Of a stretch of 64,000 bases of DNA, positions 1-64,000 are shown one piece after another. Each line of letters starts with the position of its first letter. Positions within the stretch are counted from its first letter, which is position 1. The stretch lies in the NCBI GenBank assembly GCA_021797895.1, contig JAJZYW010000002.1, forward strand, positions 1-64,000. Reading direction: 5' to 3'. The DNA comes from Microcaldota archaeon (GTDB lineage Archaea; Micrarchaeota; Micrarchaeia; Micrarchaeales; Micrarchaeaceae). A program made the position numbers and the translations under genes. The notes below the pieces were generated by a model. That model was not told where the DNA came from. It did no database searches and worked only from the letters and a program-made list of their open reading frames with translations.

Positions 1-1227
1 AAATATCCCTCCCTGCGTTGGAGCAGCGGGAAGCAGAGCCGTTGACGTTTCCGTGATGTTTATCGCCCCTGGAGTGAGGAAGCTGAGGTCGCGTGTGCCG
101 CTCTCGGCCTGCCCGTCGAATACATAACTTATTTGCGCCGACAGCGTTGCTACGGTGCTTGATGAGGAGGTAACGTAGAGATTTACAGGCATGCTGACGT
201 TGCTGTGCGCCGCTATGTATGGGAAGGAGAAGTAGCCGTCGCTTCCTATTATGGTCATGGGCGATTCGGGCGTCAGCTGGACCGTGACGTTTGTTATGGG
301 CGTGCCACCGCTGTTTGACACGATTATGCTGGTGTTCTGCGGCGCTCCCTCTTCGACATCTTCGTACTGGGATGTCAGCGACACCTGGCTGGCAGGAGCT
401 ACCCCATACAGGTCAAGCGTAGTCTGGAGCGATTCGTTGTTGCCGTAAGCATCAGAGTACGCCAGGCTGAGCTGTGCGGATACGGACTGTCCGGCAGCTC
501 CTGGAGAAACGTATACTGGAATAGTCAGGTACGCAGTTGCGTTCGGGGCTAGCGAGGCAGCTTCACCGGGCTCGCCGACTGGATTCAGCGAGGAGCTCGC
601 CGCTATCGACGGTTTTATGTCATATGCGTAGCCGCTGCCGGTGTTGCGGAGCTTTATTGTGAGGTTGTTTACCGATCCGGCAAGCAGCCCGTGGCTGGTT
701 GCATTGATTGAAAAGCCTGTAGAGCCTCTCACTGGCGCATAGAATGTGGTGCTATAGTAGAAGCTGTTGCTGTCGTTCGTATAGTTCCAGTAGAGGTCGA
801 GAGGCTCGTAGTAGCCTTCCGTAGGGCTCACCTGCGTGGTGTTAGGTATATCCAGGTAGAATATTGCGCTGAAGAACGAATAAGGCTGCACGTTGCCTAT
901 GTAGTCGTATGCAGTTGATGAACCGTTTATCGTAGTAAACTGACTGGTCAGCGGCACCTTTGCCAGCACGCCCACAAGTTCGCAGTCGTTGGGATTGTAG
1001 AGCTTAACCTGTATCGGAACGTCGTTTGATCCCGGCCCTACTGCAATCGGCTGTGAAGTGAAGTTCCTGCTCGAATTGCCTGCCCAGGCAACCCCTGTAA
1101 CGTAGAAGTCAGTCAACGCGGTGTGCTGGCATGAGGCTATTACCTGCGACGCTCCTGCTACGCCAGCCAGCGATACAAGCACCATTGCGGATATCGTGAA
1201 TGCCGCAAATTCGAAAGTCCTATCCAT
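1..1227 (-). CDS. Secreted S-layer-like (COG1361-type) protein, 3' end outside window
   Basis: This open frame runs from ATG at 1227 to the left edge with no stop, so about 409 residues are visible. It is absent from the ORF track because it is open-ended. The N-terminus (MDRTFEFAAFTISAMVLVSL) is a typical signal peptide or anchor. The rest is Ser/Thr/Asn/Tyr-rich beta-type sequence with many N-x-S/T sites, as in archaeal COG1361 S-layer-like surface proteins. The start overlaps the end of the upstream ABC ATPase gene by 8 bases (ATGGATAG), so the two are probably translationally coupled. Such proteins often accompany MacB/LolD-type ATPases. A permease domain could lie beyond the edge. The secreted nature is well supported; the family name is inference. 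Confidence 0.75.
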   Translation of the reverse strand, partial: MDRTFEFAAFTISAMVLVSLAGVAGASQVIASCQHTALTDFYVTGVAWAGNSSRNFTSQPIAVGPGSNDVPIQVKLYNPNDCELVGVLAKVPLTSQFTTINGSSTAYDYIGNVQPYSFFSAIFYLDIPNTTQVSPTEGYYEPLDLYWNYTNDSNSFYYSTTFYAPVRGSTGFSINATSHGLLAGSVNNLTIKLRNTGSGYAYDIKPSIAASSSLNPVGEPGEAASLAPNATAYLTIPVYVSPGAAGQSVSAQLSLAYSDAYGNNESLQTTLDLYGVAPASQVSLTSQYEDVEEGAPQNTSIIVSNSGGTPITNVTVQLTPESPMTIIGSDGYFSFPYIAAHSNVSMPVNLYVTSSSSTVATLSAQISYVFDGQAESGTRDLSFLTPGAINITETSTALLPAAPTQGGIF

Positions 1228-1969
1228 TTTTACCCCTCTTTTTAACATTATTGCCACTGCCCCTTGCCTCGTGGAGCGAGATGTCTTTTATTGCAAGCGA
1301 GCCTTCGTGCTCTATAAGCCCGTCGCGTATGTGTATGCGCCTGTCTGCGAAGGCGCCCACTTCCGGATCGTGCGTGCTGAGAACCACGGTAGTTCCGTTC
1401 TCCCTGCACATCCTCGAAAGTATGTCAAGCACGTTCTTTGCCGACTTCGTATCCAAGTTTCCCGTAGGCTCGTCGGACAACAGTATCTTGGGGCTGTTTA
1501 TGAAAGCGCGCACTATTGCGACGCGCTGCTGCTCACCCCCGCTGAGCTCGTTTGGTCTCTTTTCAGCCTTGTCGCCAAGCCCCACCTGCGCAAGCATGTC
1601 CCTCGCCAGCTGTAGCTTCTCCTTCCCTCCGCGTCCGCTCACAAGCGACGGCAGCATCACGTTGTCGAGCGCGCTCAAGTACGGTACGAGGTTGTAGGAC
1701 TGGAACACAAATCCTATCACAGAATTGCGCAGCTCAGCAAGCTCGTTGCCATTCATGCTTGAGGTATCCTTGCCGTTTATTATTATCCTGCCTGAAGTCG
1801 GCGTATCCAGCGTGCCCATAAGATCGAGCATTGTCGTCTTGCCTGAGCCGGACGGGCCCATTATGGCGACGAATTCGCCCTCCTTTATATCCACGCTGAC
1901 TCCGTTGAGCGCAACGTACGTTAGGCCTTCCTTGTTGGAGTATATCTTTCTCACATCGATCATTCGCAC
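1220..1969 (-). CDS. ABC transporter ATP-binding protein, MacB/LolD type
   Basis: This 249-aa nucleotide-binding subunit hydrolyses ATP to drive an inner-membrane export or extraction system. Visible motifs are Walker A GPSGSGKT (about residues 38-45), the Q-loop FQ at 89-90, signature LSGGEQQ (142-148), Walker B ILLSDEPTG (162-170) with NLD, and the switch histidine in STHD (about 200). Sequence style and length match the MacB/LolD/FtsE group, whose partners are FtsX-like permeases with large extracytoplasmic domains. The only visible partner is the overlapping secreted protein downstream; the permease is presumably outside the window. The substrate is unknown. Confidence 0.9.
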   Translation of the reverse strand: MRMIDVRKIYSNKEGLTYVALNGVSVDIKEGEFVAIMGPSGSGKTTMLDLMGTLDTPTSGRIIINGKDTSSMNGNELAELRNSVIGFVFQSYNLVPYLSALDNVMLPSLVSGRGGKEKLQLARDMLAQVGLGDKAEKRPNELSGGEQQRVAIVRAFINSPKILLSDEPTGNLDTKSAKNVLDILSRMCRENGTTVVLSTHDPEVGAFADRRIHIRDGLIEHEGSLAIKDISLHEARGSGNNVKKRGKNG

Positions 1970-2149
1970 GGCATAGCGAGGTTCCGATTGGCTGTTCCTC
2001 TTGGGCGAATTGATCGAAACACCTTTTGAATATTAATGCGCATCAGGAGTCCATTCGAGAAGCAGGAGAGCGCATAGGTTTATGCCTCTCAAAACATATA
2101 TATGCTTTGTAAAATTTCGCTTTTTGGGCGCTGCGCTGTGCCAAGTGCG

Positions 2150-2680
2150 TCATTTCCGCATGATGCGCGACGCTTCCGACCTGAAGGATTTTATCTTCCT
2201 TGCCCTCGCGGCGAGCTCATACATGTAGGCTACATCGCGATCCGCGGAGTGCGCTACCGCTTCTTCGTACAGGTCGCGCAGTATGTGCTTCGACCAGTAG
2301 TTGTATATGCGCAGCAGCCTTTTCCTGTCGTGCAATTGCTTCTCTGCGCCTGCCATGACGCCAGACACGTCATCAGGAGATTTTATTCCCATGTTGTACT
2401 CGATCAGGTAATAGGCGTAGCGCGCGGTGCTTTGCCTTCCTATATCTGAATCGTCATACTTCCCCTCGCCAGAACCTTCAGGATCAGCAGCCCAGCGTAT
2501 AATGGAGCAATCGCGCTTCATTTTATCCAGCGTCCGGATAACCGAGGCTTCGTGGTCGTCGGGCATCAATATTCCCGCTTCGTCAAACCCATTTAAATCG
2601 GCAATGAAAGCATCAGAAGCATAGAACTGCGCAAGCATCTTTGATACAGCGCGGCGTATGCGCTCCTCCTTCTTGAACAT
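2150..2680 (-). CDS. Hypothetical helical protein, 176 aa
   Basis: I do not recognise a family. The 176-aa sequence starts MFKKEERIRRAV, is rich in charged residues and apparently alpha-helical, with no signal peptide or membrane segment. The C-terminus is strongly basic (ARARKIKSFRSEASRIMRK), which could bind nucleic acid or an acidic partner. There are no cysteine pairs and no obvious catalytic motif. It stands alone between the ABC gene and the pirin gene, with about 60 bases to the latter. Codon use resembles its neighbours, so it is probably a genuine gene of cytoplasmic location. Confidence 0.7.
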   Translation of the reverse strand: MFKKEERIRRAVSKMLAQFYASDAFIADLNGFDEAGILMPDDHEASVIRTLDKMKRDCSIIRWAADPEGSGEGKYDDSDIGRQSTARYAYYLIEYNMGIKSPDDVSGVMAGAEKQLHDRKRLLRIYNYWSKHILRDLYEEAVAHSADRDVAYMYELAARARKIKSFRSEASRIMRK

Positions 2681-2741
2681 TGAATCGCCGGATTTTGTAC
2701 TTAAGGGAGGCGCGTGATATTTATGGATTTCTATTGCGAAG

Positions 2742-3551
2742 TCAGATATCCTCCGCTTCCGCCTCTGACTTTATGAACGAGCCATTGTTAAGCTCCTCAT
2801 AAGCCCTGATTATCTCTTCCCTCGTGTTCATCACTATCGGGCCATACCATGCCACCGGTTCGTTAAGCGGCTGCCCTGTAAGAAGCAGGACTTCAGTGCC
2901 GTGCTCCGCCGAAGCGAATGAGAGCGAATCCCCCTTCCTGTCGTAGACCGCAGCCTCGCCAGCCTTGAGCCGCGAATTCTCCCCAGAGAGCACTGAACCC
3001 TTGAGGACGTATACTATGGCTGTCCTGCCGGGTCCGGCATTGTGCTCAAACAGGCTGCCGTCATGCATCTTTACGTGGTAGTACTCTACAGGATTCGATA
3101 GGTCGGCAACTGGCCCTTCCACGCTTCCGAGCTTGCCGGCAATCAGCCTCACTTTAGAGCCGCCATGCAGCTCTATCTCAGGGGCGTTATTCTTGCCTAT
3201 GGCCCTGTACTTCGGCTTCTGCATTTTCGATGCCATCGGCAGGTTTACCCAAAGCTGCAGGCCGCTGTTGCCCTCGGGCTCAACCTGCGGCATCTCCTCG
3301 TGGAATATGCCGCTCCCAGCAGTCATCCACTGGAGCTCGCCGCTCCCTATCGTGCCCGAGACGCCAGTGCTGTCCCTGTGCTTAACTTTCCCGTCGAGCA
3401 CGTAAGTTACAGTCTCTATGCCCCTGTGCGGGTGCCAGGGAAAACCCTTCTCGTAATCCTCCTTGAGCTTCGAGCCGAAGTTGTCAAGCAGAAGGAACGG
3501 GTCTGTCACATGCGCCGAGCCCTGCCCTCCGAAAACCCTGTGCAGCTTCAC
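2742..3551 (-). CDS. Pirin family protein
   Basis: Pirins are two-domain cupins that bind one metal; some cleave quercetin and others act as regulators. The N-terminal cupin shows WHPHRGIETVTYVLDG, KHRDSTG and GELQWMTAGSGIFHEEMP, matching the metal-binding histidines and glutamate of the family. The GTG start at 3551 gives 269 aa, but the in-frame sequence just upstream reads TVFRGSESYDGAG directly before VKLHRVFG, which looks like the conserved pirin N-terminus. That extension stays open to a TGA near 3655 and contains no ATG, GTG or TTG, so the true start is uncertain and may be non-standard. The gene lies downstream of the MFS gene in the same direction. Function in this organism is unknown. 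Confidence 0.88.
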   Translation of the reverse strand: MKLHRVFGGQGSAHVTDPFLLLDNFGSKLKEDYEKGFPWHPHRGIETVTYVLDGKVKHRDSTGVSGTIGSGELQWMTAGSGIFHEEMPQVEPEGNSGLQLWVNLPMASKMQKPKYRAIGKNNAPEIELHGGSKVRLIAGKLGSVEGPVADLSNPVEYYHVKMHDGSLFEHNAGPGRTAIVYVLKGSVLSGENSRLKAGEAAVYDRKGDSLSFASAEHGTEVLLLTGQPLNEPVAWYGPIVMNTREEIIRAYEELNNGSFIKSEAEAEDI

Positions 3552-3656
3552 TCCTGCGCCGTCATACGATTCCGAACCGCGAAAAACCGTTGTTATCTGC
3601 CTCTTTATGATTACACCGTTATTATTATGCAGCCAGGAATATTTAGGCGTTGTGCA

Positions 3657-4829
3657 TCACTTTCCCTTGAGAAGCAGCTTGTAGAGCGCTCCGCTTGTTA
3701 GCTGGAAAATGCCGCCGATGGCGAGAGGCAGTGGAAGCGCGTAGTCCATCAGATACCCACTTGCGCCAGAGCTCAGCTGCGATGCCCTTGTTGCAATGCC
3801 CTGGAAGCTCGTCGCGGTGCCGTAGTCCTCGCCATTTATGCCCTTTACTGTCATCGTTGACCTCGTCGGGCTGCCGGACCCGGCTATGAAAGCCCTTAGT
3901 ATGTATATCGCGCCAGCAATCGGCAGGATGGGAGAGAACGCCATCGCGATCAGGAGCGCGCCGTTGAGCGATCTGGTCGATGCCGCAGTGTTGAGCACGC
4001 CGATGCGCTTTGCAACTCTGGATGATGCCTGTGCGCCGAACGCAGTTGTTATGTATGATATCCCGAATATAAGGCCTATCTCGAGCGGCGTGGCGTTGTA
4101 CAGCAGCTTGAACCAAAGAGGCAGCAATGGTATCGCCAGTCCGACTCCTACTCCTCCAATGGAATTGCCCGCTATTACGCGGAGTATGTATTTTGCACTC
4201 TCCTTCTTCATGACGCGCGTGGTCTTTTTCGGCCTGCGCGCCTCTTCCAGCAGCGCAAGCGACAGCACCGATACCACTAGAAACGCAGCGGCAAGCATGA
4301 AGAAATACCTGTATGCCAGGAGAGGCCCTACATACTTCGAGATAAGGCTTACACCTGCAAACATGAGGCTGCCGATTATGGAGAATACCGCAGCTGTCCT
4401 GGTCAGCACCGAGAACTTCTTCACCCTTTCCGATTCTTCAGGATAGAGGCTCGCGATAAAGGCGCTCGATCCAGGGGAGAAGGCGCCGCGCATCCCTCCG
4501 GCACCGCTGCTTATCCCTGCTATTACCATTCCTGTCACTATCACTGGGAGATTTGGCGATAGGGCTATCATGAAAGCTCCAGCAGTTGTAAACAGCTCTG
4601 ATATTATGAGTTCGTACTTGTAGCCTCGGCGGTCGCCTATGGCTCCAAGCGCAAGAGTGAGGAACAGCGCGAACACCATTGTACCTCCAGCGACGAAGCC
4701 AATGTCCAGCAAGCTCACCTTTAATGCATTGAGGTAGAGCGAGAACGAGAGAGTCATGAATATTATGGCTGTGCTGCGCAGGGCCCTTGAGTACACCAGA
4801 AACCTGAAGTTGTCCTTTATCTTGTGCAT
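3657..4829 (-). CDS. Major facilitator superfamily transporter
   Basis: This 390-aa integral membrane protein has roughly 11-12 hydrophobic segments, the usual MFS size. The loop after the second segment carries GAIGDRRGYKYE, a good match to MFS motif A (G-x-L-x-D-R-x-G-R/K). A central basic loop (about EEARRPKKTTRVMKKESAK) separates the two six-helix halves. No substrate-specific motif is recognisable; drug or metabolite efflux is typical for this general type. The gene is followed by the pirin gene about 100 bases downstream, possibly in one transcript. The start at MHKIKDNFRFL places the first helix at the usual distance. Confidence 0.88.
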   Translation of the reverse strand: MHKIKDNFRFLVYSRALRSTAIIFMTLSFSLYLNALKVSLLDIGFVAGGTMVFALFLTLALGAIGDRRGYKYELIISELFTTAGAFMIALSPNLPVIVTGMVIAGISSGAGGMRGAFSPGSSAFIASLYPEESERVKKFSVLTRTAAVFSIIGSLMFAGVSLISKYVGPLLAYRYFFMLAAAFLVVSVLSLALLEEARRPKKTTRVMKKESAKYILRVIAGNSIGGVGVGLAIPLLPLWFKLLYNATPLEIGLIFGISYITTAFGAQASSRVAKRIGVLNTAASTRSLNGALLIAMAFSPILPIAGAIYILRAFIAGSGSPTRSTMTVKGINGEDYGTATSFQGIATRASQLSSGASGYLMDYALPLPLAIGGIFQLTSGALYKLLLKGK

Positions 4830-4946
4830 AAAAACCGGTCTTGCCGTTTATCGCAGCGCAACGGCACTATAAATCAGCAGCAAATGGCTTAAACCTTTTC
4901 CATACATTAATTATGTAATGGCAAGAGACGACTGCAGGGCATAGTA

Positions 4947-5249
4947 ATGACCGTAAAGAGCGTTTTAGTTGAACAGCGTAGGGCCGAGGCTGAAATGCTC
5001 GCCGAAGCTCCAGCCTCGCTCAGCGCGTACAAAATAAACCGCAATTTAGCGATTCTGCGTTCGGACAAGGAAACCGCTGACAGAGATACCGCATCTGCCG
5101 CGGTCGCAGGTACATCCATAGCTGGCGGAGTTTCGGCTCTGGCGATCGGAGCGCTTATAGGCGGCACTGGCGGTCTTGTAGGAATCGTTTTTGGCGGCAC
5201 GCTGATGCTTTTTGGTCTTGTGGCTGCAATCATGCCGCACAAAAACTGA
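4947..5249 (+). CDS. Small two-helix membrane protein, hypothetical
   Basis: This 100-aa protein has a charged N-terminal half (about residues 1-45, probably helical and cytoplasmic) followed by two Gly/Ala-rich hydrophobic segments (TSIAGGVSALAIGALIGG and VGIVFGGTLMLFGLVAAI) and a short MPHKN tail. No family is recognised. A nine-codon frame (ATG at 4918, MARDDCRA, stop TAG) ends three bases before the start codon; it may be a leader or chance. The gene is divergent from the MFS gene, so the 4830-4946 gap should hold both promoters. Confidence 0.65.
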   Translation: MTVKSVLVEQRRAEAEMLAEAPASLSAYKINRNLAILRSDKETADRDTASAAVAGTSIAGGVSALAIGALIGGTGGLVGIVFGGTLMLFGLVAAIMPHKN

Positions 5250-5403
5250 CATTGATTTTGAGGGCAAAACTTCTTTGTTGCAGCTTGTTAAAGCGGAAAA
5301 ATCTAGAAAAGTCGCTTTGTGAGGATTCCTGCTGCTGGATACAGGCAAAGCATACCTCTATAAATTATAATGTTCACATATATAGCAGATATAGAGTGAT
5401 CGA

Positions 5404-5595
5404 ATGAAAGGAAAAGTGAAGATGTTCAATTCCGCAAGAGGATTTGGATTCATTACTGGAGAAGACGGAAAGGACGTGTATGTACACGCGACTGCGATAG
5501 CGAACGGAGCCGAACTGGCAGTAGGTGACTCCGTAGAATACGAAGTTGAAGCTGGAGAGCGCGGGCCTAAGGCCAAGAACGTCAGGAAGATATAA
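5404..5595 (+). CDS. Cold-shock domain protein (CspA family)
   Basis: This 63-aa single OB-fold protein binds single-stranded RNA or DNA and typically acts as an RNA chaperone. RNP1 is seen as ARGFGFIT (about residues 11-18) and RNP2 as VYVHATAI (about 25-32), with the usual KGKVKMFN start and a basic C-terminus. Csp proteins are common in bacteria but patchy in archaea, so ancient lateral transfer is possible. Upstream lies A+T-rich TATA-like sequence (ctataaattataat near 5356), and GTGATC, complementary to the 16S 3' end, sits just before the ATG. A T-rich terminator follows. The gene appears monocistronic. Confidence 0.93.
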   Translation: MKGKVKMFNSARGFGFITGEDGKDVYVHATAIANGAELAVGDSVEYEVEAGERGPKAKNVRKI

Positions 5596-5601
5596 TCCTG
5601 A

Positions 5602-5632
5602 AAATTCTTTTTCTTATTTTTTTATGTTTTTA
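5602..5632 (+). terminator. Poly-T terminator after the cold-shock gene
   Basis: Within about 30 bases of the csp stop codon the plus strand reads three close T tracts (ctttttcttatttttttatg), with no strong hairpin. Oligo-T tracts without a stem are the normal intrinsic termination signal of archaeal RNA polymerase. The next gene is convergent, which fits a terminator here. Confidence 0.6.
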
Positions 5633-5663
5633 ATGCTTCCAGCGCGAGCCTTGCTGCACTGGC

Positions 5664-6467
5664 TCAAAGTTCCCTCCGTATTATCTCGCTCTTCTCCTGA
5701 TTCTCCTTCCACCTGCCCAGCTTGAAGAATGCAGTTGCAGCGCCGACGATCAGGCCGATTGCCATAGCTCCGCAAATCAGGTATTCAAGCAACGGCTCGC
5801 CGCGAGGTACGTACGAGAGAATCGAGTTTACTGGGTCTCCAAGCGTCGATGTGAACAGGTTTGACGTGAGGGAAACGCCGCTAGCCCCATTTGACGGGAA
5901 GCTGTAGGCGTTTGCTATAAAGATTATGAACTGCGTGGATCCGTGCCCAATCGGCATGGTAATCCCGTTTGATGGGTTCAGTTCTGTGACTGCTGTTACG
6001 ATACCGTTGTGCACTGTAAGCATCAAGTCCCTCGTAGCAGAGACGGTTTGCGAATTTATTGGAACTTTGAAAGTGCCTGTTGGAAGTCCGTTCTTGCCAA
6101 GCGACTCCAGCGTAATATTATTGGACGATATCTTTGTGACTTCGAAGTTTATCCCGCCCGAAGAAAGCTCCTGCCCTACCAGGGCATTGCCCAATTGCTG
6201 GGCGCCATTGGATGGAATTGTGAAAGATACTGATGACGCGGCGCCCTGCATTTCGCTGATCAATGCGCTTGAGATTCCTCCGGCAGCGGCTCCAACCGCC
6301 GCTCCGATCCCGGCTCTTCTGAGTATCCTGCGGCGCAGAGTATCCTTTCCGCCCCTGTAAATCGTCTCCCTGATGAACACAATCTTCTGCTTTTCTCCCG
6401 CTTCGCCAGATTCGCCCACGGAACCTTTGCCATCAGAAACATTTTCCTTTGAGTTTTCCATTTCCAC
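5664..6467 (-). CDS. Membrane protein with central extracytoplasmic domain, hypothetical
   Basis: This 267-aa protein starts with about 45 charged residues (MEMENSKENVSDGKGSVGES), then a weak Gly/Ala-rich hydrophobic segment (GIGAAVGAAAGGISSALIS), a Ser/Thr/Asn-rich middle region of about 150 residues, a strong C-terminal transmembrane helix (YLICGAMAIGLIVGAATAFF) and a short charged tail (LGRWKENQEKSEIIRREL). The arrangement predicts both ends in the cytoplasm and the middle outside. No family is recognised. It is convergent with the csp gene and divergent from the ABC-2 operon. Confidence 0.7.
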   Translation of the reverse strand: MEMENSKENVSDGKGSVGESGEAGEKQKIVFIRETIYRGGKDTLRRRILRRAGIGAAVGAAAGGISSALISEMQGAASSVSFTIPSNGAQQLGNALVGQELSSGGINFEVTKISSNNITLESLGKNGLPTGTFKVPINSQTVSATRDLMLTVHNGIVTAVTELNPSNGITMPIGHGSTQFIIFIANAYSFPSNGASGVSLTSNLFTSTLGDPVNSILSYVPRGEPLLEYLICGAMAIGLIVGAATAFFKLGRWKENQEKSEIIRREL

Positions 6468-6657
6468 ACCAGCATAGTTTACTGGGCCATAGGCCCTAAG
6501 TTGTAATATAGCGGGTTTCCAGATATATATACTTTTAGAGCCTGGAGCGTAGATGAATCGGATGATTTGGAATCCAGACGTGTGCCTCTCGCCATTTAAT
6601 TACTAATATATATTGTTTGAAACAATTATCCAAGAAGAATGTGCAGCGGAGATTGCA

Positions 6658-7668
6658 ATGCCTAACGTGATTGAAGTAGAGAATGTATCAAAGAGGTTCA
6701 ACACTTACGAGAACAGGGACACCGGGCTCTTCAGCTCATTCAGGCGGAAGAAGAAGGTGGTCCGGGCTCTTGACGGAGTCAGCTTCAGCATCAAGCGGGG
6801 CGAGATCGTGGCATTGCTGGGAAGGAACGGAAGCGGAAAGTCGACGATGATAAAGACGATAACAGGGATACTGCACCCAGACTCGGGCAAGGTCAGTGTG
6901 CTCGGACTGGATCCTTGGAGGGACAGGCAGAAGATTGCAATGGACATAGGCGTGGTTTTCGGCGCGACCCACCCCCAGCTTTACTGGAACCTACCGCCGA
7001 TAGACACTTTTGAATATGTGCGCGACGTGTACGGAGTATCGCAGAAGGACTACAATGAGCGGCTGAAATTTTTCATAGAGCTTCTGGACATATCCAAGGT
7101 GTACAAAAAGCAGACTCGGCAGCTTTCCCTAGGAGAAAGGATGAAGTGCGAGATGGTGGCGGCGCTGCTTCACTTCCCGAAGTTTGTGGTCATGGACGAG
7201 CCCACGATAGGCGTCGATCTTCCGGCGAGAATGGGCATAAAGAAAGCGGTGCGCGAGCTCAGGAAGAGGTATGGAATGACGTTTCTGATAACCACCCACG
7301 TGGTTGACGACATAAGCATGGCGGACAGGATAGTGATGCTCGAGAAGGGCAAGAAGATATTCGACGGGAAGCCGGATAGGCTGAAGAGCACATTCAGCAG
7401 GTACATAATACTGGAGGTGCGATTTATTGACGGCGAGTCGGGCAAGGGGTTCGAAACTAGAGGAAGGGTTATAAGCTCGGAGCCCGGGCACGTGAAGCTC
7501 GGCATACTCCCGTCGATGCTGAAGGAGGAGTGGCTCAGGAAGCTGATAACGAGCGACAAAGTTGCAGATTACAGGATAAACGAGCCTGGCCTCAGCTCCA
7601 TACTGGCGAGGTTCTACAGCTCAAGGGATCACAGGAGCAAGAGTGCTGATGTGGATGCTGACGAGTAG
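6658..7668 (+). CDS. ABC-2 type transporter ATPase (COG4586-like)
   Basis: This is the ATP-hydrolysing subunit of an export system made with the two following permeases. From ATG 6658 it has 336 aa: Walker A GRNGSGKST (about 55-63), signature LSLGERMK (156-163), Walker B VVMDEPTIG (177-185) and a switch histidine in TTHVVDD. The features RQLSLGERMKCEMVAALLH and NLPPIDTFEYVRDVYGV are characteristic of the COG4586 branch, which pairs with COG4587 and COG3694 permeases. The ORF track begins at a TTG (6613), but the conserved N-terminus PNVIEVENVSKRF starts at the ATG. TATA-like sequence (ctaatatatattg) lies near 6603-6614. The substrate is unknown. Confidence 0.9.
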   Translation: MPNVIEVENVSKRFNTYENRDTGLFSSFRRKKKVVRALDGVSFSIKRGEIVALLGRNGSGKSTMIKTITGILHPDSGKVSVLGLDPWRDRQKIAMDIGVVFGATHPQLYWNLPPIDTFEYVRDVYGVSQKDYNERLKFFIELLDISKVYKKQTRQLSLGERMKCEMVAALLHFPKFVVMDEPTIGVDLPARMGIKKAVRELRKRYGMTFLITTHVVDDISMADRIVMLEKGKKIFDGKPDRLKSTFSRYIILEVRFIDGESGKGFETRGRVISSEPGHVKLGILPSMLKEEWLRKLITSDKVADYRINEPGLSSILARFYSSRDHRSKSADVDADE

Positions 7669-8461
7669 ATTCGCGAAGTACAGGGCGCTCTTCAGGATAT
7701 CCTTCAAGGACATGCTGACCTGGGGCTGGGAGACGGTGCTCTCCAGCTTCATGCTGATGCTCTACGCGGTTATAGCGATAGTGGTCTGGATAGCGATATA
7801 CTCGTTCACTGGAGTGAAGTCTATAAACGGCGTAGATCTTACTTCGACGATAATCTACTTCGCGATAATAAGCGCTCTCATGCCCTTCCTCACATGGTCG
7901 GCAATGGTGAACAAGCTTTCTGATGATATAAGGAGCGGCAGCATAGGGAGCTCTCTCATAAGGCCGATGCCATACTACTTAAAGCTCTTCTTCGAGGACA
8001 TATCGAGCAGCGTCTTCAACCTGGCTGTCAGCATAGCTGTTATATTACTGGTCATATTCCTGGGAAGGCTGACGCCGGACGCATACGTTAGCGCGATGTT
8101 CATATTCTACTTCATAATAGGATTCCTTATAGCAGAGCTGCTCGGATTCATAATAGGATCGCTCGCTATTTACCTCACCGACATATACGGCATAATGGTC
8201 TCGGTAAACTGGATGATAACGATAATAGGGGGAGGGATGATACCCATTGTGTTCTTCCCGGCCTTCATAGAGAAGGTTCTGCTCCTCACCCCGTTTCCAT
8301 TCCTTGCGTTCGTACCGGCAGCAACGCTCTCCGGGGTCATAGGAATCGGTGAGGCATTCAGCCTTGCCCCGGTCGGGCTCGCGTGGTTGGCGGCGCTTGC
8401 GGTAGTTGCATATGCGATGTGGGCGAAGCTCAAGACCAGAATAAACGCGGTGGGCATATGA
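7643..8461 (+). CDS. ABC-2 type permease (COG4587-like)
   Basis: This integral membrane subunit of the exporter has 272 aa with about six hydrophobic helices (for example VLSSFMLMLYAVIAIVVWIA and FIIGFLIAELLGFIIGSLAI). It overlaps the ATPase gene by 26 bases in another frame. GGAG at 7634 precedes the GTG start at 7643; ATG 7649 or 7655 are alternatives. The ATPase-permease-permease order is that of COG4586-COG4587-COG3694 systems, which have two different half-permeases. It ends in an ATGA overlap with the second permease gene. Confidence 0.85.
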   Translation: MLMWMLTSRFAKYRALFRISFKDMLTWGWETVLSSFMLMLYAVIAIVVWIAIYSFTGVKSINGVDLTSTIIYFAIISALMPFLTWSAMVNKLSDDIRSGSIGSSLIRPMPYYLKLFFEDISSSVFNLAVSIAVILLVIFLGRLTPDAYVSAMFIFYFIIGFLIAELLGFIIGSLAIYLTDIYGIMVSVNWMITIIGGGMIPIVFFPAFIEKVLLLTPFPFLAFVPAATLSGVIGIGEAFSLAPVGLAWLAALAVVAYAMWAKLKTRINAVGI

Positions 8462-9252
8462 GGGGAGGGGAATTTGCAAGGAACTTGACGCTTTACATGA
8501 AAAGCCAGAAGTACGGGTTCAAGGAGTTCATGGCATACAGGACGCAGGCGATAAGCTGGGTGCTGATACAGAGCCTTGGGGCAGTAAGCACGCTCATAAT
8601 GGTGTCAGTAATATACAGCGTCTCATCGGGAGTCCCTGGGTGGGGATATTTCCAGCTTCTAGCGCTTGGCGGCCTTGTGCAGCTTACAAGCGGAATAATG
8701 GCTTTCCTGATAAGCCCAAGGATGCTTGTCAGGACTATGCGCAACGGCGGGCTTGATCAGCTCCTTCTCAAGCCTTACAACCCCCTGCTTATGATAGTCG
8801 CAAGGAATCCAGGCATAAGGAACCTTGGGGGAGTAGTGAGCGGTGCCTTGCTTCTTGCATATGCCCTGCATGGCGCAGGAGTGGGGCTTGAGGCGATGCT
8901 GGTCTTCATACCATCGTACCTGATAGGCCTGGTTGCTCTGGCGATGGGGGTCATTGTCCTGGCGCTGGTATCATACGTCCTCTTCAAGGACGCGAGCTTT
9001 ACGAACTGGCTAATGAGCATAATGTTCGACGCGTCTGACTATCCGGCGACAATCTACGGCATAATAGGCTCGACTGCGCTTTCTATACTGCTGCCTGTGA
9101 CCTTCGCAGTGTTCTTCCCGGCAGCCGCAGTTTTCGGCTACGTGAGCGCTTATGTAGTGCTTGGGGTTGCGCTCGTCTGCATAGCAGTCGCTATTATGTT
9201 CTACTTCTCCACTGTGTACCTGCTCAGGAAATACGAGAGCGGAGGAGGATAA
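8458..9252 (+). CDS. ABC-2 type permease (DUF990/COG3694-like)
   Basis: This second permease of the exporter has 264 aa from ATG 8458, with about six membrane helices. The motif FLISPRMLVRTMRNGGLDQLLLKPYNPLL (cytoplasmic loop between helices 2 and 3) resembles the loop of ABC-2/DUF990 permeases, where an R-x-G-x-L-D-x-L-L-L-K-P pattern is common. The track's start at 8383 lies inside the previous gene; the ATGA overlap at 8458-8461 indicates translational coupling and the proper start. It is the last gene of the operon and convergent with tyrS ten bases later. Confidence 0.85.
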   Translation: MRGGEFARNLTLYMKSQKYGFKEFMAYRTQAISWVLIQSLGAVSTLIMVSVIYSVSSGVPGWGYFQLLALGGLVQLTSGIMAFLISPRMLVRTMRNGGLDQLLLKPYNPLLMIVARNPGIRNLGGVVSGALLLAYALHGAGVGLEAMLVFIPSYLIGLVALAMGVIVLALVSYVLFKDASFTNWLMSIMFDASDYPATIYGIIGSTALSILLPVTFAVFFPAAAVFGYVSAYVVLGVALVCIAVAIMFYFSTVYLLRKYESGGG

Positions 9253-9262
9253 GCGGCAGAGT

Positions 9263-10279
9263 TCACATAAACTGCGGGCCAAGCTGCTTGAGCAGGTCCT
9301 GGTTCTTCTCAAAGTAGTCCCTTGCCCTCTTGAGCCTCTTCACCATGTAATCCGCAACGAAATTCTTGAGGTCAAGCGGATGCAGCTTCTTCGATGAGAA
9401 CGCCTGGTCGAGCTCACGCCTTGAATTGAAAGTAATGTCCCCGCCAAACTTGGCGTCGCGCTCTATGGTAAAGCTTCCCTCGTTTGGCAGTATGAACATT
9501 CCTGCAATCTCTATGATTGGGTTGCCTGCAACTTCTCCTACGGGGCAGTATGCGTCCTTTATTATCGAGCGTATCTCCTCCTCTGATGCATTCACCTTTA
9601 TGTAGCTGCCTGGTATTGATGAGCTCATCTTCACGCCCGGGCCTTTCATCGAGGTTATCAATGGCATCATCATCTCTACGTTCTTCCTGTAGCCTATGGC
9701 AGGAAGGTATTCGCGTGCCATCACCATGATGTGGCGCTGGTCGAGGCCTCCAAGCTGCATGTCGACACCAAGGTACTGCTCGTCAAGCGCCTGCATTATC
9801 GGATATATGAGCTCGCTAACCTTCGGATTCTTCATCCTGGTAACTTCCGACGCGGCATGCATCGCGCCAGACACCGTTATCGCGGTAGACATCTTGAACA
9901 TGTCCATCTGGTAGTCCTTGCCAAGCTGGTAGTCGGATCCTATGACGAACTTTGGCTTTTCGTGCCAGTCCATCGCCATCTCTATTGCCTTTTTTGTATA
10001 TTCGCGGCGTATCTCAAGATCCTCCCACTTGCACTTGAGGTCGTCTAGCGCCGCATGTATGTCTGCGAGCAGAACTATCGTATCGAAACCAGCCTTTTGG
10101 AGGTCAAGCATCTTACCCATCGAGACCATGTGCCCAGTATGGAGCGGCCCTGTTATTGCTCTGCCCCAGTACATGGAAGGCCTCTTCTTCTCAGAAAGCA
10201 GCTTTGCAAGCTCATCCTTGGTGAGAAGCTCGGCAACATTCCTTGAGGCAAGTTCAAGCCTTTCATCAACCTCACTCAT
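9263..10279 (-). CDS. tyrS: Tyrosyl-tRNA synthetase, archaeal type
   Basis: This enzyme charges tRNA-Tyr with tyrosine (class I aminoacyl-tRNA synthetase, cytoplasmic). The HIGH-like signature is PLHTGHM and the KMSKS loop is VKMSSSIPGSYI. YPIMQALDEQYLGVDMQLGG and HPLDLKNFVADYMVKRL are typical of archaeal TyrRS, which lack the bacterial C-terminal domain. With ATG 10279 the protein has 338 aa; GGTG about 8 bases upstream supports this over ATG 10291. The gene follows ileS by about 40 bases in the same direction, so the two synthetases are probably cotranscribed. Confidence 0.93.
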   Translation of the reverse strand: MSEVDERLELASRNVAELLTKDELAKLLSEKKRPSMYWGRAITGPLHTGHMVSMGKMLDLQKAGFDTIVLLADIHAALDDLKCKWEDLEIRREYTKKAIEMAMDWHEKPKFVIGSDYQLGKDYQMDMFKMSTAITVSGAMHAASEVTRMKNPKVSELIYPIMQALDEQYLGVDMQLGGLDQRHIMVMAREYLPAIGYRKNVEMMMPLITSMKGPGVKMSSSIPGSYIKVNASEEEIRSIIKDAYCPVGEVAGNPIIEIAGMFILPNEGSFTIERDAKFGGDITFNSRRELDQAFSSKKLHPLDLKNFVADYMVKRLKRARDYFEKNQDLLKQLGPQFM

Positions 10280-10321
10280 TTCCAGCACCATTTCAAATCG
10301 TATAGCGCATTGCTTCCTTTT

Positions 10322-13300
10322 CTAACTATCTCCTTCAGAAGGATTGTGACCCTCGTGGTGGAGCTGCGATACCGCTATCGATATCAGCTCGCCGTCTATG
10401 TCTGCCTCCTTGGAATTCTCAGCCCTGCCCTCCTTGACATACTGGGCGTTTACAGCCTTGGCTATCGCTGCTGCGTTTGATGATATCGCCTCTCCGAGCT
10501 CGCCCTTTGCCCCGTACAGGACTGTTATCCTGTTTGACTTCTTGAGCCCCATGCGCTTCCTCTCCATCTGTATCCTCCTTATGAACTCTTTTGATAGAGC
10601 CTCCATCATCAGGCCCTTGTCCATGTTCCTGTCGACCTGCGCCCTGCCGTACTTGAACGGTATGTACCCTGACTCATCTACCGCCTTGGCAACGGTGAAG
10701 TGCTCGGGCAGTATCTTGAAGCTGCCGTTCTGCGTATCTACTATGAAGTGCCCCTCGAGCTCTATGCGTTTCATCACTTCTGACGGGTCTGATTTGCGTA
10801 TCGCCTCCGCGACTGCCGAAGCGTTGGCGTTGAAGTCGGGGCCGAGCTTCCTGAACTCGGGCCTGAGCTCGGACTTCTCCGCTTTGAGCGTGGAGAGCTC
10901 AAGCGACTTCACGTTGGCGTAGTCGCAGATTATGTCTGAAAGCCTCTGTATGGAGTTGAACGCGCTTTCCGAAGAGGCTTCAATGCGCGCCTTTGCCAGC
11001 GGCCAGCGCAGCCTTACGCCTTCCTTCTCCCTTGAGTTGAGCAGCGCAGTCGTAGCGGACATCGCTATCTCAAAGTCCTCCTCGAGATGGCTGTCGATGA
11101 ACCCCTTCCTCTGCTTCGGCCAGCTTTCCATCAATACGCTGTCGCCGCTGGAGAACCTCTCCCCGTATATGCTTTCTGCAATGAACGGGGTGAACGGCGC
11201 CATCATTATGACGAGGCGGCGCAGCACGTAGGCTATCGTCTTCGCGACCGCCTTTGAAGCTGCGGAGCTGTCTGACATCCTCGACTTGGCGAGCTTGAGG
11301 TACACCCTGCTGAAATCCCCAACAAAGAAGTCGACCATGCTGTTCACTGCATCATGCGCGTCGTACTTGTCGAGCGATTCCGTTACCTTTCCAACAAGCG
11401 ACTCCAGCCTGGATAGAATCCAGAGGCTCTCCTTTCCGAGGAGCTTTGCGTTGGGCAGAGATGCCTTATGCGTGTCTACTCCTACCATCGCTGAGTATTC
11501 TGCAAGCAGGTCCGATATGTTCTGCAGCGTTATGATATTCTTGGTGGCGAGCCTGATTTCCGAATCCTTGAATATCAGGTCGAGCCAGGGGGTGTGGCCT
11601 GTGCACCAGAGCCTGAATGCATCGGCAGAATGCTCCTTTATTATCTCGCCCACTGGCCTGTAGTTGCCTAGGCTCTTGTGCATCTCCTTGCCGTCCTCGC
11701 CGAGCATCATGCCGTCTATCCCCAAGTTCTTTATTGGGGCCTTGCCGTACGCCAGCACACCGAGCTTTATCTGCCCTGAGAACCAGCCCCTCAGCTGGTC
11801 GCTTCCTTCGACTATATAGTCTACAGGGAAGAACTTCTCGAACTCCGCATCTGTCAGCGCGGCGCGGAAGGCAGAGCTTGAATCAATCCAGACGTCGAAT
11901 ACATCCTTTATCCTTTGCATCTCCGAACCGCACTTGCATGCGAGCTTTATCCTGTCTATGTGCGGCATGTGAAGATCATGGAGTGATTCAGCAGCATGCC
12001 TGTCTGTAGACTTCTCGGCGAGCTCCTTCGCTGAGCTCACCACTTCGATTGCGCCGCATTTGCCACATTTCCAGACTGGCATTGGTATGCCCCAGTAACG
12101 CTGCCTGGAAACGCACCAGTCAGGCGAGCTCGAGAGGACTGCAGCCTGCCAGCCCGAAGCCTCGGGAGGATGCCAGGATATGCCGCTGTTGGCGCGTAGA
12201 ACGCGCCTCTTCGCTTTCTCTATGTTAAGGAACCACTGGTTTGTCTGTATGAATATGAGCGGTGTAGAGCACCTCCAGCAGTGCGGGTAGCTGTGGTTTA
12301 TAACACCAGAATGCAAAAGCGCGCCGGCTGCCCTGAGATCCTCCAGTATCGCGTGCTCCGCTCCTCCAGGAACTGACATTCCAGCATATGCGCCTGCCTC
12401 CTTTGTATAGCAGGCATCAAGCCCCACGATGTTTGGAACTGGAAGCTTGTAGCGCTTGCATACCTTGTAGTCCTCTATTCCGTGCGCTGGCGCCATGTGA
12501 ACCAGCCCGGTCCCGTCATCCATTGAGACCATCTCCTCAGCCATCAAAACCCTGTGGTACCTGCGCATCTCCTTCTGTATAGGGACTAGATGTTCTATCG
12601 GGCTTGAGTACTTTACGCCGTTGAGCTCGCTGCCGTAGAACTCTTTCACCACCTCAAACTCCTTTCCGGTGACCTCCGAGACGTTTTCGAGCCTTTTCTT
12701 GGCCATTATGTAGCTCCTGTCTCCAGACCTGGCGAGGACATACACCTCCTTCGGATTGGCTGCTATCGCGAGGTTCGCGGGTATAGTCCATGGAGTTGTC
12801 GTCCATATAAGCAGATATGTGCTGCCAGGCATATCAAGCCCGGACTTCGATGCCTTCCTGTCGACCTCGAACGCAACGTATATCGAGGGGCTGTCTATGT
12901 CCTTGTAAACAGTTTCCATTGTGCCCTGCGATATCGGGGTGCCGCAGTGCGGGCAGTATATTACCGTCTTGGTGTCATTGTAAACGTAGCCCTTGTCGTA
13001 GACCTTTTTGAATATGCCCCAGACCCGCTCCATGTAGACCTTGTCGTACGGCATGTAAGGCTTAGAGAAATCAAGCGATATGCCGAACCGCTCGAAGTCG
13101 CCGTCCATGCGCCCCTTGTATTCGTCGACAAACGCCCTGCACCTCTCTACGAACTTCTCCACGCCTATCTTGTCCTCTATCTCAGACTTTGACTTTATGC
13201 CCAATATTTTCTCTACCTTGTTCTCTATCGGAAGGCCATGGACGTCGTAGCCCGCCTTTGCGAGAACATTGAAGCCGCGGAGGCGCTTGTAGCGCAGGAA

Positions 13301-13492
13301 AACGTCCTTTATAGTCTTGACCCACATCTGCCCGGGGTGCAGGTCGCCAGATGTATATGGCGGCCCATCCAGGAAATAGAACACTTTGCCCTTTGCGTTC
13401 TTGGCGTCTATTCTGCCCTGCACGCCTTTCTCCTTCCACAGGGCGAGCACCCTTAGCTCATTTTCGCTGAAATTTATCATTATAATCGCCAT
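10322..13492 (-). CDS. ileS: Isoleucyl-tRNA synthetase
   Basis: This class I synthetase charges tRNA-Ile and edits misactivated valine. It has the HIGH region GPPYTSGDLHPGQM, the CP1 editing domain with TTTPWTIPANLAIA and DDGTGLVHMAPAHG, the tryptophan-rich WCVSRQRYWGIPMP region followed by CGKC, and a KMSKS-type loop GKEMHKSLGN. EMHKS instead of KMSKS occurs in archaeal IleRS. A C-terminal anticodon-binding domain completes about 1056 aa. The start is ambiguous: ATG 13492 lies where a leaderless transcript would begin, and ATG 13480 also fits. A TATA-like box lies at 13519-13529. Confidence 0.94.
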   Translation of the reverse strand: MAIIMINFSENELRVLALWKEKGVQGRIDAKNAKGKVFYFLDGPPYTSGDLHPGQMWVKTIKDVFLRYKRLRGFNVLAKAGYDVHGLPIENKVEKILGIKSKSEIEDKIGVEKFVERCRAFVDEYKGRMDGDFERFGISLDFSKPYMPYDKVYMERVWGIFKKVYDKGYVYNDTKTVIYCPHCGTPISQGTMETVYKDIDSPSIYVAFEVDRKASKSGLDMPGSTYLLIWTTTPWTIPANLAIAANPKEVYVLARSGDRSYIMAKKRLENVSEVTGKEFEVVKEFYGSELNGVKYSSPIEHLVPIQKEMRRYHRVLMAEEMVSMDDGTGLVHMAPAHGIEDYKVCKRYKLPVPNIVGLDACYTKEAGAYAGMSVPGGAEHAILEDLRAAGALLHSGVINHSYPHCWRCSTPLIFIQTNQWFLNIEKAKRRVLRANSGISWHPPEASGWQAAVLSSSPDWCVSRQRYWGIPMPVWKCGKCGAIEVVSSAKELAEKSTDRHAAESLHDLHMPHIDRIKLACKCGSEMQRIKDVFDVWIDSSSAFRAALTDAEFEKFFPVDYIVEGSDQLRGWFSGQIKLGVLAYGKAPIKNLGIDGMMLGEDGKEMHKSLGNYRPVGEIIKEHSADAFRLWCTGHTPWLDLIFKDSEIRLATKNIITLQNISDLLAEYSAMVGVDTHKASLPNAKLLGKESLWILSRLESLVGKVTESLDKYDAHDAVNSMVDFFVGDFSRVYLKLAKSRMSDSSAASKAVAKTIAYVLRRLVIMMAPFTPFIAESIYGERFSSGDSVLMESWPKQRKGFIDSHLEEDFEIAMSATTALLNSREKEGVRLRWPLAKARIEASSESAFNSIQRLSDIICDYANVKSLELSTLKAEKSELRPEFRKLGPDFNANASAVAEAIRKSDPSEVMKRIELEGHFIVDTQNGSFKILPEHFTVAKAVDESGYIPFKYGRAQVDRNMDKGLMMEALSKEFIRRIQMERKRMGLKKSNRITVLYGAKGELGEAISSNAAAIAKAVNAQYVKEGRAENSKEADIDGELISIAVSQLHHEGHNPSEGDS

Positions 13493-13518
13493 AGGCAAGT
13501 TGAAGCGTTAAGTGAAAC

Positions 13519-13529
13519 GCATATAACCC
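13519..13529 (-). promoter_or_regulatory. Probable TATA box for ileS-tyrS
   Basis: The minus strand reads GGGTTATATGCG, centred about 26 bases upstream of 13498-13492, where the ileS frame begins. The spacing is that of an archaeal TATA box on a leaderless or nearly leaderless mRNA. Confidence 0.45.
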
Positions 13530-13670
13530 ATAAATAGATTTTGTATCGTGACTGGCAGCCGATCCTGAAAGCGCGCCATGAGGTTTTGTAATGGTCGCTT
13601 GCGGGCTTGGCAGCCATGCACGCATCTTTTGCCTGAAGCGGGACCAGCAAGGGATAAATATCTGGAAATT

Positions 13671-14270
13671 ATGAATACTTCCGGTGAGGTAGTGTTTAGT
13701 CAGGAGAAACAAAGCGCTTCCGTGAGGAAGCCGCCCGAGATAAAGCTGGTCGACGAAACTGCGATAAAAGAATCTGCATCCATGATGCTAAGCATAAGGA
13801 AAGAAGTGGACGCCGCACTCGTGAAAGTCCTGCGGGATGGGATGGATCAGGACCCTATCAGGGCCAAGGTAAGGTACGAGAAGGAGGTTTATGCCCAGAG
13901 CGTCAAGGCGGTTAAGAAAGCGGCAAAAGCGCTTCCAAAGGATGATGAATATAAGGATCTCGCGAAAAACGCTTTTTTTACTAGGATGATGATGCGCGTA
14001 TCATCGTTTGCTGCAAGAATTTCCATGATGCACGAATACGACTATGAGGACAAGATTAGGGATATCGAGTTCAGGGCCGATTCCTCATTTTCGATAATGC
14101 ATGTATTCATGGCAGACGCAATAGCAGCGTTGTCGTGCAATCGCGTGCTTCCTACAGGGGAGTTTTCCCTTCACGAATACCTCAAATCCAAGATGGAAAG
14201 CCGCTACAACGACACCCTTCTTAGGCGGGGGCTCAAATACGGAGAAGTTGTCTTGGTCGAAGTAGAGTGA
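13671..14270 (+). CDS. Hypothetical helical cytoplasmic protein
   Basis: I do not recognise a family. From ATG 13671 the product has 199 aa, is highly charged and appears mostly alpha-helical, with a Met/Phe-rich middle (FFTRMMMRVSSFAARISMMH) but no membrane segment. The track starts earlier (13578), but those residues look non-coding. GGTGAG followed by GTG at 13692 is a further possible start. The stop lies eight bases from the convergent aminotransferase stop. No metal or nucleotide motif is visible. Confidence 0.65.
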   Translation: MNTSGEVVFSQEKQSASVRKPPEIKLVDETAIKESASMMLSIRKEVDAALVKVLRDGMDQDPIRAKVRYEKEVYAQSVKAVKKAAKALPKDDEYKDLAKNAFFTRMMMRVSSFAARISMMHEYDYEDKIRDIEFRADSSFSIMHVFMADAIAALSCNRVLPTGEFSLHEYLKSKMESRYNDTLLRRGLKYGEVVLVEVE

Positions 14271-14277
14271 GACCAGC

Positions 14278-15294
14278 TTACTGGGAGCGGTATTCGGATA
14301 TTATCCTTGCAAGCGACCGCTGTATGACATTCATGTTTATCGTGTTGCTCAGCGCGAGGCGCATATACGGGCCTTTCAGGCCGCTGAACTCCGCATCGGT
14401 TGATATGAAAGTTATTATCCCCTCGGCGAGAAACTTGCCGTAGACGTAATCGGCTTCCCTCATGTCCCTGAACTTGAGGAAGACGAAACCTCCCTTCGAC
14501 TTAAACGCGTGGACGCCTATGCTCTCTGCGAACTTCTGGAAATTGTCGCGCCTCTTTTTCGCTTCGGAGATCCTGCGCCGGTAATGCCCTCTGCTTTTAA
14601 GCGCAGCTATCCCGGCTGCGCGCGCGACCCTGTTGACGTTGTATTCCTGGTTGTACTTTGAGAACATCTTTATGATGGAAGGGTGCGCTATCATGTAGCC
14701 CAAGCGAAGACCAGCTATGCCGAACCCCTTCGAGAAGGTTCTCAGCACTATGAGATTCTTATGCCTGTCAACCTCCTTTGCAACGGTCTGGCCGGAAAAC
14801 TCATAGTAAGCCTCGTCAACAATGACCATTGCATCCGTGCCGTTTATTATGCGCATTATTTCCTTCTTTGGTATGAGTGTGCCAGTAGGGTTGTTGGGAT
14901 TGCAGATCCATGCCAGAGTGGCCCAGCCCAAATCCCTTTTTGTATAGCATATCCTGTATTCGCCGGAATCGGAAAGGCAGTTGCGCTTTGTTATGCTGTA
15001 ATCCCTGCTCTTCGCTATGTATTCGTACTCGCCGTAAGTTGGTGCAGGTATCAGGACCTTCGGGCCGAACTTTGTGGTTATGAGCGTTATTGCCTCGTCT
15101 CCCCCATTGGTGACGAGAATGTTCTCTTCGCGCACGCCACAGTATGATGCGATTGCCTTGCATATTTCAGCATAGCCTTCGTATGGATAGGAGTTTACCT
15201 TCGACACCGAGCGGTGTATGGCATCCATCACCTTATAAGGAGGGAGGTAGCTTGCGCCAGAATAGTCTACGCGTATAATACGGTGCTTTGCCAT
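14278..15294 (-). CDS. PLP-dependent aminotransferase, HisC-like (class I/II)
   Basis: This 338-aa fold-type I aminotransferase transfers an amino group using pyridoxal phosphate. Visible residues are NPNNPTG (about 132-138), the PLP-contacting Asp in VIVDEAYYEF (about 160), the Schiff-base lysine in FSKGFGIAGLRLGY (about 189) and a C-terminal MRLALSN with the substrate carboxylate-binding Arg. Size and N-terminal VDYSGASYLPPYKVMDAI match the histidinol-phosphate aminotransferase group. No other histidine biosynthesis gene is in the window, so the substrate could be another amino acid or phosphoamino acid. The start is the ATG at 15294. Confidence 0.88.
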   Translation of the reverse strand: MAKHRIIRVDYSGASYLPPYKVMDAIHRSVSKVNSYPYEGYAEICKAIASYCGVREENILVTNGGDEAITLITTKFGPKVLIPAPTYGEYEYIAKSRDYSITKRNCLSDSGEYRICYTKRDLGWATLAWICNPNNPTGTLIPKKEIMRIINGTDAMVIVDEAYYEFSGQTVAKEVDRHKNLIVLRTFSKGFGIAGLRLGYMIAHPSIIKMFSKYNQEYNVNRVARAAGIAALKSRGHYRRRISEAKKRRDNFQKFAESIGVHAFKSKGGFVFLKFRDMREADYVYGKFLAEGIITFISTDAEFSGLKGPYMRLALSNTINMNVIQRSLARIISEYRSQ

Positions 15295-15435
15295 ACAGCG
15301 GTTTCCTGCGGGGATATCCCCTTTTTATTTAACGGATAAGATGATTTAAAAGCTTTGCGCCATGAGCGTGCACAGCCTGTCCAAAACAAAACTGGCTGCT
15401 CCGCAACACTTTTAACGCTTGCCTGAGAAAGGAGT

Positions 15436-16092
15436 ATGCATTTCATGGAAATTGAAAATACAGATTCCGGAGTTAACTTGGCTGATGAAGGCGTTGCTGA
15501 GGCAGTGGAAGACGCAAAGGGCGTAGTAGGCGCAAAGGAGCAGCCCGTGGAGCCGGCTTCAAACAGCGGTGCAAGAAAGGCAGTTCCGAAAAATGCGTAT
15601 ATTGCGGTGGCAGTTGCAATAGTTGCGGTCGCAGCGATTGTGCTCATCCTTTCCACAGGGGTTTTCTCGCCCGCTGTTGCCGCAGGCGACAATGTCAGCG
15701 TATATTACACAGGCTCGTTCACCAACGGCACTATCTTCAGCTCTAATGTAGGAGGTTCGCCAGTAAGCTTCATAGCCGGGTCTAAGCAACTCATACCGGG
15801 CTTTAGCAATGCAGTGATCGGCATGAAGGCAGGGCAGAACAAGACGGTCACGCTGCCTCCTAACGAAGCATACGGACCAGTGAACGCTAGCCTCTTCATC
15901 AGTGTCCCGGTATCGAGGTTCAGCAACAGAAGCAATCTGAGCGTTGGCAGGGTAGTAACCTCAGTTATTAATGGGACCACGGTTGAAGGAATAATAATTG
16001 GAAGCAATTCGTCAAATGTAATAGTAGACCTGAATCCACCGCTTGCAGGCAAGACTCTCGTCTTCTCGATAAAAGTCGTCAAGATAAACTGA
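15436..16092 (+). CDS. Membrane-anchored FKBP-type peptidyl-prolyl isomerase
   Basis: This protein probably assists folding of exported proteins by cis-trans isomerisation of proline bonds. An acidic N-terminal tail (about 50 residues) precedes a single transmembrane helix (YIAVAVAIVAVAAIVLIL). The extracytoplasmic FKBP domain contains GDNVSVYYTGSFTNGTIF, IPGFSNAVIGMKAGQNKTV and PPNEAYGP, followed by an inserted region like the IF domain of long archaeal FKBPs. Total 218 aa. AAAGGAG is close upstream; ATG 15445 is an alternative start with better spacing. The 3' end overlaps the convergent ASCH gene by 14 bases. Confidence 0.9.
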   Translation: MHFMEIENTDSGVNLADEGVAEAVEDAKGVVGAKEQPVEPASNSGARKAVPKNAYIAVAVAIVAVAAIVLILSTGVFSPAVAAGDNVSVYYTGSFTNGTIFSSNVGGSPVSFIAGSKQLIPGFSNAVIGMKAGQNKTVTLPPNEAYGPVNASLFISVPVSRFSNRSNLSVGRVVTSVINGTTVEGIIIGSNSSNVIVDLNPPLAGKTLVFSIKVVKIN

Positions 16093-16453
16093 GGGCGGCG
16101 GATGTCTTGCGGTCCAGAAGGCACATCTTTATGCCAAGCACTCCTTCTGCAGCTTCCTCCTCGCTTGAATAGTACTCCCTCATCTTTTCCGCAAGGAGAG
16201 CTGGCTCAGCCTTTGGATACCCGAGACAGGAAGGGTCTACAATCCTCGTTATCTCATCGAACGTCCTCGCCTTCAGAAGACCGGTAACCTTTACCCTCAC
16301 GCTTTCGCTCCTGTCTGGAAGCTTTGAGAAAGTTATGACATCGCCGAAGGATACCGCCCTTCGCTTCTCGTCAAAAAGCCTGAGCTCAAGCAGCTTGGAG
16401 CCGTTCTTCAGCATCTCGAACGGCTCCGCGGCAAGCGACATCGAATGATTCAT
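16079..16453 (-). CDS. ASCH domain protein
   Basis: ASCH domains have a beta-barrel fold related to PUA and are thought to bind RNA; some hydrolyse N4-acetylcytidine. The 124-aa sequence shows the characteristic pattern PFEMLKNGSKLLELRLFDEKRRAVSFGDVITF, where the lysine/glutamate-Arg-Leu stretch and G-D-x-I-x-F are diagnostic. The C-terminal part (MREYYSSEEEAAEGVLGIKM) is also typical. It sits eight bases downstream of a small coiled-coil ORF and ends inside the 3' end of the FKBP gene on the other strand. Confidence 0.85.
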   Translation of the reverse strand: MNHSMSLAAEPFEMLKNGSKLLELRLFDEKRRAVSFGDVITFSKLPDRSESVRVKVTGLLKARTFDEITRIVDPSCLGYPKAEPALLAEKMREYYSSEEEAAEGVLGIKMCLLDRKTSAALSLS

Positions 16454-16461
16454 GGTGCCGC

Positions 16462-16629
16462 CTATGCCTGAGCTGCTATCTTCGTGTGTGGAACTGACTG
16501 CACGGCTTCCCTGAGCCTCTTCTGCGCCAGCTCCATCTCCTTCCTCAATTCCCTGTTCCGCGACGCAAGGCCTGACAGCCTTTCCTCAATCGATAACGCC
16601 GCGTTTATTTCCCCGCGCTTTGATGCCAT
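16462..16629 (-). CDS. Small coiled-coil protein, 55 aa (not in ORF track)
   Basis: The minus strand from ATG 16629 to TAG 16464-16462 encodes 55 residues starting MASKRGEINAALSIEE. The stretch ERLSGLASRNRELRKEMELA has a heptad-like hydrophobic pattern with many Glu/Lys/Arg, indicating a short coiled coil. Codon use (GAG/AAG/CTC/AGG) matches neighbouring genes, and the stop lies eight bases before the ASCH start, which suggests an operon. There is no recognised family. It was below the track's length cutoff. Confidence 0.6.
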   Translation of the reverse strand: MASKRGEINAALSIEERLSGLASRNRELRKEMELAQKRLREAVQSVPHTKIAAQA

Positions 16630-16720
16630 ATCTACCCCAAGAATTATAGCGCCGATGATGATATTTAAACCTTTTGCGGACTACGTCACGGCAAAGACCA
16701 TGCTACAGCCAAAGATGGCG

Positions 16721-17152
16721 TCAGCGCGAAGCCCTGCTGTGCAGCCTTATTATCTCCCGGTAATCCTTCGGTTCGACTGTGCCGGCAAGCAGCCCTATGC
16801 GTCGCTCTATATGGGGTTTCAGCTCCTTTGGCACGCCTGGCGCTTGGAATATGTCCCACAGCATGGATGTGTTCTTCATCCCGTTTATAACCTCGTACCC
16901 TATCGAGACGAGGTTAGACCTGTCCGAAGAGGAGAACATCCCAATGAGTATTGATGCCTTCTCGCTGTCTTCGCGGATTTTTGAGAAAGCTGCCATCGAG
17001 ACGCTCGGCATGCTGTTCATTGCTGCAACTGCGCGGAGGTTTTGCGGCGAGTTCACGTTCATCATTACCAGCCACCGCTTCGTAGCAGCATCGCATGTCT
17101 GGTCGGACATGGCATCCATCGCCCTCCGCTCAAGATTAATTTCCTTGCGCAT
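16721..17152 (-). CDS. Hypothetical alpha-helical protein, 143 aa (UPF0147/HEAT-like appearance)
   Basis: This 143-aa protein is Met-rich and helical, without signal peptide, membrane segment or cysteine pairs. Segments such as KRWLVMMNVNSPQNLRAVAAM and GVPKELKPHIERRIGLLAG resemble the repeat-like helices seen in small archaeal helical proteins, but I cannot assign a family. It starts at ATG 17152 and is separated by about 90 bases from the 55-aa gene downstream. Confidence 0.65.
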   Translation of the reverse strand: MRKEINLERRAMDAMSDQTCDAATKRWLVMMNVNSPQNLRAVAAMNSMPSVSMAAFSKIREDSEKASILIGMFSSSDRSNLVSIGYEVINGMKNTSMLWDIFQAPGVPKELKPHIERRIGLLAGTVEPKDYREIIRLHSRASR

Positions 17153-17182
17153 CGCATCGCCTTATTATTAGAGCCATCTGAT

Positions 17183-18277
17183 TCAGGAGGTATTTAGCGT
17201 GCCAGCAGATATTGAATAGCTGCTGTTGACTACAGGACCAGGAAGAACGGTCACGTAAGCCCTGCCGACAGAATTTGACATTGAAGTCTCATGCATAGCG
17301 AGCTTCACAGAGCTATTGGGGAGAACCCCTACTCCTGATGAGACGCTAGAGATGTTTATGTCGAGCTGCAGGGTCAGCGGCAGAGAGTTCTGGTCGTCTA
17401 TGCACGTAGTCACCCTGCCCCTTATGCTTGAATTCGCTATCGATATTGGTATGGATGACTGGCTAGGCTGCGTCGCCCCGCTGCTCAGGTTCGAAATACG
17501 CATGTACGTGCTGAACAGCGAGCAGCCTATCCCGTTGTACGAGGACTGGTTCAGCGTGCTGTTTGAAAATGAGAGATGCTTCGCAAGCGCCTGCTTTTTG
17601 GACTGGTTGGACAGCCCGTAGATTATTTGGGAGGGGTTTGCGCTGGCGCTTGACACTGTGCACGTCACGTTCGTGCTGTTTGACGCAGATAGCGAAGAAT
17701 TGCAATCGTAGCTGGTGCCGTTGATTATATAATATGATTCGTTGATTCCAGATGATATGCCTGCCACGCCGCCTGTATGTACCCTGAGCGCGGAATCCTT
17801 CCCGTATTTCGAGTACGTTATGTTGAACGGCAGGGTTATGGCAAGTCCGATGGAGGACAGCCCACCAAGGCCCAGTGCTGCACTCCCGGAGTAGGACACG
17901 TTGAGCTCGTTTGAGCTGTTTACCTGGGACGCATCCTTGGCGAATGCGGATATTACGTCTGTGGTATTCAGGTTCTTCTTCGCAAGTTCGGCTATCGCTG
18001 GATTGCTCGAAGCGGCGGATCCTATTGGAGAAGATGGAGAAAGACCGTTTATCTGCGGTGCGGCAGACGATCGCAGGTAGAGTATCGCTACCGCGGCGAG
18101 TACTGCTATTATGATGAGCACAGCGGCTATGTGCAGACCTGCCCCTGACTTAGCCTTCTTGGATGTTCCTTCCTGCTTCTGGTTTCTCTGCGGTTTTTGC
18201 GCGGCTTCGGATTGCTGCGTTTGAACGACCTTGTCGTAGGGGTTGCCGTCCTCCTGTGTAGATTTATCCTTTACCAT
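17183..18277 (-). CDS. Single-pass membrane protein with Ser/Asn-rich extracytoplasmic domain
   Basis: From ATG 18277 (MVKDKSTQEDG) the product has 364 aa. A hydrophilic Gln/Lys-rich cytoplasmic tail of about 50 residues precedes one transmembrane helix (GLHIAAVLIIIAVLAAVAILYL). The remaining 290 residues are rich in Ser, Asn and Thr with many N-x-S/T sites, as in glycosylated archaeal surface proteins. Two cysteine pairs are possible in the middle (YDCNSS, TCTVSS, IGCSLF, TTCIDD). The track start at 18307 adds ten unlikely residues. There is no recognised family; a substrate-binding or cell-surface role is conceivable. Confidence 0.7.
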   Translation of the reverse strand: MVKDKSTQEDGNPYDKVVQTQQSEAAQKPQRNQKQEGTSKKAKSGAGLHIAAVLIIIAVLAAVAILYLRSSAAPQINGLSPSSPIGSAASSNPAIAELAKKNLNTTDVISAFAKDASQVNSSNELNVSYSGSAALGLGGLSSIGLAITLPFNITYSKYGKDSALRVHTGGVAGISSGINESYYIINGTSYDCNSSLSASNSTNVTCTVSSASANPSQIIYGLSNQSKKQALAKHLSFSNSTLNQSSYNGIGCSLFSTYMRISNLSSGATQPSQSSIPISIANSSIRGRVTTCIDDQNSLPLTLQLDINISSVSSGVGVLPNSSVKLAMHETSMSNSVGRAYVTVLPGPVVNSSYSISAGTLNTS

Positions 18278-18443
18278 ATAAGCACCGTTATTGGACAGGT
18301 ATAACATGGGAAGACGGCTTTAAATATTATGCGCTCCAAGCCTTTCGCCTGCCGCTGCTCATGCTTATGCAGTTACATATCAGTTGCAAATGCGCAGCAA
18401 ATACTCCTCTTTTTTATGCTTTGCTTCGGAATTATAATGCAAT

Positions 18444-19670
18444 ATGGTAGATTACGTATTCGTCGCAACGGCGATATTCGGAGTGGTCTCTTTCACATAC
18501 TACGTCCTGAACTCTTTCATGGCGCTCAGGTACAGGAGCGCGCGCGGGAGAGAAGCGGGAAGAGCTAACGTATCAGACCTTACTATAGTCGTGCCGGTGT
18601 ACAACGAGGAGGAGAAGGCGTTCAGGAGGTGCATATCCTCTGTCGCAGCCCAGGGGGCGCGTTTCATAGTGGTGGGCGATTCCAGTCTCGAGCCGTACAG
18701 GGGCATAACTGAGGCAAATGGCGGCAGGTTCATATTTCTGGAGAAGAATGTAGGGAAGAGGAAGGCAATAGCCGAGGGGATAAAGGAGGTAAGCACAAAA
18801 TACGTGATGTTCGTGGACAGCGACACGAGCATATCGCGCAACGCCGCCCGTAGCATGCTCTCGATGTTCGATGACAGGGTAGGGGGGGTTGGATGCAGGA
18901 TTTTGATAAGGAAAAGAAGCGGGTGGATATCATACTCGGCTGAATTCTTCGAGAGGCTGAAGGAAGTCACGTTTAAGGCGATGTCATATGCCGGCACTGT
19001 CATGGTGCTCGACGGGAGATGCGCCGCCTACAGGACGGAGCTGATAAGGGACTTCATGCAATCAGATGGATACATGAACAACTCGTTCATGGGCAAGCCG
19101 AGCAACCTTGCCGAGGACAGGCACATAACCAGCTATGTAAGCAGCCTCGGGTACAGGACCGTGATAGACTACGATGCTGTCGCAACGACAGAGCCGCAGA
19201 AGAACCCAAGGATGTTTTTCAGGCAGATGGTCAGGTGGTCGCGCGCGGGATACTTCTACTTCTTCAAGGAGGTTGCGGACGGATCGTACTTCAAGAAGGG
19301 GCCGTTCTACGCTTTCGAGATGCTCTATATATACGTCTTCCCGATAGCGATAATAGCACTTGCACTCGCAAGGTTTGACGTCTACCTGTCGCATGGGCTC
19401 ATAGTGGCACTCGCGATAGAATTGGCGAGAGCGGGCAGGCTGCTTACCTACGGGCTTGCAGGGATGAGCCCGAAACTTCTTTTCTACATGTGGATAGAGA
19501 TAGTTGGATTCGTCGGAACTCTTGTATTTGGCACAGCAGTAGGCGTTACTATACTTAGGAAGAAGAAGCGCACAATGATAATGGGGGGCGTCGCGCTGCT
19601 GATGCTCTTCGCAGCGTCGCTATACGGCCTTGCTTCAGTATACAAGCAGGACAAGTGGCTCACGAGATAA
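18444..19670 (+). CDS. Family 2 glycosyltransferase, membrane-bound (hyaluronan synthase-like)
   Basis: This 408-aa GT2 enzyme transfers sugars from nucleotide-sugar donors, probably building a surface polysaccharide or glycan. An N-terminal helix (ATAIFGVVSFTYYVLNSF) is followed by the GT-A core: TIVVPVYNEEE, the metal-binding MFVDSDTS, the acceptor-site EDRH and the processivity-type motif RQMVRWSRAG (Q/R-x-x-R-W). About three further helices close the protein, as in hyaluronan/chitin/cellulose-synthase-like enzymes. It is a single gene; its stop overlaps the convergent 118-aa gene by 11 bases. The sugar specificity cannot be read from the sequence. Confidence 0.88.
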   Translation: MVDYVFVATAIFGVVSFTYYVLNSFMALRYRSARGREAGRANVSDLTIVVPVYNEEEKAFRRCISSVAAQGARFIVVGDSSLEPYRGITEANGGRFIFLEKNVGKRKAIAEGIKEVSTKYVMFVDSDTSISRNAARSMLSMFDDRVGGVGCRILIRKRSGWISYSAEFFERLKEVTFKAMSYAGTVMVLDGRCAAYRTELIRDFMQSDGYMNNSFMGKPSNLAEDRHITSYVSSLGYRTVIDYDAVATTEPQKNPRMFFRQMVRWSRAGYFYFFKEVADGSYFKKGPFYAFEMLYIYVFPIAIIALALARFDVYLSHGLIVALAIELARAGRLLTYGLAGMSPKLLFYMWIEIVGFVGTLVFGTAVGVTILRKKKRTMIMGGVALLMLFAASLYGLASVYKQDKWLTR

Positions 19671-20016
19671 GATTCTCCAATCTTTTTGAAGCGCGACGCA
19701 TTGAAGCAATTATCTCCACCGTGTCGCCTTCGCCTGAGTTGGTGCAATAGTCAGCCACCCTTTCAAGCTCTAGGGACATCTGGTTGAAGTACTTCCTTAC
19801 GAGCTCGGGCTTCTGCGGCGATGCGTATGCCACTCTCTCCAGCATCTTTATTGATATGAGGAGATTGTCCCAAACATCGCTGTAATGGGTGTCGGACAGC
19901 CATGGCTTTAGCCTGTCAGATAGCTTATTAAATTCCAAGAGCCCGGACCTAAGGTCGGCTATCGCCGCACTGATGCCATTTTCGGAATCAGCGTTCTTGG
20001 TCACCATTTTCTGCAC
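19660..20016 (-). CDS. Hypothetical helical protein, 118 aa
   Basis: This 118-aa protein (MQKMVTKNADSENG) appears all-helical and cytoplasmic; no family is recognised. Its first codons overlap the end of the upstream 222-aa gene by 29 bases in another frame. ATG 20007 is an alternative start with a shorter overlap. The tight coupling suggests the two products act together. The 3' end overlaps the convergent glycosyltransferase by 11 bases. Confidence 0.6.
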   Translation of the reverse strand: MQKMVTKNADSENGISAAIADLRSGLLEFNKLSDRLKPWLSDTHYSDVWDNLLISIKMLERVAYASPQKPELVRKYFNQMSLELERVADYCTNSGEGDTVEIIASMRRASKRLENLIS

Positions 20017-20656
20017 CCTCTATCCGCATAAGGCTGTCCAGCTTCTTTGAAAGCATTGCGCGTATGGCATTCATGGCGGTTACGGCGTCAGGAGCAGTTT
20101 CTTTTGAAATTTCATAGCGCAGGAACTTCCACAGCGGCATCGATTCCATCTGAGCACGGGTGCCTTTTGCCTTCCACAGCTTTGACAACGCCCCATACTT
20201 CTTCGAAGCGGCATCGTCTCCTGCATCTGCATAACACTTCGACGCCATTGAGAGATAGTTGCCCGCCGAGTAGAACCTTGATGTTATGGAGCCTGTAGGG
20301 TATGGAGATCCCTCGCTCTTGAATGTATCCTGGTCGCTTATTAGCTCATGAGCCGCGAGATCGTAGAATTGCGCCGCTCTAGCCGAATGCTTAGCATAAA
20401 GATCCATGAAGGATGCCGCAAAGTCTGGTTGGGCTGCACGCAATGCGACAGCCTTGCACATGAAAGCAGCCTCCTCATTTTTAATGCCGGCCATCGCGAA
20501 CGCGTTCTCGTTCCTCCATTTTTCCGCATGGCTTTCGAAAGCCTCGCACTCCTTAAGCGAGCGCTGCGCTTCTTCAGCTGAGATTTCAGATTCCTTGAAT
20601 ATTTTGGAATTATACTGCAATTCCTTCCTCGTAGTTTTTGCCGTACTTGAAACCAT
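19988..20656 (-). CDS. Hypothetical TPR-like helical protein, 222 aa
   Basis: The product is Ala/Lys/Tyr-rich and apparently built of paired helices (AVALRAAQPDFAASFMDLYAKHSARAAQFYDLAAHEL, then SAGNYLSMASKCYADAGDDAASKKYGALSKLWKAKG), resembling TPR or SNAP-like helical repeats, though no repeat consensus is certain. There is no membrane segment. TATA-like sequence (gccagatatatatgc) lies just upstream on both strands at 20681-20698. It heads a two-gene unit with the 118-aa gene. The function is unknown. Confidence 0.65.
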   Translation of the reverse strand: MVSSTAKTTRKELQYNSKIFKESEISAEEAQRSLKECEAFESHAEKWRNENAFAMAGIKNEEAAFMCKAVALRAAQPDFAASFMDLYAKHSARAAQFYDLAAHELISDQDTFKSEGSPYPTGSITSRFYSAGNYLSMASKCYADAGDDAASKKYGALSKLWKAKGTRAQMESMPLWKFLRYEISKETAPDAVTAMNAIRAMLSKKLDSLMRIEGAENGDQER

Positions 20657-21021
20657 TTTAGCACCAATGCGGTTTATTTTGCCAGATATATATGCTTTGC
20701 CAAGAACAGGAGATTGGAAAAACAGTAAGTGCGACTATTGAACCTTGCGACAAAAACAGCATCTCCAAAGATATGCAAAGCCGCATGTTTCCCGTGTCAT
20801 TTAATTGCCTACTGGCAGATGACCAACGTGCGTTGGTCGGCAGGAGTCCATTAAACGCTATTTTTCACTGATGACAAAGGAGAAAAGAAAAAAGAGAACT
20901 TGTGCGATTTATTGTCAATGCAAAAATGTTTAAAGATTCAACTTCCTAAATGAATTATTACGGAAGGTTAGAAATAAATTTTTATATCTGAAAATATATA
21001 CATATCCCATATGGTTATGGC
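20657..21021. other. 365-base gene-free region with divergent promoters
   Basis: This is the longest gene-free stretch in the window. It contains TATA-like sequence for the minus-strand 222-aa gene near 20681-20698, a perfect 8-bp inverted repeat at 20821-20838, and an A+T-rich approach to hisS (tttttatatctgaaaatatata just before 21000). The palindrome CCATATGG (21007-21014) lies directly before the hisS start. I see no convincing ORF or structural RNA in it. Confidence 0.6.
20821..20838. repeat. Perfect inverted repeat (operator-like dyad)
   Basis: GACCAACG-TG-CGTTGGTC has two perfect 8-base arms around a 2-base centre. The short centre favours a protein-binding dyad over an RNA hairpin. 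It lies about 180 bases upstream of the hisS start and a similar distance from the minus-strand 222-aa gene. Confidence 0.6.
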
Positions 21022-22347
21022 ATGAATTCTGAAAAAGAGGCTGACATTGAGATGCGCGTAGTCAAAGGTACAAAAGATTACATGCCAGCAGAGCAGTCTG
21101 TCAGGGAGATGATAAGGAACACTTTGGTAGATACTTTTAAATTGTACAATTTTGGCCCACTCGAAACGCCTATATTGGAGTATTATGACATTTTGGCATC
21201 AAAATATGCTGGAGGTGCCGAGATACTTAAAGAAACATACTCACTGACAGACCAAGCGAATAGAGAATTAGGCCTGAGATATGATTTGACTGTACCTTTC
21301 TCAAGAGTCATTGCTATGAATCGGAATATGCGAATGCCATTCAAAAGATGGGAAATTGGGAAGGTCTTTCGAGACGGACCAATAAAATTAGGCAGATACA
21401 GGGAATTCACGCAGTGCGACGTAGATGTCGTTGGCATAGATTCGATGGCAGCGGATGCCGAGCTTATATCGATGGCCACAATGGTCTTCAAAAGACTGGG
21501 AATAAAGGTGCACCTGGAAGTTAACAACATGAAAGTATTATCAGGTGTGCTAATTCAGGCAGGAATCGAAAAGGAGGATATCAAAAGCGCAATTCTTACC
21601 GTAGACAAATTGAAAAAGATTGGAGCAGAAGGTGTCAAAGAAGAGTTAATTTCAAAGGGCATAAAAGATATTGATTTTGATATGCTCTTCAAAGTACTTT
21701 CGGAAGCAGATAATAATGAGCAAGCTATTGAAAGAATCAGGGAGACCATCACCAATAAAACATGCTTGGATGGGTTGAACGAAATTGAGGAACTTTTCAA
21801 ATACGTAAAAAAGTTCTCAGTCAATAGTGAGGTAAAATTTACGCCTAGCTTGGCCAGAGGACTAGGCTTCTACACTAGTACAATATTCGAGGTTTATGCC
21901 AAAGGTTCCAAGATGACATCGTCAGTGGCTGGCGGTGGCAGATACGATGACATAATAAAGAAGTTCCTAAATTCTGAAAAAAACTATCCAGCTGTAGGAA
22001 TATCATTTGGGCTTGAGCCAATATATGATACCCTAATGGATCTTGGTAAAGTGGCAAATCAGGATATGAATCCACTGAAAGCATATGTGATAGCTGTTGA
22101 TAATATTGATTATGCAATACCTGTTGCAGCCAAACTTAGGGAAGCAGGAATAGCAGCAGATGTGAATTATTTGAACAAAAAGCTAAAAAAAGAATTGGAG
22201 TATGCAAGTGATATGAAGATACCATTTGTCATTATAGTAGGAGAGAAAGAAGCAAGAGATAACGTAGGAACGCTAAAGGACATGGACTCGAAGGAGCAGA
22301 TTTCCATACCCATAGATGAAATAATAAAAAGGATTCTCGGCAGGTAG
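21022..22347 (+). CDS. hisS: Histidyl-tRNA synthetase
   Basis: This class II synthetase charges tRNA-His. The 441-aa sequence shows the N-terminal VKGTKDYMP, motif 2 WEIGKVFRDGPIKLGRYREFTQCDVDVVG, the HisA-type motif RGLGFYTSTIFEVY, motif 3 AVGISFGLEPIYD and a C-terminal anticodon-binding domain (AYVIAVDN). Codon use is clearly A+T-richer (AAA, AGA, TTA, ATA) than in tyrS/ileS, so the gene may have been acquired. The start ATG overlaps a four-codon frame MVMA (21011-21025) through ATGA. The palindrome CCATATGG lies just upstream. Confidence 0.93.
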   Translation: MNSEKEADIEMRVVKGTKDYMPAEQSVREMIRNTLVDTFKLYNFGPLETPILEYYDILASKYAGGAEILKETYSLTDQANRELGLRYDLTVPFSRVIAMNRNMRMPFKRWEIGKVFRDGPIKLGRYREFTQCDVDVVGIDSMAADAELISMATMVFKRLGIKVHLEVNNMKVLSGVLIQAGIEKEDIKSAILTVDKLKKIGAEGVKEELISKGIKDIDFDMLFKVLSEADNNEQAIERIRETITNKTCLDGLNEIEELFKYVKKFSVNSEVKFTPSLARGLGFYTSTIFEVYAKGSKMTSSVAGGGRYDDIIKKFLNSEKNYPAVGISFGLEPIYDTLMDLGKVANQDMNPLKAYVIAVDNIDYAIPVAAKLREAGIAADVNYLNKKLKKELEYASDMKIPFVIIVGEKEARDNVGTLKDMDSKEQISIPIDEIIKRILGR

Positions 22348-22545
22348 CTATGGCGCCAAAACGTGCGTAACCTTAAGCCGCCTTTCAACAAACTCTGCGT
22401 TAAGGAAGCTAATAACTCCTTCAAACTGTATAGCATCTTCTTCCGGATTATTATTACACATTTATATATCACGTAGCATTAAACATGGCTGGTTCTGCTG
22501 AAGCAAAAGTAGAAATTTGTATAAAAGCTTTAAATTGATTCCAAT

Positions 22546-22567
22546 ATATAACCCGTATGGGTTATAT
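22546..22567. promoter_or_regulatory. Inverted repeat spanning the start of the M20 peptidase gene
   Basis: ATATAACCC-GTAT-GGGTTATAT is a perfect 9-base inverted repeat with a 4-base spacer. It covers the ATG at 22557 and abuts the second ATG at 22566. A factor bound here would block initiation, or the repeat could fold in the mRNA over the start. TTTAAA at 22529-22534 is placed as a TATA box for a leaderless transcript beginning near 22557. The 17-codon frame at 22485-22538 upstream is of doubtful meaning. Confidence 0.5.
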
Positions 22568-23744
22568 GGCTGCAAAAACCGTGAATGTTGCAGAGCTTGC
22601 TGAAAAACTGGTAGGTATAAACTCTGAGATTCCAGCATCAGGAGAGCCACAAAGAGATGTGGAGAAGGGAGTAGCAGAATTTGTAGAGGAGTACCTTGAA
22701 GGCATTGGAATAAGTGCTGAGATAATTGAGATAGAGAAAGGCAGATACGACCTAATTGCAAGGGTTGGCCCTTCGAGCAGACTCATGCTGAACGGCCATA
22801 TGGACACTGTTCCGATAGGCGATCCTGCCCAATGGCCCAACGGTGTTTTTCCAAGAATCCAGGATGGAAAGCTATATGGCAGGGGCAGTTCAGACATGAA
22901 AGGGGGTCTGGCTGCGATGCTTGCCGCACTTTCAAGGATAGATTTTACTAAAGCTAATAAAGGCATCCTGATGGTATTTGTGGCTGATGAAGAAGGCTTT
23001 TTCAAGGGTTCAGAGTGGCTCTTCGCCAATAGGAATGACATATTCAACGATGTCAAATGCGGCATAATAGCCGAGTCGTCTAGCATGAGGATACAAGCGG
23101 CGCAGAAGGGGCTTATAGGCATACAAGTTACTTTTGAAGGAAGAAGCGCGCATGCATCAACCCCTGAAAAGGGCGATAGCGCAATCCTAAAAGCCTTCAA
23201 GTTCATCAGCGCAATGAACTCTTTCAACGAGTCACGAAGTACAATTGACAGCCTTCTGGGCAAGGGATCCTTAAACATAGGTGAAATACGAGGCGGCAGG
23301 TCGCAGAACACAGTTCCTGATAGCTGCATGGTTAGCGTAGACATAAGGACCGTTCCTGGCGAAACTTCAGATGCCATAATAAAAGAAATTAAGAAGGCCA
23401 TGGAAGCCTATGACATAAAAGACACAGACGTAAGGGAGATGAAGATAAACTACGCAAGAGAGCCGTTTAAACTCAATGATGACTCATGTGCCCTGCAATT
23501 ATTAAAAAGAATAGCGGGTACGGCCGGACTGGTTGGCGGAACAGGCTATACAGAATCAGAGCTTTACCATTCTAAAGCCGGAGTAGACTGTGTTGTTTTC
23601 GGGCCTGGGATAAAGGAGCTGATACATCAGCCGAATGAATATGTCAACATATCAGACTTGGAAAAAGCATCGGAGATATTTGAGAAGGCCATAAGGGAGT
23701 GGTGTTTCGGGGAGGAGGATAACCCTGAAAAGCTTTTTCATTGA
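22557..23744 (+). CDS. M20 family metallopeptidase (ArgE/DapE-like deacylase)
   Basis: These di-zinc hydrolases remove acyl or succinyl groups from amino acids or cleave small peptides. Visible are LNGHMDTVPIG (first metal His and Asp), GRGSSDMKGGLAAMLAAL (bridging Asp), VFVADEEGFFKGSEW (catalytic Glu pair) and the lid domain GRSAHASTPEKGDSA, with FGPGIKELIHQPNEYV near the C-terminus supplying the last His. The 395-aa length is typical. ATG 22566 (MAAKTVNV) is an alternative start. Composition is A+T-richer than average, like the adjacent hisS. The substrate (acetylornithine, succinyl-diaminopimelate, LysW-linked or other) cannot be told. Confidence 0.9.
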   Translation: MGYMAAKTVNVAELAEKLVGINSEIPASGEPQRDVEKGVAEFVEEYLEGIGISAEIIEIEKGRYDLIARVGPSSRLMLNGHMDTVPIGDPAQWPNGVFPRIQDGKLYGRGSSDMKGGLAAMLAALSRIDFTKANKGILMVFVADEEGFFKGSEWLFANRNDIFNDVKCGIIAESSSMRIQAAQKGLIGIQVTFEGRSAHASTPEKGDSAILKAFKFISAMNSFNESRSTIDSLLGKGSLNIGEIRGGRSQNTVPDSCMVSVDIRTVPGETSDAIIKEIKKAMEAYDIKDTDVREMKINYAREPFKLNDDSCALQLLKRIAGTAGLVGGTGYTESELYHSKAGVDCVVFGPGIKELIHQPNEYVNISDLEKASEIFEKAIREWCFGEEDNPEKLFH

Positions 23745-23764
23745 CAGTTCCATCTGATCAGGAT

Positions 23765-23854
23765 ATGGAGATTAGTCCTAAGACGGATGAATCATGTGCA
23801 GCGTGTGGTAGCAAGAAGCATAATATTAGCCTGTTCTTCGGTAGGATCTATTAA
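23765..23854 (+). CDS. Possible 29-aa micro-protein with CxxC
   Basis: A short frame ATG 23765 to TAA 23854 encodes MEISPKTDES followed by CAACG and ends FFGRIY. The C-x-x-C-G pair resembles half of a zinc knuckle. No strong Shine-Dalgarno site is present and the frame could be chance, so this is recorded only as a candidate. It lies between the M20 gene and tRNA-Gly. Confidence 0.2.
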   Translation: MEISPKTDESCAACGSKKHNISLFFGRIY

Positions 23855-23904
23855 GCTATAAAATTTTGATAGCATTGGGCAGTTTTCTTCAATAGAGCAT
23901 AAGG

Positions 23905-23977
23905 TGCGACTGCCGGGATTTGAACCCGGGCCTTTGCCTTGGCAAGGCAATGTCCTACCAGGCTAGACTACAATCGC
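23905..23977 (-). tRNA. tRNA-Gly (GCC)
   Basis: The minus strand folds as a cloverleaf with acceptor GCGATTG/CAGTCGC plus discriminator A, anticodon stem TTGCC/GGCAA around loop TTGCCAA (anticodon GCC), and T-arm CCGGG-TTCAAAT-CCCGG. There is no intron and CCA is not fully encoded (ACC follows). Length is 73 bases. Confidence 0.92.
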
Positions 23978-24044
23978 AGCACAGATGTTTAAAAAAACAA
24001 AGTTATTAACCTTTGCCAATTAGAACGTGGGGTTTCGGCACTGC

Positions 24045-25016
24045 TCACAGCTTCCCGGAATAGGGGTTGGTGCCATCATTCGAGTAGCTGGTTTCGTCGC
24101 TTGTGAAACCTCCCATTGAGCCTCCTCTTGATGAGCCGCGCTTGGCTACGAGGGCGTTCTTGACGAGATTCTCGTCGAGCCAGTCAGGAAGCCCTCTCCC
24201 GGAAGCGTAATCGTAGAGAACGAGCCTGAATACGCTTGACGTTGTTGAGGCTATCACTGCACCAGCCACTATGAATATTATAAGAGCCGCAACCCCTGCA
24301 AGCACTGCGCCGAGGGATATCGATGGCACGACCGCTGCAACTCCGATCATGGCAATGAATATAACAACCCCAAGAAGTATAATCATGATGCCGTACAGGT
24401 CTGAGTATGCTATTCCCCCTACGCTTGAGCCGAAATGCGATATGAACGTCTTTGCGCTAAGCTTCATCGCGGTTACAGGCCCTGTTTTCTGCTCGTATAT
24501 CACAGGGAAGGCAAACATCAGCCCTATTGACAGGGTAGCGGAAGCGAGGAAACCGAAAAGCGCGCCTGCAACTCCCCTGAACCTCGCTTCGAGCATGCGT
24601 ATCAGCATTATGACTATCGAGTAGAACACCGCCCATTCAAGAAGGACGCCGACATATGAAGACGCCTGGCTGAGCGCTTGGCCGATACCTATCTTCACGC
24701 CATTTGAATAGCTCTTGAACGCTATGTACAGCGCCATCAGCATATACGCGGAGGTAAAGGATGACACAACGTAGAACAGGAACAGCAGCACTATCAGCTC
24801 TCCTGTTTGCGCATTGGAGAAGCCCGACGAGCTGGAGGAAGATGTCGAGGACAGCGTGCCTATGTTTATGGATATGAAGCTGCCGAATATCGCCGACGCC
24901 TCCACGATGATTATGATTGCGGAGAGTATGGAGTAGTAGAGCAGCGCCTTGTCAGAAAATATCTTCTTCCTTACCTGCGAGCTCAGCCTCCATCCATTCC
25001 TCAAGCGTTCGAACAT
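24045..25016 (-). CDS. DUF6159-like membrane protein
   Basis: From ATG 25016 the protein has 323 aa and starts MFERLRNGWRLSSQVRKKIF, the pattern typical of DUF6159-type proteins (a cytoplasmic E-R-x-R-N-G-W-x-L start before the first helix). About six hydrophobic helices follow, then the family-like C-terminal VFRLVLYDYASGRGLPDWLDENLVKNAL and a Gly/Ser-rich tail. The track start (25040) adds eight unlikely residues. The family is widespread in archaea and bacteria; its function is unknown. Confidence 0.8.
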   Translation of the reverse strand: MFERLRNGWRLSSQVRKKIFSDKALLYYSILSAIIIIVEASAIFGSFISINIGTLSSTSSSSSSGFSNAQTGELIVLLFLFYVVSSFTSAYMLMALYIAFKSYSNGVKIGIGQALSQASSYVGVLLEWAVFYSIVIMLIRMLEARFRGVAGALFGFLASATLSIGLMFAFPVIYEQKTGPVTAMKLSAKTFISHFGSSVGGIAYSDLYGIMIILLGVVIFIAMIGVAAVVPSISLGAVLAGVAALIIFIVAGAVIASTTSSVFRLVLYDYASGRGLPDWLDENLVKNALVAKRGSSRGGSMGGFTSDETSYSNDGTNPYSGKL

Positions 25017-25168
25017 GTTAACGGATAATTCACATCTCACGCATATTTATTGCTTTCGAGAAGCTGCGCTTGTACCTCGCCAAGTCTGCAGTCAAGATTA
25101 TTTTAGGGTTAGAAGGAGGGCCCGACGTACTTGGGCCGATTGCGTAGCTTTTTTTGGTTGGGTGGTAA

Positions 25169-25744
25169 TTACGGCGGGCTCGCGAGGTGAGCGTATATCG
25201 CCGCATATCCTATGAAGAGCGCCATGAATGCAGTTATCACCAGCAGCAGGGCGAGGAAGTAGTACGCATATTTGCCGTTTCCCTTCACGCCAGCGTATAC
25301 CAAAGGCGAGAGCAGCGCAGAAAGGCCCGCAAACACGTATAACCCCATCGCGGAAAGCAGGTCCACGCCAGATTCAAGGTGCGATCCTACTATCGCGGCT
25401 GCTTCTATGAGAACGTATATCCCAAAGAGCGCACCTGGAATCGACAGCAGCTTTATGTCGATGTTCTTGTACAGCATGTACCCGCCCATCACCAGGAGCA
25501 GCCCGAGGAACAGCATCGGGTCGCCGAAAAGCATGTTGTATGCTCCGGGAAGCGGCCATGCAAACGACATGTAGAAGCCGCTCACTGCATCAAATATTCC
25601 GAGCACAATGGCAGGTACTGCAATCTGGGAAAGCTGTTTCTTTCCCATCGCCACCATTATCATGTATATTGCTATCAGCACCGAGCTGATACCTACTCCT
25701 AACAGCATCACAGCCAAAGAATCAACGAATGCCATTTCCATCAC
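25169..25744 (-). CDS. DUF981-like membrane protein
   Basis: This 191-aa protein has about six hydrophobic helices. MAFVDSLAVMLLGVGISSVLI and the segment GFYMSFAWPLPGAYNMLFGDPMLFLGLLLV match the pattern I remember for DUF981 (a conserved W-P-L-P-G-x-Y-N-x-x-F-G-D/E motif between helices). The molecular function of that family is unknown. It is divergent from the HTH regulator at 25814, so the 25745-25813 gap holds both promoters (tttatatacc lies near 25791). Confidence 0.78.
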   Translation of the reverse strand: MMEMAFVDSLAVMLLGVGISSVLIAIYMIMVAMGKKQLSQIAVPAIVLGIFDAVSGFYMSFAWPLPGAYNMLFGDPMLFLGLLLVMGGYMLYKNIDIKLLSIPGALFGIYVLIEAAAIVGSHLESGVDLLSAMGLYVFAGLSALLSPLVYAGVKGNGKYAYYFLALLLVITAFMALFIGYAAIYAHLASPP

Positions 25745-25813
25745 TCAATTTAAAACTGACATTAGGAGGTTTTAAATTAGTAGGTTACGCTTTATATACC
25801 TGTGGTCGTGGGT

Positions 25814-26158
25814 ATGGCAGGCACGGCGAAAGATGTTGAGCACAACGGTGCGGCATGCAAGATAGCTGCGCTTACTGAGACAATGGAGGTAGGCAGGGAG
25901 GCAGTAATCTCAATAATAAAATCGAGCTGGAAGATCATAGTGCTGTTCACCCTGAACTCCGAGAGGGACGGGATGTTCTACAACGACATCCTGGCAAAGA
26001 CCGGAATGACTTCCAGGACGCTTGCCGCTGTACTGAAGTCCCTGGTCTCGGAAGGGGTGGTGGAACGCAGGGAATACGAGGGAAACGGCAGGGTTGAGTA
26101 CAGGATAACCGAGACGGGCTCGAGGATAGTCTCTTCGAGGTGCCCGCTGATATCCTAA
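25814..26158 (+). CDS. Winged-helix transcriptional regulator (HxlR/MarR-like)
   Basis: From ATG 25814 the protein has 114 aa. The segment KSSWKIIVLFTLNSERDGMFYNDILAKTGMTSRTLAAVLKSLVSEGVVERREYEGNGRVEYRITETG is a winged helix with recognition helix SRTLAAVLKSL and a beta wing, most like HxlR proteins, though the usual leading cysteine is not in the normal place. The C-terminal SSRCPLIS adds one cysteine. GTG 25802 and 25808 are other starts. Being divergent from the DUF981 gene, it may regulate that gene or itself. Confidence 0.85.
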   Translation: MAGTAKDVEHNGAACKIAALTETMEVGREAVISIIKSSWKIIVLFTLNSERDGMFYNDILAKTGMTSRTLAAVLKSLVSEGVVERREYEGNGRVEYRITETGSRIVSSRCPLIS

Positions 26159-26240
26159 ATCTGCCGCACGATGCTGCGGCATCGAAAACGAGTTGTAACA
26201 TTTATATTGATTAGCTTTCAGAATTATCTGCTGCTTCTTC

Positions 26241-26358
26241 GGCGGGGTAGCTTAGCCTGGTAGAGCGCTAGACTCATATGCACAGCACTATGAGTGTTGA
26301 GCCTTTTTGGCGATGACGAGAAATCTAGAGGTCGTGGGTTCAAATCCCACCCCCGCCA
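26241..26358 (+). tRNA. tRNA-Met (CAT), elongator type, with intron
   Basis: Acceptor GGCGGGG/CCCCGCC with discriminator A, D-arm GCTTAGCCTGGTAGAGC, anticodon stem CTAGA/TCTAG and T-arm GTGGG-TTCAAAT-CCCAC form a full cloverleaf. The anticodon CAT is at 26275-26277. A 44-base intron (26279-26322) sits between positions 37 and 38. The junctions fit a bulge-helix-bulge: TA^T on the 5' side, AA^A on the 3' side, CTC pairing with GAG between. The G1-C72 pair favours elongator Met; a tRNA-Ile with modified C34 is the alternative. Confidence 0.9.
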
Positions 26359-26373
26359 AAGCCAATCAGAATT

Positions 26374-26826
26374 TCATCTGGTACGCTTTGCTCCTGCTTT
26401 TGCAGTGCCGAATATGTACCTGTCTACTCCTTTAGGGACTATTCTGCTCTTCACCTTTCTTAACTCCGACTCCGGTATCCACATCGCCTCCTCGTCCCTG
26501 CCATCCTCGCTGCGGTATATTATATCCTTGCCGAAGAGCTTCCGGTTTGTTAATTCCCCTGAATAGATGAAGCAGATCTCGTGCTCCCTCTTTCCATTTG
26601 ACATGAATATGTTTTCCATTGCGCCAAGATAACGAAGGCCGCTTATGCCGGACTTTATCTCTTCGCGTATCTCGCGCCTTATGGTCTGCCCGCTCTTTTC
26701 ATACATCTCTACGTGACCGCCAAGAGGCCGCATCAGCCTGCGGCTCTTTCCTGCCCACTGCATAAGGAACTTTCCATCGTGCTTGCATATCAGCATCGCC
26801 TTGAGGACGAAATTGTATTTTGCCAT
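26374..26826 (-). CDS. Nudix hydrolase
   Basis: Nudix enzymes hydrolyse nucleoside diphosphates linked to another group. The 150-aa protein has the box GGHVEMYEKSGQTIRREIREEI (G-x5-E-x7-R-E-x-x-E-E), which binds the catalytic magnesium, within a typical alpha-beta-alpha order. The flanking AMLICKHDGKFLMQW and EICFIYSGEL strands are usual. The substrate is not readable. The gene starts eight bases after the potassium-channel gene stop on the same strand, so they are likely cotranscribed. The C-terminal tail is basic (GTAKAGAKRTR). Confidence 0.9.
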   Translation of the reverse strand: MAKYNFVLKAMLICKHDGKFLMQWAGKSRRLMRPLGGHVEMYEKSGQTIRREIREEIKSGISGLRYLGAMENIFMSNGKREHEICFIYSGELTNRKLFGKDIIYRSEDGRDEEAMWIPESELRKVKSRIVPKGVDRYIFGTAKAGAKRTR

Positions 26827-26834
26827 TCAATCAC

Positions 26835-27575
26835 TCATTTTCCCATCTCCGAGAATATCGTCTTAGCGACTATATTGGCAGGGCTTATGATGTGCTTCAG
26901 TCCCAAATCTGTCAGATGCCTCTCGAGCTCCTCCGTGTTTGCTATCACTATTACCTTGTCTATGCTTGAGAGCGACTTGGCGACTATCGCGGCATACACA
27001 GTCCTCGAGCTCTCCCTTAGGTCTATTATTATCTTCTTTGAGTTGCCAAGGTTGAAGGCGGACATGTCGCTTTCTGATGTCTCGTCCGCCACGTAAGTGG
27101 AATAGCCCTTTTCCCTGAGCTGGTCCACTATCACCTTGTCTGATGTGACGACTATGAACTTCTTGCCATCCTTCTTCAGCTTGCTCGCAAGGAGCACATT
27201 GGTCAGGTCGTAGCCTATCAGCACTATGTGCCCCTTCAGGAGCCTCTTTTCGAAACTTGATATTCTGCCGGACAATTTTACCAACCTCTGATTTATCACT
27301 TCACCCGATATCGCCGTAACAACGCTTAGGAATACGGCAAGACCGGATATTATCAGCACTATGTCAAATACTCTCCCAAGGGCAGTCACCGGAACTATGT
27401 CGCCGTAGCCCACGGTACCGACCGTAACTACTGTGAAATAGAGCGCGGTTATCAGCGAGTTTATATGCACGTTGAAGTTGCCGCTTTGGCCCAGTATGTA
27501 AGTGCCGAAGGTGCCGAACGCCAGCACAGCAACTATTGCGATAGCGTATGCGATAGTGAGCGACTTGACTGCCAT
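26835..27575 (-). CDS. Potassium channel with RCK/TrkA-N domain
   Basis: This 246-aa protein combines a two-helix pore unit with a cytoplasmic RCK domain, as in MthK-type channels. The selectivity filter is FTVVTVGTVGYGDIVP (about 48-63), flanked by helices VLAFGTFGTYIL and VFDIVLIISGLAVFLSVV. The RCK N-domain begins HIVLIGYDLTNVLLASKL; the usual GxGxxG is altered to IGYDLT, so nucleotide binding may be weak. There is no C-terminal TrkA-C ligand domain. AAGGTGA precedes ATG 27575. It likely controls potassium flux or membrane potential. Confidence 0.9.
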   Translation of the reverse strand: MAVKSLTIAYAIAIVAVLAFGTFGTYILGQSGNFNVHINSLITALYFTVVTVGTVGYGDIVPVTALGRVFDIVLIISGLAVFLSVVTAISGEVINQRLVKLSGRISSFEKRLLKGHIVLIGYDLTNVLLASKLKKDGKKFIVVTSDKVIVDQLREKGYSTYVADETSESDMSAFNLGNSKKIIIDLRESSRTVYAAIVAKSLSSIDKVIVIANTEELERHLTDLGLKHIISPANIVAKTIFSEMGK

Positions 27576-27686
27576 TTCATTTCACCTTGCCGGATTACCC
27601 TTTTATTACTTCTCTTAGGAAACTTATTAAATGAAAGACCCTTGCGGCTGCTTGGGTCTTAAGCGAATTTGCTAGGTGCAGTTGCT

Positions 27687-29132
27687 ATGGATGTTGAAAT
27701 AAGGGACCTGAGGAAGAACGTTCACCAGATAGATGCGGACGAAAGTTCAGGAATGAAGGTGCCCGTGAGGATATACGCTAACGATTACATAATAAGCCAC
27801 ATAAGGAAGGACAGGACGCTGATGCAGGCGATGAACGCGGCGAAGCTCCCCTCGATAGTCGAGGCGATGATGGTCATGCCTGACGGGCATGAGGGATACG
27901 GCTTCCCGGTTGGAGGAGTAGCGGCTTTCGATGCAAACGATGGCATAATATCCCCAGGCGCGATAGGGTTCGACATCAACTGCGGAGTCCGCCTCATAAG
28001 GACCAACCTCTCATATGAAGAGGTGAAGCCCAGGATAGGCGCGGTGATGGATGCGCTGTTCAGGAACGTTCCAAGCGGCGTGGGAAGCAAGTTCAAGTCC
28101 GGCTTCAGCATGGCCGAGCTCGACAGGATAGCCTTGGAGGGAGTGGAATACGCGATAAAGAAGGGTTTCGGCTTCGAGAGCGACATAGAGAACACTGAGG
28201 AAAGGGGGCGCATGGAGCACGCAGATCCGTCAAAGGTGAGCCAACTCGCCAAGAAGAGGGGGGTGCAGCAGCTTGGCACTCTAGGCGCAGGAAATCATTT
28301 CCTCGAGGTACAGCGCGTCGAGAAGGCAGTTGATGCAAAGCTTGCAAAGGCATACGGCTTGTATGAGGGCCAGACTGTCATAATGCTGCACAGCGGGTCG
28401 AGGGGCTATGGCCATCAGGTGTGCAGCGACTTCCTTGCAACATTCGCTGACTACCAGAGGAAGAACGGCATAGAGCTGCCAGACCCTGAGCTTGCATACG
28501 CTTTCGTAGGAAGCAGGGAGGCGGAGGACTATCTCGCAGCGATGCGCTCCGCGGTAAACTTCGCATTTACAAACAGGCAGATAATGACCGATTCGATAAG
28601 GAAGGCCTTTTCTGAGGTGTTTGGGAAAAGCGCGGACGCGCTGGGAATGGAGCTGCTTTATGATGTGGCACACAACATAGCGAAGCTGGAGGAGCACGAT
28701 GTTGAAGGCAGGAGAAGGAAGCTCTTCGTGCACAGGAAGGGGGCCACCAGGGCGTTCGGTCCCGGCAATAAGGAAGTGCCGAAAGCTTACAGGGAGTACG
28801 GCCAGCCGGTCCTGATACCTGGGAGCATGGGCACTGCGAGCTACGTCCTTGCGGGGCAGGAGGGCGCGATGCGCGAGACTTTCGGCTCCTCGTGCCACGG
28901 ATCCGGAAGACTGATGTCGAGGCACCAGGCGCTGCGCGAAATTCCGATGTCGAAGACGTTCGGGCAGCTCGACAGGAAGGGTGTCGAGATAAGGGTGAGG
29001 AGCAGGAAGCTGGTGAGCGAGGAAGCGATGGAAGCCTACAAGAATGTGGATGATGTGGTTGAGAGCATAGAGGGGGCTGGCATATCAAGGATAGTTGCGA
29101 GGCTCGTGCCTGTGGGCGTAGCCAAGGGGTGA
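27687..29132 (+). CDS. rtcB: RNA-splicing ligase RtcB
   Basis: RtcB joins 2',3'-cyclic-phosphate and 5'-OH RNA ends with GTP and manganese, and seals tRNA exons after intron removal in archaea. From ATG 27687 it has 481 aa. Conserved blocks are GFDINCGVRLI (metal Cys), GTLGAGNHFLEVQ, MLHSGSRGYGHQVC and HRKGATRAFGPG, which carries the guanylylated His, plus GSMGTASYVL near the C-terminus. There is no intein. The gene is just upstream of the ATP synthase operon with its own gap. It would process the intron-bearing tRNA-Met and tRNA-Phe of this window. Confidence 0.95.
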   Translation: MDVEIRDLRKNVHQIDADESSGMKVPVRIYANDYIISHIRKDRTLMQAMNAAKLPSIVEAMMVMPDGHEGYGFPVGGVAAFDANDGIISPGAIGFDINCGVRLIRTNLSYEEVKPRIGAVMDALFRNVPSGVGSKFKSGFSMAELDRIALEGVEYAIKKGFGFESDIENTEERGRMEHADPSKVSQLAKKRGVQQLGTLGAGNHFLEVQRVEKAVDAKLAKAYGLYEGQTVIMLHSGSRGYGHQVCSDFLATFADYQRKNGIELPDPELAYAFVGSREAEDYLAAMRSAVNFAFTNRQIMTDSIRKAFSEVFGKSADALGMELLYDVAHNIAKLEEHDVEGRRRKLFVHRKGATRAFGPGNKEVPKAYREYGQPVLIPGSMGTASYVLAGQEGAMRETFGSSCHGSGRLMSRHQALREIPMSKTFGQLDRKGVEIRVRSRKLVSEEAMEAYKNVDDVVESIEGAGISRIVARLVPVGVAKG

Positions 29133-29243
29133 GCGCTGCGCATTTGCACAGATGAGCGCGGCAACGGAATGTTTATTAAGCCTTTTATGATGATATATGT
29201 ACGATCAGTTTCTGTTGTTTGTTGTTTTTAATTAGGTGAAAAA

Positions 29244-29471
29244 ATGGTAGTAGTAGCCAGCCCCTTATACGCAGTTGCGGCATCTATAGCGATTGCGGGG
29301 GGCTTGATAGGAACGGGAATGGCGCAGCAGGGAATTGGTGCTGCCGGAATGGGCATAATAGCGGAGAAGCCCGAGAAGTTCGGGCAGGTTCTGTTCTTCT
29401 TCGTTATACCTGAAACCCTGTGGATAATAGGTTTCGTGCTGGGCCTTATACTCCTGTTGCAGATACTCTGA
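29244..29471 (+). CDS. atpK: A-type ATP synthase subunit K (rotor ring c subunit)
   Basis: This 75-aa proteolipid forms the membrane rotor ring. It is one helical hairpin: helix 1 about 8-37 (AASIAIAGGLIGTGMAQQGIG), polar loop EKPEKFG, and helix 2 with the ion-carrying glutamate in FVIPETLWIIGFVLGLILLLQIL. Helix 1 carries Gln and helix 2 carries Glu-Thr. It opens the ATP synthase operon; GGTGA lies just before ATG 29244. The single-hairpin form is the common size for many archaea. Confidence 0.93.
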   Translation: MVVVASPLYAVAASIAIAGGLIGTGMAQQGIGAAGMGIIAEKPEKFGQVLFFFVIPETLWIIGFVLGLILLLQIL

Positions 29472-29507
29472 CGATGCAGAGGTGTTTGGATAGGTCTTGA
29501 GGAGGTA

Positions 29508-30053
29508 GTGGGCAGCATAAACAAGAACGCAGAGAGGAAAGCGGAGCAGATAGTCCAGAATGCGAAGAAGGACGCGGAGGGCTACGAGGCCAAGGCGCTT
29601 GCCGAGATGGAGAGATCGTTTGGCGAGAGCGTAGCAAAGGCAAAATCCGAGGCTGCCCAGCTTCTTTCAAGCATGAAAGCAAGGTCTGACATGGCAGCCA
29701 GGCAGTTGTACAACGCCGAGCTTGAGGCGAGGATAAGCGACGCGTTCGACTGGCTGAGGAAAAGCCTGCCAGATTACGCCAAGACTAAGGATTATACGGC
29801 GCTTCTCAAGAAACTCGCTTCCATGGCTTCGGAGGAGCTTGGCGATGGCTGCAGGCTCCTCGTCAGGAAGGAGGATCTGCAGAAGCTCAAGGGCGTGAAG
29901 GGCGCGGAAGCCGGAGATGACACCAAGTCTGCAGGGGGTCTCGTAGGCGTGTCTGCAGACGGAAGGCGTTACATAGACTTCACGCTAGAGACGCTGCTCA
30001 ACGAGATCAGGGACAGGCTGGAAGTGCGCTTCGTAAAGGAGATAGAGGGATGA
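29508..30053 (+). CDS. atpE: A-type ATP synthase subunit E (peripheral stalk)
   Basis: This 181-aa stator subunit has a long N-terminal helix (about 1-80, Lys/Glu/Ala-rich: ERKAEQIVQNAKKDAEGYEAKALAEME) that pairs with subunit H, and a C-terminal globular domain that contacts A/B. The GTG start follows a perfect GGAGGT. The C-terminal part contains CRLLVRKEDL and GGLVGVSADGRRYIDFTLETLL, the latter conserved in subunit E. It is second in the operon, 36 bases after K, and one base from subunit C. Confidence 0.92.
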   Translation: MGSINKNAERKAEQIVQNAKKDAEGYEAKALAEMERSFGESVAKAKSEAAQLLSSMKARSDMAARQLYNAELEARISDAFDWLRKSLPDYAKTKDYTALLKKLASMASEELGDGCRLLVRKEDLQKLKGVKGAEAGDDTKSAGGLVGVSADGRRYIDFTLETLLNEIRDRLEVRFVKEIEG

Positions 30054-30054
30054 T

Positions 30055-31113
30055 TTGGTGGACAGCACGTACATAGGTGCGTTTGGAAGGATAAAGGCAA
30101 TGAAGTCGCTGTTTCTTGGAAGGGAGTTCATGGCGCAGCTACTCGAGCACGACGCATCAGATTATCTTTCATCGCTGAGCGGCACCGACTACAGGAAGGA
30201 GCTGGACGAGCTCTCGCTGCAGTACAAGGATTCGGAGCTTGTGGATGCAGTGGTGAGCGCGCACACCAGGCGGCTCGTAGCGTATATGGTCAACGCCGCG
30301 CCAGCTACTGCAAAGGCGATGGTCCGGGCTTACGTAGGCTCCTGGGACATACGCGCCATAAAGACCGTAGTGTCTGCGAGGCTTCTCGACAAGAAGGTCG
30401 CGATCAACGGCGGCTTCATAATGGTGGATGGCAAGCTTTCGGCAGCGGTAATAGGCGCCATCTCTCCGGAGGAATTCGCAGCGATAGCTGAGCAGAAGGA
30501 GATAGACGGGATGGTTGACATGCTCGTAAAGCATGGCTACGGGAGCGCTATGCTGCAGAGCGTGGACGAGACGAAGAAGAACAGGAACGCCTCGCAGATG
30601 TTCATGGCGCTCGACGGATTCTACTTTTCAAACCTTATCAGGTCGTTCAGGTTCTACAGGGGCGACGAGGGCCCGATGCTCCAGTTCATACGCGACAGCA
30701 TAGACGTGAAGAACGTCATGGACGCGATAAAGTCCTCGATAGCCGGGTTTGGCGGGCTTTCCGAATACATCATAAAAGGGGGCAACATGGGGCCTGAGAG
30801 GATAGCTGAAATCGCATCCAAGAAGGTTGAGGAGGTAAAGGACTCGATGCCATTCAAGATAGACGCGGCGTTCGACGCATACAGGCAGGACGGACTCGCC
30901 GCGTACTTCGAAAGCGCGCTGAGGCGCGAGCTGTACAGCAAGTATCTTGGAATTTTCGAGAGGTCCGCGCTCTCGGTTCTGCAGCTTATAGCATTCATAA
31001 TGAGGGCGGAGATGGAAGCCGACGAGCTTAGACTTGTATGGTTCGGGAAGCGCTACGGAATTGGAGAGGGGAGGTACAGGAACCTCAGCATGCTGAGCAA
31101 CGTGGTCAAATGA
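30055..31113 (+). CDS. atpC: A-type ATP synthase subunit C (rotor-ring adaptor, V-type d)
   Basis: This 352-aa helical funnel protein joins the central stalk (D/F) to the K ring. The start is TTG 30055 or GTG 30058, within bases of the subunit E stop. The N-terminus STYIGAFGRIKAMKSLFLGREFMAQLLE and the internal SWDIRAIKTVVSARLL are typical of the family. The three-fold helical pattern and length match. It ends with an ATGA overlap with subunit F. Confidence 0.9.
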   Translation: MVDSTYIGAFGRIKAMKSLFLGREFMAQLLEHDASDYLSSLSGTDYRKELDELSLQYKDSELVDAVVSAHTRRLVAYMVNAAPATAKAMVRAYVGSWDIRAIKTVVSARLLDKKVAINGGFIMVDGKLSAAVIGAISPEEFAAIAEQKEIDGMVDMLVKHGYGSAMLQSVDETKKNRNASQMFMALDGFYFSNLIRSFRFYRGDEGPMLQFIRDSIDVKNVMDAIKSSIAGFGGLSEYIIKGGNMGPERIAEIASKKVEEVKDSMPFKIDAAFDAYRQDGLAAYFESALRRELYSKYLGIFERSALSVLQLIAFIMRAEMEADELRLVWFGKRYGIGEGRYRNLSMLSNVVK

Positions 31114-31436
31114 GCGGCAACATAGCTGTTGTGGGCGAAAGGGAAGTCGCGATGGGATTCAGGCTCGTCGGGATAGCCGATACGTTCATAGCTGAGGGAA
31201 GGGACGCCGTCAACACCATACTTGGGATGATAGACAAGAAGGAGTACTCGGTAGTGATAGCATCATGGAAAGTGAGGGAGTCGTTCGAAAGCAACGAGCT
31301 CAGGAGGACAGAGGTATCGCTCAGGCCGCTAGTGGTTTTCATACCGAACCCTGATGGCGAACAGAGCGAGGAATCTTTGGAGAAGTTTGCGAAAAGGGTT
31401 CTCGGAGTTGATATTAACAGCCTTAGAGGTGCTTGA
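31110..31436 (+). CDS. atpF: A-type ATP synthase subunit F (central stalk)
   Basis: This 108-aa Rossmann-like subunit binds the rotor shaft and can change shape during catalysis. The correct start is ATG 31110 ([22 protein letters not shown]), overlapping the subunit C stop as ATGA; the track's 31038 start is too early. The G-E-R-E-V-A-x-G-F-R-L-x-G pattern is diagnostic, and [12 protein letters not shown] and VVFIPNPDG follow at usual positions. Confidence 0.92.
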
Positions 31437-31437
31437 A

Positions 31438-33219
31438 TTGGCAACATCAAATGTTAAGAATGGAATGATTTACAGGATATCAGGACCTGTAGTTACCGCG
31501 AAGGGAGTGCAGCAGCCCAAGATGTACGACGTCGTGCAGGTGGGCGACGCGAAGCTCATAGGGGAGATAATAAAGCTTGACGGCGACTCTGCGATAATAC
31601 AGGTATACGAGGACACGAGCGGCCTGAAGCCTGGCGAGCCGGTCGAGAATACCGGGAGGCAGCTTTCTGTCGAGCTTGCTCCAGGCCTGCTGGGCTCCAT
31701 ATTCGACGGGATACAGAGGCCACTGGACAAGATAAGGGAAGAAAGCGGCGACTTCATAGAGAGGGGAGTGAGCGTCGAGCCCCTTGACAAGAAAAGGAAA
31801 TGGCATTTCGTGCCAAAGGTGAAGAACGGAAGCGATGTCAAGACAGGAATGATTATAGGAGAGGTTGCGGAGACCAGCCTGATAACACACAGGGTAATGG
31901 TTCCTCCGGGAATTTCGGGCAAGATAGGAGGCTTAAAGGAGGGCGACTACACGATAGCGGAGAAAATTGCGACAGTGTCTGGCGAGTCTGGAACTTCTGA
32001 CTTGTCTATGCTCCAGAGGTGGCCTGTCAGGATGCCAAGGCCTGTCATGGAGAAGATGCCGCCCACTGTGCCGCTGATAACCGGGCAGAGGATTATAGAC
32101 AGTTTGTTCCCTGTGGCGAAGGGCGGCACGAGCGCCGTTCCCGGGCCGTTCGGGTCAGGAAAGACCGTCATACAGCACCAGCTTGCGAAATGGAGCGACA
32201 GCGAAGTTGTAGTATACGTGGGCTGCGGAGAGAGGGGAAACGAGATGACCGAGATACTGTCAACCTTCCCCGAGCTCAAGGACCCCAAGACAGGAAAGCC
32301 GATCATGGACAGGACAATACTTATAGCGAACACCTCGAACATGCCAGTCGCGGCAAGGGAAGCAAGCATATACACGGGAATAACAATAGCTGAATACTAC
32401 AGGGACATGGGGTATGCCGTCGCGCTGATGGCAGACAGCACTTCCAGGTGGGCCGAAGCCCTCAGGGAGATATCTGGAAGGCTTGAGGAGATGCCGGGCG
32501 AGGAGGGATACCCCGCATACCTTGGCAGGAAGGTCGCAGAATTCTACGAGAGGGCCGGAATGGTCAGGGTCATGTCAGGGGAGATAGGCTCGGTCACTGC
32601 GATAGGCGCGGTGTCTCCGCCAGGAGGAGACACATCGGAGCCGGTGTCGCAGAACACGCTTCGCGTGACCAGGGTGTTCTGGGCTCTGGACGCCTCGCTC
32701 GCAAACAGGAGGCATTTTCCGTCGATAAACTGGCTCAACAGCTACTCGCTGTACTACAACGACCTGAAGGGCTGGTACGCCGAGAACGCTGGCAGCGAGT
32801 GGGACAGCCTGTACTCCAGGGTGATGGCAATACTCCAGAAGGAGGCGGAGATAAACGAAGTGGTCCAGCTGGTAGGGTATGACGCGCTCCCTGAAAAGGA
32901 GAAGGAGGTGCTCGACATAGCGAAATCCGTCAGGGAGGACTTCCTGCAGCAGAGCGCCTTCGACGACGTAGACACGTACACCTCGCTGCACAAGCAGATG
33001 CTAATGCTGAAGGCAATAATAGCCATGGACGAGGCGGAGTCGCGCGCTGTATCGAGAGGCGTGCTCGTTGACCAGCTGCAGGGGACGTCGGCAAAGCAGA
33101 AGATAGCGAGGATGAAGCTCGCCAAGGAGGAAGAGATAGACGCTTACTACGACAGTGTCGCTGCCGCTGTGAACGAGATAGACCAGATTATGGCGAGCAA
33201 GGAAAAGGTGATTCAATGA
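31438..33219 (+). CDS. atpA: A-type ATP synthase catalytic subunit A
   Basis: This is the catalytic ATP-binding subunit, 594 aa from TTG 31438 (ATG 31465 is an alternative). Visible are the beta-barrel start IYRISGPVV, the non-homologous insert region (about 115-190), P-loop [13 protein letters not shown] (about 235-247), [40 protein letters not shown], and SYSLYYNDL near the C-terminal domain. No intein is present at the P-loop, a site where some archaea carry one. GAGGTG precedes the start. It overlaps subunit B by four bases. Confidence 0.96.
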
Positions 33220-34592
33220 GTTCGGTAAACTATAGGAGCGTGAAACAGATAACCAGCGTGCTGCTTTTTGTTGACGGGGTAAAGGACGCCTCCTACAACG
33301 AGCTGGCTGAGATATCGATGCCAAATGGCAGGAAGGTGAGGGGGCAGGTACTTGACACCCGTGACGGGCTGGCGATAGTGCAGTCTTTCGGCGACACTAC
33401 GGGAATGGACCTTGGCAATACTGGCGTAAGGTTCACAGGCTCAACGGTAAAAATCCCGGTTAGCACAGAGATGCTCGGGAGGGTGTTCAACGGCGCGGGA
33501 AACCCGAGGGACAACGGCGGGAACATAAGGGCAGAGAAGCTTGTCGACATAAACGGCAGCGCGATAAACCCTTATTCAAGGGAGGAGCCGTCCGAGTTCA
33601 TACAGACAGGAATATCCACCATAGACGGGATGAACACGCTAGTCAGGGGGCAGAAGCTGCCCATATTCTCCGGATCAGGAATGCCGCACAACAGGCTCGC
33701 CGCGCAGATAGCGAGGCAGGCTAAGCTTCTCAACTCCGACGAGAAGTTCGCGGTTGTATTCGGAGGCATAGGAATAAACAGCGAAGAGGCGAACTTCTTC
33801 ATAAAGGAGTTCGAGTCGACAGGCGCCATAGACAGGACGGCGATGTTCCTCAACCTCGCCTCGGAGCCCTCGATGGAGAGGATAATACTGCCCAGGCTTG
33901 CGCTCACGACCGCGGAGTACCTTGCATATGAAAAGAACATGCACGTGCTCGTTATACTTACCGACATGACGAACTACTGCGAGGCGCTCAGGGAGGTTTC
34001 CGCAGCGAGGGAGGAAGTCCCTGGAAGAAGGGGATATCCGGGCTACATGTATACCGACCTCTCCTCCATATACGAGAGGGCAGGGAAGATACGCGGAAGG
34101 GACGGCTCAATAACCCAGATACCGATACTTACGATGCCGGGCGACGACATAACGCACCCGATACCGGACCTGACCGGATACATAACCGAGGGCCAGATAG
34201 TCATGGGAAGGGACCTGCAGCGCAACGGCATTTATCCCAACGTGGACGTGCTGCTCTCGCTGTCGAGGCTCATGAACCAGGGCATAGGCAAGGGCAAGAC
34301 CAGGGAGGACCACAGGGGCACTGCAGACCAGCTCTACGCGGCATATGCCAGGGGCAAGGAGCTTAGGAGCCTTACAGAGATCGTTGGGGAGGAGGCGCTG
34401 AGCGGCAACGACAGGAAGTTCCTTGGTTTTGCCGACGGATTCGAAAAGGAGTTCGTCAACCAGGGGTATGACGAGGACAGGAGCATAGAGCAGACGCTTG
34501 AGCTCGGATGGAAGCTATTCTCGCAGCTCGACATAAACGAGATGAAGAGGCTGAAGGACGAGTACATAAAGAAGTACGGGAAGTGGAAGTGA
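33216..34592 (+). CDS. atpB: A-type ATP synthase regulatory subunit B
   Basis: This non-catalytic partner of subunit A has 458 aa. It starts [22 protein letters not shown] and has degenerate nucleotide-site sequence [20 protein letters not shown] in place of a Walker A motif, then [52 protein letters not shown] and [21 protein letters not shown], all typical. The start overlaps the A stop (ATGA), and its stop overlaps the D start (TGATG). Confidence 0.96.
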
Positions 34593-35212
34593 TGGCAGCA
34601 AGCGACACTAAGACGACAAGGCTGGAGCTCATAAGGACAAAGGCAAGAGTGCGCGTCGCGGCCAAGGGGCTCTCGCTGCTCAAGATGAAGAGGGGCAGCC
34701 TCGTGATGGAATTCTTCGAGATGGCGAAGCAGATACGCAGCATGAGGGAGAACATGAGGGAGAGCGTGTCCAGGGCGATGGAGAGCATAAGGATAGCCGA
34801 GGCACAGGCTGGCACCATAGAGGTGGAAAGGATAGCCGCCGAGCAGGGAAGCGCAAACGCGACAGTGAATGCGAGGAACGTGATGGGAGTAGTAATACCG
34901 AACGTGGAGCTCTCGCTGCACGACTACGGGGCTGGATACAGCGTGGTGTCCGTGCCTACGTCCATAGCCGATGCGAGGAACGGCTTCGCCACGCTGTCAA
35001 GGCTCATTGTTGAAGTGGTGGAGAAGGAGGCGTCCCTGAGGAAGTTGCTAAACGAGATAGAGAAGCTCAACAGGAGGGCCAACGCGATCGAGAACGTTGT
35101 GATACCCTCGATGAAGGAGAGGATGGTGTACATAAAGCAAAGGCTTGAGGACCTGGAGAGGGACCAGACGGTCTCGCTGAAGTTCATAAAGAGGAGGATA
35201 AGCAGTGGATGA
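34592..35212 (+). CDS. atpD: A-type ATP synthase subunit D (central shaft)
   Basis: This 206-aa protein forms a long antiparallel coiled coil that rotates inside A3B3. From ATG 34592 it reads [45 protein letters not shown], which is the conserved N-terminal helix, and ends with the return helix RRANAIENVVIPSMKERMVYIKQRLEDLERD. The track's 34508 start lies within subunit B. The stop overlaps the following 37-aa ORF. Confidence 0.93.
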   Translation: MAASDTKTTRLELIRTKARVRVAAKGLSLLKMKRGSLVMEFFEMAKQIRSMRENMRESVSRAMESIRIAEAQAGTIEVERIAAEQGSANATVNARNVMGVVIPNVELSLHDYGAGYSVVSVPTSIADARNGFATLSRLIVEVVEKEASLRKLLNEIEKLNRRANAIENVVIPSMKERMVYIKQRLEDLERDQTVSLKFIKRRISSG

Positions 35213-35318
35213 GGTCGGGAGATTCAGGCGGATAAGGAGCAGGGTCGCGCTGATAAACGGGGTGGCTGCGCTCGCCGCGATAATGCTGATATTTGCAGTA
35301 TACTACCACGTGTTGTGA
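35205..35318 (+). CDS. 37-aa single-helix membrane protein inside the ATP synthase operon (not in track)
   Basis: GTG 35205 overlaps the last codons of subunit D by eight bases, and the TGA at 35316-35318 overlaps the GTG of subunit H (GTGA). The product has a basic N-terminus (VDEVGRFRRIRSRVALI) and one hydrophobic helix (GVAALAAIMLIFAVYY) with a short tail. GGAGGATAAGCAGTG provides a Shine-Dalgarno site. The double overlap and the plausible N-in membrane topology argue that it is translated. I recognise no family; it may be an accessory subunit of the membrane sector, or a spacer peptide that couples translation of D and H. Confidence 0.6.
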   Translation: MDEVGRFRRIRSRVALINGVAALAAIMLIFAVYYHVL

Positions 35319-35650
35319 TTTGGATGGAGCATGGCATAGAGACGTTGAAGAGGATAAAGGAGAGCGAAGAGAAGGCGGACAGGCTTATGGAAAAGGCGAA
35401 GTCCGATGCCGAATCCATAAGGGAGGAAGCCGAGAGGAGGGTTATTTTCGCCCAGGAGGAATCGGTGAAGAAGGCTGAAGATGAGAAGGAGGCTGTCATA
35501 AGGGATGCAGAGCACAGGGCTGCCGAATACGACCTGAAGGCGGTGAAGGATGCGAAGACCAGGGCCTCGAAGCTGAGGAACCTTGAGAAGGAGGACGTGC
35601 TCGGCATATTCGCCGAGGAGATAGCAAAGAAATTCGATTTGGATGTTTGA
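35315..35650 (+). CDS. atpH: A-type ATP synthase subunit H (peripheral stalk)
   Basis: This 111-aa protein is almost entirely a coiled coil (ETLKRIKESEEKADRLMEKAKSDAESIREEAERR), with right-handed-type repeats of Ala, Glu and Lys, and pairs with subunit E in the stator. The start is GTG 35315, overlapping the preceding TGA, or ATG 35324. In other archaea this gene normally opens the operon; here it is second to last. It is immediately followed by subunit I. Confidence 0.88.
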   Translation: MIWMEHGIETLKRIKESEEKADRLMEKAKSDAESIREEAERRVIFAQEESVKKAEDEKEAVIRDAEHRAAEYDLKAVKDAKTRASKLRNLEKEDVLGIFAEEIAKKFDLDV

Positions 35651-37582
35651 ATGTTCCTGCCTTCTAGGATGAGCAAGATAAGGATCGTCGCGCTGAGGGA
35701 CGACTACGACGGGGTAATGACAGCGCTGCACGACAGCGGCCTGATGCAGATAGACCCGATAAGCGAGGCAGCCAGAGGCTCCCTCAAGGGAGAGGGCGGA
35801 ATAGAGTACAAATGGCTCTACGAGTACGCGCAGCGCTTCAGGGCTCTCGACGACAGCCTGATCCCGGTTGAGAGCAACGACAAAATACTCTTCAACAGCA
35901 TGGCCGAGCTTGTCGACAGGGCTAATGGCATAAGGATAGACGAAAGGGTAGCTGCAATAGTGTCCGAAAAGGGGGCGCTCTCCTCGGCACTTGGCGGGAT
36001 AAGGACCAGGCTCTCTATCCTTGAGAAGCTGGAGGGTTTCAGGGAGGACGTATCAATACTCAACGGAAAGAGCGTGGTGTCGTTCATAGTTTCGGGGCCA
36101 GCAACCGAGGAGATGGTTGCCTGGGCTTCCAAAAACGACAACTGCGCGGTGATAAGGCTCGAGAAGTCTGTGCTTGCTGGCGTCCTCAGGAGCGAGGAGA
36201 AGGATTTCGCGAAGCAGGCTCAGGCACTTGGGGCCCAGATCGAGGCGGTGCCGGAGATGAGCGGCAAGCAGAAGAAGCTGGTAAAGGAGCTTTCAGACGA
36301 CGCGAAATCGATGGATGAAAAGGTGGCTGCACTGGACGAGGAGCTCCTCAGCATATCAAAGAGCTCCTACCCGATTGTCAACGCAATAAGGGAGCAGCTG
36401 GACATAGAGATGGAGAAACTTGAGGCAACGACGAAGCTAGGGGTAACCAGGTCCGTAGTGGTGATAGAGGGCTGGACCGAGCACTCCGACGTGAACAGGG
36501 TAAGGAGGGTCCTTGCGCAGGCAGCAGGCAAAAGGTTCGAGATGGAGACCCTGAAGGTCAAGGACGTGCCGCCCACAAAGCTCAAGAACCCCGCAAGGCT
36601 TAAGCTTTTCGAATCGTTTATAAAATTCTATTCGCTGCCTAAGAGCAACGAGGTCGATCCGACAATAATGTTCGCGTTCATATTCCCGATATTCTTTGGC
36701 CTTATGGTCGGTGATTTCGGATACGGGCTGTTCATGCTCGTCGGGGCGCTTCTGCTGATAAGGCACATACGCAAGAAGAAGCCTGGCGCTGCCAAGTCGC
36801 AGAGCAAGATATCGAAGTTCGTGCACACAATCGTAGGGAACGAGGGCCTCGTCCTGCTCGCCAAGTCGATAATACCGGGCGCGATAATAGCTATGGTGCT
36901 CGGCATTGCGTTCAACGAGTATTTCGGATTCCAGCTGCCGTATACCGCCCTGTTCAACGTCGAGGCAGGGCTGCCCAAGCTTCTTGACCTTGCAGGATGG
37001 ATAGGCGTAGCAATGGTCTCGTTCGGATTCATCCTTGGCTTCGCCAACTACCTCTTCATAAGGCAGAGAAAGAAGGCCTTCGGCAGGCTGGGATGGCTCG
37101 CCGCAGCCATAGGCTTCGTGATATTCGGGCTTAACATACTGCACAGGGCGCCGCTGGGCTTCTCCAACCCTGTCGCGATAGTTTCATATGTGCTGCTTGT
37201 TGCAGGGATCATCACCATAGTAGCAACGGAAGGATTCGAGTCGATGATGGAGCTCCCGTCGCTGATAAGCCACATTCTCTCCTACACCAGAATAGTTGGG
37301 ATACTGCTTGCATCCGTCATACTTGCAGAAGTGATAGACTTCATATTCATAGGCGGATGGCACCACTCGATACTTCTCGGGCTGGTTGGCACGCTGATAC
37401 TCATTGTGGGGCAGCTGTTCAACATAACCATAGCGATGTTCGAGCCAGGCATACAAGGCGCAAGGCTTATATACGTGGAGTTCTTCTCAAAGTTCTTCAG
37501 CGGGAACGGTGTGCCTTACGTTCCTTTTGTAAGCAGGAGGAGGAGGACGCTCAGCAGGTTCAGCCTGGAGCCGGAGAAGTGA
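35651..37582 (+). CDS. atpI: A-type ATP synthase subunit I (membrane stator, V-type a)
   Basis: This 643-aa subunit forms the ion half-channels. The N-terminal half (to about 320) is soluble and helical, with MSKIRIVALRDDYDGVMTALHDSGLMQID at the start. The C-terminal half has about seven or eight helices, including PTIMFAFIFPIFFGLMVGDFGYG, the channel-lining LPSLISHILSYTRIVGILLASVI with the essential Arg, and FEPGIQGARLIYVEFFSKFF. ATG 35651 directly abuts the subunit H stop. It ends the operon. Confidence 0.95.
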   Translation: MFLPSRMSKIRIVALRDDYDGVMTALHDSGLMQIDPISEAARGSLKGEGGIEYKWLYEYAQRFRALDDSLIPVESNDKILFNSMAELVDRANGIRIDERVAAIVSEKGALSSALGGIRTRLSILEKLEGFREDVSILNGKSVVSFIVSGPATEEMVAWASKNDNCAVIRLEKSVLAGVLRSEEKDFAKQAQALGAQIEAVPEMSGKQKKLVKELSDDAKSMDEKVAALDEELLSISKSSYPIVNAIREQLDIEMEKLEATTKLGVTRSVVVIEGWTEHSDVNRVRRVLAQAAGKRFEMETLKVKDVPPTKLKNPARLKLFESFIKFYSLPKSNEVDPTIMFAFIFPIFFGLMVGDFGYGLFMLVGALLLIRHIRKKKPGAAKSQSKISKFVHTIVGNEGLVLLAKSIIPGAIIAMVLGIAFNEYFGFQLPYTALFNVEAGLPKLLDLAGWIGVAMVSFGFILGFANYLFIRQRKKAFGRLGWLAAAIGFVIFGLNILHRAPLGFSNPVAIVSYVLLVAGIITIVATEGFESMMELPSLISHILSYTRIVGILLASVILAEVIDFIFIGGWHHSILLGLVGTLILIVGQLFNITIAMFEPGIQGARLIYVEFFSKFFSGNGVPYVPFVSRRRRTLSRFSLEPEK

Positions 37583-37710
37583 GCCTAGAGAATTGCAGCT
37601 GATGCTTGAAAGATTGGGAAAATGCAGGGCAGCAGCCGCTCGCTTGTTGCGATTTGTTTGATTGCTTGCTGAAGCGCAAAGCTCCACTAATCCTCGTCAA
37701 CCAAATAAAT

Positions 37711-37730
37711 AGGAAAAGAAAAAAAGGAAA
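37711..37730 (-). terminator. Poly-T terminator after S10 (minus strand)
   Basis: Downstream of the S10 stop the minus strand reads TTTCCTTTTTTTCTTTTCCT, a T-rich tract with no strong stem, typical of archaeal termination. It would stop the EF-1 alpha/S10 transcript before it meets the convergent ATP synthase transcript. Confidence 0.55.
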
Positions 37731-37745
37731 GAGCAAGCGTGATTT

Positions 37746-38051
37746 TCAGCGAAGCCCTATCTCTATCTGTACATTGTCAGGCACTGGTATCCTCATGACC
37801 TGGCGAAGCACCTGCTCGTTGCCGTCTATCTCTATGAGCCTCTTGTGATACCTTATCTCCCACTTCTCGTAGGTGTGGCTTCCGTCTCCGCATGGCGTTT
37901 TGCGCATGGAGAACTTGAGCTTCCTTGTCGGGAGAGGCATGGGACCGCTGCAGGCCACGTTTATCGAGGCTGCTATCGCCTTGATCTGCTGGCCTATAGT
38001 GTCTATGCTCTTCGAGTTCGTGCTTACGAGTTTTATGCTTGCCTTGCCCAT
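37746..38051 (-). CDS. rps10: Ribosomal protein S10 (uS10)
   Basis: This 101-aa small-subunit protein contains ASIKLVSTNSKSIDTIGQQIK, the loop GPMPLPTRKLKFSMRKTPCGDGSHTYEKWE and VPDNVQIEIGL, all conserved in archaeal/eukaryotic uS10. It lies 14 bases downstream of EF-1 alpha on the same strand, the usual archaeal arrangement, so they share a transcript. Confidence 0.96.
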   Translation of the reverse strand: MGKASIKLVSTNSKSIDTIGQQIKAIAASINVACSGPMPLPTRKLKFSMRKTPCGDGSHTYEKWEIRYHKRLIEIDGNEQVLRQVMRIPVPDNVQIEIGLR

Positions 38052-38065
38052 GGTTCACGCACCCT

Positions 38066-39337
38066 TCACTGCTTCTTCGGAACGACGTCAAGGACAACTC
38101 CTGCGCCTATCGTCTGTCCCATATCCCTTATTGCGAACCTGCCGAGCTGCTTGAAGTCGCTGTACTTCTCTATGACTATCGGCTTTGTCGGCTTGACCCT
38201 TATGAGGGCGGAATCTCCCGTCTTTATCGTCTCCGGGTTCTTCTCGACGACCTGGCCGGTCTTCGGATCCTTCTTCTCAAGTATCTCGACGAACTGGCAG
38301 GCTATCTGCGCAGTGTGTATGTGGAACACGGGAGTATAGCCCTTCGCTATGACGTTCGGGTGGTTCAGCACTATTATCTGCGCTGTGAACTCCTCCGCTA
38401 CCATAGGCGGATTGCTTGCAGGGCCCACTACGTCGCCCCTCTTTATGTCCTTCTTCTCAACGCCCTTTATGTTGAATCCTACGTTGTCTCCGGGCTCGGC
38501 CTTCGGCAGCTGCTGCTTGTGCATCTCGATGCTCTTGACTTCAGCCTTCTTTCCGCTCGGCATTATAATTATCTGGTCTCCCGGCTTCATTACGCCTGTC
38601 TCTACCCTTCCTACCGGAACTGTTCCGAATCCTGATATGGTGTATACGTCCTGTATTGGAAGCCTGAGTGGCTTGTCGGTTGGCTTGGCTGGAATTTCGA
38701 GCATGTCCAGCGCCTCAAGAAGCGTTGGCCCGTTGTACCACGGCATCTTCTCCGGCTTCATCGCGACATTTGACCCCTCCATTGCGGAGTATGGTATGAA
38801 CTTTATCGTGTCTACCTTGAATCCAAGGCTCTTCAGAAGGTCTGATACGGACTTCTTTGCCGCCTCGTACTTCTCCTGGCTGAACTGCGCCGCATCCATC
38901 TTGTTTATTCCTACGATGAGCTGCTGCACTCCGAGAACGCTCGCGAGTATCGCGTGCTCCCTTGTCTGCGCCATGACTCCGTCGACTGCGCTCACGACGA
39001 GCACTGCGGCGTCTGCCTGGCTGGTTCCTGTTATCATGTTCTTTACGAAGTCCCTGTGACCTGGTGCGTCTATTATCGTAAAGTAGTACTTTGCAGTCTC
39101 GAACTGCCTGTGGGCTATGTCTATTGTTATACCTCTTTCACGCTCCTCCTTCAGGCTGTCCATGACGAACGCAAATTCGAATGATGGCCTGTTGAGCTGT
39201 TGCGTTATCTCCTTGTATCTCTGCATATCCCTGTCCGAGATCGCCTTGGTCTCGTAAAGCAGCCTTCCTACCGTCGTTGACTTTCCATGGTCTACGTGTC
39301 CTATGAAAATCAAATTCATGTGTGGTTTTTCCGACAT
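38066..39337 (-). CDS. tuf: Elongation factor 1-alpha (aEF1A)
   Basis: This GTPase delivers aminoacyl-tRNA to the ribosome. From ATG 39337 it has 423 aa: G1 GHVDHGKST (about 13-21), switch region with [10 protein letters not shown]3 DAPGHRDF, G4 NKMD and the domain 2/3 blocks [25 protein letters not shown] and [20 protein letters not shown] stands about six bases before the ATG; the track's longer start adds non-conserved residues. A TATA box is at 39415-39425. No insertion or intein is present. Confidence 0.96.
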
Positions 39338-39414
39338 TTTTTCACCTTGTTGAGCAAAAATTCCGCTAATCAGTGCATGTAAGCACAACTAGCGATTGTT
39401 GTTTTGAAGAGAAA

Positions 39415-39425
39415 GAATATATACC
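39415..39425 (-). promoter_or_regulatory. TATA box for EF-1 alpha/S10
   Basis: The minus strand reads GGTATATATTC, a near-consensus archaeal TATA box. It lies about 80 bases before the start codon, which implies an untranslated leader of about 55 bases holding the GGTGA site. Confidence 0.55.
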
Positions 39426-39551
39426 TTGCACCTTCAAATCTCAGTAAGTTGATGTAGTAGCATATATTTATATTTTGCGGTATGCGCAGCGTTACTCTCT
39501 TAGTCCATCTTGCACTGTGGGTGAGTCGAAGATTGGGCCCAAGTTACTTTC

Positions 39552-39956
39552 TTAGATGAATAATCTGACCCTATTTCTAATAGAGATAAGTAATATACAA
39601 ACTGCTAGAACTACCCAGAATAGGTATAGATTGTCGAATATGTCCGCTACTATTGTACTTAGAAAAAATATACCAATGAACATCAAAACCAGATGAAAGG
39701 CTTTACTCCGACTCTTTTGTACCTGCTGTTGGTACTCTTTTTCAGTCTTAACACCTGCTTTCTTTAGAGTTTCATTTTTAACTCTCTTGGCTTCTTTAGG
39801 ATGTCTGTTGTAATAATATTTTTTAACGAAGGAATCGAGAAATATAAAAAGAGCAAAGCCCACTACGCCTCCCGCTAACCAACCAGTAAATAATGCTATC
39901 AGAATCCAGATGCTCCCGAGTATTAGCAATCGATATTGCCAGAGCTTCATTAACAT
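39552..39956 (-). CDS. Small membrane protein, four helices, hypothetical
   Basis: This 134-aa protein has two helices near the N-terminus (LLILGSIWILIALFTGWLAGGVVGFALFIFLDSF), a basic central loop (KKYYYNRHPKEAKRVKNETLKKAGVKTEKEYQQQ) and two C-terminal helices (VLMFIGIFFLSTIVADIF and LFWVVLAVCILLISI). No family is recognised. The coding sequence is distinctly A+T-richer than the ATP synthase or antiporter genes, which may indicate recent acquisition. Confidence 0.65.
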   Translation of the reverse strand: MLMKLWQYRLLILGSIWILIALFTGWLAGGVVGFALFIFLDSFVKKYYYNRHPKEAKRVKNETLKKAGVKTEKEYQQQVQKSRSKAFHLVLMFIGIFFLSTIVADIFDNLYLFWVVLAVCILLISIRNRVRLFI

Positions 39957-40023
39957 CCCATTAGCTTATTGCTCCTAAAGTCTTTTATCTGCTCTTAAAG
40001 CGGGTTGATGAGCAGAATTTAGG

Positions 40024-40048
40024 GCAACGCCTGTATCAGCAGCGTTGC
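40024..40048. repeat. Hairpin-forming inverted repeat
   Basis: GCAACGC and GCGTTGC are perfect 7-base arms separated by 11 bases. A second small stem, TGCCG-GGCG-CGGCA, follows at about 40067-40080. They lie between the two divergent A+T-rich orphan genes. Possible roles are operators or RNA hairpins. Confidence 0.45.
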
Positions 40049-40186
40049 GCACATGCCAAAAGAGAAATGCCGGGCGCGGCAATTTCCTCGCACAGAAGAT
40101 ATTTATTCATTGTATTATATTGCACACTTGTCAAAGGATTCCAAATCTTTATATATTTATAAAGAGGAAGTATAATTGGTGAATCC

Positions 40187-40546
40187 ATGGCACAAACTAT
40201 GAATAAAATGAGCGAGGGTGAGAATCTGAATAATAAGAAGTTGAGTAGTGCAAATAATGAACTGCTTGCTTCAATATTCGAACCTAAGGAAGAAAAATCA
40301 AAGAAAGAGAAGTTGGCAAATAAGGGCATGCAGAATTTGATAGAAGTTTTGGACGACCAGGACGCATCTGCAAGGGAGCTAGAACTGTCACGGTCCATAC
40401 TTGACAACTATCTCAGGCAGGGTGGTGCAGGAGCTGCGGATTTTGCACAAAAAGCTGTAAACAAATACAAAAAGTCTAAAGGCCCAGAGCACGAGTTTAC
40501 GGCGGAATTTGATAAAGTAGCCAGCCTATTGAAGAATGCAAATTAG
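40187..40546 (+). CDS. Hypothetical charged helical protein, 119 aa
   Basis: The product starts MAQTMNKMSEGENLNNKK and is Lys/Glu/Asn-rich with several predicted amphipathic helices and no membrane segment. No family is recognised. The start is preceded by A+T-rich promoter-like sequence (tttatatatttataaagagg), and TTGGTGAATCC gives a GGTGA site before ATG 40187. Codon use is A+T-rich, as in the neighbouring 134-aa gene. Confidence 0.65.
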   Translation: MAQTMNKMSEGENLNNKKLSSANNELLASIFEPKEEKSKKEKLANKGMQNLIEVLDDQDASARELELSRSILDNYLRQGGAGAADFAQKAVNKYKKSKGPEHEFTAEFDKVASLLKNAN

Positions 40547-40711
40547 GCGCATGAATAGGGAGGGTATTACCCTCCTATCTGGGCAGCACTGCAGAGGGAA
40601 GGTTTTGGGGCGCACATCTGCATTTTATTGCAATGCTGTTCGTTGTTCCTGATCTGCAGACAGGACAAAAGCGTATTTCCGGCAGTTTACTTGACTATGC
40701 CTTGTACCGCA

Positions 40712-41953
40712 TCAGTGCCTGTACCCCCAGAATATGCCGATCGTGTTCGCCAGGTTGGAGAACAGCACTACTAGGAATATTGTGTCGACGAATCCCGGTA
40801 TGGCTATCCCAAGAGTCAGCGGCACGGCGGCTATGACAGTCGGGGCTAGGCCCCTGGATATGTTGAAGGATATGAAGGACTTCTCCCTCCTCGCCAGCTT
40901 TCCATCCTTCGATATGTAGTCGCTTAGTATCGGCATGAAGGCTACTCTAGCAAGCGCGAATATGGCGACGAAGCCGAATGATATTACAAGCATAACTGGG
41001 GTAACCTGGCTGACGCTGAAAAGGAGCCCGAGGTAAACGAAGAAGAAGGTGCTGACGAAGAACACTATCTCCTTCTGGTAGCTCTTTATGTGCTCAGCCT
41101 CGTCCCCAAGCGCGAAATGCCTCTGCAGGAATGTCGGTGTGTGCACGGACAACGGCTTCTTGCTCCTCGCTCCAAGATTCGAGATCAGAAGCCCGAATAT
41201 GAAGACGGTTATCGCGCCGTTGAATCCTATCTGCTGCGAGCCGCCGTATGTCGCGAGAACCATTGCGATTGTGAGCATCCACGTATAGCTCCTGCTCTGC
41301 TCCTCGAACCTGTTGAGAATGTAGAGCCAGAAGAGCGCGAATATCACCGCAAGAATAGCAGAGCCGAACAGGTTGCTCACCACTATCGAGGCTATCCCGC
41401 CAACGGTTACATTGCCTGACACCACTATCTGGAGAAGCACGAGAGGCACCAGAAGGGTGAGTATGTCCGACGCTATCGCCTCGAACCTTAGCGTCGTCTT
41501 GAGCTCCTCCGATATGCCGACCAGGCTGGTAAGCATCGGCACTATGACTGTGCTCGGCCCGGCGATGGCGAAGCCGAATATGAAAGCTATGAGGAGCTGG
41601 AAGTGCAGGACGAAGAACCCTATCAGCGATGATATGATACCGACGGCAAAGGTGAGGCCGAAGGTGTACTTGGAGGCGTTTTTGAGAACCTTGCGCAGCT
41701 CGGCGTAGTTCATGTTCAGCCCTACATCGAAAAGTATGAATGATACAGCCACTCCGGTTATAAGCGAGCTGAGGCTGCTCACGAGGCTGCCGCTCCCGGT
41801 GCCTATTATGTGGAGCAGTGGCCCTATCAGCACTCCGATGAGCATGAGTGGCATTATGTTTGCTATCTTGAGCTTGCTGAAGAGCGCGTTGAGTATGAAC
41901 CCTATGAACACTATGCTCGCGAAGAACAGGAAGGCCAGGTTTCCGTTTATCAT
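40712..41953 (-). CDS. Cation/proton antiporter, CPA2 (KefB/NapA-like)
   Basis: This 413-aa membrane protein (from ATG 41953, behind GGTG) exchanges Na+ or K+ for protons and helps set internal pH. About 12 helices are visible. FILFDVGLNMNYAELRKVLKNA and FGFAIAGPSTVIVPMLTSL match conserved CPA2 regions, the latter holding the ion-site helix, where an Asp pair is replaced by Pro-Ser-Thr. No cytoplasmic TrkA-N domain follows. The gene comes 12 bases after the helicase on the same operon strand. The exact coupling ion is unknown. Confidence 0.85.
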   Translation of the reverse strand: MINGNLAFLFFASIVFIGFILNALFSKLKIANIMPLMLIGVLIGPLLHIIGTGSGSLVSSLSSLITGVAVSFILFDVGLNMNYAELRKVLKNASKYTFGLTFAVGIISSLIGFFVLHFQLLIAFIFGFAIAGPSTVIVPMLTSLVGISEELKTTLRFEAIASDILTLLVPLVLLQIVVSGNVTVGGIASIVVSNLFGSAILAVIFALFWLYILNRFEEQSRSYTWMLTIAMVLATYGGSQQIGFNGAITVFIFGLLISNLGARSKKPLSVHTPTFLQRHFALGDEAEHIKSYQKEIVFFVSTFFFVYLGLLFSVSQVTPVMLVISFGFVAIFALARVAFMPILSDYISKDGKLARREKSFISFNISRGLAPTVIAAVPLTLGIAIPGFVDTIFLVVLFSNLANTIGIFWGYRH

Positions 41954-41965
41954 CAGTCGCACCTT

Positions 41966-43537
41966 TCAGAGCAGGCGTTGCCCGGCTCCATCCATATTGC
42001 TATCATAATGGTTAAATGCCTTTTTGGAGAGCGATTCGTTTATCTGAGAAACTATGTCGTGCATCTTTCCCTCCCTGCTCTTAGATACAAGAAGATAGCG
42101 CTCGTCCTTTGTGCCGCGTGCCACCATTATCACAACGTTGCCGAAGTTCATCCTGCCTGCGCGTCCCATCCTCTGTATTGTCCGTATCTCGCTCGGGACA
42201 GGCTCGTAAAACACAACTGCATCTACGCCGGGTATGTCGAGCCCCTCTTCCGCTATAGATGTGGCTACCAGGACCCTGAACTTGCCGGCGCGGAAATCCG
42301 CTATCACCCTCTGCTGGTCTGCGATTGTGACGCCCTCCTTCTTGCCTACGAACTGCATAGCGCTTATTCCGGACGAATTGAGCATCTCTGCAAGCTTCTG
42401 CGTGGTTGACCTGTACTGCGCGAAGACTATGACGCTGGAATTTGGAAACTTGTCGCGTATCACTTCGACTGTCCTGCGCATCTTTGGGTGCTCCTCTCCG
42501 GATGCGAGCGCTGCCCTCGCCGCCTCCACCGCCAGCTTCACAGACTGGTTGGACAGTATGCTCTGCACAACCCTGCTCTTCTTCTCGCGCATCTCGAGCG
42601 AATTCATGTAGGAGACAAAGGGATAGAGCCCCTCGACGTTCGCCATGTCGTAAGCGTGCAGCAGATCGAGTATGTAAACGTAGTGCTGCAGCGCCGCGAA
42701 CTTGTAGTTCTCAGCCTTCAGGCCGGAGATTATCCTGCCTATCTCTATCAGCCTGCCCTTCGGCATCGTCTCGAAGTTCTTGAATGGGCAGAGCCCCATG
42801 CCGTTGAGCTTCGCAAGATGCTCGCTTATGATCGGGGCGAGAAGCGACGAAATTCTTGAAACTACAGGCCCCTTGTCGACATATACGACCTCATTGCTCT
42901 TCCCAAGCACGTACTTTGCCACGTCCGGATCGAAGCGTGACCTTATCTCTATCGACTCTATCCCCAGTATTGCCACAAGAGTTTCTATGTTCCTCTTCTT
43001 GCTTCCGGGCGAGGCGGTCATTCCCATTATCTGCACGCCGTGCTCCTTGCATTCGTCTGCAACGAACGTGTAGGCGTACTTGCCCATCGCCCTGTGGCAT
43101 TCGTCGAATACGCACAAGCCGAAATCCCACATCGAGAGCCTCCCCGCCTTGATGTCGTTGGCTATTGTTTGCGGCGTGGCGACTATGATGCGCGCGTCGT
43201 CCTCCTCGCGCATGCGCTCCTTTGCGGCTACCCTTCCAGTAAGAAGACGTATCCATCCGCTCTCCACCTTGAGCATCTTCGACAGCGTGACGTAGTGCTG
43301 CTCGCTGAGCGGCTTCGTCGGCGCCAGTATTAGGGCCTTCTTGTGGCCATAAAGGCACTTAGCCATCGCAAACACGGAGATAAGCGTCTTGCCCAATCCC
43401 GTTGGTAGCACTACTAGTGTGTTCTTCCCGGAGAAGACGCTCTTCGCTATGTTTATCTGGTACTCCCTCGGCTCGACGCCTTCGAGGTTCACAAGCGAAT
43501 CGTACGGGCTGAGCGCTTCCCATTTCGTGGCTGCCAA
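41966..43537 (-). CDS. Hef/FANCM-type superfamily 2 helicase without nuclease domain
   Basis: Hef helicases remodel stalled forks and Holliday-type junctions. The 523-aa protein begins at TTG 43537 (GGGTGATTA upstream). It shows a Q-motif-like REYQINIAK, motif I LPTGLGKT, Ia APTKPLSEQHY, motif II DECHRAM, motif III TASPG, the long Hef-type insertion between the RecA domains, IV FAQYRST, V ATSIAEEGLDIPG and VI QRMGRAGR. The C-terminus stops soon after motif VI, so the XPF-type nuclease and HhH domains of full-length Hef are absent. The nuclease could be a separate gene. The start overlaps no other gene. Confidence 0.9.
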   Translation of the reverse strand: MAATKWEALSPYDSLVNLEGVEPREYQINIAKSVFSGKNTLVVLPTGLGKTLISVFAMAKCLYGHKKALILAPTKPLSEQHYVTLSKMLKVESGWIRLLTGRVAAKERMREEDDARIIVATPQTIANDIKAGRLSMWDFGLCVFDECHRAMGKYAYTFVADECKEHGVQIMGMTASPGSKKRNIETLVAILGIESIEIRSRFDPDVAKYVLGKSNEVVYVDKGPVVSRISSLLAPIISEHLAKLNGMGLCPFKNFETMPKGRLIEIGRIISGLKAENYKFAALQHYVYILDLLHAYDMANVEGLYPFVSYMNSLEMREKKSRVVQSILSNQSVKLAVEAARAALASGEEHPKMRRTVEVIRDKFPNSSVIVFAQYRSTTQKLAEMLNSSGISAMQFVGKKEGVTIADQQRVIADFRAGKFRVLVATSIAEEGLDIPGVDAVVFYEPVPSEIRTIQRMGRAGRMNFGNVVIMVARGTKDERYLLVSKSREGKMHDIVSQINESLSKKAFNHYDSNMDGAGQRLL

Positions 43538-43601
43538 GGCTAATCACCCATAGCTTTTTCTCCGATAGATTTATTATAAATGCGCAATCATAATTAAGCA
43601 T

Positions 43602-45185
43602 ATGGAATCCTTCGATGACGCCGCGATTGAAACTGGGCTAGGCAGGCTTGCCAAGGCACGGATAGGGGCAGGCGAATATGGCCTGGATGAAAACGAGAAG
43701 GGCATAGTCAAACTCCTCTCAAAGGCGTGCAAGCTGATAGACGAAGTATATATTGAGCAAGTGGCTCCCGGAGCAAATTCCGTCATTGCAGAGCTCTCTG
43801 CGCAGAATGACGATGCAAGCAAGAGGCGGCTTGAGTTCATTTCGTGGAACAAGGGATTCTGGGACAAGCTTGACGGAGACAGGCCTTTCTATGGGAAGGA
43901 GGAATCAGGACCAGGCGCGGCATTCTATCCGAAGGATGCTGCCAAGCAGGAGATCGAAAGGCTTTTGTCCGATCCTGTGCTCGGCAAGGAGGCGAAAGAA
44001 TGCTGCACGATCATAGCCAGAAAAGGAGGCAGCCTAGTCCCAATTAAGTACTCGGAGGCGTTTGACAGCAAGCTCGCAGCAGCTTCAAAGCTGGTGTCGG
44101 AAGCGGCTGCGCTTGCAGATAACGCCTCGCTGCGTGATTACCTGGAAAAGACAGCAAAGGCGCTCATTACAAACGATTACACCGAGCAGCAGATAGCCTG
44201 GCTGCACCTCGATAGCAGGATAGATCCGGTAATCGGGCCGTTCGAAACCTATGAGGACAAGCTCTTCGGTTTGAAGGCTGCGTTCGAGGCATACGTGAAC
44301 GTCAGGGATGATGCCGAAAGCGCTAAGCTCTCCTCATACTCTGCATACCTCAAGGAGATTGACGATTCGATACCGATATCAGGAAGCAAAAACTTCTCGA
44401 GGAAGAGCCAGTCATTCTCCCCAATACTTGTGGTCAACGAGATTTGCTATGGAGGCGAAGCAAACGCAGGCTATGCGACTTCTGCATACAATCTGCCAAA
44501 CGATGAATCGATAAGGAGGGAGCACGGCAGCAAGAAGGTGCTGCTGAAGAACATCATGGACATCAAGTTCGAAAATATAGCTATGCCGATAGCGAAAGAG
44601 CTTCTTTCTCCAGAGCAGCTCGGCATGGTTGACTCTGATGCAGGCTTCAAATTCGTGCTCTTCCATGAGCTTTCTCACGGCCTTGGCCCTGGCGAGATTT
44701 CTGGAGCGGATGGCACCATGACGCCCGTATCGGAAAGGCTGAGGGACCTGTTCTCCCATCTCGAGGAGGCAAGGGCTGACGTGACCGGGGTTTACTGCGG
44801 CATCTACCTTTCCAATATGGGAGTGCTCGGAAAAGGCTTCAAGGAGAAGCTCTACGTGAGCTATCTGGTCTACAACTTGCTGAAGGGGATGCGTGCAGGC
44901 TTAAACGAGGCGCACGCAAAAGGCCAGAGCATACAGTACAATTATCTCGCAAAGCGCGGCGCCATCAGGTTTGACGGCGGAAGATTCTCAGTGGATTTCG
45001 ACAGGTTTGAGAAAACGATGCTGGAGCTGGTTTCGGAGCTCAACGGCATACAGGCTGATGGCGATTACGGGAGAGCGAAGCAATTCAGCGAAGCCTACGC
45101 TTTCATGCCTGATGAGGTGAAAACATCCAATTCGCGCATAGGGCACATACCGGTCGACATAATTCCTGAGCCCGCGCTGCGGTAG
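43602..45185 (+). CDS. Metallopeptidase of the M49 (dipeptidyl-peptidase III)-like family
   Basis: This 527-aa cytoplasmic protein has the zinc motif FHELSHGLGPG (HELSH at about 355-359) and a second ligand in HLEEARADVTG (about 388-393). The preceding NAGYATSAYNLPNDESIRREHGSKKVLLKN block also resembles M49-like proteins. True DPP III has HEXXGH and a longer spacing to the second Glu, so this is a divergent branch. Peptide cleavage is likely but untested. ATG 43602 follows a short gap after the divergent helicase; tRNA-Phe is 42 bases beyond the stop. Confidence 0.78.
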   Translation: MESFDDAAIETGLGRLAKARIGAGEYGLDENEKGIVKLLSKACKLIDEVYIEQVAPGANSVIAELSAQNDDASKRRLEFISWNKGFWDKLDGDRPFYGKEESGPGAAFYPKDAAKQEIERLLSDPVLGKEAKECCTIIARKGGSLVPIKYSEAFDSKLAAASKLVSEAAALADNASLRDYLEKTAKALITNDYTEQQIAWLHLDSRIDPVIGPFETYEDKLFGLKAAFEAYVNVRDDAESAKLSSYSAYLKEIDDSIPISGSKNFSRKSQSFSPILVVNEICYGGEANAGYATSAYNLPNDESIRREHGSKKVLLKNIMDIKFENIAMPIAKELLSPEQLGMVDSDAGFKFVLFHELSHGLGPGEISGADGTMTPVSERLRDLFSHLEEARADVTGVYCGIYLSNMGVLGKGFKEKLYVSYLVYNLLKGMRAGLNEAHAKGQSIQYNYLAKRGAIRFDGGRFSVDFDRFEKTMLELVSELNGIQADGDYGRAKQFSEAYAFMPDEVKTSNSRIGHIPVDIIPEPALR

Positions 45186-45227
45186 CAAGGAGATTTTTAT
45201 AGTTTTCCAGTTGATAGTATCAATTGC

Positions 45228-45325
45228 GCCGCTGTAGCTTAGTGGGAGAGCGTCCGGCTGAAGTTCTGCTTGTCAATAGCGGATCAAAAACCGGTAGATC
45301 GCAGGTTCAAATCCTGCCAGCGGCA
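45228..45325 (+). tRNA. tRNA-Phe (GAA) with intron
   Basis: Acceptor GCCGCTG/CAGCGGC plus A, D-arm GCTTAGTGGGAGAGC, T-arm GCAGG-TTCAAAT-CCTGC. The anticodon loop is CTGAAG|A with anticodon GAA at 45260-45262. A 26-base intron (45264-45289) lies between positions 37 and 38. Splice sites form a bulge-helix-bulge: AG^T and AA^A bulges, a short central helix TGA/TCA and intron helix TCTGC/GCGGA. The outer anticodon-stem pair is T27-T43, a mismatch. Confidence 0.9.
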
Positions 45326-45574
45326 TTCTACCCTCGTCCTTATGCAAGCCTATCGAATTCCTATTTTTTACAAATGAATTATGCACTGGTTCTGGATAAG
45401 GTTTTCTAAAGGAAAATGGCGCCTTGATAATCGGTTGCTTGCGTATGGCTGAAGACCGCAAACGCGGTTTATCGAATGCCAATTTGCATCTTTAGTAAAA
45501 TGGTACAATAAATGCAGCAGTCAGATTTTAAAGGATAGGGCGGCAGCTAAACTATTGGGATTGCAGGTGTGTGC

Positions 45575-46081
45575 ATGGATGTGGCAGGAATTGATTACAA
45601 ACCGCGTACGGAGTTTTTGAAGAATGAAATAGCAAGGGCAAATTTCAATAATCCAAAAGGCAGGGAACGGATAATCGCGCTGTGCGAAACAGAGGATAAG
45701 GCGTACAGGTACCAGGTGAAGAATGAGTCAAAGAGGTTCTACGGCTCCTATTCATTTCTATACAATGAGCAGTTTGGTTCATACAGGGAGGAGTATTTTA
45801 AAATGCTGAAAGAGCTCAGCTATAAGGATTACATAGCAGTCCTGGCAAGGGAGGTATACGCACCAAGTATGTTTGGCGGATGGAGAAAGGGAAAACAGAT
45901 TCCATTGCCGAAGGGAATAAGCAAGGAGGATAAAGCGGAGATCCTTAAAGTTGCGAAAGCCATGTATGAAAAGCAGGCTGAAGAGCAAACGGAGGAATCG
46001 AGGATTAAGAAGCAAAATGAGAGGGAGGAGCTTCTCAAATTCTATAGGTGGTGGATTAAGAATGAAGGAGCGAAACGCTAG
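45575..46081 (+). CDS. Hypothetical charged protein, 168 aa
   Basis: From ATG 45575 (GGTGTG upstream) the 168-aa product is rich in Lys, Glu, Tyr and Phe. The N-terminal half has aromatic motifs (KRFYGSYSFLYNEQFGSYREEYF), the middle WRKGKQIPLPKGISKEDK, and the C-terminal half a long charged helix (YEKQAEEQTEESRIKKQNEREELLKFYRWWIK). There is no membrane segment and no recognised family. It is followed by the flavoprotein gene 70 bases on. Confidence 0.65.
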   Translation: MDVAGIDYKPRTEFLKNEIARANFNNPKGRERIIALCETEDKAYRYQVKNESKRFYGSYSFLYNEQFGSYREEYFKMLKELSYKDYIAVLAREVYAPSMFGGWRKGKQIPLPKGISKEDKAEILKVAKAMYEKQAEEQTEESRIKKQNEREELLKFYRWWIKNEGAKR

Positions 46082-46150
46082 CCTCGTTCCCGGATGGGTA
46101 AAAGCCTTGCTTACATTATTAAATTTTTCCAACGCTTCTTAATCGGTGCA

Positions 46151-47464
46151 ATGGAGAAGTATGATGTCGTTGTAGTGGGCAGCGGCCCGGCGGGAATCGG
46201 CGCGGCTTTTTCCGCAGCAAAGCTCGGCCTAAAGACAGCTATACTTGAAAGGGGCAACTTTGTCGGAGGCAGGATAACAGCCGGCTACAACCTCCTTATA
46301 GAAGGATTGTATACGGAGGATAGCGCAACCAAGCTCGTAGGTGGAATCGCTGACGAGCTCATAGCGAGGATGCAGAAGGAGGGAGGTGCGCGGACAAATG
46401 ATGACAAGAGCATATCGCTGAGGCAGGAGGTGGCGAGGCTGGTGCTCGGGACTATGGCTGCGGAGCTTAAGATAGACGTCTACCTCGGCTCGCTGGTTGA
46501 TGGAGTTGAGACGGAGGGCACTGAAGTGGGCTCCGTATATTTCTCAGGTAAGAACGGATGGACCCAGGTAGGCTCGAAAATATTCATAGACGCAAGCGGT
46601 GACGCGGACATGGAGTCGCTCATAGGGCTTGGCACCCTGGCGAGCGAGGAGGAGAAACACCATTATGCCAGGCTCCCGTTCAGGATCTCTGGAGTGGATG
46701 AGGCAAAGCTTGCCGATTTCGCAGCCAAGTCTCCCGATAAGCTGTCGATAACAAAGGGCAAGGACGGCAGGGTGGAAACAGTGCAGATGCACGAGCAGCT
46801 GGCTCTCGCCGCGCAGCAGAGCTGCAAATTCCAGCCGCCTACGGGTGACAGGAGGATACTATATGCGACTCCAGTGCAGGGCGAGTTCGTATGTACGGCT
46901 CCGAGGATAGCGGTTCAGAACTTTGCAAGCGGCTACGAAAAATATTATTCCGCCGAGATAGCGACAAGGGAGGCATTCGCACTCCACTGGTTCCTTAAGT
47001 CGTCAGTGCCGGGATTCGCCGGCTCGAGGATAGAAGACACTGCGCACGAGCTGCTCCTCGGGAACACGCGGAGCGCGACGTGCGAATACATGATAACCGA
47101 GGCGGACGTTGCAGCCTCAAAGAAGTTTTACGACGGAATAGCGAGATGCGGCACGCCTATGGAGCTGCACGACGAGAAGCAGGGCGTAGCATACAAGTAT
47201 CCCGAATCAGGAAAGGGATCATGGTTCCAGGTGCCGTACGGTGCAATGACCGTCAAGAACATAGACAACCTGCTCGTTGCGGGAAGGTGCATATGCGCCG
47301 AAGCAGGAGCGCAGAGCAGCATAAGGAACACTGCGACCTCATTGGCCACAGGGCAGGCTGCTGCGACTGCCGCGTATCTATCCTTCAAATTCAAGACCAA
47401 GCTGAAGAAGCTTGACCCGAAGCTCCTTCAGGGAACGCTGAAGGAGCAGGGCTGCATAATATGA
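46151..47464 (+). CDS. FAD-dependent oxidoreductase (PF12831-like)
   Basis: From ATG 46151 (GGTG upstream) this 437-aa flavoprotein begins with the dinucleotide motif VVVVGSGPAGIGAAFSAAKLG and GGRITAGYNLLIEGLYTEDSATKLVGG, then IFIDASGDADMESLIGLG and the C-terminal FAD motif NIDNLLVAGRCICAEAGAQSSIRNTATSLATGQAA. The R-x-x-x-x-C-x-x-x-G-Q-A-A layout fits the PF12831 group. Substrate and electron acceptor are unknown. The track's start at 46094 includes non-coding residues. Confidence 0.85.
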   Translation: MEKYDVVVVGSGPAGIGAAFSAAKLGLKTAILERGNFVGGRITAGYNLLIEGLYTEDSATKLVGGIADELIARMQKEGGARTNDDKSISLRQEVARLVLGTMAAELKIDVYLGSLVDGVETEGTEVGSVYFSGKNGWTQVGSKIFIDASGDADMESLIGLGTLASEEEKHHYARLPFRISGVDEAKLADFAAKSPDKLSITKGKDGRVETVQMHEQLALAAQQSCKFQPPTGDRRILYATPVQGEFVCTAPRIAVQNFASGYEKYYSAEIATREAFALHWFLKSSVPGFAGSRIEDTAHELLLGNTRSATCEYMITEADVAASKKFYDGIARCGTPMELHDEKQGVAYKYPESGKGSWFQVPYGAMTVKNIDNLLVAGRCICAEAGAQSSIRNTATSLATGQAAATAAYLSFKFKTKLKKLDPKLLQGTLKEQGCII

Positions 47465-47479
47465 GCATGGCAAGCAGCG

Positions 47480-48478
47480 CTATCTGCCAAGCATCCTAGT
47501 CCCGAGGGCGTCCAGGCCGGCGCGGAATGCGAAATCCGATACTTTAAGCATGGAGCTCTGAAGAGCCCCGAGCTTTGCCTCTTTTGATATGAAGAGCACG
47601 AATCCCTGCGAACCCCCTCCGAGGAGCCTTCCCGCTGCTGCCCCGTGCAGCATTCCCTTCCTTATTATCGAATCCACTAAGCTGTTTGATACGGAAGAGC
47701 CCAGCCCTTTTTTGACCGACCATCCATGGTTGACTGCGGCGCAGAACGCCTCAGCGTCTTCATGCAAAACCGCTTCGCGCAGGTCTAGCGCGACCTCCTT
47801 CAAAGAGATCAGGCTCTCTATGGTCCTGCTGTCGCCTTTTGCGGCTGCCGAAGCCTGTTCGCACAGTATCTCGCCGCTATACCTCGACCTGCCTGTGTAT
47901 ACAAGCAGTATGTTGGACATCAATCCCTCGATGAAGCGGGAATGCTTGGGGAACCTTTCTATTTTCACAATGTCGCCATCAAAGGACATGAACTTGAACC
48001 CGCCGTGGGCTATCGCATACGGGTCCTGCATCCCCAGCAGGACGCCAAGCCCCTCCCTCTCCGAATCGTATGCCATCCTCGCTATGCGGTCAGGGCTTGG
48101 CTTCGAGCCAGAAAGGTGCAGCAGCATTGCGGAGATTGCCGTCATCATGGCGCTTGAGGATGCGAGCCCGGAGCCTGGAGGCACGTCGCCGTTGATCCTA
48201 GCCCTGCCTCGGACTATGCCGTGCTTCTCCATGAGAGACATTATCCCTTCCATGCCTGAGCCGCCGCGCGCCGAGCCCATCAGGCTCCTTACGTAATCGC
48301 GGGAGGAAAGCTCGAGTGGCATGCTGTCAGGCAAATACGAGACTGTCACGCCCAGGTCTATTGTGGTGTTGAGCGCCGCGCCGCCATACCTTTCTGGGAA
48401 AGGCGGTATGTCGGTGCCTCCTCCGCCGAAGCTCACCCTCAGCGGGCTGTAGAATATGATACCTTTTTTTACATGCAT
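47480..48478 (-). CDS. GHMP kinase, HddA-like sugar kinase
   Basis: GHMP kinases phosphorylate small sugars, mevalonate or homoserine. From ATG 48478 the product has 332 aa with IIFYSPLRVSFGGGGTDIPPF, the P-loop-like motif PPGSGLASSSAMMTA (about 125-140), GMQDPYAIAHGG and C-terminal LLGGGSQGFVLFIS. The N-terminal pattern is typical of D-glycero-D-manno-heptose-7-phosphate kinase and related sugar kinases. It may supply a nucleotide-sugar for surface glycans. The gene ends the csl4-rpoL unit with a short gap (start near 48478 after the rpoL stop at 48512). Confidence 0.85.
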   Translation of the reverse strand: MHVKKGIIFYSPLRVSFGGGGTDIPPFPERYGGAALNTTIDLGVTVSYLPDSMPLELSSRDYVRSLMGSARGGSGMEGIMSLMEKHGIVRGRARINGDVPPGSGLASSSAMMTAISAMLLHLSGSKPSPDRIARMAYDSEREGLGVLLGMQDPYAIAHGGFKFMSFDGDIVKIERFPKHSRFIEGLMSNILLVYTGRSRYSGEILCEQASAAAKGDSRTIESLISLKEVALDLREAVLHEDAEAFCAAVNHGWSVKKGLGSSVSNSLVDSIIRKGMLHGAAAGRLLGGGSQGFVLFISKEAKLGALQSSMLKVSDFAFRAGLDALGTRMLGR

Positions 48479-48511
48479 GCTTTCACGCGGTGCGATGCGG
48501 CAGCGCACGGT

Positions 48512-48781
48512 TCACTTCTTCGGTATGCTCTTCATCATCTCTGAGAATGAGCCCTCAAGCTCCTCTATTGCAGACTGCAGCGCATCTGCAGGCTTTTTCT
48601 TTGAGGTCTTTATTACCAGCGTAGGCTTGCCAGTCTGCGGATGGTCGCGGCTCACTCCTGCAAATGAGACGTCGGACTCTGTCAGCAGCTGCGAAGCAAG
48701 CATCTCGGCTATTGTTGAATCGGTACCCTCGAATTCCAGGACAAGCTCCTTTCCCTCGTTTTTCAGCACGTTTGTCTTCAT
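48512..48781 (-). CDS. rpoL: RNA polymerase subunit L (Rpo11, Rpb11-like)
   Basis: This 89-aa subunit pairs with subunit D in polymerase assembly. From ATG 48781 it reads MKTNVLKNEGKELVLEFEG followed by DSTIAEMLASQLL, VSFAGVSRDHPQTGKPTLVIKT and a C-terminal helix. The F-x-G-x-x-x-x-H-P-x-x-x-K pattern is diagnostic. The start overlaps the csl4 stop by ATGA; the track's longer start (48961) is inside csl4. Confidence 0.93.
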   Translation of the reverse strand: MKTNVLKNEGKELVLEFEGTDSTIAEMLASQLLTESDVSFAGVSRDHPQTGKPTLVIKTSKKKPADALQSAIEELEGSFSEMMKSIPKK

Positions 48782-49425
48782 TGAACCATCTCTTCCTTCT
48801 TCCCAGTTATGAATGTGATTACGTCCTTCAGGTTGTTGTACATGGCGCTCACCTTCCTTCTCTCCGCGTGCCTGCAGTTGGTGCAGTATAGCACTCCGGG
48901 GTTGTCTCCAGGAACCAGAGGCGTGTTGCAGAACTCGCACTTGGCGTGTATGACTCCGCACTCCCTGTCCCTCAAGCCGAGAAGGTACGTATCGCCTTCC
49001 GCGCTGAGTATCGTCGCAAGCACTATGTCGCCGACCTTGTACTGGGGCGCCTCTGGCATGCCGTGGTCCCTTCTGTCGCGCATATGAGGAGGACCTCTTC
49101 CCCTGCTGTCAGCCTTTATGATTATCTTTCCGCTCTTAAGCGCAACGTAGACCTTGCCGTTCATCTCCAGCTGGTCTATCTTGACGAACATGACGCTCTT
49201 CACGTCGTCTGTTATCTCTCCGACTACGTACATGCCGCGCTCGAATCCGACAACCTCGTGCTTAGAGTCTATGCCTATCTTGCCGTCGAACGCCTTTGGC
49301 TTTCCAATGGCAGCTGCGTATATCTCGCCGTTCTCAGCGTAAGTGTTGGAGTATGGCAATCCCTCTTCCTCCATGGCGATTCTGTCGCCGGGAAACACAA
49401 GCCCAGCTTGATTGTTCTCTTCCAA
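48778..49425 (-). CDS. csl4: Exosome RNA-binding subunit Csl4
   Basis: This 215-aa subunit caps the archaeal exosome and directs RNA to the Rrp41/42 core. It has an N-terminal domain (MEENNQAGLVFPGDRIAMEEEG), an S1-like domain (YKVGDIVLATILSAEGDTYLLGL, about 125-150) and a C-terminal zinc ribbon with CEFC and CTNC (about 163-190). In this position the G-D-x-V/I-x-A-x-I pattern is typical of archaeal Csl4. It is translationally coupled to rpoL. Confidence 0.93.
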   Translation of the reverse strand: MEENNQAGLVFPGDRIAMEEEGLPYSNTYAENGEIYAAAIGKPKAFDGKIGIDSKHEVVGFERGMYVVGEITDDVKSVMFVKIDQLEMNGKVYVALKSGKIIIKADSRGRGPPHMRDRRDHGMPEAPQYKVGDIVLATILSAEGDTYLLGLRDRECGVIHAKCEFCNTPLVPGDNPGVLYCTNCRHAERRKVSAMYNNLKDVITFITGKKEEMVQ

Positions 49426-49480
49426 AATAACACCAATTAGAAACCAGTTTACTTATAAACATTAGATATTATAAATTTAT

Positions 49481-50212
49481 ATGATTATTGGTGCGTCTAT
49501 GGACAGGCTTACCTTCAACGGCGTTGAACTTCCTGTGAGGATACTAGAAACAGGGAACCGCAACGCATATGCGAGGATACGCGACATGGAGGTCATAATA
49601 AGCGTGCCGCGCAGAATCAAAGGAGAAAAGCGCGACGACGTAGTCTCGAAGCTCTCTGAAAGCCTGAAGCGCTCGCTGGAGCGCAGCCCTGGAAAGATGC
49701 TGGGCTTCAGCAGGGAGCGATTCAGGGACGGGCAGGAGCTTGCGGCGCCCGGCTTGTCACTCAAGCTCTCCATATCGCAATGCGGGAAAAGGTTCAGCTC
49801 CTCCGTCAGAGAAGGAGTGCTGGCGATATGGGTGCCAGAATCTGAGCGGATGGATGGCAGCAAAGCCTCCTCCTACATGCACATGGCAGTTTCAAGGGCA
49901 TTCCTTCCTTCCGTATCCGCATATGTTGAAAGGCTGAATGCGGAGCGCTTCGGCTCCAGGCTCGGCAGGGTGCGCATAGGCAGGGGCATGACGACACTCG
50001 GATCGTGCGACTCCTTCAACAACATAACGCTTAACTCCAGGCTATTCGCGATGGGCCCCTATGCTTTGGAGTACGTGGCTGTGCATGAGCTTGCCCACAC
50101 GCGTTTCCACAACCACTCGAAAAGGTTTTGGGGCGAGGTTGAGCGAGCCCTGCCTGATTATAGGGAAAGGAAGGTATGGATTTTCAGGGAAGGATGGAGG
50201 CTCGAAGCCTAA
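49481..50212 (+). CDS. YgjP/SprT-like zinc metallopeptidase (DUF45)
   Basis: This 243-aa protein carries the zinc motif VAVHELAHTRFHNHSKRFW (HELAH with downstream His), as in the YgjP/DUF45 family. The upstream RIGRGMTTLGSCDSFNNITLNSRL contains the family's usual W/x-x-x-x-G-S-C pattern. Length is typical. ATTATAAATT lies upstream; a TATA at 49452-49460 would give a leaderless start at ATG 49481, while ATG 49499 behind GGTG is a weaker alternative. The function of the family is poorly known; protease activity is inferred. Confidence 0.85.
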   Translation: MIIGASMDRLTFNGVELPVRILETGNRNAYARIRDMEVIISVPRRIKGEKRDDVVSKLSESLKRSLERSPGKMLGFSRERFRDGQELAAPGLSLKLSISQCGKRFSSSVREGVLAIWVPESERMDGSKASSYMHMAVSRAFLPSVSAYVERLNAERFGSRLGRVRIGRGMTTLGSCDSFNNITLNSRLFAMGPYALEYVAVHELAHTRFHNHSKRFWGEVERALPDYRERKVWIFREGWRLEA

Positions 50213-50254
50213 ACCGCGCTGCCATAAGAAAGGGCAGACCGTGGTTCGCAGTAG

Positions 50255-50534
50255 AGCGCAGAAATGCTTAAAAACTCATGCTGTGATGCGTATTCAGTGA
50301 ATTAATAGGTGAAAAATATGGATCCAGGACGCGGAAGCAGTGGTTTGGTTGGCGAGGGTAAGGATGACCCGGGACGCGGAAACAGTGGCTTTGTTGGAAA
50401 GGGCAAAGATGATCCTGAGCGTGGAAGCACAGGTTTTGTTGGTGAAGGCAAGGATGACCCAGGACGCGGAGACACAGGCTGAACAGATTTTTCTTGTTGG
50501 CTTTTCCTCATTTTGTTAGTGAATAGTTTATCTT
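50255..50534. repeat. Copy 1 of a duplicated small-protein locus
   Basis: The promoter-leader sequence agcgcagaaatgcttaaaaa, the ORF start, the ORF end and the flank to ttagtgaatagtttatctt recur at 50643-50787. This copy carries the 54-aa repeat ORF. Its 3' flank encodes, on the minus strand, SAFQKINYSLTK and a stop, mirroring the end of the 469-aa Lrp-like gene (SAYPKINYSLKK). Confidence 0.75.
50318..50482 (+). CDS. 54-aa protein of three and a half 15-residue repeats
   Basis: ATG 50318 to TGA 50480-50482. After the initial Met the product is made of DPGRGSSGLVGEGKD, DPGRGNSGFVGKGKD, DPERGSTGFVGEGKD and the partial DPGRGDTG. The repeats are degenerate at synonymous positions, so the protein sequence is being conserved. 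AATAGGTGAAAAAT supplies a Shine-Dalgarno site at the correct distance, and gcttaaaaac (about 50266-50275) is a TATA-like box. No signal peptide or membrane helix is present. Composition (Gly, Asp, Arg, Pro, Ser/Thr) suggests an unfolded repeat protein or a precursor of processed peptides. It is shorter than the ORF-track cutoff. I know of no such family. Confidence 0.65.
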   Translation: MDPGRGSSGLVGEGKDDPGRGNSGFVGKGKDDPERGSTGFVGEGKDDPGRGDTG

Positions 50535-50642
50535 TTGAAATGCGCTTGTCGTATGCGGCTTTCTCCTGTTATGCTGCGAAGTATGCCATTTATGCAAGAA
50601 CTGCATGATGGCAATTATGCGGTGGATGCAGATACACCGCAA

Positions 50643-50787
50643 AGCGCAGAAATGCTTAAAAACCCATGCTGTGATTGAATCTCAGTAAATTAATAGGTGA
50701 AAAATATGGATCCAGGACACGGAAGTACAGGCTGAACATGCTTTTCTTGTTAGCTTTTACTCATTTTTTTAGTGAATAGTTTATCTT
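50643..50787. repeat. Copy 2 of the duplicated small-protein locus, internally deleted
   Basis: This copy is aligned with copy 1 with the same 63-base distance from agcgcag to the ATG, and again from acaggctga to the end of the shared flank (61 bases each). The internal repeats are missing. Its right end overlaps the 3' end of the Lrp-like gene (stop at 50761-50763). The two starts are 388 bases apart. Confidence 0.75.
50706..50735 (+). CDS. 9-residue mini-ORF, deleted paralogue of the repeat protein
   Basis: ATG 50706 to TGA 50733-50735 encodes MDPGHGSTG, that is the first repeat start joined to the last repeat end. It retains the TATA-like gcttaaaaac and the GGTGA site of copy 1. This may be an active short peptide or a decayed copy produced by repeat recombination; the sequence alone cannot tell. 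Confidence 0.4.
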   Translation: MDPGHGSTG

Positions 50788-52170
50788 CGGATATGCACTC
50801 TTTTCTCCGTACTCAATCAGTATTCTGTTCTGGTTGGAGTAATAGTTGTCGAATCTCCTGATTCCTATGCTGCCAGCTACGATATCAGACACTATTGATA
50901 TGCGTACCGCATCGCTTCCTGTGGATTCTTCTATGTCGTGCGACAGTCTGCTCGAATCGCCATCGTTGAAGATAGGCGAGATGTACAGGCCGCCCTCTAT
51001 GTCTGTTATGTCGCCTACGAAAGCATGCTTGTTTACTATGTTGCTTTCCCCTATTATGTTGCGTAGTATGCTCTTGATTCTTCCAGACCAATCGTTCTGG
51101 TTGTGCTTTGCGACATGGAATATCGCTTCATATTTCATCTGCAGCCCTGCAATGTTTATTGTCGGCCTTTTTATTATGCCCTGCTCAAGAAGCCGAAGGT
51201 AGGTGTACCTTGATGCTCCGCCTTCCAGCCCCAAGCCTGAATCCATCTCTGCAAAGCTGATTGAGGAATTCTGGTTCATCAGGCTCAGGACGTCGTACTC
51301 TCTTTTCCATATGGTTCCAGCTGTCTTTTTCGGCGAATCCTTTGTACGCCTGTATACTTTGGATTGCAGCATCTTCTCGAAGAATTCCTGCCTTAGTGGC
51401 ACGTAGCCGTACGTATTGTAGAAAAGTATCACCTTCCACTCCATGCTGTAGCCTGGAAGTATGCTTGAGCGCAGGTTGTACAGCATCTCCTTTGCCCTGT
51501 CTATGCTGTTCTCAACAAGGACGTACATGAAGAGGTCGTAGTCCCCCTTTGTTAGAGCTGCGAACTGGACCATCGGCTCGGATTCTACAGCTGCCTTTAT
51601 CTCCTCAAATTGGGGCTTCTTATCAAGGAACTTCGCGTTCACTATATAGTATACGTATCCAAGCTTCTCTACGTTTATCTCAAGTGTATATTTTATACCG
51701 AGCTTCTTTTCTAGGGCGAGTATGCTGTACCGCGTCCTTGGCTGCGACCAGCCCAGCATCTTGCCAAGATACTGCTGCGATATCCTCGAATTCATGCTGA
51801 GAGCCTGCAGTATAAACAAATCACGCTCGTCAAGCTTGGGCTGGATGATTTGAGCCTCAGAATCGTTTCTCACGGATCCCTCTTGCTGCAGCCCTGCCTG
51901 ATCCGCATACCTCGCTTTGTCAACACGCTGCCTTCTTGCCTGGTATCTGTGCCTTGCAGGTATGAAGAGGCCGCTCTGATTTATCCTGCCAAGGTACCTG
52001 CTTTTCCTGACGCTGCTCTCAGTATCTGCATCTCTTATTGCTAAACGTTCGTATACGCAATAGCTCCCGTTTATAAGCCTTATCTCGATATTTGGGCTGT
52101 ATTCCCTCTGCAAAGCCTCGAACGCAGCCCTTATCGGCTCCGGCGCTGAGTCTATCACCCTTGTCATCAT
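50761..52170 (-). CDS. Two-winged-helix Lrp/AsnC-like regulator with transposase-like N-terminal module
   Basis: This 469-aa protein has a first part (about 30-75, NGSYCVYERLAIRD and RKSRYLGRINQSGLFIPA) that resembles the N-terminal Y-V-Y-E ... R-Y-L-G-R/K-I motif of many transposases and related archaeal regulators. An HTH follows (LDERDLFILQALSMNSRISQQYLGKMLG, about 113-140), then an Lrp-type alpha-beta ligand-binding region (AALTKGDYDLFMYVLVE). A second winged helix lies at about 285-330 (KREYDVLSLMNQNSSISFAEMD). The gene is convergent with the duplicated small-protein locus and shares its 3' end with it. Its start is preceded by A+T-rich sequence. Targets are unknown. Confidence 0.75.
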   Translation of the reverse strand: MMTRVIDSAPEPIRAAFEALQREYSPNIEIRLINGSYCVYERLAIRDADTESSVRKSRYLGRINQSGLFIPARHRYQARRQRVDKARYADQAGLQQEGSVRNDSEAQIIQPKLDERDLFILQALSMNSRISQQYLGKMLGWSQPRTRYSILALEKKLGIKYTLEINVEKLGYVYYIVNAKFLDKKPQFEEIKAAVESEPMVQFAALTKGDYDLFMYVLVENSIDRAKEMLYNLRSSILPGYSMEWKVILFYNTYGYVPLRQEFFEKMLQSKVYRRTKDSPKKTAGTIWKREYDVLSLMNQNSSISFAEMDSGLGLEGGASRYTYLRLLEQGIIKRPTINIAGLQMKYEAIFHVAKHNQNDWSGRIKSILRNIIGESNIVNKHAFVGDITDIEGGLYISPIFNDGDSSRLSHDIEESTGSDAVRISIVSDIVAGSIGIRRFDNYYSNQNRILIEYGEKSAYPKINYSLKK

Positions 52171-52390
52171 ATCCCTTATGTATTAATATATTTCGCTAAG
52201 ATATAATAAATATACTATTTAATTATTAACTATTATACGTCTTATCATTGCTTAATAAATTATATTTTTTTATAGAATATGAATTATAGTTAGTTTAGTT
52301 AGCCAGATAAAGCATTCTCCGTTGGAAAAAACAGTAGTGCTATTTATAAAAGCTTCTTCATATTATCAATCAAGCAGGGGTTTGGTGGAC

Positions 52391-52492
52391 ATGGCAAATT
52401 ATATGAACGACTTCGATGTCATTCTACCCTCGACTAATCCTGGTTGTATCACTGTTTCCAACCTCCACCAGCCCTGCCTTTTTTGCGTTTAA
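52391..52492 (+). CDS. Possible 33-aa small protein
   Basis: ATG 52391 to TAA encodes MANYMNDFDVILPSTNPG followed by CITVSNLHQPCLFCV. GGTTTGGTGGAC immediately upstream gives a GGTGG site. Three cysteines near the C-terminus could bind a metal or form a disulfide. There is no recognised family, and the next gene starts 13 bases after its stop, so it may lead a small-gene cluster. Confidence 0.4.
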   Translation: MANYMNDFDVILPSTNPGCITVSNLHQPCLFCV

Positions 52493-52504
52493 TTGGTGGT
52501 TTGG

Positions 52505-52762
52505 ATGCACGTATGGGAAATAAAGTTTGTGCTGTCCCTTCCCGTTTTGGGAAAGTGGGCAAGGAAGAAGCGCGACAAGTGGGTTTTTGAGGACGACCCG
52601 AACAATAAGCGCCCTGTTGTAGGGATTGCGCTCAGCAAGATTGCATTCATGTACGTGTGGGGCGACATGCCGATAAAGGATCAGCTCAGCGAGTACGACT
52701 TCAAGAGGTTCCTTGAATACAACAACATAACTGAGTATGATCTTCCTGAGAAGTACAGGTAA
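52505..52762 (+). CDS. Hypothetical protein, 85 aa
   Basis: From ATG 52505 (GGTGGTTTGG upstream) the 85-aa product begins MHVWEIKFVLSLPVLGKWARKKRDKW and contains two short hydrophobic stretches that are too weak to be clear membrane helices. The central FEDDPNNKRPVVGIALSKIAFMYVWGD and the C-terminal KRFLEYNNITEYDLPEKYR suggest a compact alpha/beta fold. No family is recognised. It overlaps no other gene; the next starts 20 bases on. Confidence 0.6.
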   Translation: MHVWEIKFVLSLPVLGKWARKKRDKWVFEDDPNNKRPVVGIALSKIAFMYVWGDMPIKDQLSEYDFKRFLEYNNITEYDLPEKYR

Positions 52763-52781
52763 TATTAAATGGGTGGGGAGC

Positions 52782-53099
52782 ATGGGCAGTACTAAAAACA
52801 CCAGAAGCAACGGAAACCTTGTCGAGACGACAAGGTCTGGGAAGAGGTTCTACAGGCTCTATTTTATTAAGCCCCCAATAAAGGCTGAAATGGAAGACCT
52901 CGGCGACGAGCTGATAAGGATGAACGAGGTAGAGGAGGTTTTCCTTACAGATGGCGACTATGGCTATGTCGTCAAGGCGCGCTTTGACGAGGAGAAGGAG
53001 CCCTCAAACGTGGAGCGCTTCCTGCAGAAGCGCCTTGGGAACCGCTACGGCAAGGTTACTGCTTTTGACAAGTACGGTCCGGTGCGCAGGATGCAGTAA
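52782..53099 (+). CDS. Hypothetical small protein with ACT/RAM-like fold
   Basis: From ATG 52782 (GGTGGGGAGC upstream) the product has 105 aa. A basic N-terminus (GSTKNTRSNGNLVETTRSGKRFYRLY) precedes an alpha/beta stretch, PPIKAEMEDLGDELIRMNEVEEVFLTDGDYGYVVKARFDEEKE, whose pattern (helix, then DGDYGYVVKA strand pair) resembles the ligand-binding part of Lrp-type regulators. There is no DNA-binding domain. The function is unknown; an effector or antagonist of Lrp-like proteins is one guess. Confidence 0.6.
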   Translation: MGSTKNTRSNGNLVETTRSGKRFYRLYFIKPPIKAEMEDLGDELIRMNEVEEVFLTDGDYGYVVKARFDEEKEPSNVERFLQKRLGNRYGKVTAFDKYGPVRRMQ

Positions 53100-53169
53100 T
53101 TGGAGGGCGCGACACCGCGTTTCCGGCAACGCATAAATATTCTTTAAGCCGATATGATTTTGTGATAGC

Positions 53170-53376
53170 ATGGCAGCCAAGAAGGCTTCTGCGAAGAAAA
53201 GCATACATAGAAAAGTTGAAAAATCTAAAAAGGAGTACAGGAAGCATGACGCACACAAGGAGATCTACAACAAGGAGTACCATGAGGTAAAGTACTCTGA
53301 GGAGCACAGGTGCCCGGTGTGCGGCAGCAGGATAGACGAGAACGGAATGTGCGCCTGCGGCGCGGGAGGCTCCTGA
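53170..53376 (+). CDS. Small Lys-rich protein with zinc-ribbon end
   Basis: This 68-aa protein has a strongly basic first part (MAAKKASAKKSIHRKVEKSKKEYRKHDAHK) and a C-terminal CPVCGSRIDENGMCACG, giving a C-x-x-C ... C-x-C metal site. It may bind RNA or DNA. A TATA-like cataaatatt lies upstream and GTGATAGC precedes ATG 53170. No family is assigned. Confidence 0.7.
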   Translation: MAAKKASAKKSIHRKVEKSKKEYRKHDAHKEIYNKEYHEVKYSEEHRCPVCGSRIDENGMCACGAGGS

Positions 53377-53416
53377 GAGCCCCTTACGCCCAAGCTTTAT
53401 AAATCCCTTATTTTTG

Positions 53417-54325
53417 CTATACTACCCTTCTTGCCTGGACCATCGAGTCTATTGAGGTTATTGGGGCTGAGCTCTCCTCTATCTCCTGCATCGATGGGTA
53501 GTAGTCTTCGTAGTTGCTTATGTTCGCGCTTATCCTCTCCCCATATGAAGGAGTAAGGGAATTCTTGTAGAATATGCCCAGCGGTATCTTCTCGTCCGAA
53601 GGATAGGCAAGCTTTATGGCCTGGTTCATCTTCTCTATAACCTCCGACTGGTCCTTGACCTCGTAGTCCACCTTAGCCTCGTAAACGCGCTCCTTGTACC
53701 ATTCGTTTGTGTTTATGTCGTTGTAGGTTGGGCAGGGCTGCAGCATGTCGACAAATGCCATGCCCTTGTGCTGTATAGCCTGTTTTATTATCTCCTTTGA
53801 GAGAGGTATGTTGTAGGCGAAAGTCCTGGCCACGAACGTGTATCCTGAGGATATCGCGAGCGCTATCGGGTTTATCGGGTCGTTTATGTTCGGCTCTGGC
53901 AGCGACTTTGTCTTCTCGCCACGCTTTAGCGTTGGCGACGCCTGCCCTTTAGTGAGGCCGTAGACGCCGTTGTTGTGTACTATTATTGTCATGTTGACGT
54001 TCCTCCTGCCTGCGCTGACGAAGTGCCCCACCCCTATGCCGAACGTGTCACCATCTCCTGCATCCACTACAACATTGAGCTTCGGGTTTGAGAGCTTTAT
54101 CCCTACGGCAAACGCCAGAGCTCTTCCGTGAAGCGTGTGCACCCCGGCTATCGGACCTGAAACGAAGTGAGGAAGCTTCCCGGAGCAGCCTATCCCTGAC
54201 ACGAGAACCGCGTCAGTGTAGTCTAGCTTCAGCTCAGAGAGCGCGCTTTCCACAGATCTAAGTATGCCGAAGTCCCCGCACCCGGGGCACCAGTCGTTGA
54301 ATTCAAGCTGCTCATTTACCTTCAT
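53417..54325 (-). CDS. 2-oxoacid:ferredoxin oxidoreductase, beta subunit
   Basis: This 302-aa thiamine-diphosphate-binding subunit oxidises 2-oxoacids with CoA and reduces ferredoxin. The four Fe-S cysteines are seen as WCPGCGDFG (C13, C16), GIGCSGKLP (C47) and LQPCPTYND (C198), as in Sulfolobus two-subunit enzymes. The ThDP motif [13 protein letters not shown] plus [15 protein letters not shown] follow. It overlaps the alpha gene by 14 bases downstream on the same strand. The likely substrates are pyruvate and 2-oxoglutarate. Confidence 0.93.
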
Positions 54326-56186
54326 TCAAAACCACCTTCTTAGTATCATTCTTTACCACGTCGCTGATTGAGCTCACGACCTCGTCCTTTGTCATCGGGC
54401 GGCCGTTCCACTTCAGCACGTAGTGCGTAGGCTTTATGCCTGTATTCTCGGTGAGCAGGCGTGCGCCCTGCGCAGTGTAGTTGTTCTCCATCGCTATGAT
54501 CCTCTTCTTTCCTGAAAGGAGCTTTGCCATCAGTTCAGACGGATACGGGCTGAAGAGCCTCACCTGCACCATCTGCACGCTTATGCCCTTTGCCTTGAGC
54601 TCTTCCATCGCGTCGAGTATGGCGCCCTTTGGAGAGCCCCACGTCAGTATTACAGTATCGGAGGAGCCAACCGAGTTTGCCATCTGGTTCTCCTGAAGCA
54701 CCTTGAAGACAAGCTGCCCTTTCTTGATCCTCTTCTCGTACATGGCGATCCTGTTCTCTGATTCCTCTGTTATGTGGCCGTACTCGTTGTGCTCATCTCC
54801 AGTATAGTACATATGCGCGTGGCCTAGCGGTGCCCTTGGCGAGATTCCGTCTTCTGTCAGCTCGAATCTCTTGTAATTCTCTGGGTCACCGGGAGAAATC
54901 AGCTTTCCGCGCTCTATCTTGAACTTGCCCGAGGTTATCGTCTCCTCGTCCATCACAGCATATGCGTTTGCGAGCGTCTTCTCTATTATGTGGATAGCGG
55001 GGGTCTGGCAAAGCTCAGCAAGGTTAAGCGCCATTACTGCGTCGCTGAATACCTCTGCGTGGTCTCCTGAAGCTATGACAATCCTAGTGAATTCGCCGTG
55101 TCCTACATTGACAGCAAGAAGCAGGTCCGACTGTCCGCTTCTGGTAGGCAGGCCTGTTGCAGGCGAGCCCCTCATGTAGTACGTCACGAGAACGGGCACC
55201 TCGTTCATTCCTGCCCAAGAGATCCCCTCGTTCATTAGCGAGAAGCCAGGACCGGATGTGGCGGTTGCAGCCCTTGCGCCGGTGAGCGCGGCTCCGTTTG
55301 CAGCGTTTATCGCTGCGAGCTCGTCCTCTGTCTGGAGCACGACTACGCCGCGCGTCTTTCCGTCGGAAGTCTTGAGCACCTGATTCGCTTCTATGTATGT
55401 GCTCTCGTCAGAAGCAGGGGTTATTGGATAGTATGACTGGAACGACAGGCCACCGTAAAGCTTGCCTATCGCGGATATGGTGTTGCCGTCAAGCTGCACC
55501 CTGTGCCCTTTGATTGGGAGCTCCTTGAGGTTGTAGCTGTTCTGGACGGATTTGAAGCCTGCCTGCGCTGCCAGCGTGTCGAGCTCGGCAATCTTTGCGT
55601 TCTTGAAGGTAGATTTTATCGCATCAAGAAGATACTTCTGATTGAGGCCGAGAAGACCGAAGGAAGCGCCCGCGCAGAGCATGTTCCTCGCCTTCTCTGC
55701 CACGAAAGGATCCATCTTGAGCTGGTTTATAATATCTTTCATCAGTGGCCCGTAGTCTATGCCTATGCACTTTACGCCCTTCTTTTCGAGAAACTTGACC
55801 ACATCCGCAATGGATATGCCGAGGCCAGCCTTCTCAAGAATTGCTGCAGCCTTGACGGCTATCTCAGGCTCAAGGGAGCGCACCTTGTCAATCGTCATCG
55901 CTTCTACTCCCTTGTCGTATATCAGGAAGTCGGTAACCTCGTCATAATGCTGAAATATCGTCTCGGCGTCGAATGTCGCGAGTATGTTTACAGTGCTGTT
56001 GACGCTGTGCTGCGGGCTGTCGCTCAGCAGCACGTTGAAGTAGCTGTGCCTTCCTTTTATGTTTGAGAAGTACTCCCTGCTCCCGAAAATATAATACCCT
56101 GCGCGGGCTACTGCAGCTCCGAAAACGTTGGCGGACGTATCCACTCCGAGTCCCTGGGCTCCGCCTATCATCCAGCTCAATCTCAT
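54312..56186 (-). CDS. 2-oxoacid:ferredoxin oxidoreductase, fused gamma-alpha subunit
   Basis: This 624-aa subunit fuses the gamma domain (N-terminal about 1-200: [26 protein letters not shown]) with the alpha domain, whose [14 protein letters not shown] is the substrate-site motif of the Sulfolobus-type enzyme. [24 protein letters not shown] and [18 protein letters not shown] follow in order. The two-subunit arrangement is common in Thermoplasma and Sulfolobus and differs from four-subunit enzymes of strict anaerobes. The ATG start is at 56186 and the gene leads the two-gene unit. Confidence 0.93.
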
Positions 56187-56327
56187 AAAGACACCGATGC
56201 GCTTACTCTTTTAATCTTTATAAAGCAATCGGAAAAATATCTGTTCCGATGGTGCGGTTGTTGGCAGTGTAGGCGCATAAAGGGATTTTCTGGCAAGCAA
56301 TTTAGTTGTTTGATTTGAGCCCAAAGC

Positions 56328-56936
56328 ATGGAGATCATAGACATTTCAACAGAGATAAGCGAACGCATGACAATATATCCTGGAAATCCAGGCGTCAGCA
56401 TAAAGACCAGGCGCAACGCAGACGGATTTGCAGTATCAGAGCTTCGCATAGGCAGCCACACGGGCACGCACATGGATGCACCATACCACGTCTTCGACTC
56501 TGGAAAAAGAGCTGGCGGCACAAAACTTGAGAAGCTGTATGGAAGGTGCAGGGTCCTAGACCTTACAAAAGTCAAGGGTTCGATAGAAGCAGACGACATA
56601 AGGGTATTCAGGATAAGGAGAGGGGAGATAATACTCCTAAAGACAAGGAACTCACTGATCAAAAGCAAAAGGTTCAGGAAGGATTTCGTCTACATAGGGA
56701 AGAGCGCGGCAAAGCTTCTTGCAGAATCAGGAGCAAATGCGATTGGGGTTGACTACCTCAGCGTCGAGAAGTTTGGTGCAAAGCCCGAATCGCACAGGAT
56801 ACTCCTCAGTAAAATGGCGGTCTTCGAGGGGCTGTCGCTCAGCAATATAAAGCCAGGCAGCTACCTTTTCATCGGCTTTCCTATCAAGATTGGCATAGAT
56901 GCAGCTCCAGTGAGGGCTGTCCTGATTAAAAATTAG
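56328..56936 (+). CDS. Cyclase-family metal hydrolase (kynurenine formamidase-like)
   Basis: The 202-aa protein contains DISTEISERMTIYPGNP at the N-terminus and the metal motif GSHTGTHMDAPYHVFDSG (H-x-G-T-H-x-D), diagnostic of the PF04199 cyclase family, with ANAIGVDYLSVEKFG and a C-terminal FIGFPIKIGIDAAPVRAVL at usual places. The family hydrolyses formamides, lactams or esters. No kynurenine pathway neighbours are present, so the substrate is unknown. The stop is nine bases from the convergent pus10 stop. Confidence 0.9.
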   Translation: MEIIDISTEISERMTIYPGNPGVSIKTRRNADGFAVSELRIGSHTGTHMDAPYHVFDSGKRAGGTKLEKLYGRCRVLDLTKVKGSIEADDIRVFRIRRGEIILLKTRNSLIKSKRFRKDFVYIGKSAAKLLAESGANAIGVDYLSVEKFGAKPESHRILLSKMAVFEGLSLSNIKPGSYLFIGFPIKIGIDAAPVRAVLIKN

Positions 56937-56944
56937 CAATCCAG

Positions 56945-58030
56945 TCACACAAACTCGACATCGGTAACGTCAAGCTCCGCTACCCTGCATTGTATGCCGA
57001 GAAGCTGCGAAAGGCTGGGCTTGGTCCTGCCATCGTCGCCGCTGACAAACTCTTTTATGTAAGTTCCGTGCTCGGCTAGAAGAGACATCCTGAAGCCTTC
57101 ATCGCTTATATTGGTGAACTCTATATTGTCAACGGCCCTTACCCTGACGATGTCTGAGCGCCTGTGTGCCACCCTGTTCGGCGTGCGCTGCTCCAGCTCT
57201 ATAGGCGCCAGCCCGGATATCGCTTCAAGCTTTTCCCTCTCGACCTGCGCTTCCGATGAAACAACAGCTTCGTACCTCTTCATAGCCTTTGAGGTGTCTA
57301 CGCGCAGAGCCTCCTGCCTGCCGGATGCGGCGAGGCCGAGAGCTTCTACATCGCCCGATGAAGCAATCTCCTTTGAAGCTTCAGCAAGATCTACAGTGCG
57401 CCTCTTTGGCGAGAGTATCTCTATCGCGAAAGGCCTGCCGGTGCCGAGCATGCGCACATCTATATCCTCCCTGCCCAGGGCGTGGAGCTTGCTTCCGGCG
57501 CCTTCGCACATCCTTATCAGCGGCGCTGCTATCCTCTCCTCAACGCTGCTTGGATACATCCTGCCTGTGAAGCCGCACTCCTTGCAGCCGCGGCCGGAGC
57601 ATTTCCTGCAGAGCCACTTTGACTGTGGCATGGCGCGCGACTTCTTGACGTATCGCCCGCTGAAGAATGCGGAGGAAACGCGAAGCTCAATCCTTTCGTT
57701 TATTGTGTCAACTGTCGCAATTATGTCAGGATCTACAGGTGTCGCAGTCTTGCCTGTCCGCTTCTCTAGCCCTTCACCGACGTATATCTCAAGGGCTTTC
57801 TTGATTCCCTGCTTGTTTTCTGACAGCCTTGCATCAGCGTCGATTACCTTCTTGCGTATGAATGCACCAAGCCAGAAGGTAGAGAATTCATATTCTGATA
57901 CTGCCTTTACTGCCATGTCCAGATATGAGCTGAACTTGTCCGAAAGCCCCATGCATGCTTCGCATCCGCTACCCTCTGATGCCTCAGATTCCAGACCGAG
58001 CCTTGCCGAGCAACTCTCGCAAAGACGCAT
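56945..58030 (-). CDS. pus10: tRNA pseudouridine synthase Pus10
   Basis: Archaeal Pus10 makes pseudouridine 54 and 55 in the tRNA T-loop. The 361-aa protein has an N-terminal zinc site (CESC ... CEAC, about 4-30) and THUMP-like middle, then a second CRKCSGRGCKEC and the catalytic block LHALGREDIDVRMLGTGRPFAIEILSP (catalytic Asp within REDIDVR). The later QCRVAELDV tail is also typical. ATG 58030 is divergent from the glycoside-hydrolase-like gene. Confidence 0.93.
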   Translation of the reverse strand: MRLCESCSARLGLESEASEGSGCEACMGLSDKFSSYLDMAVKAVSEYEFSTFWLGAFIRKKVIDADARLSENKQGIKKALEIYVGEGLEKRTGKTATPVDPDIIATVDTINERIELRVSSAFFSGRYVKKSRAMPQSKWLCRKCSGRGCKECGFTGRMYPSSVEERIAAPLIRMCEGAGSKLHALGREDIDVRMLGTGRPFAIEILSPKRRTVDLAEASKEIASSGDVEALGLAASGRQEALRVDTSKAMKRYEAVVSSEAQVEREKLEAISGLAPIELEQRTPNRVAHRRSDIVRVRAVDNIEFTNISDEGFRMSLLAEHGTYIKEFVSGDDGRTKPSLSQLLGIQCRVAELDVTDVEFV

Positions 58031-58069
58031 AAATGCACCATTTTAATATATGCGCTGGAAATTAAATCC

Positions 58070-59110
58070 GTGAAACTCCAACGTGCTTATATATACGCCG
58101 CACTGGTTATTATTGCTGTCGCAGCTGCAGCGTTGCTTTTTGCAGCGTCGCAGCCACACCACACCGCAAGGAATGCAGGCATAGTCTTCGGCGCTGATGG
58201 AGGCAGCATGAACTACTCGCAGATGGCATTCGCGAGGAGCATGGGCATAGGGTATGACAGGCTCGACATAGAGATGAACAACTCGTTCCACAGCTATGTG
58301 GAGAACCTCACCAGTAACAACATAAGCGTGCTCGGCATAATAGACTACAGGACGATGAACGTCAGCTTTTCTTCAAAAAACGGCGCGCTAGAGTGTGTAT
58401 CAAACTGCAACTGGACGCTAAGTGAATGGAACAGCACAGTATCAAACGTTATACGCGCATATCCAATGATACACGTCTGGGAGATATGGAACGAGCCGCA
58501 GTTCCCTGAATTCCAGGATGGATTTAACAATGGCAGCGTCCACAACTACTACTTAATGCTGAAAAGCGCTTATACGAGGATAAAGGCTTACGACCCGAAA
58601 GATACAGTACTCTGCCTTGGCGGCGACAACATATACGAGGGAGGAGGAACTCCTTGGATGTACGGCTATTACTGGGCTGAGCAGCTGTGGGGCTACGGCG
58701 CAGGAAAGTACTGCAGCGCGATATCCCTTCATGCTTATACTGGATTTGAGTACCTCCCGAGCCAGGTGCCTTACGGCAGCTCCAGAAGCGTAGGAAGCAT
58801 TTTCAACCAGTCGCTCTCGATGTACGAGAATCTTACAGGAAAGCCGATCTGGATAACCGAGGTTGGGATGCCTTCCAATAACCTCACGGGGATTGCCCCG
58901 GGCCTGGCAAGCTCCTACGCAAAACAGAGCGAATTCCTCAACCAGTCATTTGATCTGTTTGCGTCGAAACCATACGTTGCCGGTATATTCTGGTTCAACA
59001 TAAACGGCTACATTGACAAGCCGTACAACCTGAGCATGGGGCTTTTTACAAGGAACTTCACCCCCAAGCCCGCGCTCTACGCCTTCCGCAGCCAGGAGGA
59101 TAGAAATTAA
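58070..59110 (+). CDS. Membrane-anchored glycoside-hydrolase-like (TIM-barrel) protein
   Basis: The 346-aa product starts with GTG 58070 and an N-terminal anchor (AYIYAALVIIAVAAAALLFAA), followed by a secreted domain rich in N-x-S/T sites. HVWEIWNEPQFPEFQ contains the acid/base Asn-Glu-Pro signature of clan GH-A (GH5/GH39-like), and GKPIWITEVGMPS holds the likely nucleophile Glu on a later strand; LHAYTGFEY and GIFWFNINGY fit the barrel. The substrate cannot be assigned; it may trim polysaccharide or glycans of its own surface or of a host. Confidence 0.82.
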   Translation: MKLQRAYIYAALVIIAVAAAALLFAASQPHHTARNAGIVFGADGGSMNYSQMAFARSMGIGYDRLDIEMNNSFHSYVENLTSNNISVLGIIDYRTMNVSFSSKNGALECVSNCNWTLSEWNSTVSNVIRAYPMIHVWEIWNEPQFPEFQDGFNNGSVHNYYLMLKSAYTRIKAYDPKDTVLCLGGDNIYEGGGTPWMYGYYWAEQLWGYGAGKYCSAISLHAYTGFEYLPSQVPYGSSRSVGSIFNQSLSMYENLTGKPIWITEVGMPSNNLTGIAPGLASSYAKQSEFLNQSFDLFASKPYVAGIFWFNINGYIDKPYNLSMGLFTRNFTPKPALYAFRSQEDRN

Positions 59111-59151
59111 TATCTTTAATGCTGTTATAATATTGTTATAAAGGTGTAACT

Positions 59152-59328
59152 ATGGCTACTTGCGCTTCGTGCGGCAAAAACATCAAGAAGGGCACCTGGT
59201 GCTTTACATGCAATGACTGCTATTCCGTGTACTGCCAGGACTGCGGGTATACAAAGAAGAATGAAGAGGACAAATATGTCTGCCTCAACTGCGGTGCTGA
59301 GATGCAGTACGGCATTGCAAACTACTGA
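59152..59328 (+). CDS. 58-aa zinc-ribbon protein with eight cysteines (not in track)
   Basis: ATG 59152 to TGA 59326-59328 encodes MATCASCGKNIKKGTWCFTC, then NDCYSVYCQDCGYTKKNEED, then KYVCLNCGAEMQYGIANY. C-x-x-C pairs occur at CASC, CFTC, CNDC, CQDC and CLNC, indicating one or two zinc-binding sites like a double zinc ribbon or ZZ-type finger. AAAGGTGTAACT gives a GGTG site. It was below the track cutoff. Function is unknown; small ribbons often serve in RNA or protein binding. Confidence 0.75.
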   Translation: MATCASCGKNIKKGTWCFTCNDCYSVYCQDCGYTKKNEEDKYVCLNCGAEMQYGIANY

Positions 59329-59350
59329 TGCAACGACACTGCGCCGCGGC

Positions 59351-60010
59351 TCACTTCTCTTTTACATTGCTCATCAGGGTAGTGTCCTTGTACCTCCATA
59401 GGTACAGCGAGGCTATCGACCTGTAGGGCTTCCATTTCGCGGATATTGCGGCTAGCTTCTCCTTTGAAGGGGGCTTCCTAAGCTTATAAGCCTTGATTAC
59501 AGCGTTGCGAAGGCCCAGGTCGTCCATCGCGAAGACGTCAGGCCTTCCCAGGCTGAACATCAGGAACATCTCGGCTGTCCAGCGACCGATTCCCTTAACC
59601 TTGGTTAGCTCAGCCACCACCTCATCGTCAGGCTTCTCCTTCAGCGATTCGAGCTCTACAAGCCCGTTCTCAAGCTTAAAGCAGAGGTCCTTTATGTAGG
59701 AGTATTTCTGCGGGCTTATCCCCGCATTGCGTATGAAGCTTTCTTCAGCCTTGAGGAACTGGCGCGGCGTTGGAAGCTTCCCCTTGTAAAGCCCCTTGAA
59801 CCTCCTGAGTATAGCCTCGGCAGCCTTCCCCGCAAGCTGCTGGAACACTATCGATTCGACCAGTGCGCTGTAATAATCAGACTCAAGCTCAAGCCACTTC
59901 ACGCTTGTGCCGGAGATTATCCTAGCAATAACAGGATCGCGTTTCATAAGGTACTCTGTGCCCTTCTTCCAGAATGACCTGCTTGACAGCGCACCGTTCC
60001 CAAAAGCCAT
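59351..60010 (-). CDS. DNA-3-methyladenine glycosylase II-like (AlkA/HhH-GPD)
   Basis: This 219-aa base-excision-repair enzyme removes alkylated bases. The segment LVESIVFQQLAGKAAEAILRRF is the typical helix of the HhH-GPD fold, VKGIGRWTAEMFLMF is the helix-hairpin-helix with glycine loop, and the catalytic Asp is in DVFAMDDLGLRNAV. The later WKPYRSIASLYLWRY matches AlkA. There is no C-terminal Cys cluster, so no 4Fe-4S is expected. ATG 60010 is likely the start; ATG 59953 is an alternative. Confidence 0.92.
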   Translation of the reverse strand: MAFGNGALSSRSFWKKGTEYLMKRDPVIARIISGTSVKWLELESDYYSALVESIVFQQLAGKAAEAILRRFKGLYKGKLPTPRQFLKAEESFIRNAGISPQKYSYIKDLCFKLENGLVELESLKEKPDDEVVAELTKVKGIGRWTAEMFLMFSLGRPDVFAMDDLGLRNAVIKAYKLRKPPSKEKLAAISAKWKPYRSIASLYLWRYKDTTLMSNVKEK

Positions 60011-60166
60011 AGCAGCACAACGGATAGCTCATCTGATGCAACATATTTATTTGTGCATTGCTTCTTCGGCATCTTTGCACGCTGCGCATGCAGAGCCTTT
60101 TATCTAGGCTGCCGCTAAATGCGACGACGGGAAAATGTATCCGATAGGCGCCTAATGAAACGGAAC

Positions 60167-60205
60167 ATTTAAATATCTATATATCATACTATATAAGTAG
60201 TGATA
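60167..60205. promoter_or_regulatory. TATA box and imperfect dyad upstream of the DUF5320-PadR operon
   Basis: CATTTAAATATC (60165-60176) looks like a TATA element. It is followed by TATCATACT-ATATA-AGTAGTGATA (60182-60205), an imperfect inverted repeat with one extra base in the right arm. ATG 60209 follows directly, so a bound PadR dimer would cover the transcript start. Such dyads are typical PadR operators. Confidence 0.5.
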
Positions 60206-60208
60206 TAG

Positions 60209-60508
60209 ATGAGAGATGAAATGGGAAATTGCGGATGTGGAGGAATGCACGGGCGCGGAAGCGGAATGGGAAGATGCTGCGGAAGCGACGAAATGGAGCG
60301 CGGCGGACGCATGGGAATGCATCGCGGAATGGATGGCAGGATGGGAGGCATGCGCTTCATGGACATGGACATCGCACCTTCAAACAAGCACATGGCTGAG
60401 AAGCTGAAGTACTACAAGGAGGACCTTGAGGAAGAGATAAAGATGATAGAGAAGAGGATAGCCGACCTTGAAAAGGAGGATAGCAAGGAAGGAGATGAGA
60501 AGGATTGA
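60209..60508 (+). CDS. DUF5320-like Cys/Met/Gly-rich protein with coiled coil
   Basis: The 99-aa product has an N-terminal part rich in Gly, Met, Arg and Cys (MGNCGCGGMHGRGSGMGRCC, then GMHRGMDGRMGGMRF), which could bind soft metals such as copper, and a C-terminal coiled coil (KLKYYKEDLEEEIKMIEKRI). This matches the layout I remember for DUF5320. It overlaps the PadR gene by 14 bases. The start may be nearly leaderless. Confidence 0.7.
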   Translation: MRDEMGNCGCGGMHGRGSGMGRCCGSDEMERGGRMGMHRGMDGRMGGMRFMDMDIAPSNKHMAEKLKYYKEDLEEEIKMIEKRIADLEKEDSKEGDEKD

Positions 60509-60875
60509 AATGAGAGGAGGATACTGCAGATGCGGACCCTTCAGGATCGATATAGTGCCGAAGGGTCTCCTGAAGCCGTATGTGCTGAAGCTGCTTTCGG
60601 AAAGGCCTATGCATGGATTCGAGCTGATGGAGCAGATATTCGAGAAGAGCGGCGGCATGTGGCATCCCGGTCCGGCTGCGATCTATCCCGCTCTTGAATC
60701 TCTCGAATCCGAAGGCTACATAAAGGAGGCTGAGCACGGAAAGAGACCGGAGAAGTCCAGAAAGCAGTACGCCATAACTGAGAAGGGAAGAAAGGCGCTG
60801 TCCGATTATGAAAGGGAATCGGAAGAGATAGCCGAAAGCATGCAGAGGTTCGGAGCGATATACAGAAAACTCTAG
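60495..60875 (+). CDS. PadR family transcriptional regulator with N-terminal CxC
   Basis: From ATG 60495 the 126-aa winged-helix protein reads YCRCGPFRIDIVPKGLLKPYVLKLLSERPMHGFELMEQI, then GPAAIYPALESLESEGYIKEAE and a dimerisation helix. L-K-x-Y-V-L-x-L-L and P-x-A-I-Y-P-A-L are classic PadR signatures. The added Y-C-R-C near the N-terminus is unusual and could sense metal or redox. GGAAGGAG lies just before ATG 60495; ATG 60510 is an alternative start. It likely controls its own operon at the dyad upstream. Confidence 0.9.
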   Translation: MRRIEMRGGYCRCGPFRIDIVPKGLLKPYVLKLLSERPMHGFELMEQIFEKSGGMWHPGPAAIYPALESLESEGYIKEAEHGKRPEKSRKQYAITEKGRKALSDYERESEEIAESMQRFGAIYRKL

Positions 60876-60947
60876 CGTGTCAGGAGCCATTTTGCTCTCT
60901 CGCAAAACTATTAAAAGCTGACTTTTGATAACTATGCGGTACTGGAT

Positions 60948-63900
60948 ATGCGAAAGAGCATTCGCGGCTTTACGCCGGCGTCAGCAATAGCAGTAGCTTT
61001 AGCTATATTCCTAATCCTGCTTATCCAAGTAGCATACTCCAGTACCTCCAGTACCCAGTCGAACAGCATAGCAACGCAGAACTCCCTTGTAACGCAGAGC
61101 AACCTGATTACCAACTTCACAGCGATAGGCCTGCCGCAGGGTGCAGTATGGAACATCAGCTACGATGGCGCATCTATAGAATCAAACTCCATAACAGCCA
61201 CGTTCAGCAACCCTCCTGGCACATACGGGTTCTCAGTGCAGCCATATTACTGGAAGACGGGCAACGGCACTGTTGCAGTATATCCTGGATCTGAGACTGG
61301 CGAGGCTGCCGCAGGAAACGATTACATAGTATACTTCAACGCTTCAATCAAATTTACCGAGAGCGGGCTCCCAAAGAACGCCACATGGGTGGTGACATTC
61401 GCAGGCCAAACAAGACTTGCGAACGCTTCCTCCCCAATAGCTTTCAGCACGCAGTGCATTTACTGCAATACCTCCTACTTGGTAGACCCCAGGTCTTACA
61501 ACGGCATTATATACGTGCCTAACAAGCTGTCCGGTTCACTGGGTTCCAACAACGTATCAGTGTCATTCAGCGTATTCAACGCCAGCATAAACACCAACAG
61601 CACTGCTTCGATCAAGACCCCACCGCCAAAACCAATCCTGAATAAATATGCTGGAAGCGTGGCAGCGCTCAACCTGACTTCTGTGGATGTGACTAATTCC
61701 TCAATCAATGGGACTGTAACAGGGAGCGGAGCGATAATATCCACAGCGAACTACACAAATATATCGCTAAGGACGGACACAAAGACAATAAAGGGGCTTT
61801 ACATACACTTGAAAGCGCCGCTAAGCGCCCCCATACGCATAAACGCTACTAGCTCAGTTTCGAGCCCGGGCAGCGTGAAACCTTTCAATAACCCAGTATT
61901 CCAGTACTTCGTGATAAACCAGTCGTTCTACAATACCAACGAATCTGTCGACGGAAACGTGAGCTACGTAAGGTACAATTTTACAGTCACTAAGGCTTGG
62001 GCATTCGAGCACAACATAAGCAGCGGCAACGTAAGACTGTACAAGTATTCGTACCTGAATGGCACATGGAATGAGCTGCCAACTGCGTATGACGGCGAGA
62101 ACGGCACGAACTACTTCTACACAGCTTTCTCAGACTCAATGTCCACGTATGTGGTATCTTTCGGGAGCGGAAGCGGTACCTCTGCCGCAAGCCCGATAAG
62201 CGTAACGGTATCGCCGACAACTTACAGTCATTATATATTTGGAGTAGCTGCATATACGATTGGATCGCCATCTGCAACGGAGCTTACAGGAGTGAACTGG
62301 ACTGTCAATGCTACAGATTCTGAGAACGTAACTGCAGGGCCTAATTTCGACGCCGCAGAGACAAGCGTTGGCCAGAAAACCGGAGCCACTGGAACAGCAA
62401 CGTTCAATGCAGGAGGAGGACCTAAAGCCGCATCGTATGCAGCGCTAGGAGGAATAGGCCTTAACATATCCAATATAGGGCAGCTTGGCAAGACAACTAA
62501 TATAAGTGCAATCAATGCAAACCTAACTCTTAATTACTCTGTATTGGTGAACAGCAGCTTTGTTGTTTTGGTAGGCACAATCGGGGCAGGTTACCTTTCA
62601 AGCCTGAAGATCCCAGCAGGCTGCAGCGTATACCAGAATGTAACTGATGGCACACAGGCTTCTGTCTTCATAGCAGCGTGCCAGGACGAAGCAATTGGAA
62701 GCTATTCAGTTTCGATGTATGCCGGCGCCGCAGCTAGCGTACCTGGAGTTGCAGCAATAACGCCAGTTTCAACTCTTGTCGCATACCAGTATTATCCGAG
62801 GAATGTGACTTTCTACGATTCTCCGACAAACACAACAGTATCGACCAACAGCAAGACTTACACTAATGGCCAGGCAGCACATCTTCTTGGAAGGGGAGTA
62901 ATAACATCAAATCCGCCGCAGAACAACTTCATATTTACGGGCTGGAAATCGAGTCCGGCGACAAACATATCGATATACACGCCTTCTTCCCAGACAACTG
63001 AGGTATATGTATCGGGGAGCGGCTCCATCACTGCAGACTACAACGGCATAACAACATTCAATGAGAGCGGGCTCCCATCAAGCACAGTTTGGAATGTGAC
63101 TTATGACGGACTTCTCAACTCTTCGTCTACTGGCAAGATAACATTTGACACCATTCCAGGAACTTACAGTTTCAGTGTTGCTAACCAGATAGTGAACGGC
63201 ACGACGTATCTGCCTTCTCCAAGAAGCGGGACCCTGAGCGCAGGAACCACGCAGTTCGTATTGTTCTCTCAGGTAGGCAAGCTAAGCTTCTCGCTGCAGT
63301 CCAACACAACGCAGTATGCTGACAGCGACCTTGCTACCGCGACAGCTCCACTTCCGAATGAGACGATAGAACTCCTTGTAGGAAAGGGAACTTCTTCTGG
63401 AACATTGGTTGCTACTGACACAGGCAGCGTATCATGCAACGCAGACGGCACATGCAACCCTCCTTCGAACAATCCGCTTGCTGTTGGAACTTACAACATT
63501 ACCGCATATGTTCCTTCTACAGGGCAATCGAAGAGCCTGGAGCTCACAATAAGCAAGGCAACACCGCAGCTTTCGCTCACCGTCCCTGCAAGCTTCGTCT
63601 ACGACGGATCTGGAGGCACAGTAAGTTACAGCATAAGCACTGCGCTGAACCAGCTGCTCGGGACGCTGTACGTCGACAACATCCTATCAAGCTCGACTTA
63701 TACCTCTGCCAGCTACACGACTTCGAACGCTACTGGGGCATATGCTGAGGTACTGAACACGACAGGCAACGCAAACTACACAGGCGCATCGAAGACAGCA
63801 TCATTCAGCATACTCCCAGCTACCTTCAAATTCCTTTACTCGACTGCTTCAACAGCCACGGCTGCAAGCCCGGGATCGGTCTCACTCCCGTTCGGCTATT

Positions 63901-64000
63901 CAAATTATCTCTGCGAAGCTGGGGTTGATCCGGCATTTCCGAAAAAGGCGCCGACAGAATCTTGGATAGTAAACATAAACTCATCTTCTGGAGCAGGGGG
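60948..64000 (+). CDS. Large secreted adhesin-like protein, 3' end outside window
   Basis: The frame from ATG 60948 is open to the right edge (about 1,017 codons visible) and so missing from the ORF track. After MRKSIRGFTPASA a strong signal/anchor helix (IAVALAIFLILLIQVAYSS) leads to a Ser/Thr/Asn-rich extracellular region. Repeats of the type KFTESGLPKNATWVVTFAG (about 61350) and TFNESGLPSSTVWNVTYDG (about 63060) match modules seen in acidophilic archaeal surface proteins. A stretch with TKAWAFEHNISSGNVRLYKY (about 61990) resembles a PGF-pre-PGF domain. Function in adhesion or cell-wall structure is inferred. TATTAAAAG (60909-60917) lies 31 bases upstream. Confidence 0.85.
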   Translation, partial: MRKSIRGFTPASAIAVALAIFLILLIQVAYSSTSSTQSNSIATQNSLVTQSNLITNFTAIGLPQGAVWNISYDGASIESNSITATFSNPPGTYGFSVQPYYWKTGNGTVAVYPGSETGEAAAGNDYIVYFNASIKFTESGLPKNATWVVTFAGQTRLANASSPIAFSTQCIYCNTSYLVDPRSYNGIIYVPNKLSGSLGSNNVSVSFSVFNASINTNSTASIKTPPPKPILNKYAGSVAALNLTSVDVTNSSINGTVTGSGAIISTANYTNISLRTDTKTIKGLYIHLKAPLSAPIRINATSSVSSPGSVKPFNNPVFQYFVINQSFYNTNESVDGNVSYVRYNFTVTKAWAFEHNISSGNVRLYKYSYLNGTWNELPTAYDGENGTNYFYTAFSDSMSTYVVSFGSGSGTSAASPISVTVSPTTYSHYIFGVAAYTIGSPSATELTGVNWTVNATDSENVTAGPNFDAAETSVGQKTGATGTATFNAGGGPKAASYAALGGIGLNISNIGQLGKTTNISAINANLTLNYSVLVNSSFVVLVGTIGAGYLSSLKIPAGCSVYQNVTDGTQASVFIAACQDEAIGSYSVSMYAGAAASVPGVAAITPVSTLVAYQYYPRNVTFYDSPTNTTVSTNSKTYTNGQAAHLLGRGVITSNPPQNNFIFTGWKSSPATNISIYTPSSQTTEVYVSGSGSITADYNGITTFNESGLPSSTVWNVTYDGLLNSSSTGKITFDTIPGTYSFSVANQIVNGTTYLPSPRSGTLSAGTTQFVLFSQVGKLSFSLQSNTTQYADSDLATATAPLPNETIELLVGKGTSSGTLVATDTGSVSCNADGTCNPPSNNPLAVGTYNITAYVPSTGQSKSLELTISKATPQLSLTVPASFVYDGSGGTVSYSISTALNQLLGTLYVDNILSSSTYTSASYTTSNATGAYAEVLNTTGNANYTGASKTASFSILPATFKFLYSTASTATAASPGSVSLPFGYSNYLCEAGVDPAFPKKAPTESWIVNINSSSGAG

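Follow-up and report, generated by a model that had tools for sequence, protein, structure and literature searches.

Among described systems, the closest to the locus analyzed here are the RRNPP-type peptide-receptor systems of Gram-positive bacteria, which include Rap/Phr, PlcR/PapR, the AimR arbitrium system and Alo of Paenibacillus (PMC7425212). A survey of quorum-sensing homologues in CPR and DPANN genomes covered only relatives of known systems (PMC7567580), and our search of the open-licence literature for Micrarchaeota in connection with peptide signalling, quorum sensing or Lrp/AsnC turned up no account of such a system, which is weak evidence of absence. The second point of comparison is provided by regulators of the Lrp/AsnC (FFRP) family such as LrpA, LysM and BarR, in which an HTH_AsnC domain is combined with an Lrp ligand-binding domain. 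The known ligands of this family are amino acids and not peptides.

The locus lies in a stretch of 64,000 nucleotides (the window; contig JAJZYW010000002.1) from a Microcaldota archaeon. As in the RRNPP-type systems, a small gene for a short peptide adjoins and co-diversifies with its cognate regulator, and many diverged pairs are present per genome. In contrast to these systems, the candidate receptor is a tandem Lrp/AsnC protein with no TPR model among its Pfam matches, the micropeptide gene is convergent, its ORF is already only 5-14 aa long without a secretion leader or N-terminal signal, and the Opp importer component SBP_bac_5 (PF00496) was not found in 31 genomes of the order. With LrpA, LysM and BarR the regulators share HTH_AsnC, a probable Lrp ligand-binding domain and the occurrence of solo ligand-binding proteins, but they are two to three times as long, carry an additional HTH/ligand-binding-like module as well as an N-terminal domain that Pfam does not recognize, and have a micropeptide gene as a steady partner. 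About a hundred glycine-rich micropeptide genes of Micrarchaeota arranged tail-to-tail with such regulators point to a so far undescribed form of peptide-controlled gene regulation in archaea. Leaderless micro-ORFs are not known to be combined with Lrp-type regulators in any other system; the function that this genetic module most resembles, a peptide with its cognate regulator, is of a known kind.

The 54-residue repeat ORF

The ORF at 50318-50482 (+ strand) extends from ATG to TGA and is supported by reading of the sequence, by TRF and by a 91% identical ORF in G002, a relative of the same genus. As proposed in the preliminary description, its 54 codons comprise three full units (50321-50365, 50366-50410 and 50411-50455) and one partial unit (50456-50479), with the layout M-[DPGRGSSGLVGEGKD]-[DPGRGNSGFVGKGKD]-[DPERGSTGFVGEGKD]-DPGRGDTG, and they form the strongest tandem array of the window according to TRF (period 45, 3.3 copies, score 175). 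The long form can be read as MDPGHGSTG-like units joined by a (L/F)VG(E/K)GKD spacer. The TATA-like box and ribosome-binding site described earlier are present as well: the promoter and leader (50255-50317, +) contain the TATA-like CTTAAAAA about 50 nt upstream of the ORF (approximately 50268-50275), a conserved element, CATGCTGTGATGCGTATTCAGTG, and the Shine-Dalgarno (SD) sequence GGTGA (50308-50312) 5 nt before the ATG. Since the window is also identical over 10,162 bp to JAMCYP010000005.1, a public contig assigned to another bin, the ORF is not an assembly artefact. No RNA family was detected at the locus, as Rfam gave only tRNAs on the window, and a weak protein match in G039 (E 0.16), located inside an unrelated region, was discarded as chance.

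The repeats had been reported to differ more at synonymous positions than in their residues, with selection at the protein level as the implication, and both statements are supported. Codon position 3 takes 24 of the 32 differences among the 45-bp units, and pN/pS is approximately 0.2 among the units (pS 0.596 and pN 0.128 in G000) as well as between species. G002, a different species of the same genus, keeps the 54-aa frame; frame-breaking changes, named earlier as evidence that would speak against the ORF, were found in none of the three genus members, and the changes seen in relatives keep the frame. The statement that the protein is unlike any family stands with regard to named families, but not beyond them, since the ORF belongs to a family of micropeptide genes located beside Lrp-type regulators.

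Approximately 390 bp downstream of the long gene, the complete gene occurs once more in unexpanded form (50643-50790, +): promoter, leader and 3' end are shared, but only one unit is present. Its promoter and leader (50643-50705, +) precede a 9-aa micropeptide ORF, MDPGHGSTG (50706-50735, +), whose counterparts beside the same regulator are MDPGRGSTG in G002 and MDPGRGDSG in G001. Similarity between the copies runs from the promoter and leader through the start and the end into the 3' flank (identities of 92% and 85%), and the promoters are 92% identical to each other. Alignment of the two copies further revealed a duplicated remnant of the regulator 3' end (KINYSLTK; 50508-50545, - strand), which identifies the duplicated block as the micropeptide gene plus the regulator 3' end. 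Given a single-unit neighbor with the same flanks, the 54-mer would most simply have arisen from the gene of a 9-residue peptide by unit duplication. Between G000 and G002 the two copies have exchanged their 3' ends, indicating that they recombine.

This recombination, together with the presence of the long form in two species only, would also fit the alternative that the 54-aa ORF is a functionless by-product of tandem duplication and only its single-unit neighbor matters. However, the frame is kept in both species and pN/pS is equally low within and between them, and we regard this explanation as unlikely. Among the roles offered earlier, a precursor that is cut into peptides appears to fit best, the neighboring paralogue being exactly one unit, whereas nothing speaks for a structural filament or for a tail that binds metal or nucleic acid. 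In yeast alpha-factor-type precursors, one ORF likewise encodes several near-identical peptide units with spacers; the likeness is a resemblance only, and the 54-mer differs in lacking both a signal peptide and a known protease site, and in its unit of 15 residues in an archaeon. An independent multi-unit micropeptide, the 25-mer MKGGTNGGKIIGGPHSGIVGGPHGG, is located beside the single-unit MKGGPNGGR at L087 (G032:C1) and parallels the arrangement in the window. Judged by their sequences, the 54-mer and this 25-mer resemble precursors with several units, or a means of raising the peptide dose.

The convergent tandem regulator

The 469-aa protein encoded convergently at 50761-52170 (-) was recognized as an Lrp/AsnC-type regulator by Pfam, LysM/LrpA profiles and LrpA-type chains in the PDB. 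It consists of an N-terminal domain without Pfam match, an HTH_AsnC and a probable Lrp ligand-binding domain, and a second HTH/ligand-binding-like module. The AsnC-type winged HTH was matched by PF13404 (28.3 bits, cut-off 27, 1.6e-6) and PF13412 (31.8 bits, cut-off 21.9, 1.1e-7), while PF01037 gave 17.6 bits against a cut-off of 25 (E 0.0036) on the window regulator and 25.9 on the protein of L076. The profile of the regulator family matches Lrp chains in the PDB through the first ligand-binding (RAM-like) domain (residues 166-280; 51331-51675, -), with LrpA-type chains reaching 4e-12, and the LysM/LrpA profiles match the window regulator with a second stretch at residues 290-362. Family members are 440-530 aa long, unlike the typical architecture of a single HTH and a single ligand-binding domain in about 150 aa, and the groups within the family are 26-33% identical to one another. 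Within the archaeal family, 74 of 85 genomes encode such regulators, with 1-12 members each. Across the phylum the count is 123 of 292 genomes, which in practice belong to two families of one order. No relative of the window regulator was found in viral contigs, nor did PHROGs give a match to it. G227, a genome from another family of the order, contains a near-equal match to the regulator.

A third part of the locus, divergent from the regulator, is a solo Lrp ligand-binding protein of 120 aa (52737-53099, +), to which PF01037 gave E=3e-5 and 24.2 bits, just below the cut-off of 25. In 39 of 112 loci, from 16 genera, a solo ligand-binding gene (approximately 110 aa) is found at the equivalent position and in the same orientation. 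Just upstream of it in the window lies a conserved 89-aa ORF without Pfam match (52493-52762), a relative of which is also located beside the regulator of L081 (5737-6003).

In arrays, copies of the regulator 3' end spanning 74-109 codons lie between micropeptide genes, and examples were seen in L071 (6720-7013), L076 (1915-2244), L077 (1787-2116) and L080 (143-367). These copies might act as silent donors in recombination events that replace the end of the regulator, or they may be no more than duplication scars.

Micropeptide genes are paired tail-to-tail with regulators

Around 130 regulator loci, all from MAGs, were gathered and both flanks and both strands were scanned. Under a strict rule (SD, ATG ORF of 4-30 aa, TATA at -35 to -66 and at least 25% Gly within 500 bp), which like our other peptide-calling rules was tuned after examples had been seen, 38 of 87 loci were positive at the 3' end on the strand opposite to the regulator. 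Elsewhere the rule returned 0/87 (3', same strand), 0/79 (5', same strand) and 2/79 (5', opposite strand; one of them belonging to a neighboring regulator), while the 3' ends of 90 control genes gave 2 positives and shuffled sequences 0.04. When only SD and ORF were demanded, 58 of 87 regulator loci were positive versus 6 of 90 control ends and 9.0 in shuffles. In the genus of the window and in G068 and G103, all micropeptide genes with a flank not truncated by a contig end are tail-to-tail with a gene for a 440-510 aa protein of the regulator family or a copied 3' piece of one. Overall, the pairing is seen in two families that belong to the same archaeal order, the micro-ORFs are mostly 6-11 aa long, and the gap between the two genes is often 5-100 bp. 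The micro-ORFs are convergent with the neighboring gene and not upstream of or co-transcribed with it, an arrangement different from that of attenuator leaders. Under a looser rule, 56 of 125 regulators remained without a called micropeptide, in some cases due to the thresholds and in others perhaps through a true lack; a clade effect on these regulators was not clear (38 changes versus 41 in shuffles). The Kae1 gene adjoins micropeptide genes or modules in L070, L072 and L080, which represent different genera, and SUI1 does so in two of them, hinting that this position is old and shared.

A single rule yielded 96 micropeptide genes in 41 genomes, with a modal length of 7-9 aa and a glycine content of 52% (the rule demands 25%), followed by S, N, D, T, A and P. 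Most of the micro-ORFs encode 4-16 hydrophilic, glycine-rich residues without a hydrophobic segment. The promoter of the long gene recurs in the genus ahead of other glycine-rich ORFs of 9-14 aa in G000, G001 and G002; the genus micro-ORFs behind this shared promoter encode MEGGATGGTGP, MEGGAGGQADP, MMGGTASGGAGGA, MMGGTATGGAGGA, MMGGGASGGTGA, MMGGNSSGTGSGGA, MNGGGASGGGTGA, MVSGAGEKGGQ, MMGGSGEKGGH and MMGGAGEKGGQ (both within one unit), MGGFGKEGS and MGGFGGSGS. G103, which represents another genus of the family, encodes MMGGPKGG and MMGGANGG, and the micropeptides of the second family include MGGNGGGS, MGPDG, MNPEG, MNGSY, MMNGSY, MEGSY and MVGGG. Candidates with good promoters but less glycine (MKGEH, MRIGDT and MTDPNDGHP) were also observed. 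Pairs of micropeptide genes from the same genus exhibit a third-position excess (63/38/93). In G068 one promoter is followed by five 9-codon ORFs with an SD each, and the SD is likewise repeated before each of five tandem ORFs in G069.

Many paralogous pairs of a small peptide and a DNA-binding protein could also represent toxin-antitoxin or antagonistic modules, with a toxic or protective micropeptide that the regulator controls or neutralizes. The composition given above is, however, unlike that of hydrophobic type I toxins, and the type I arrangement of a hydrophobic membrane-active protein with an antisense RNA is not matched. PADLOC gave no match for the window proteins, the regulator included, and only HTH-level CasR/Csa3 matches in a relative. 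We consider a toxin module very improbable.

Micropeptide promoters have a similarity of 0.57 within a genus, despite regulators that are less than 45% identical, and of 0.41 between genera. Between TATA and SD, TTCCATTTTGCTGTGAAATATAAATATT is common to the genus of G103 and CCATACTGTGAT....ATTCAGTAAATT to the genus of the window, and we infer that this conserved element is a common operator. In the genome of the window, a sequence model of the promoter matched micropeptide genes only (E<=0.01), so no wider regulon is visible there. The genus consensus also contains a palindrome, TACTG-N11-CAGTA, on which we base no operator claim. T-tract terminators are clear in the genus of the window, and were rejected as general support (35 of 96 genes versus 32 expected).

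Peptides co-vary with the first ligand-binding domain

Among 57 non-redundant pairs, peptide distance was correlated with the distance of the first ligand-binding domain (rho 0.40, 0/300 permutations; partial 0.33 after the other regulator domains), with the reservation that Mantel-type tests of this kind are inflated by shared ancestry, which was only partly controlled. Little or no correlation was seen with the first HTH. The peak was located at regulator residues 226-250 (51421-51495, -; rho 0.48, or 0.37 as a partial correlation that accounts for whole-protein distance), which take in a portion of a helix together with the final strand of a beta-alpha-beta-beta-alpha-beta pattern, in a model that is poor (pLDDT 38.4). 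Shuffling peptides within genera left an excess (r 0.484 versus 0.264+-0.058, 0/1000). Peptide themes are kept across genera with related regulators, as in GGNDGGK/GGSDGGK, NGSY/EGSY, KGGPNGG/KGPNGT and MMGGAGGC/MGGSGGC. This co-variation is the strongest hint, although not proof, that the first ligand-binding domain may bind the peptide.

It also bears on the alternative that the short transcript matters rather than the peptide, with RNA or transcription antisense into the regulator 3' end tuning the regulator gene. The strict tail-to-tail order, often at 5-100 bp, and the extreme shortness of the ORFs are in line with such a role, but the codon-level constraint on the micro-ORFs, the separate SD that each of the five consecutive ORFs has in both G068 and G069, and the co-variation of peptide and regulator all argue for a translated product, which makes a purely transcriptional function quite unlikely.

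A proposed peptide effector model

The reading that we prefer, at a probability of roughly 0.58, is that the micropeptide would act as effector of its cognate tandem Lrp/AsnC-type regulator in a feedback loop. The short promoter would drive a leaderless gene of few codons, whose glycine-rich product (MDPGHGSTG, or its four-unit 54-aa expansion) would serve as ligand of the tail-to-tail regulator. Binding of the peptide to the first Lrp ligand-binding domain would alter DNA binding by the regulator, the element between TATA box and SD being the probable operator of the paired or a sister regulator, an arrangement that would close the loop. The 54-mer is perhaps a precursor, as a multi-unit version of the ligand peptide, and a greater dose or variety of peptide could be reached by alternative routes: several SD-ORFs in tandem, duplication of the whole gene, or expansion of units in frame.

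If the pairing is one of ligand and receptor, a host-dependent archaeal order spends as many as a dozen loci, in genomes of less than a megabase, on peptide-controlled regulators, through genes that are invisible to standard annotation because their ORFs are only 5-14 codons long. The ligands of the Lrp family would then include peptides encoded by genes in addition to amino acids, and even five or six codons could make up a conserved protein-coding unit. Self-sensing and the sensing of partners by Micrarchaeota would also become accessible to testing.

A narrower form of this effector model holds that micropeptides or cut 54-mer units leave the cell as pheromones, to be sensed by the regulators of kin or to influence an archaeal partner. 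It is suggested by short, varied peptides with cognate regulators in 1-12 paralogous pairs per genome, and by the multi-unit, precursor-like forms (the window 54-mer and the L087 25-mer), as in Gram-positive peptide signalling (PMC7425212). On the other hand, the micropeptides have no signal or leader segment, and the oligopeptide-binding protein SBP_bac_5, present in 11 of 14 control genomes, is absent from the 31 genomes of the order, which keeps this form of the model doubtful. A large system of peptide communication in Micrarchaeota, in which leaderless peptides of 5-14 residues and multi-unit precursors signal between cells or to a partner, with tandem Lrp-type receptors and many private channels per genome, is likewise a doubtful proposal; if correct, it would constitute a peptide pheromone system in archaea.

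Additional observations

The contig that is identical to part of the window (L032, JAMCYP010000005.1; probably G227:C18) comes from a bin titled Candidatus Marsarchaeota; with the near-equal regulator match in G227, mis-binning appears likely. Elsewhere in the window, Rfam detected tRNAs of 118 and 98 bp at 26241-26358 and 45228-45325, respectively, that were missed by ARAGORN; these two long tRNAs probably contain introns.
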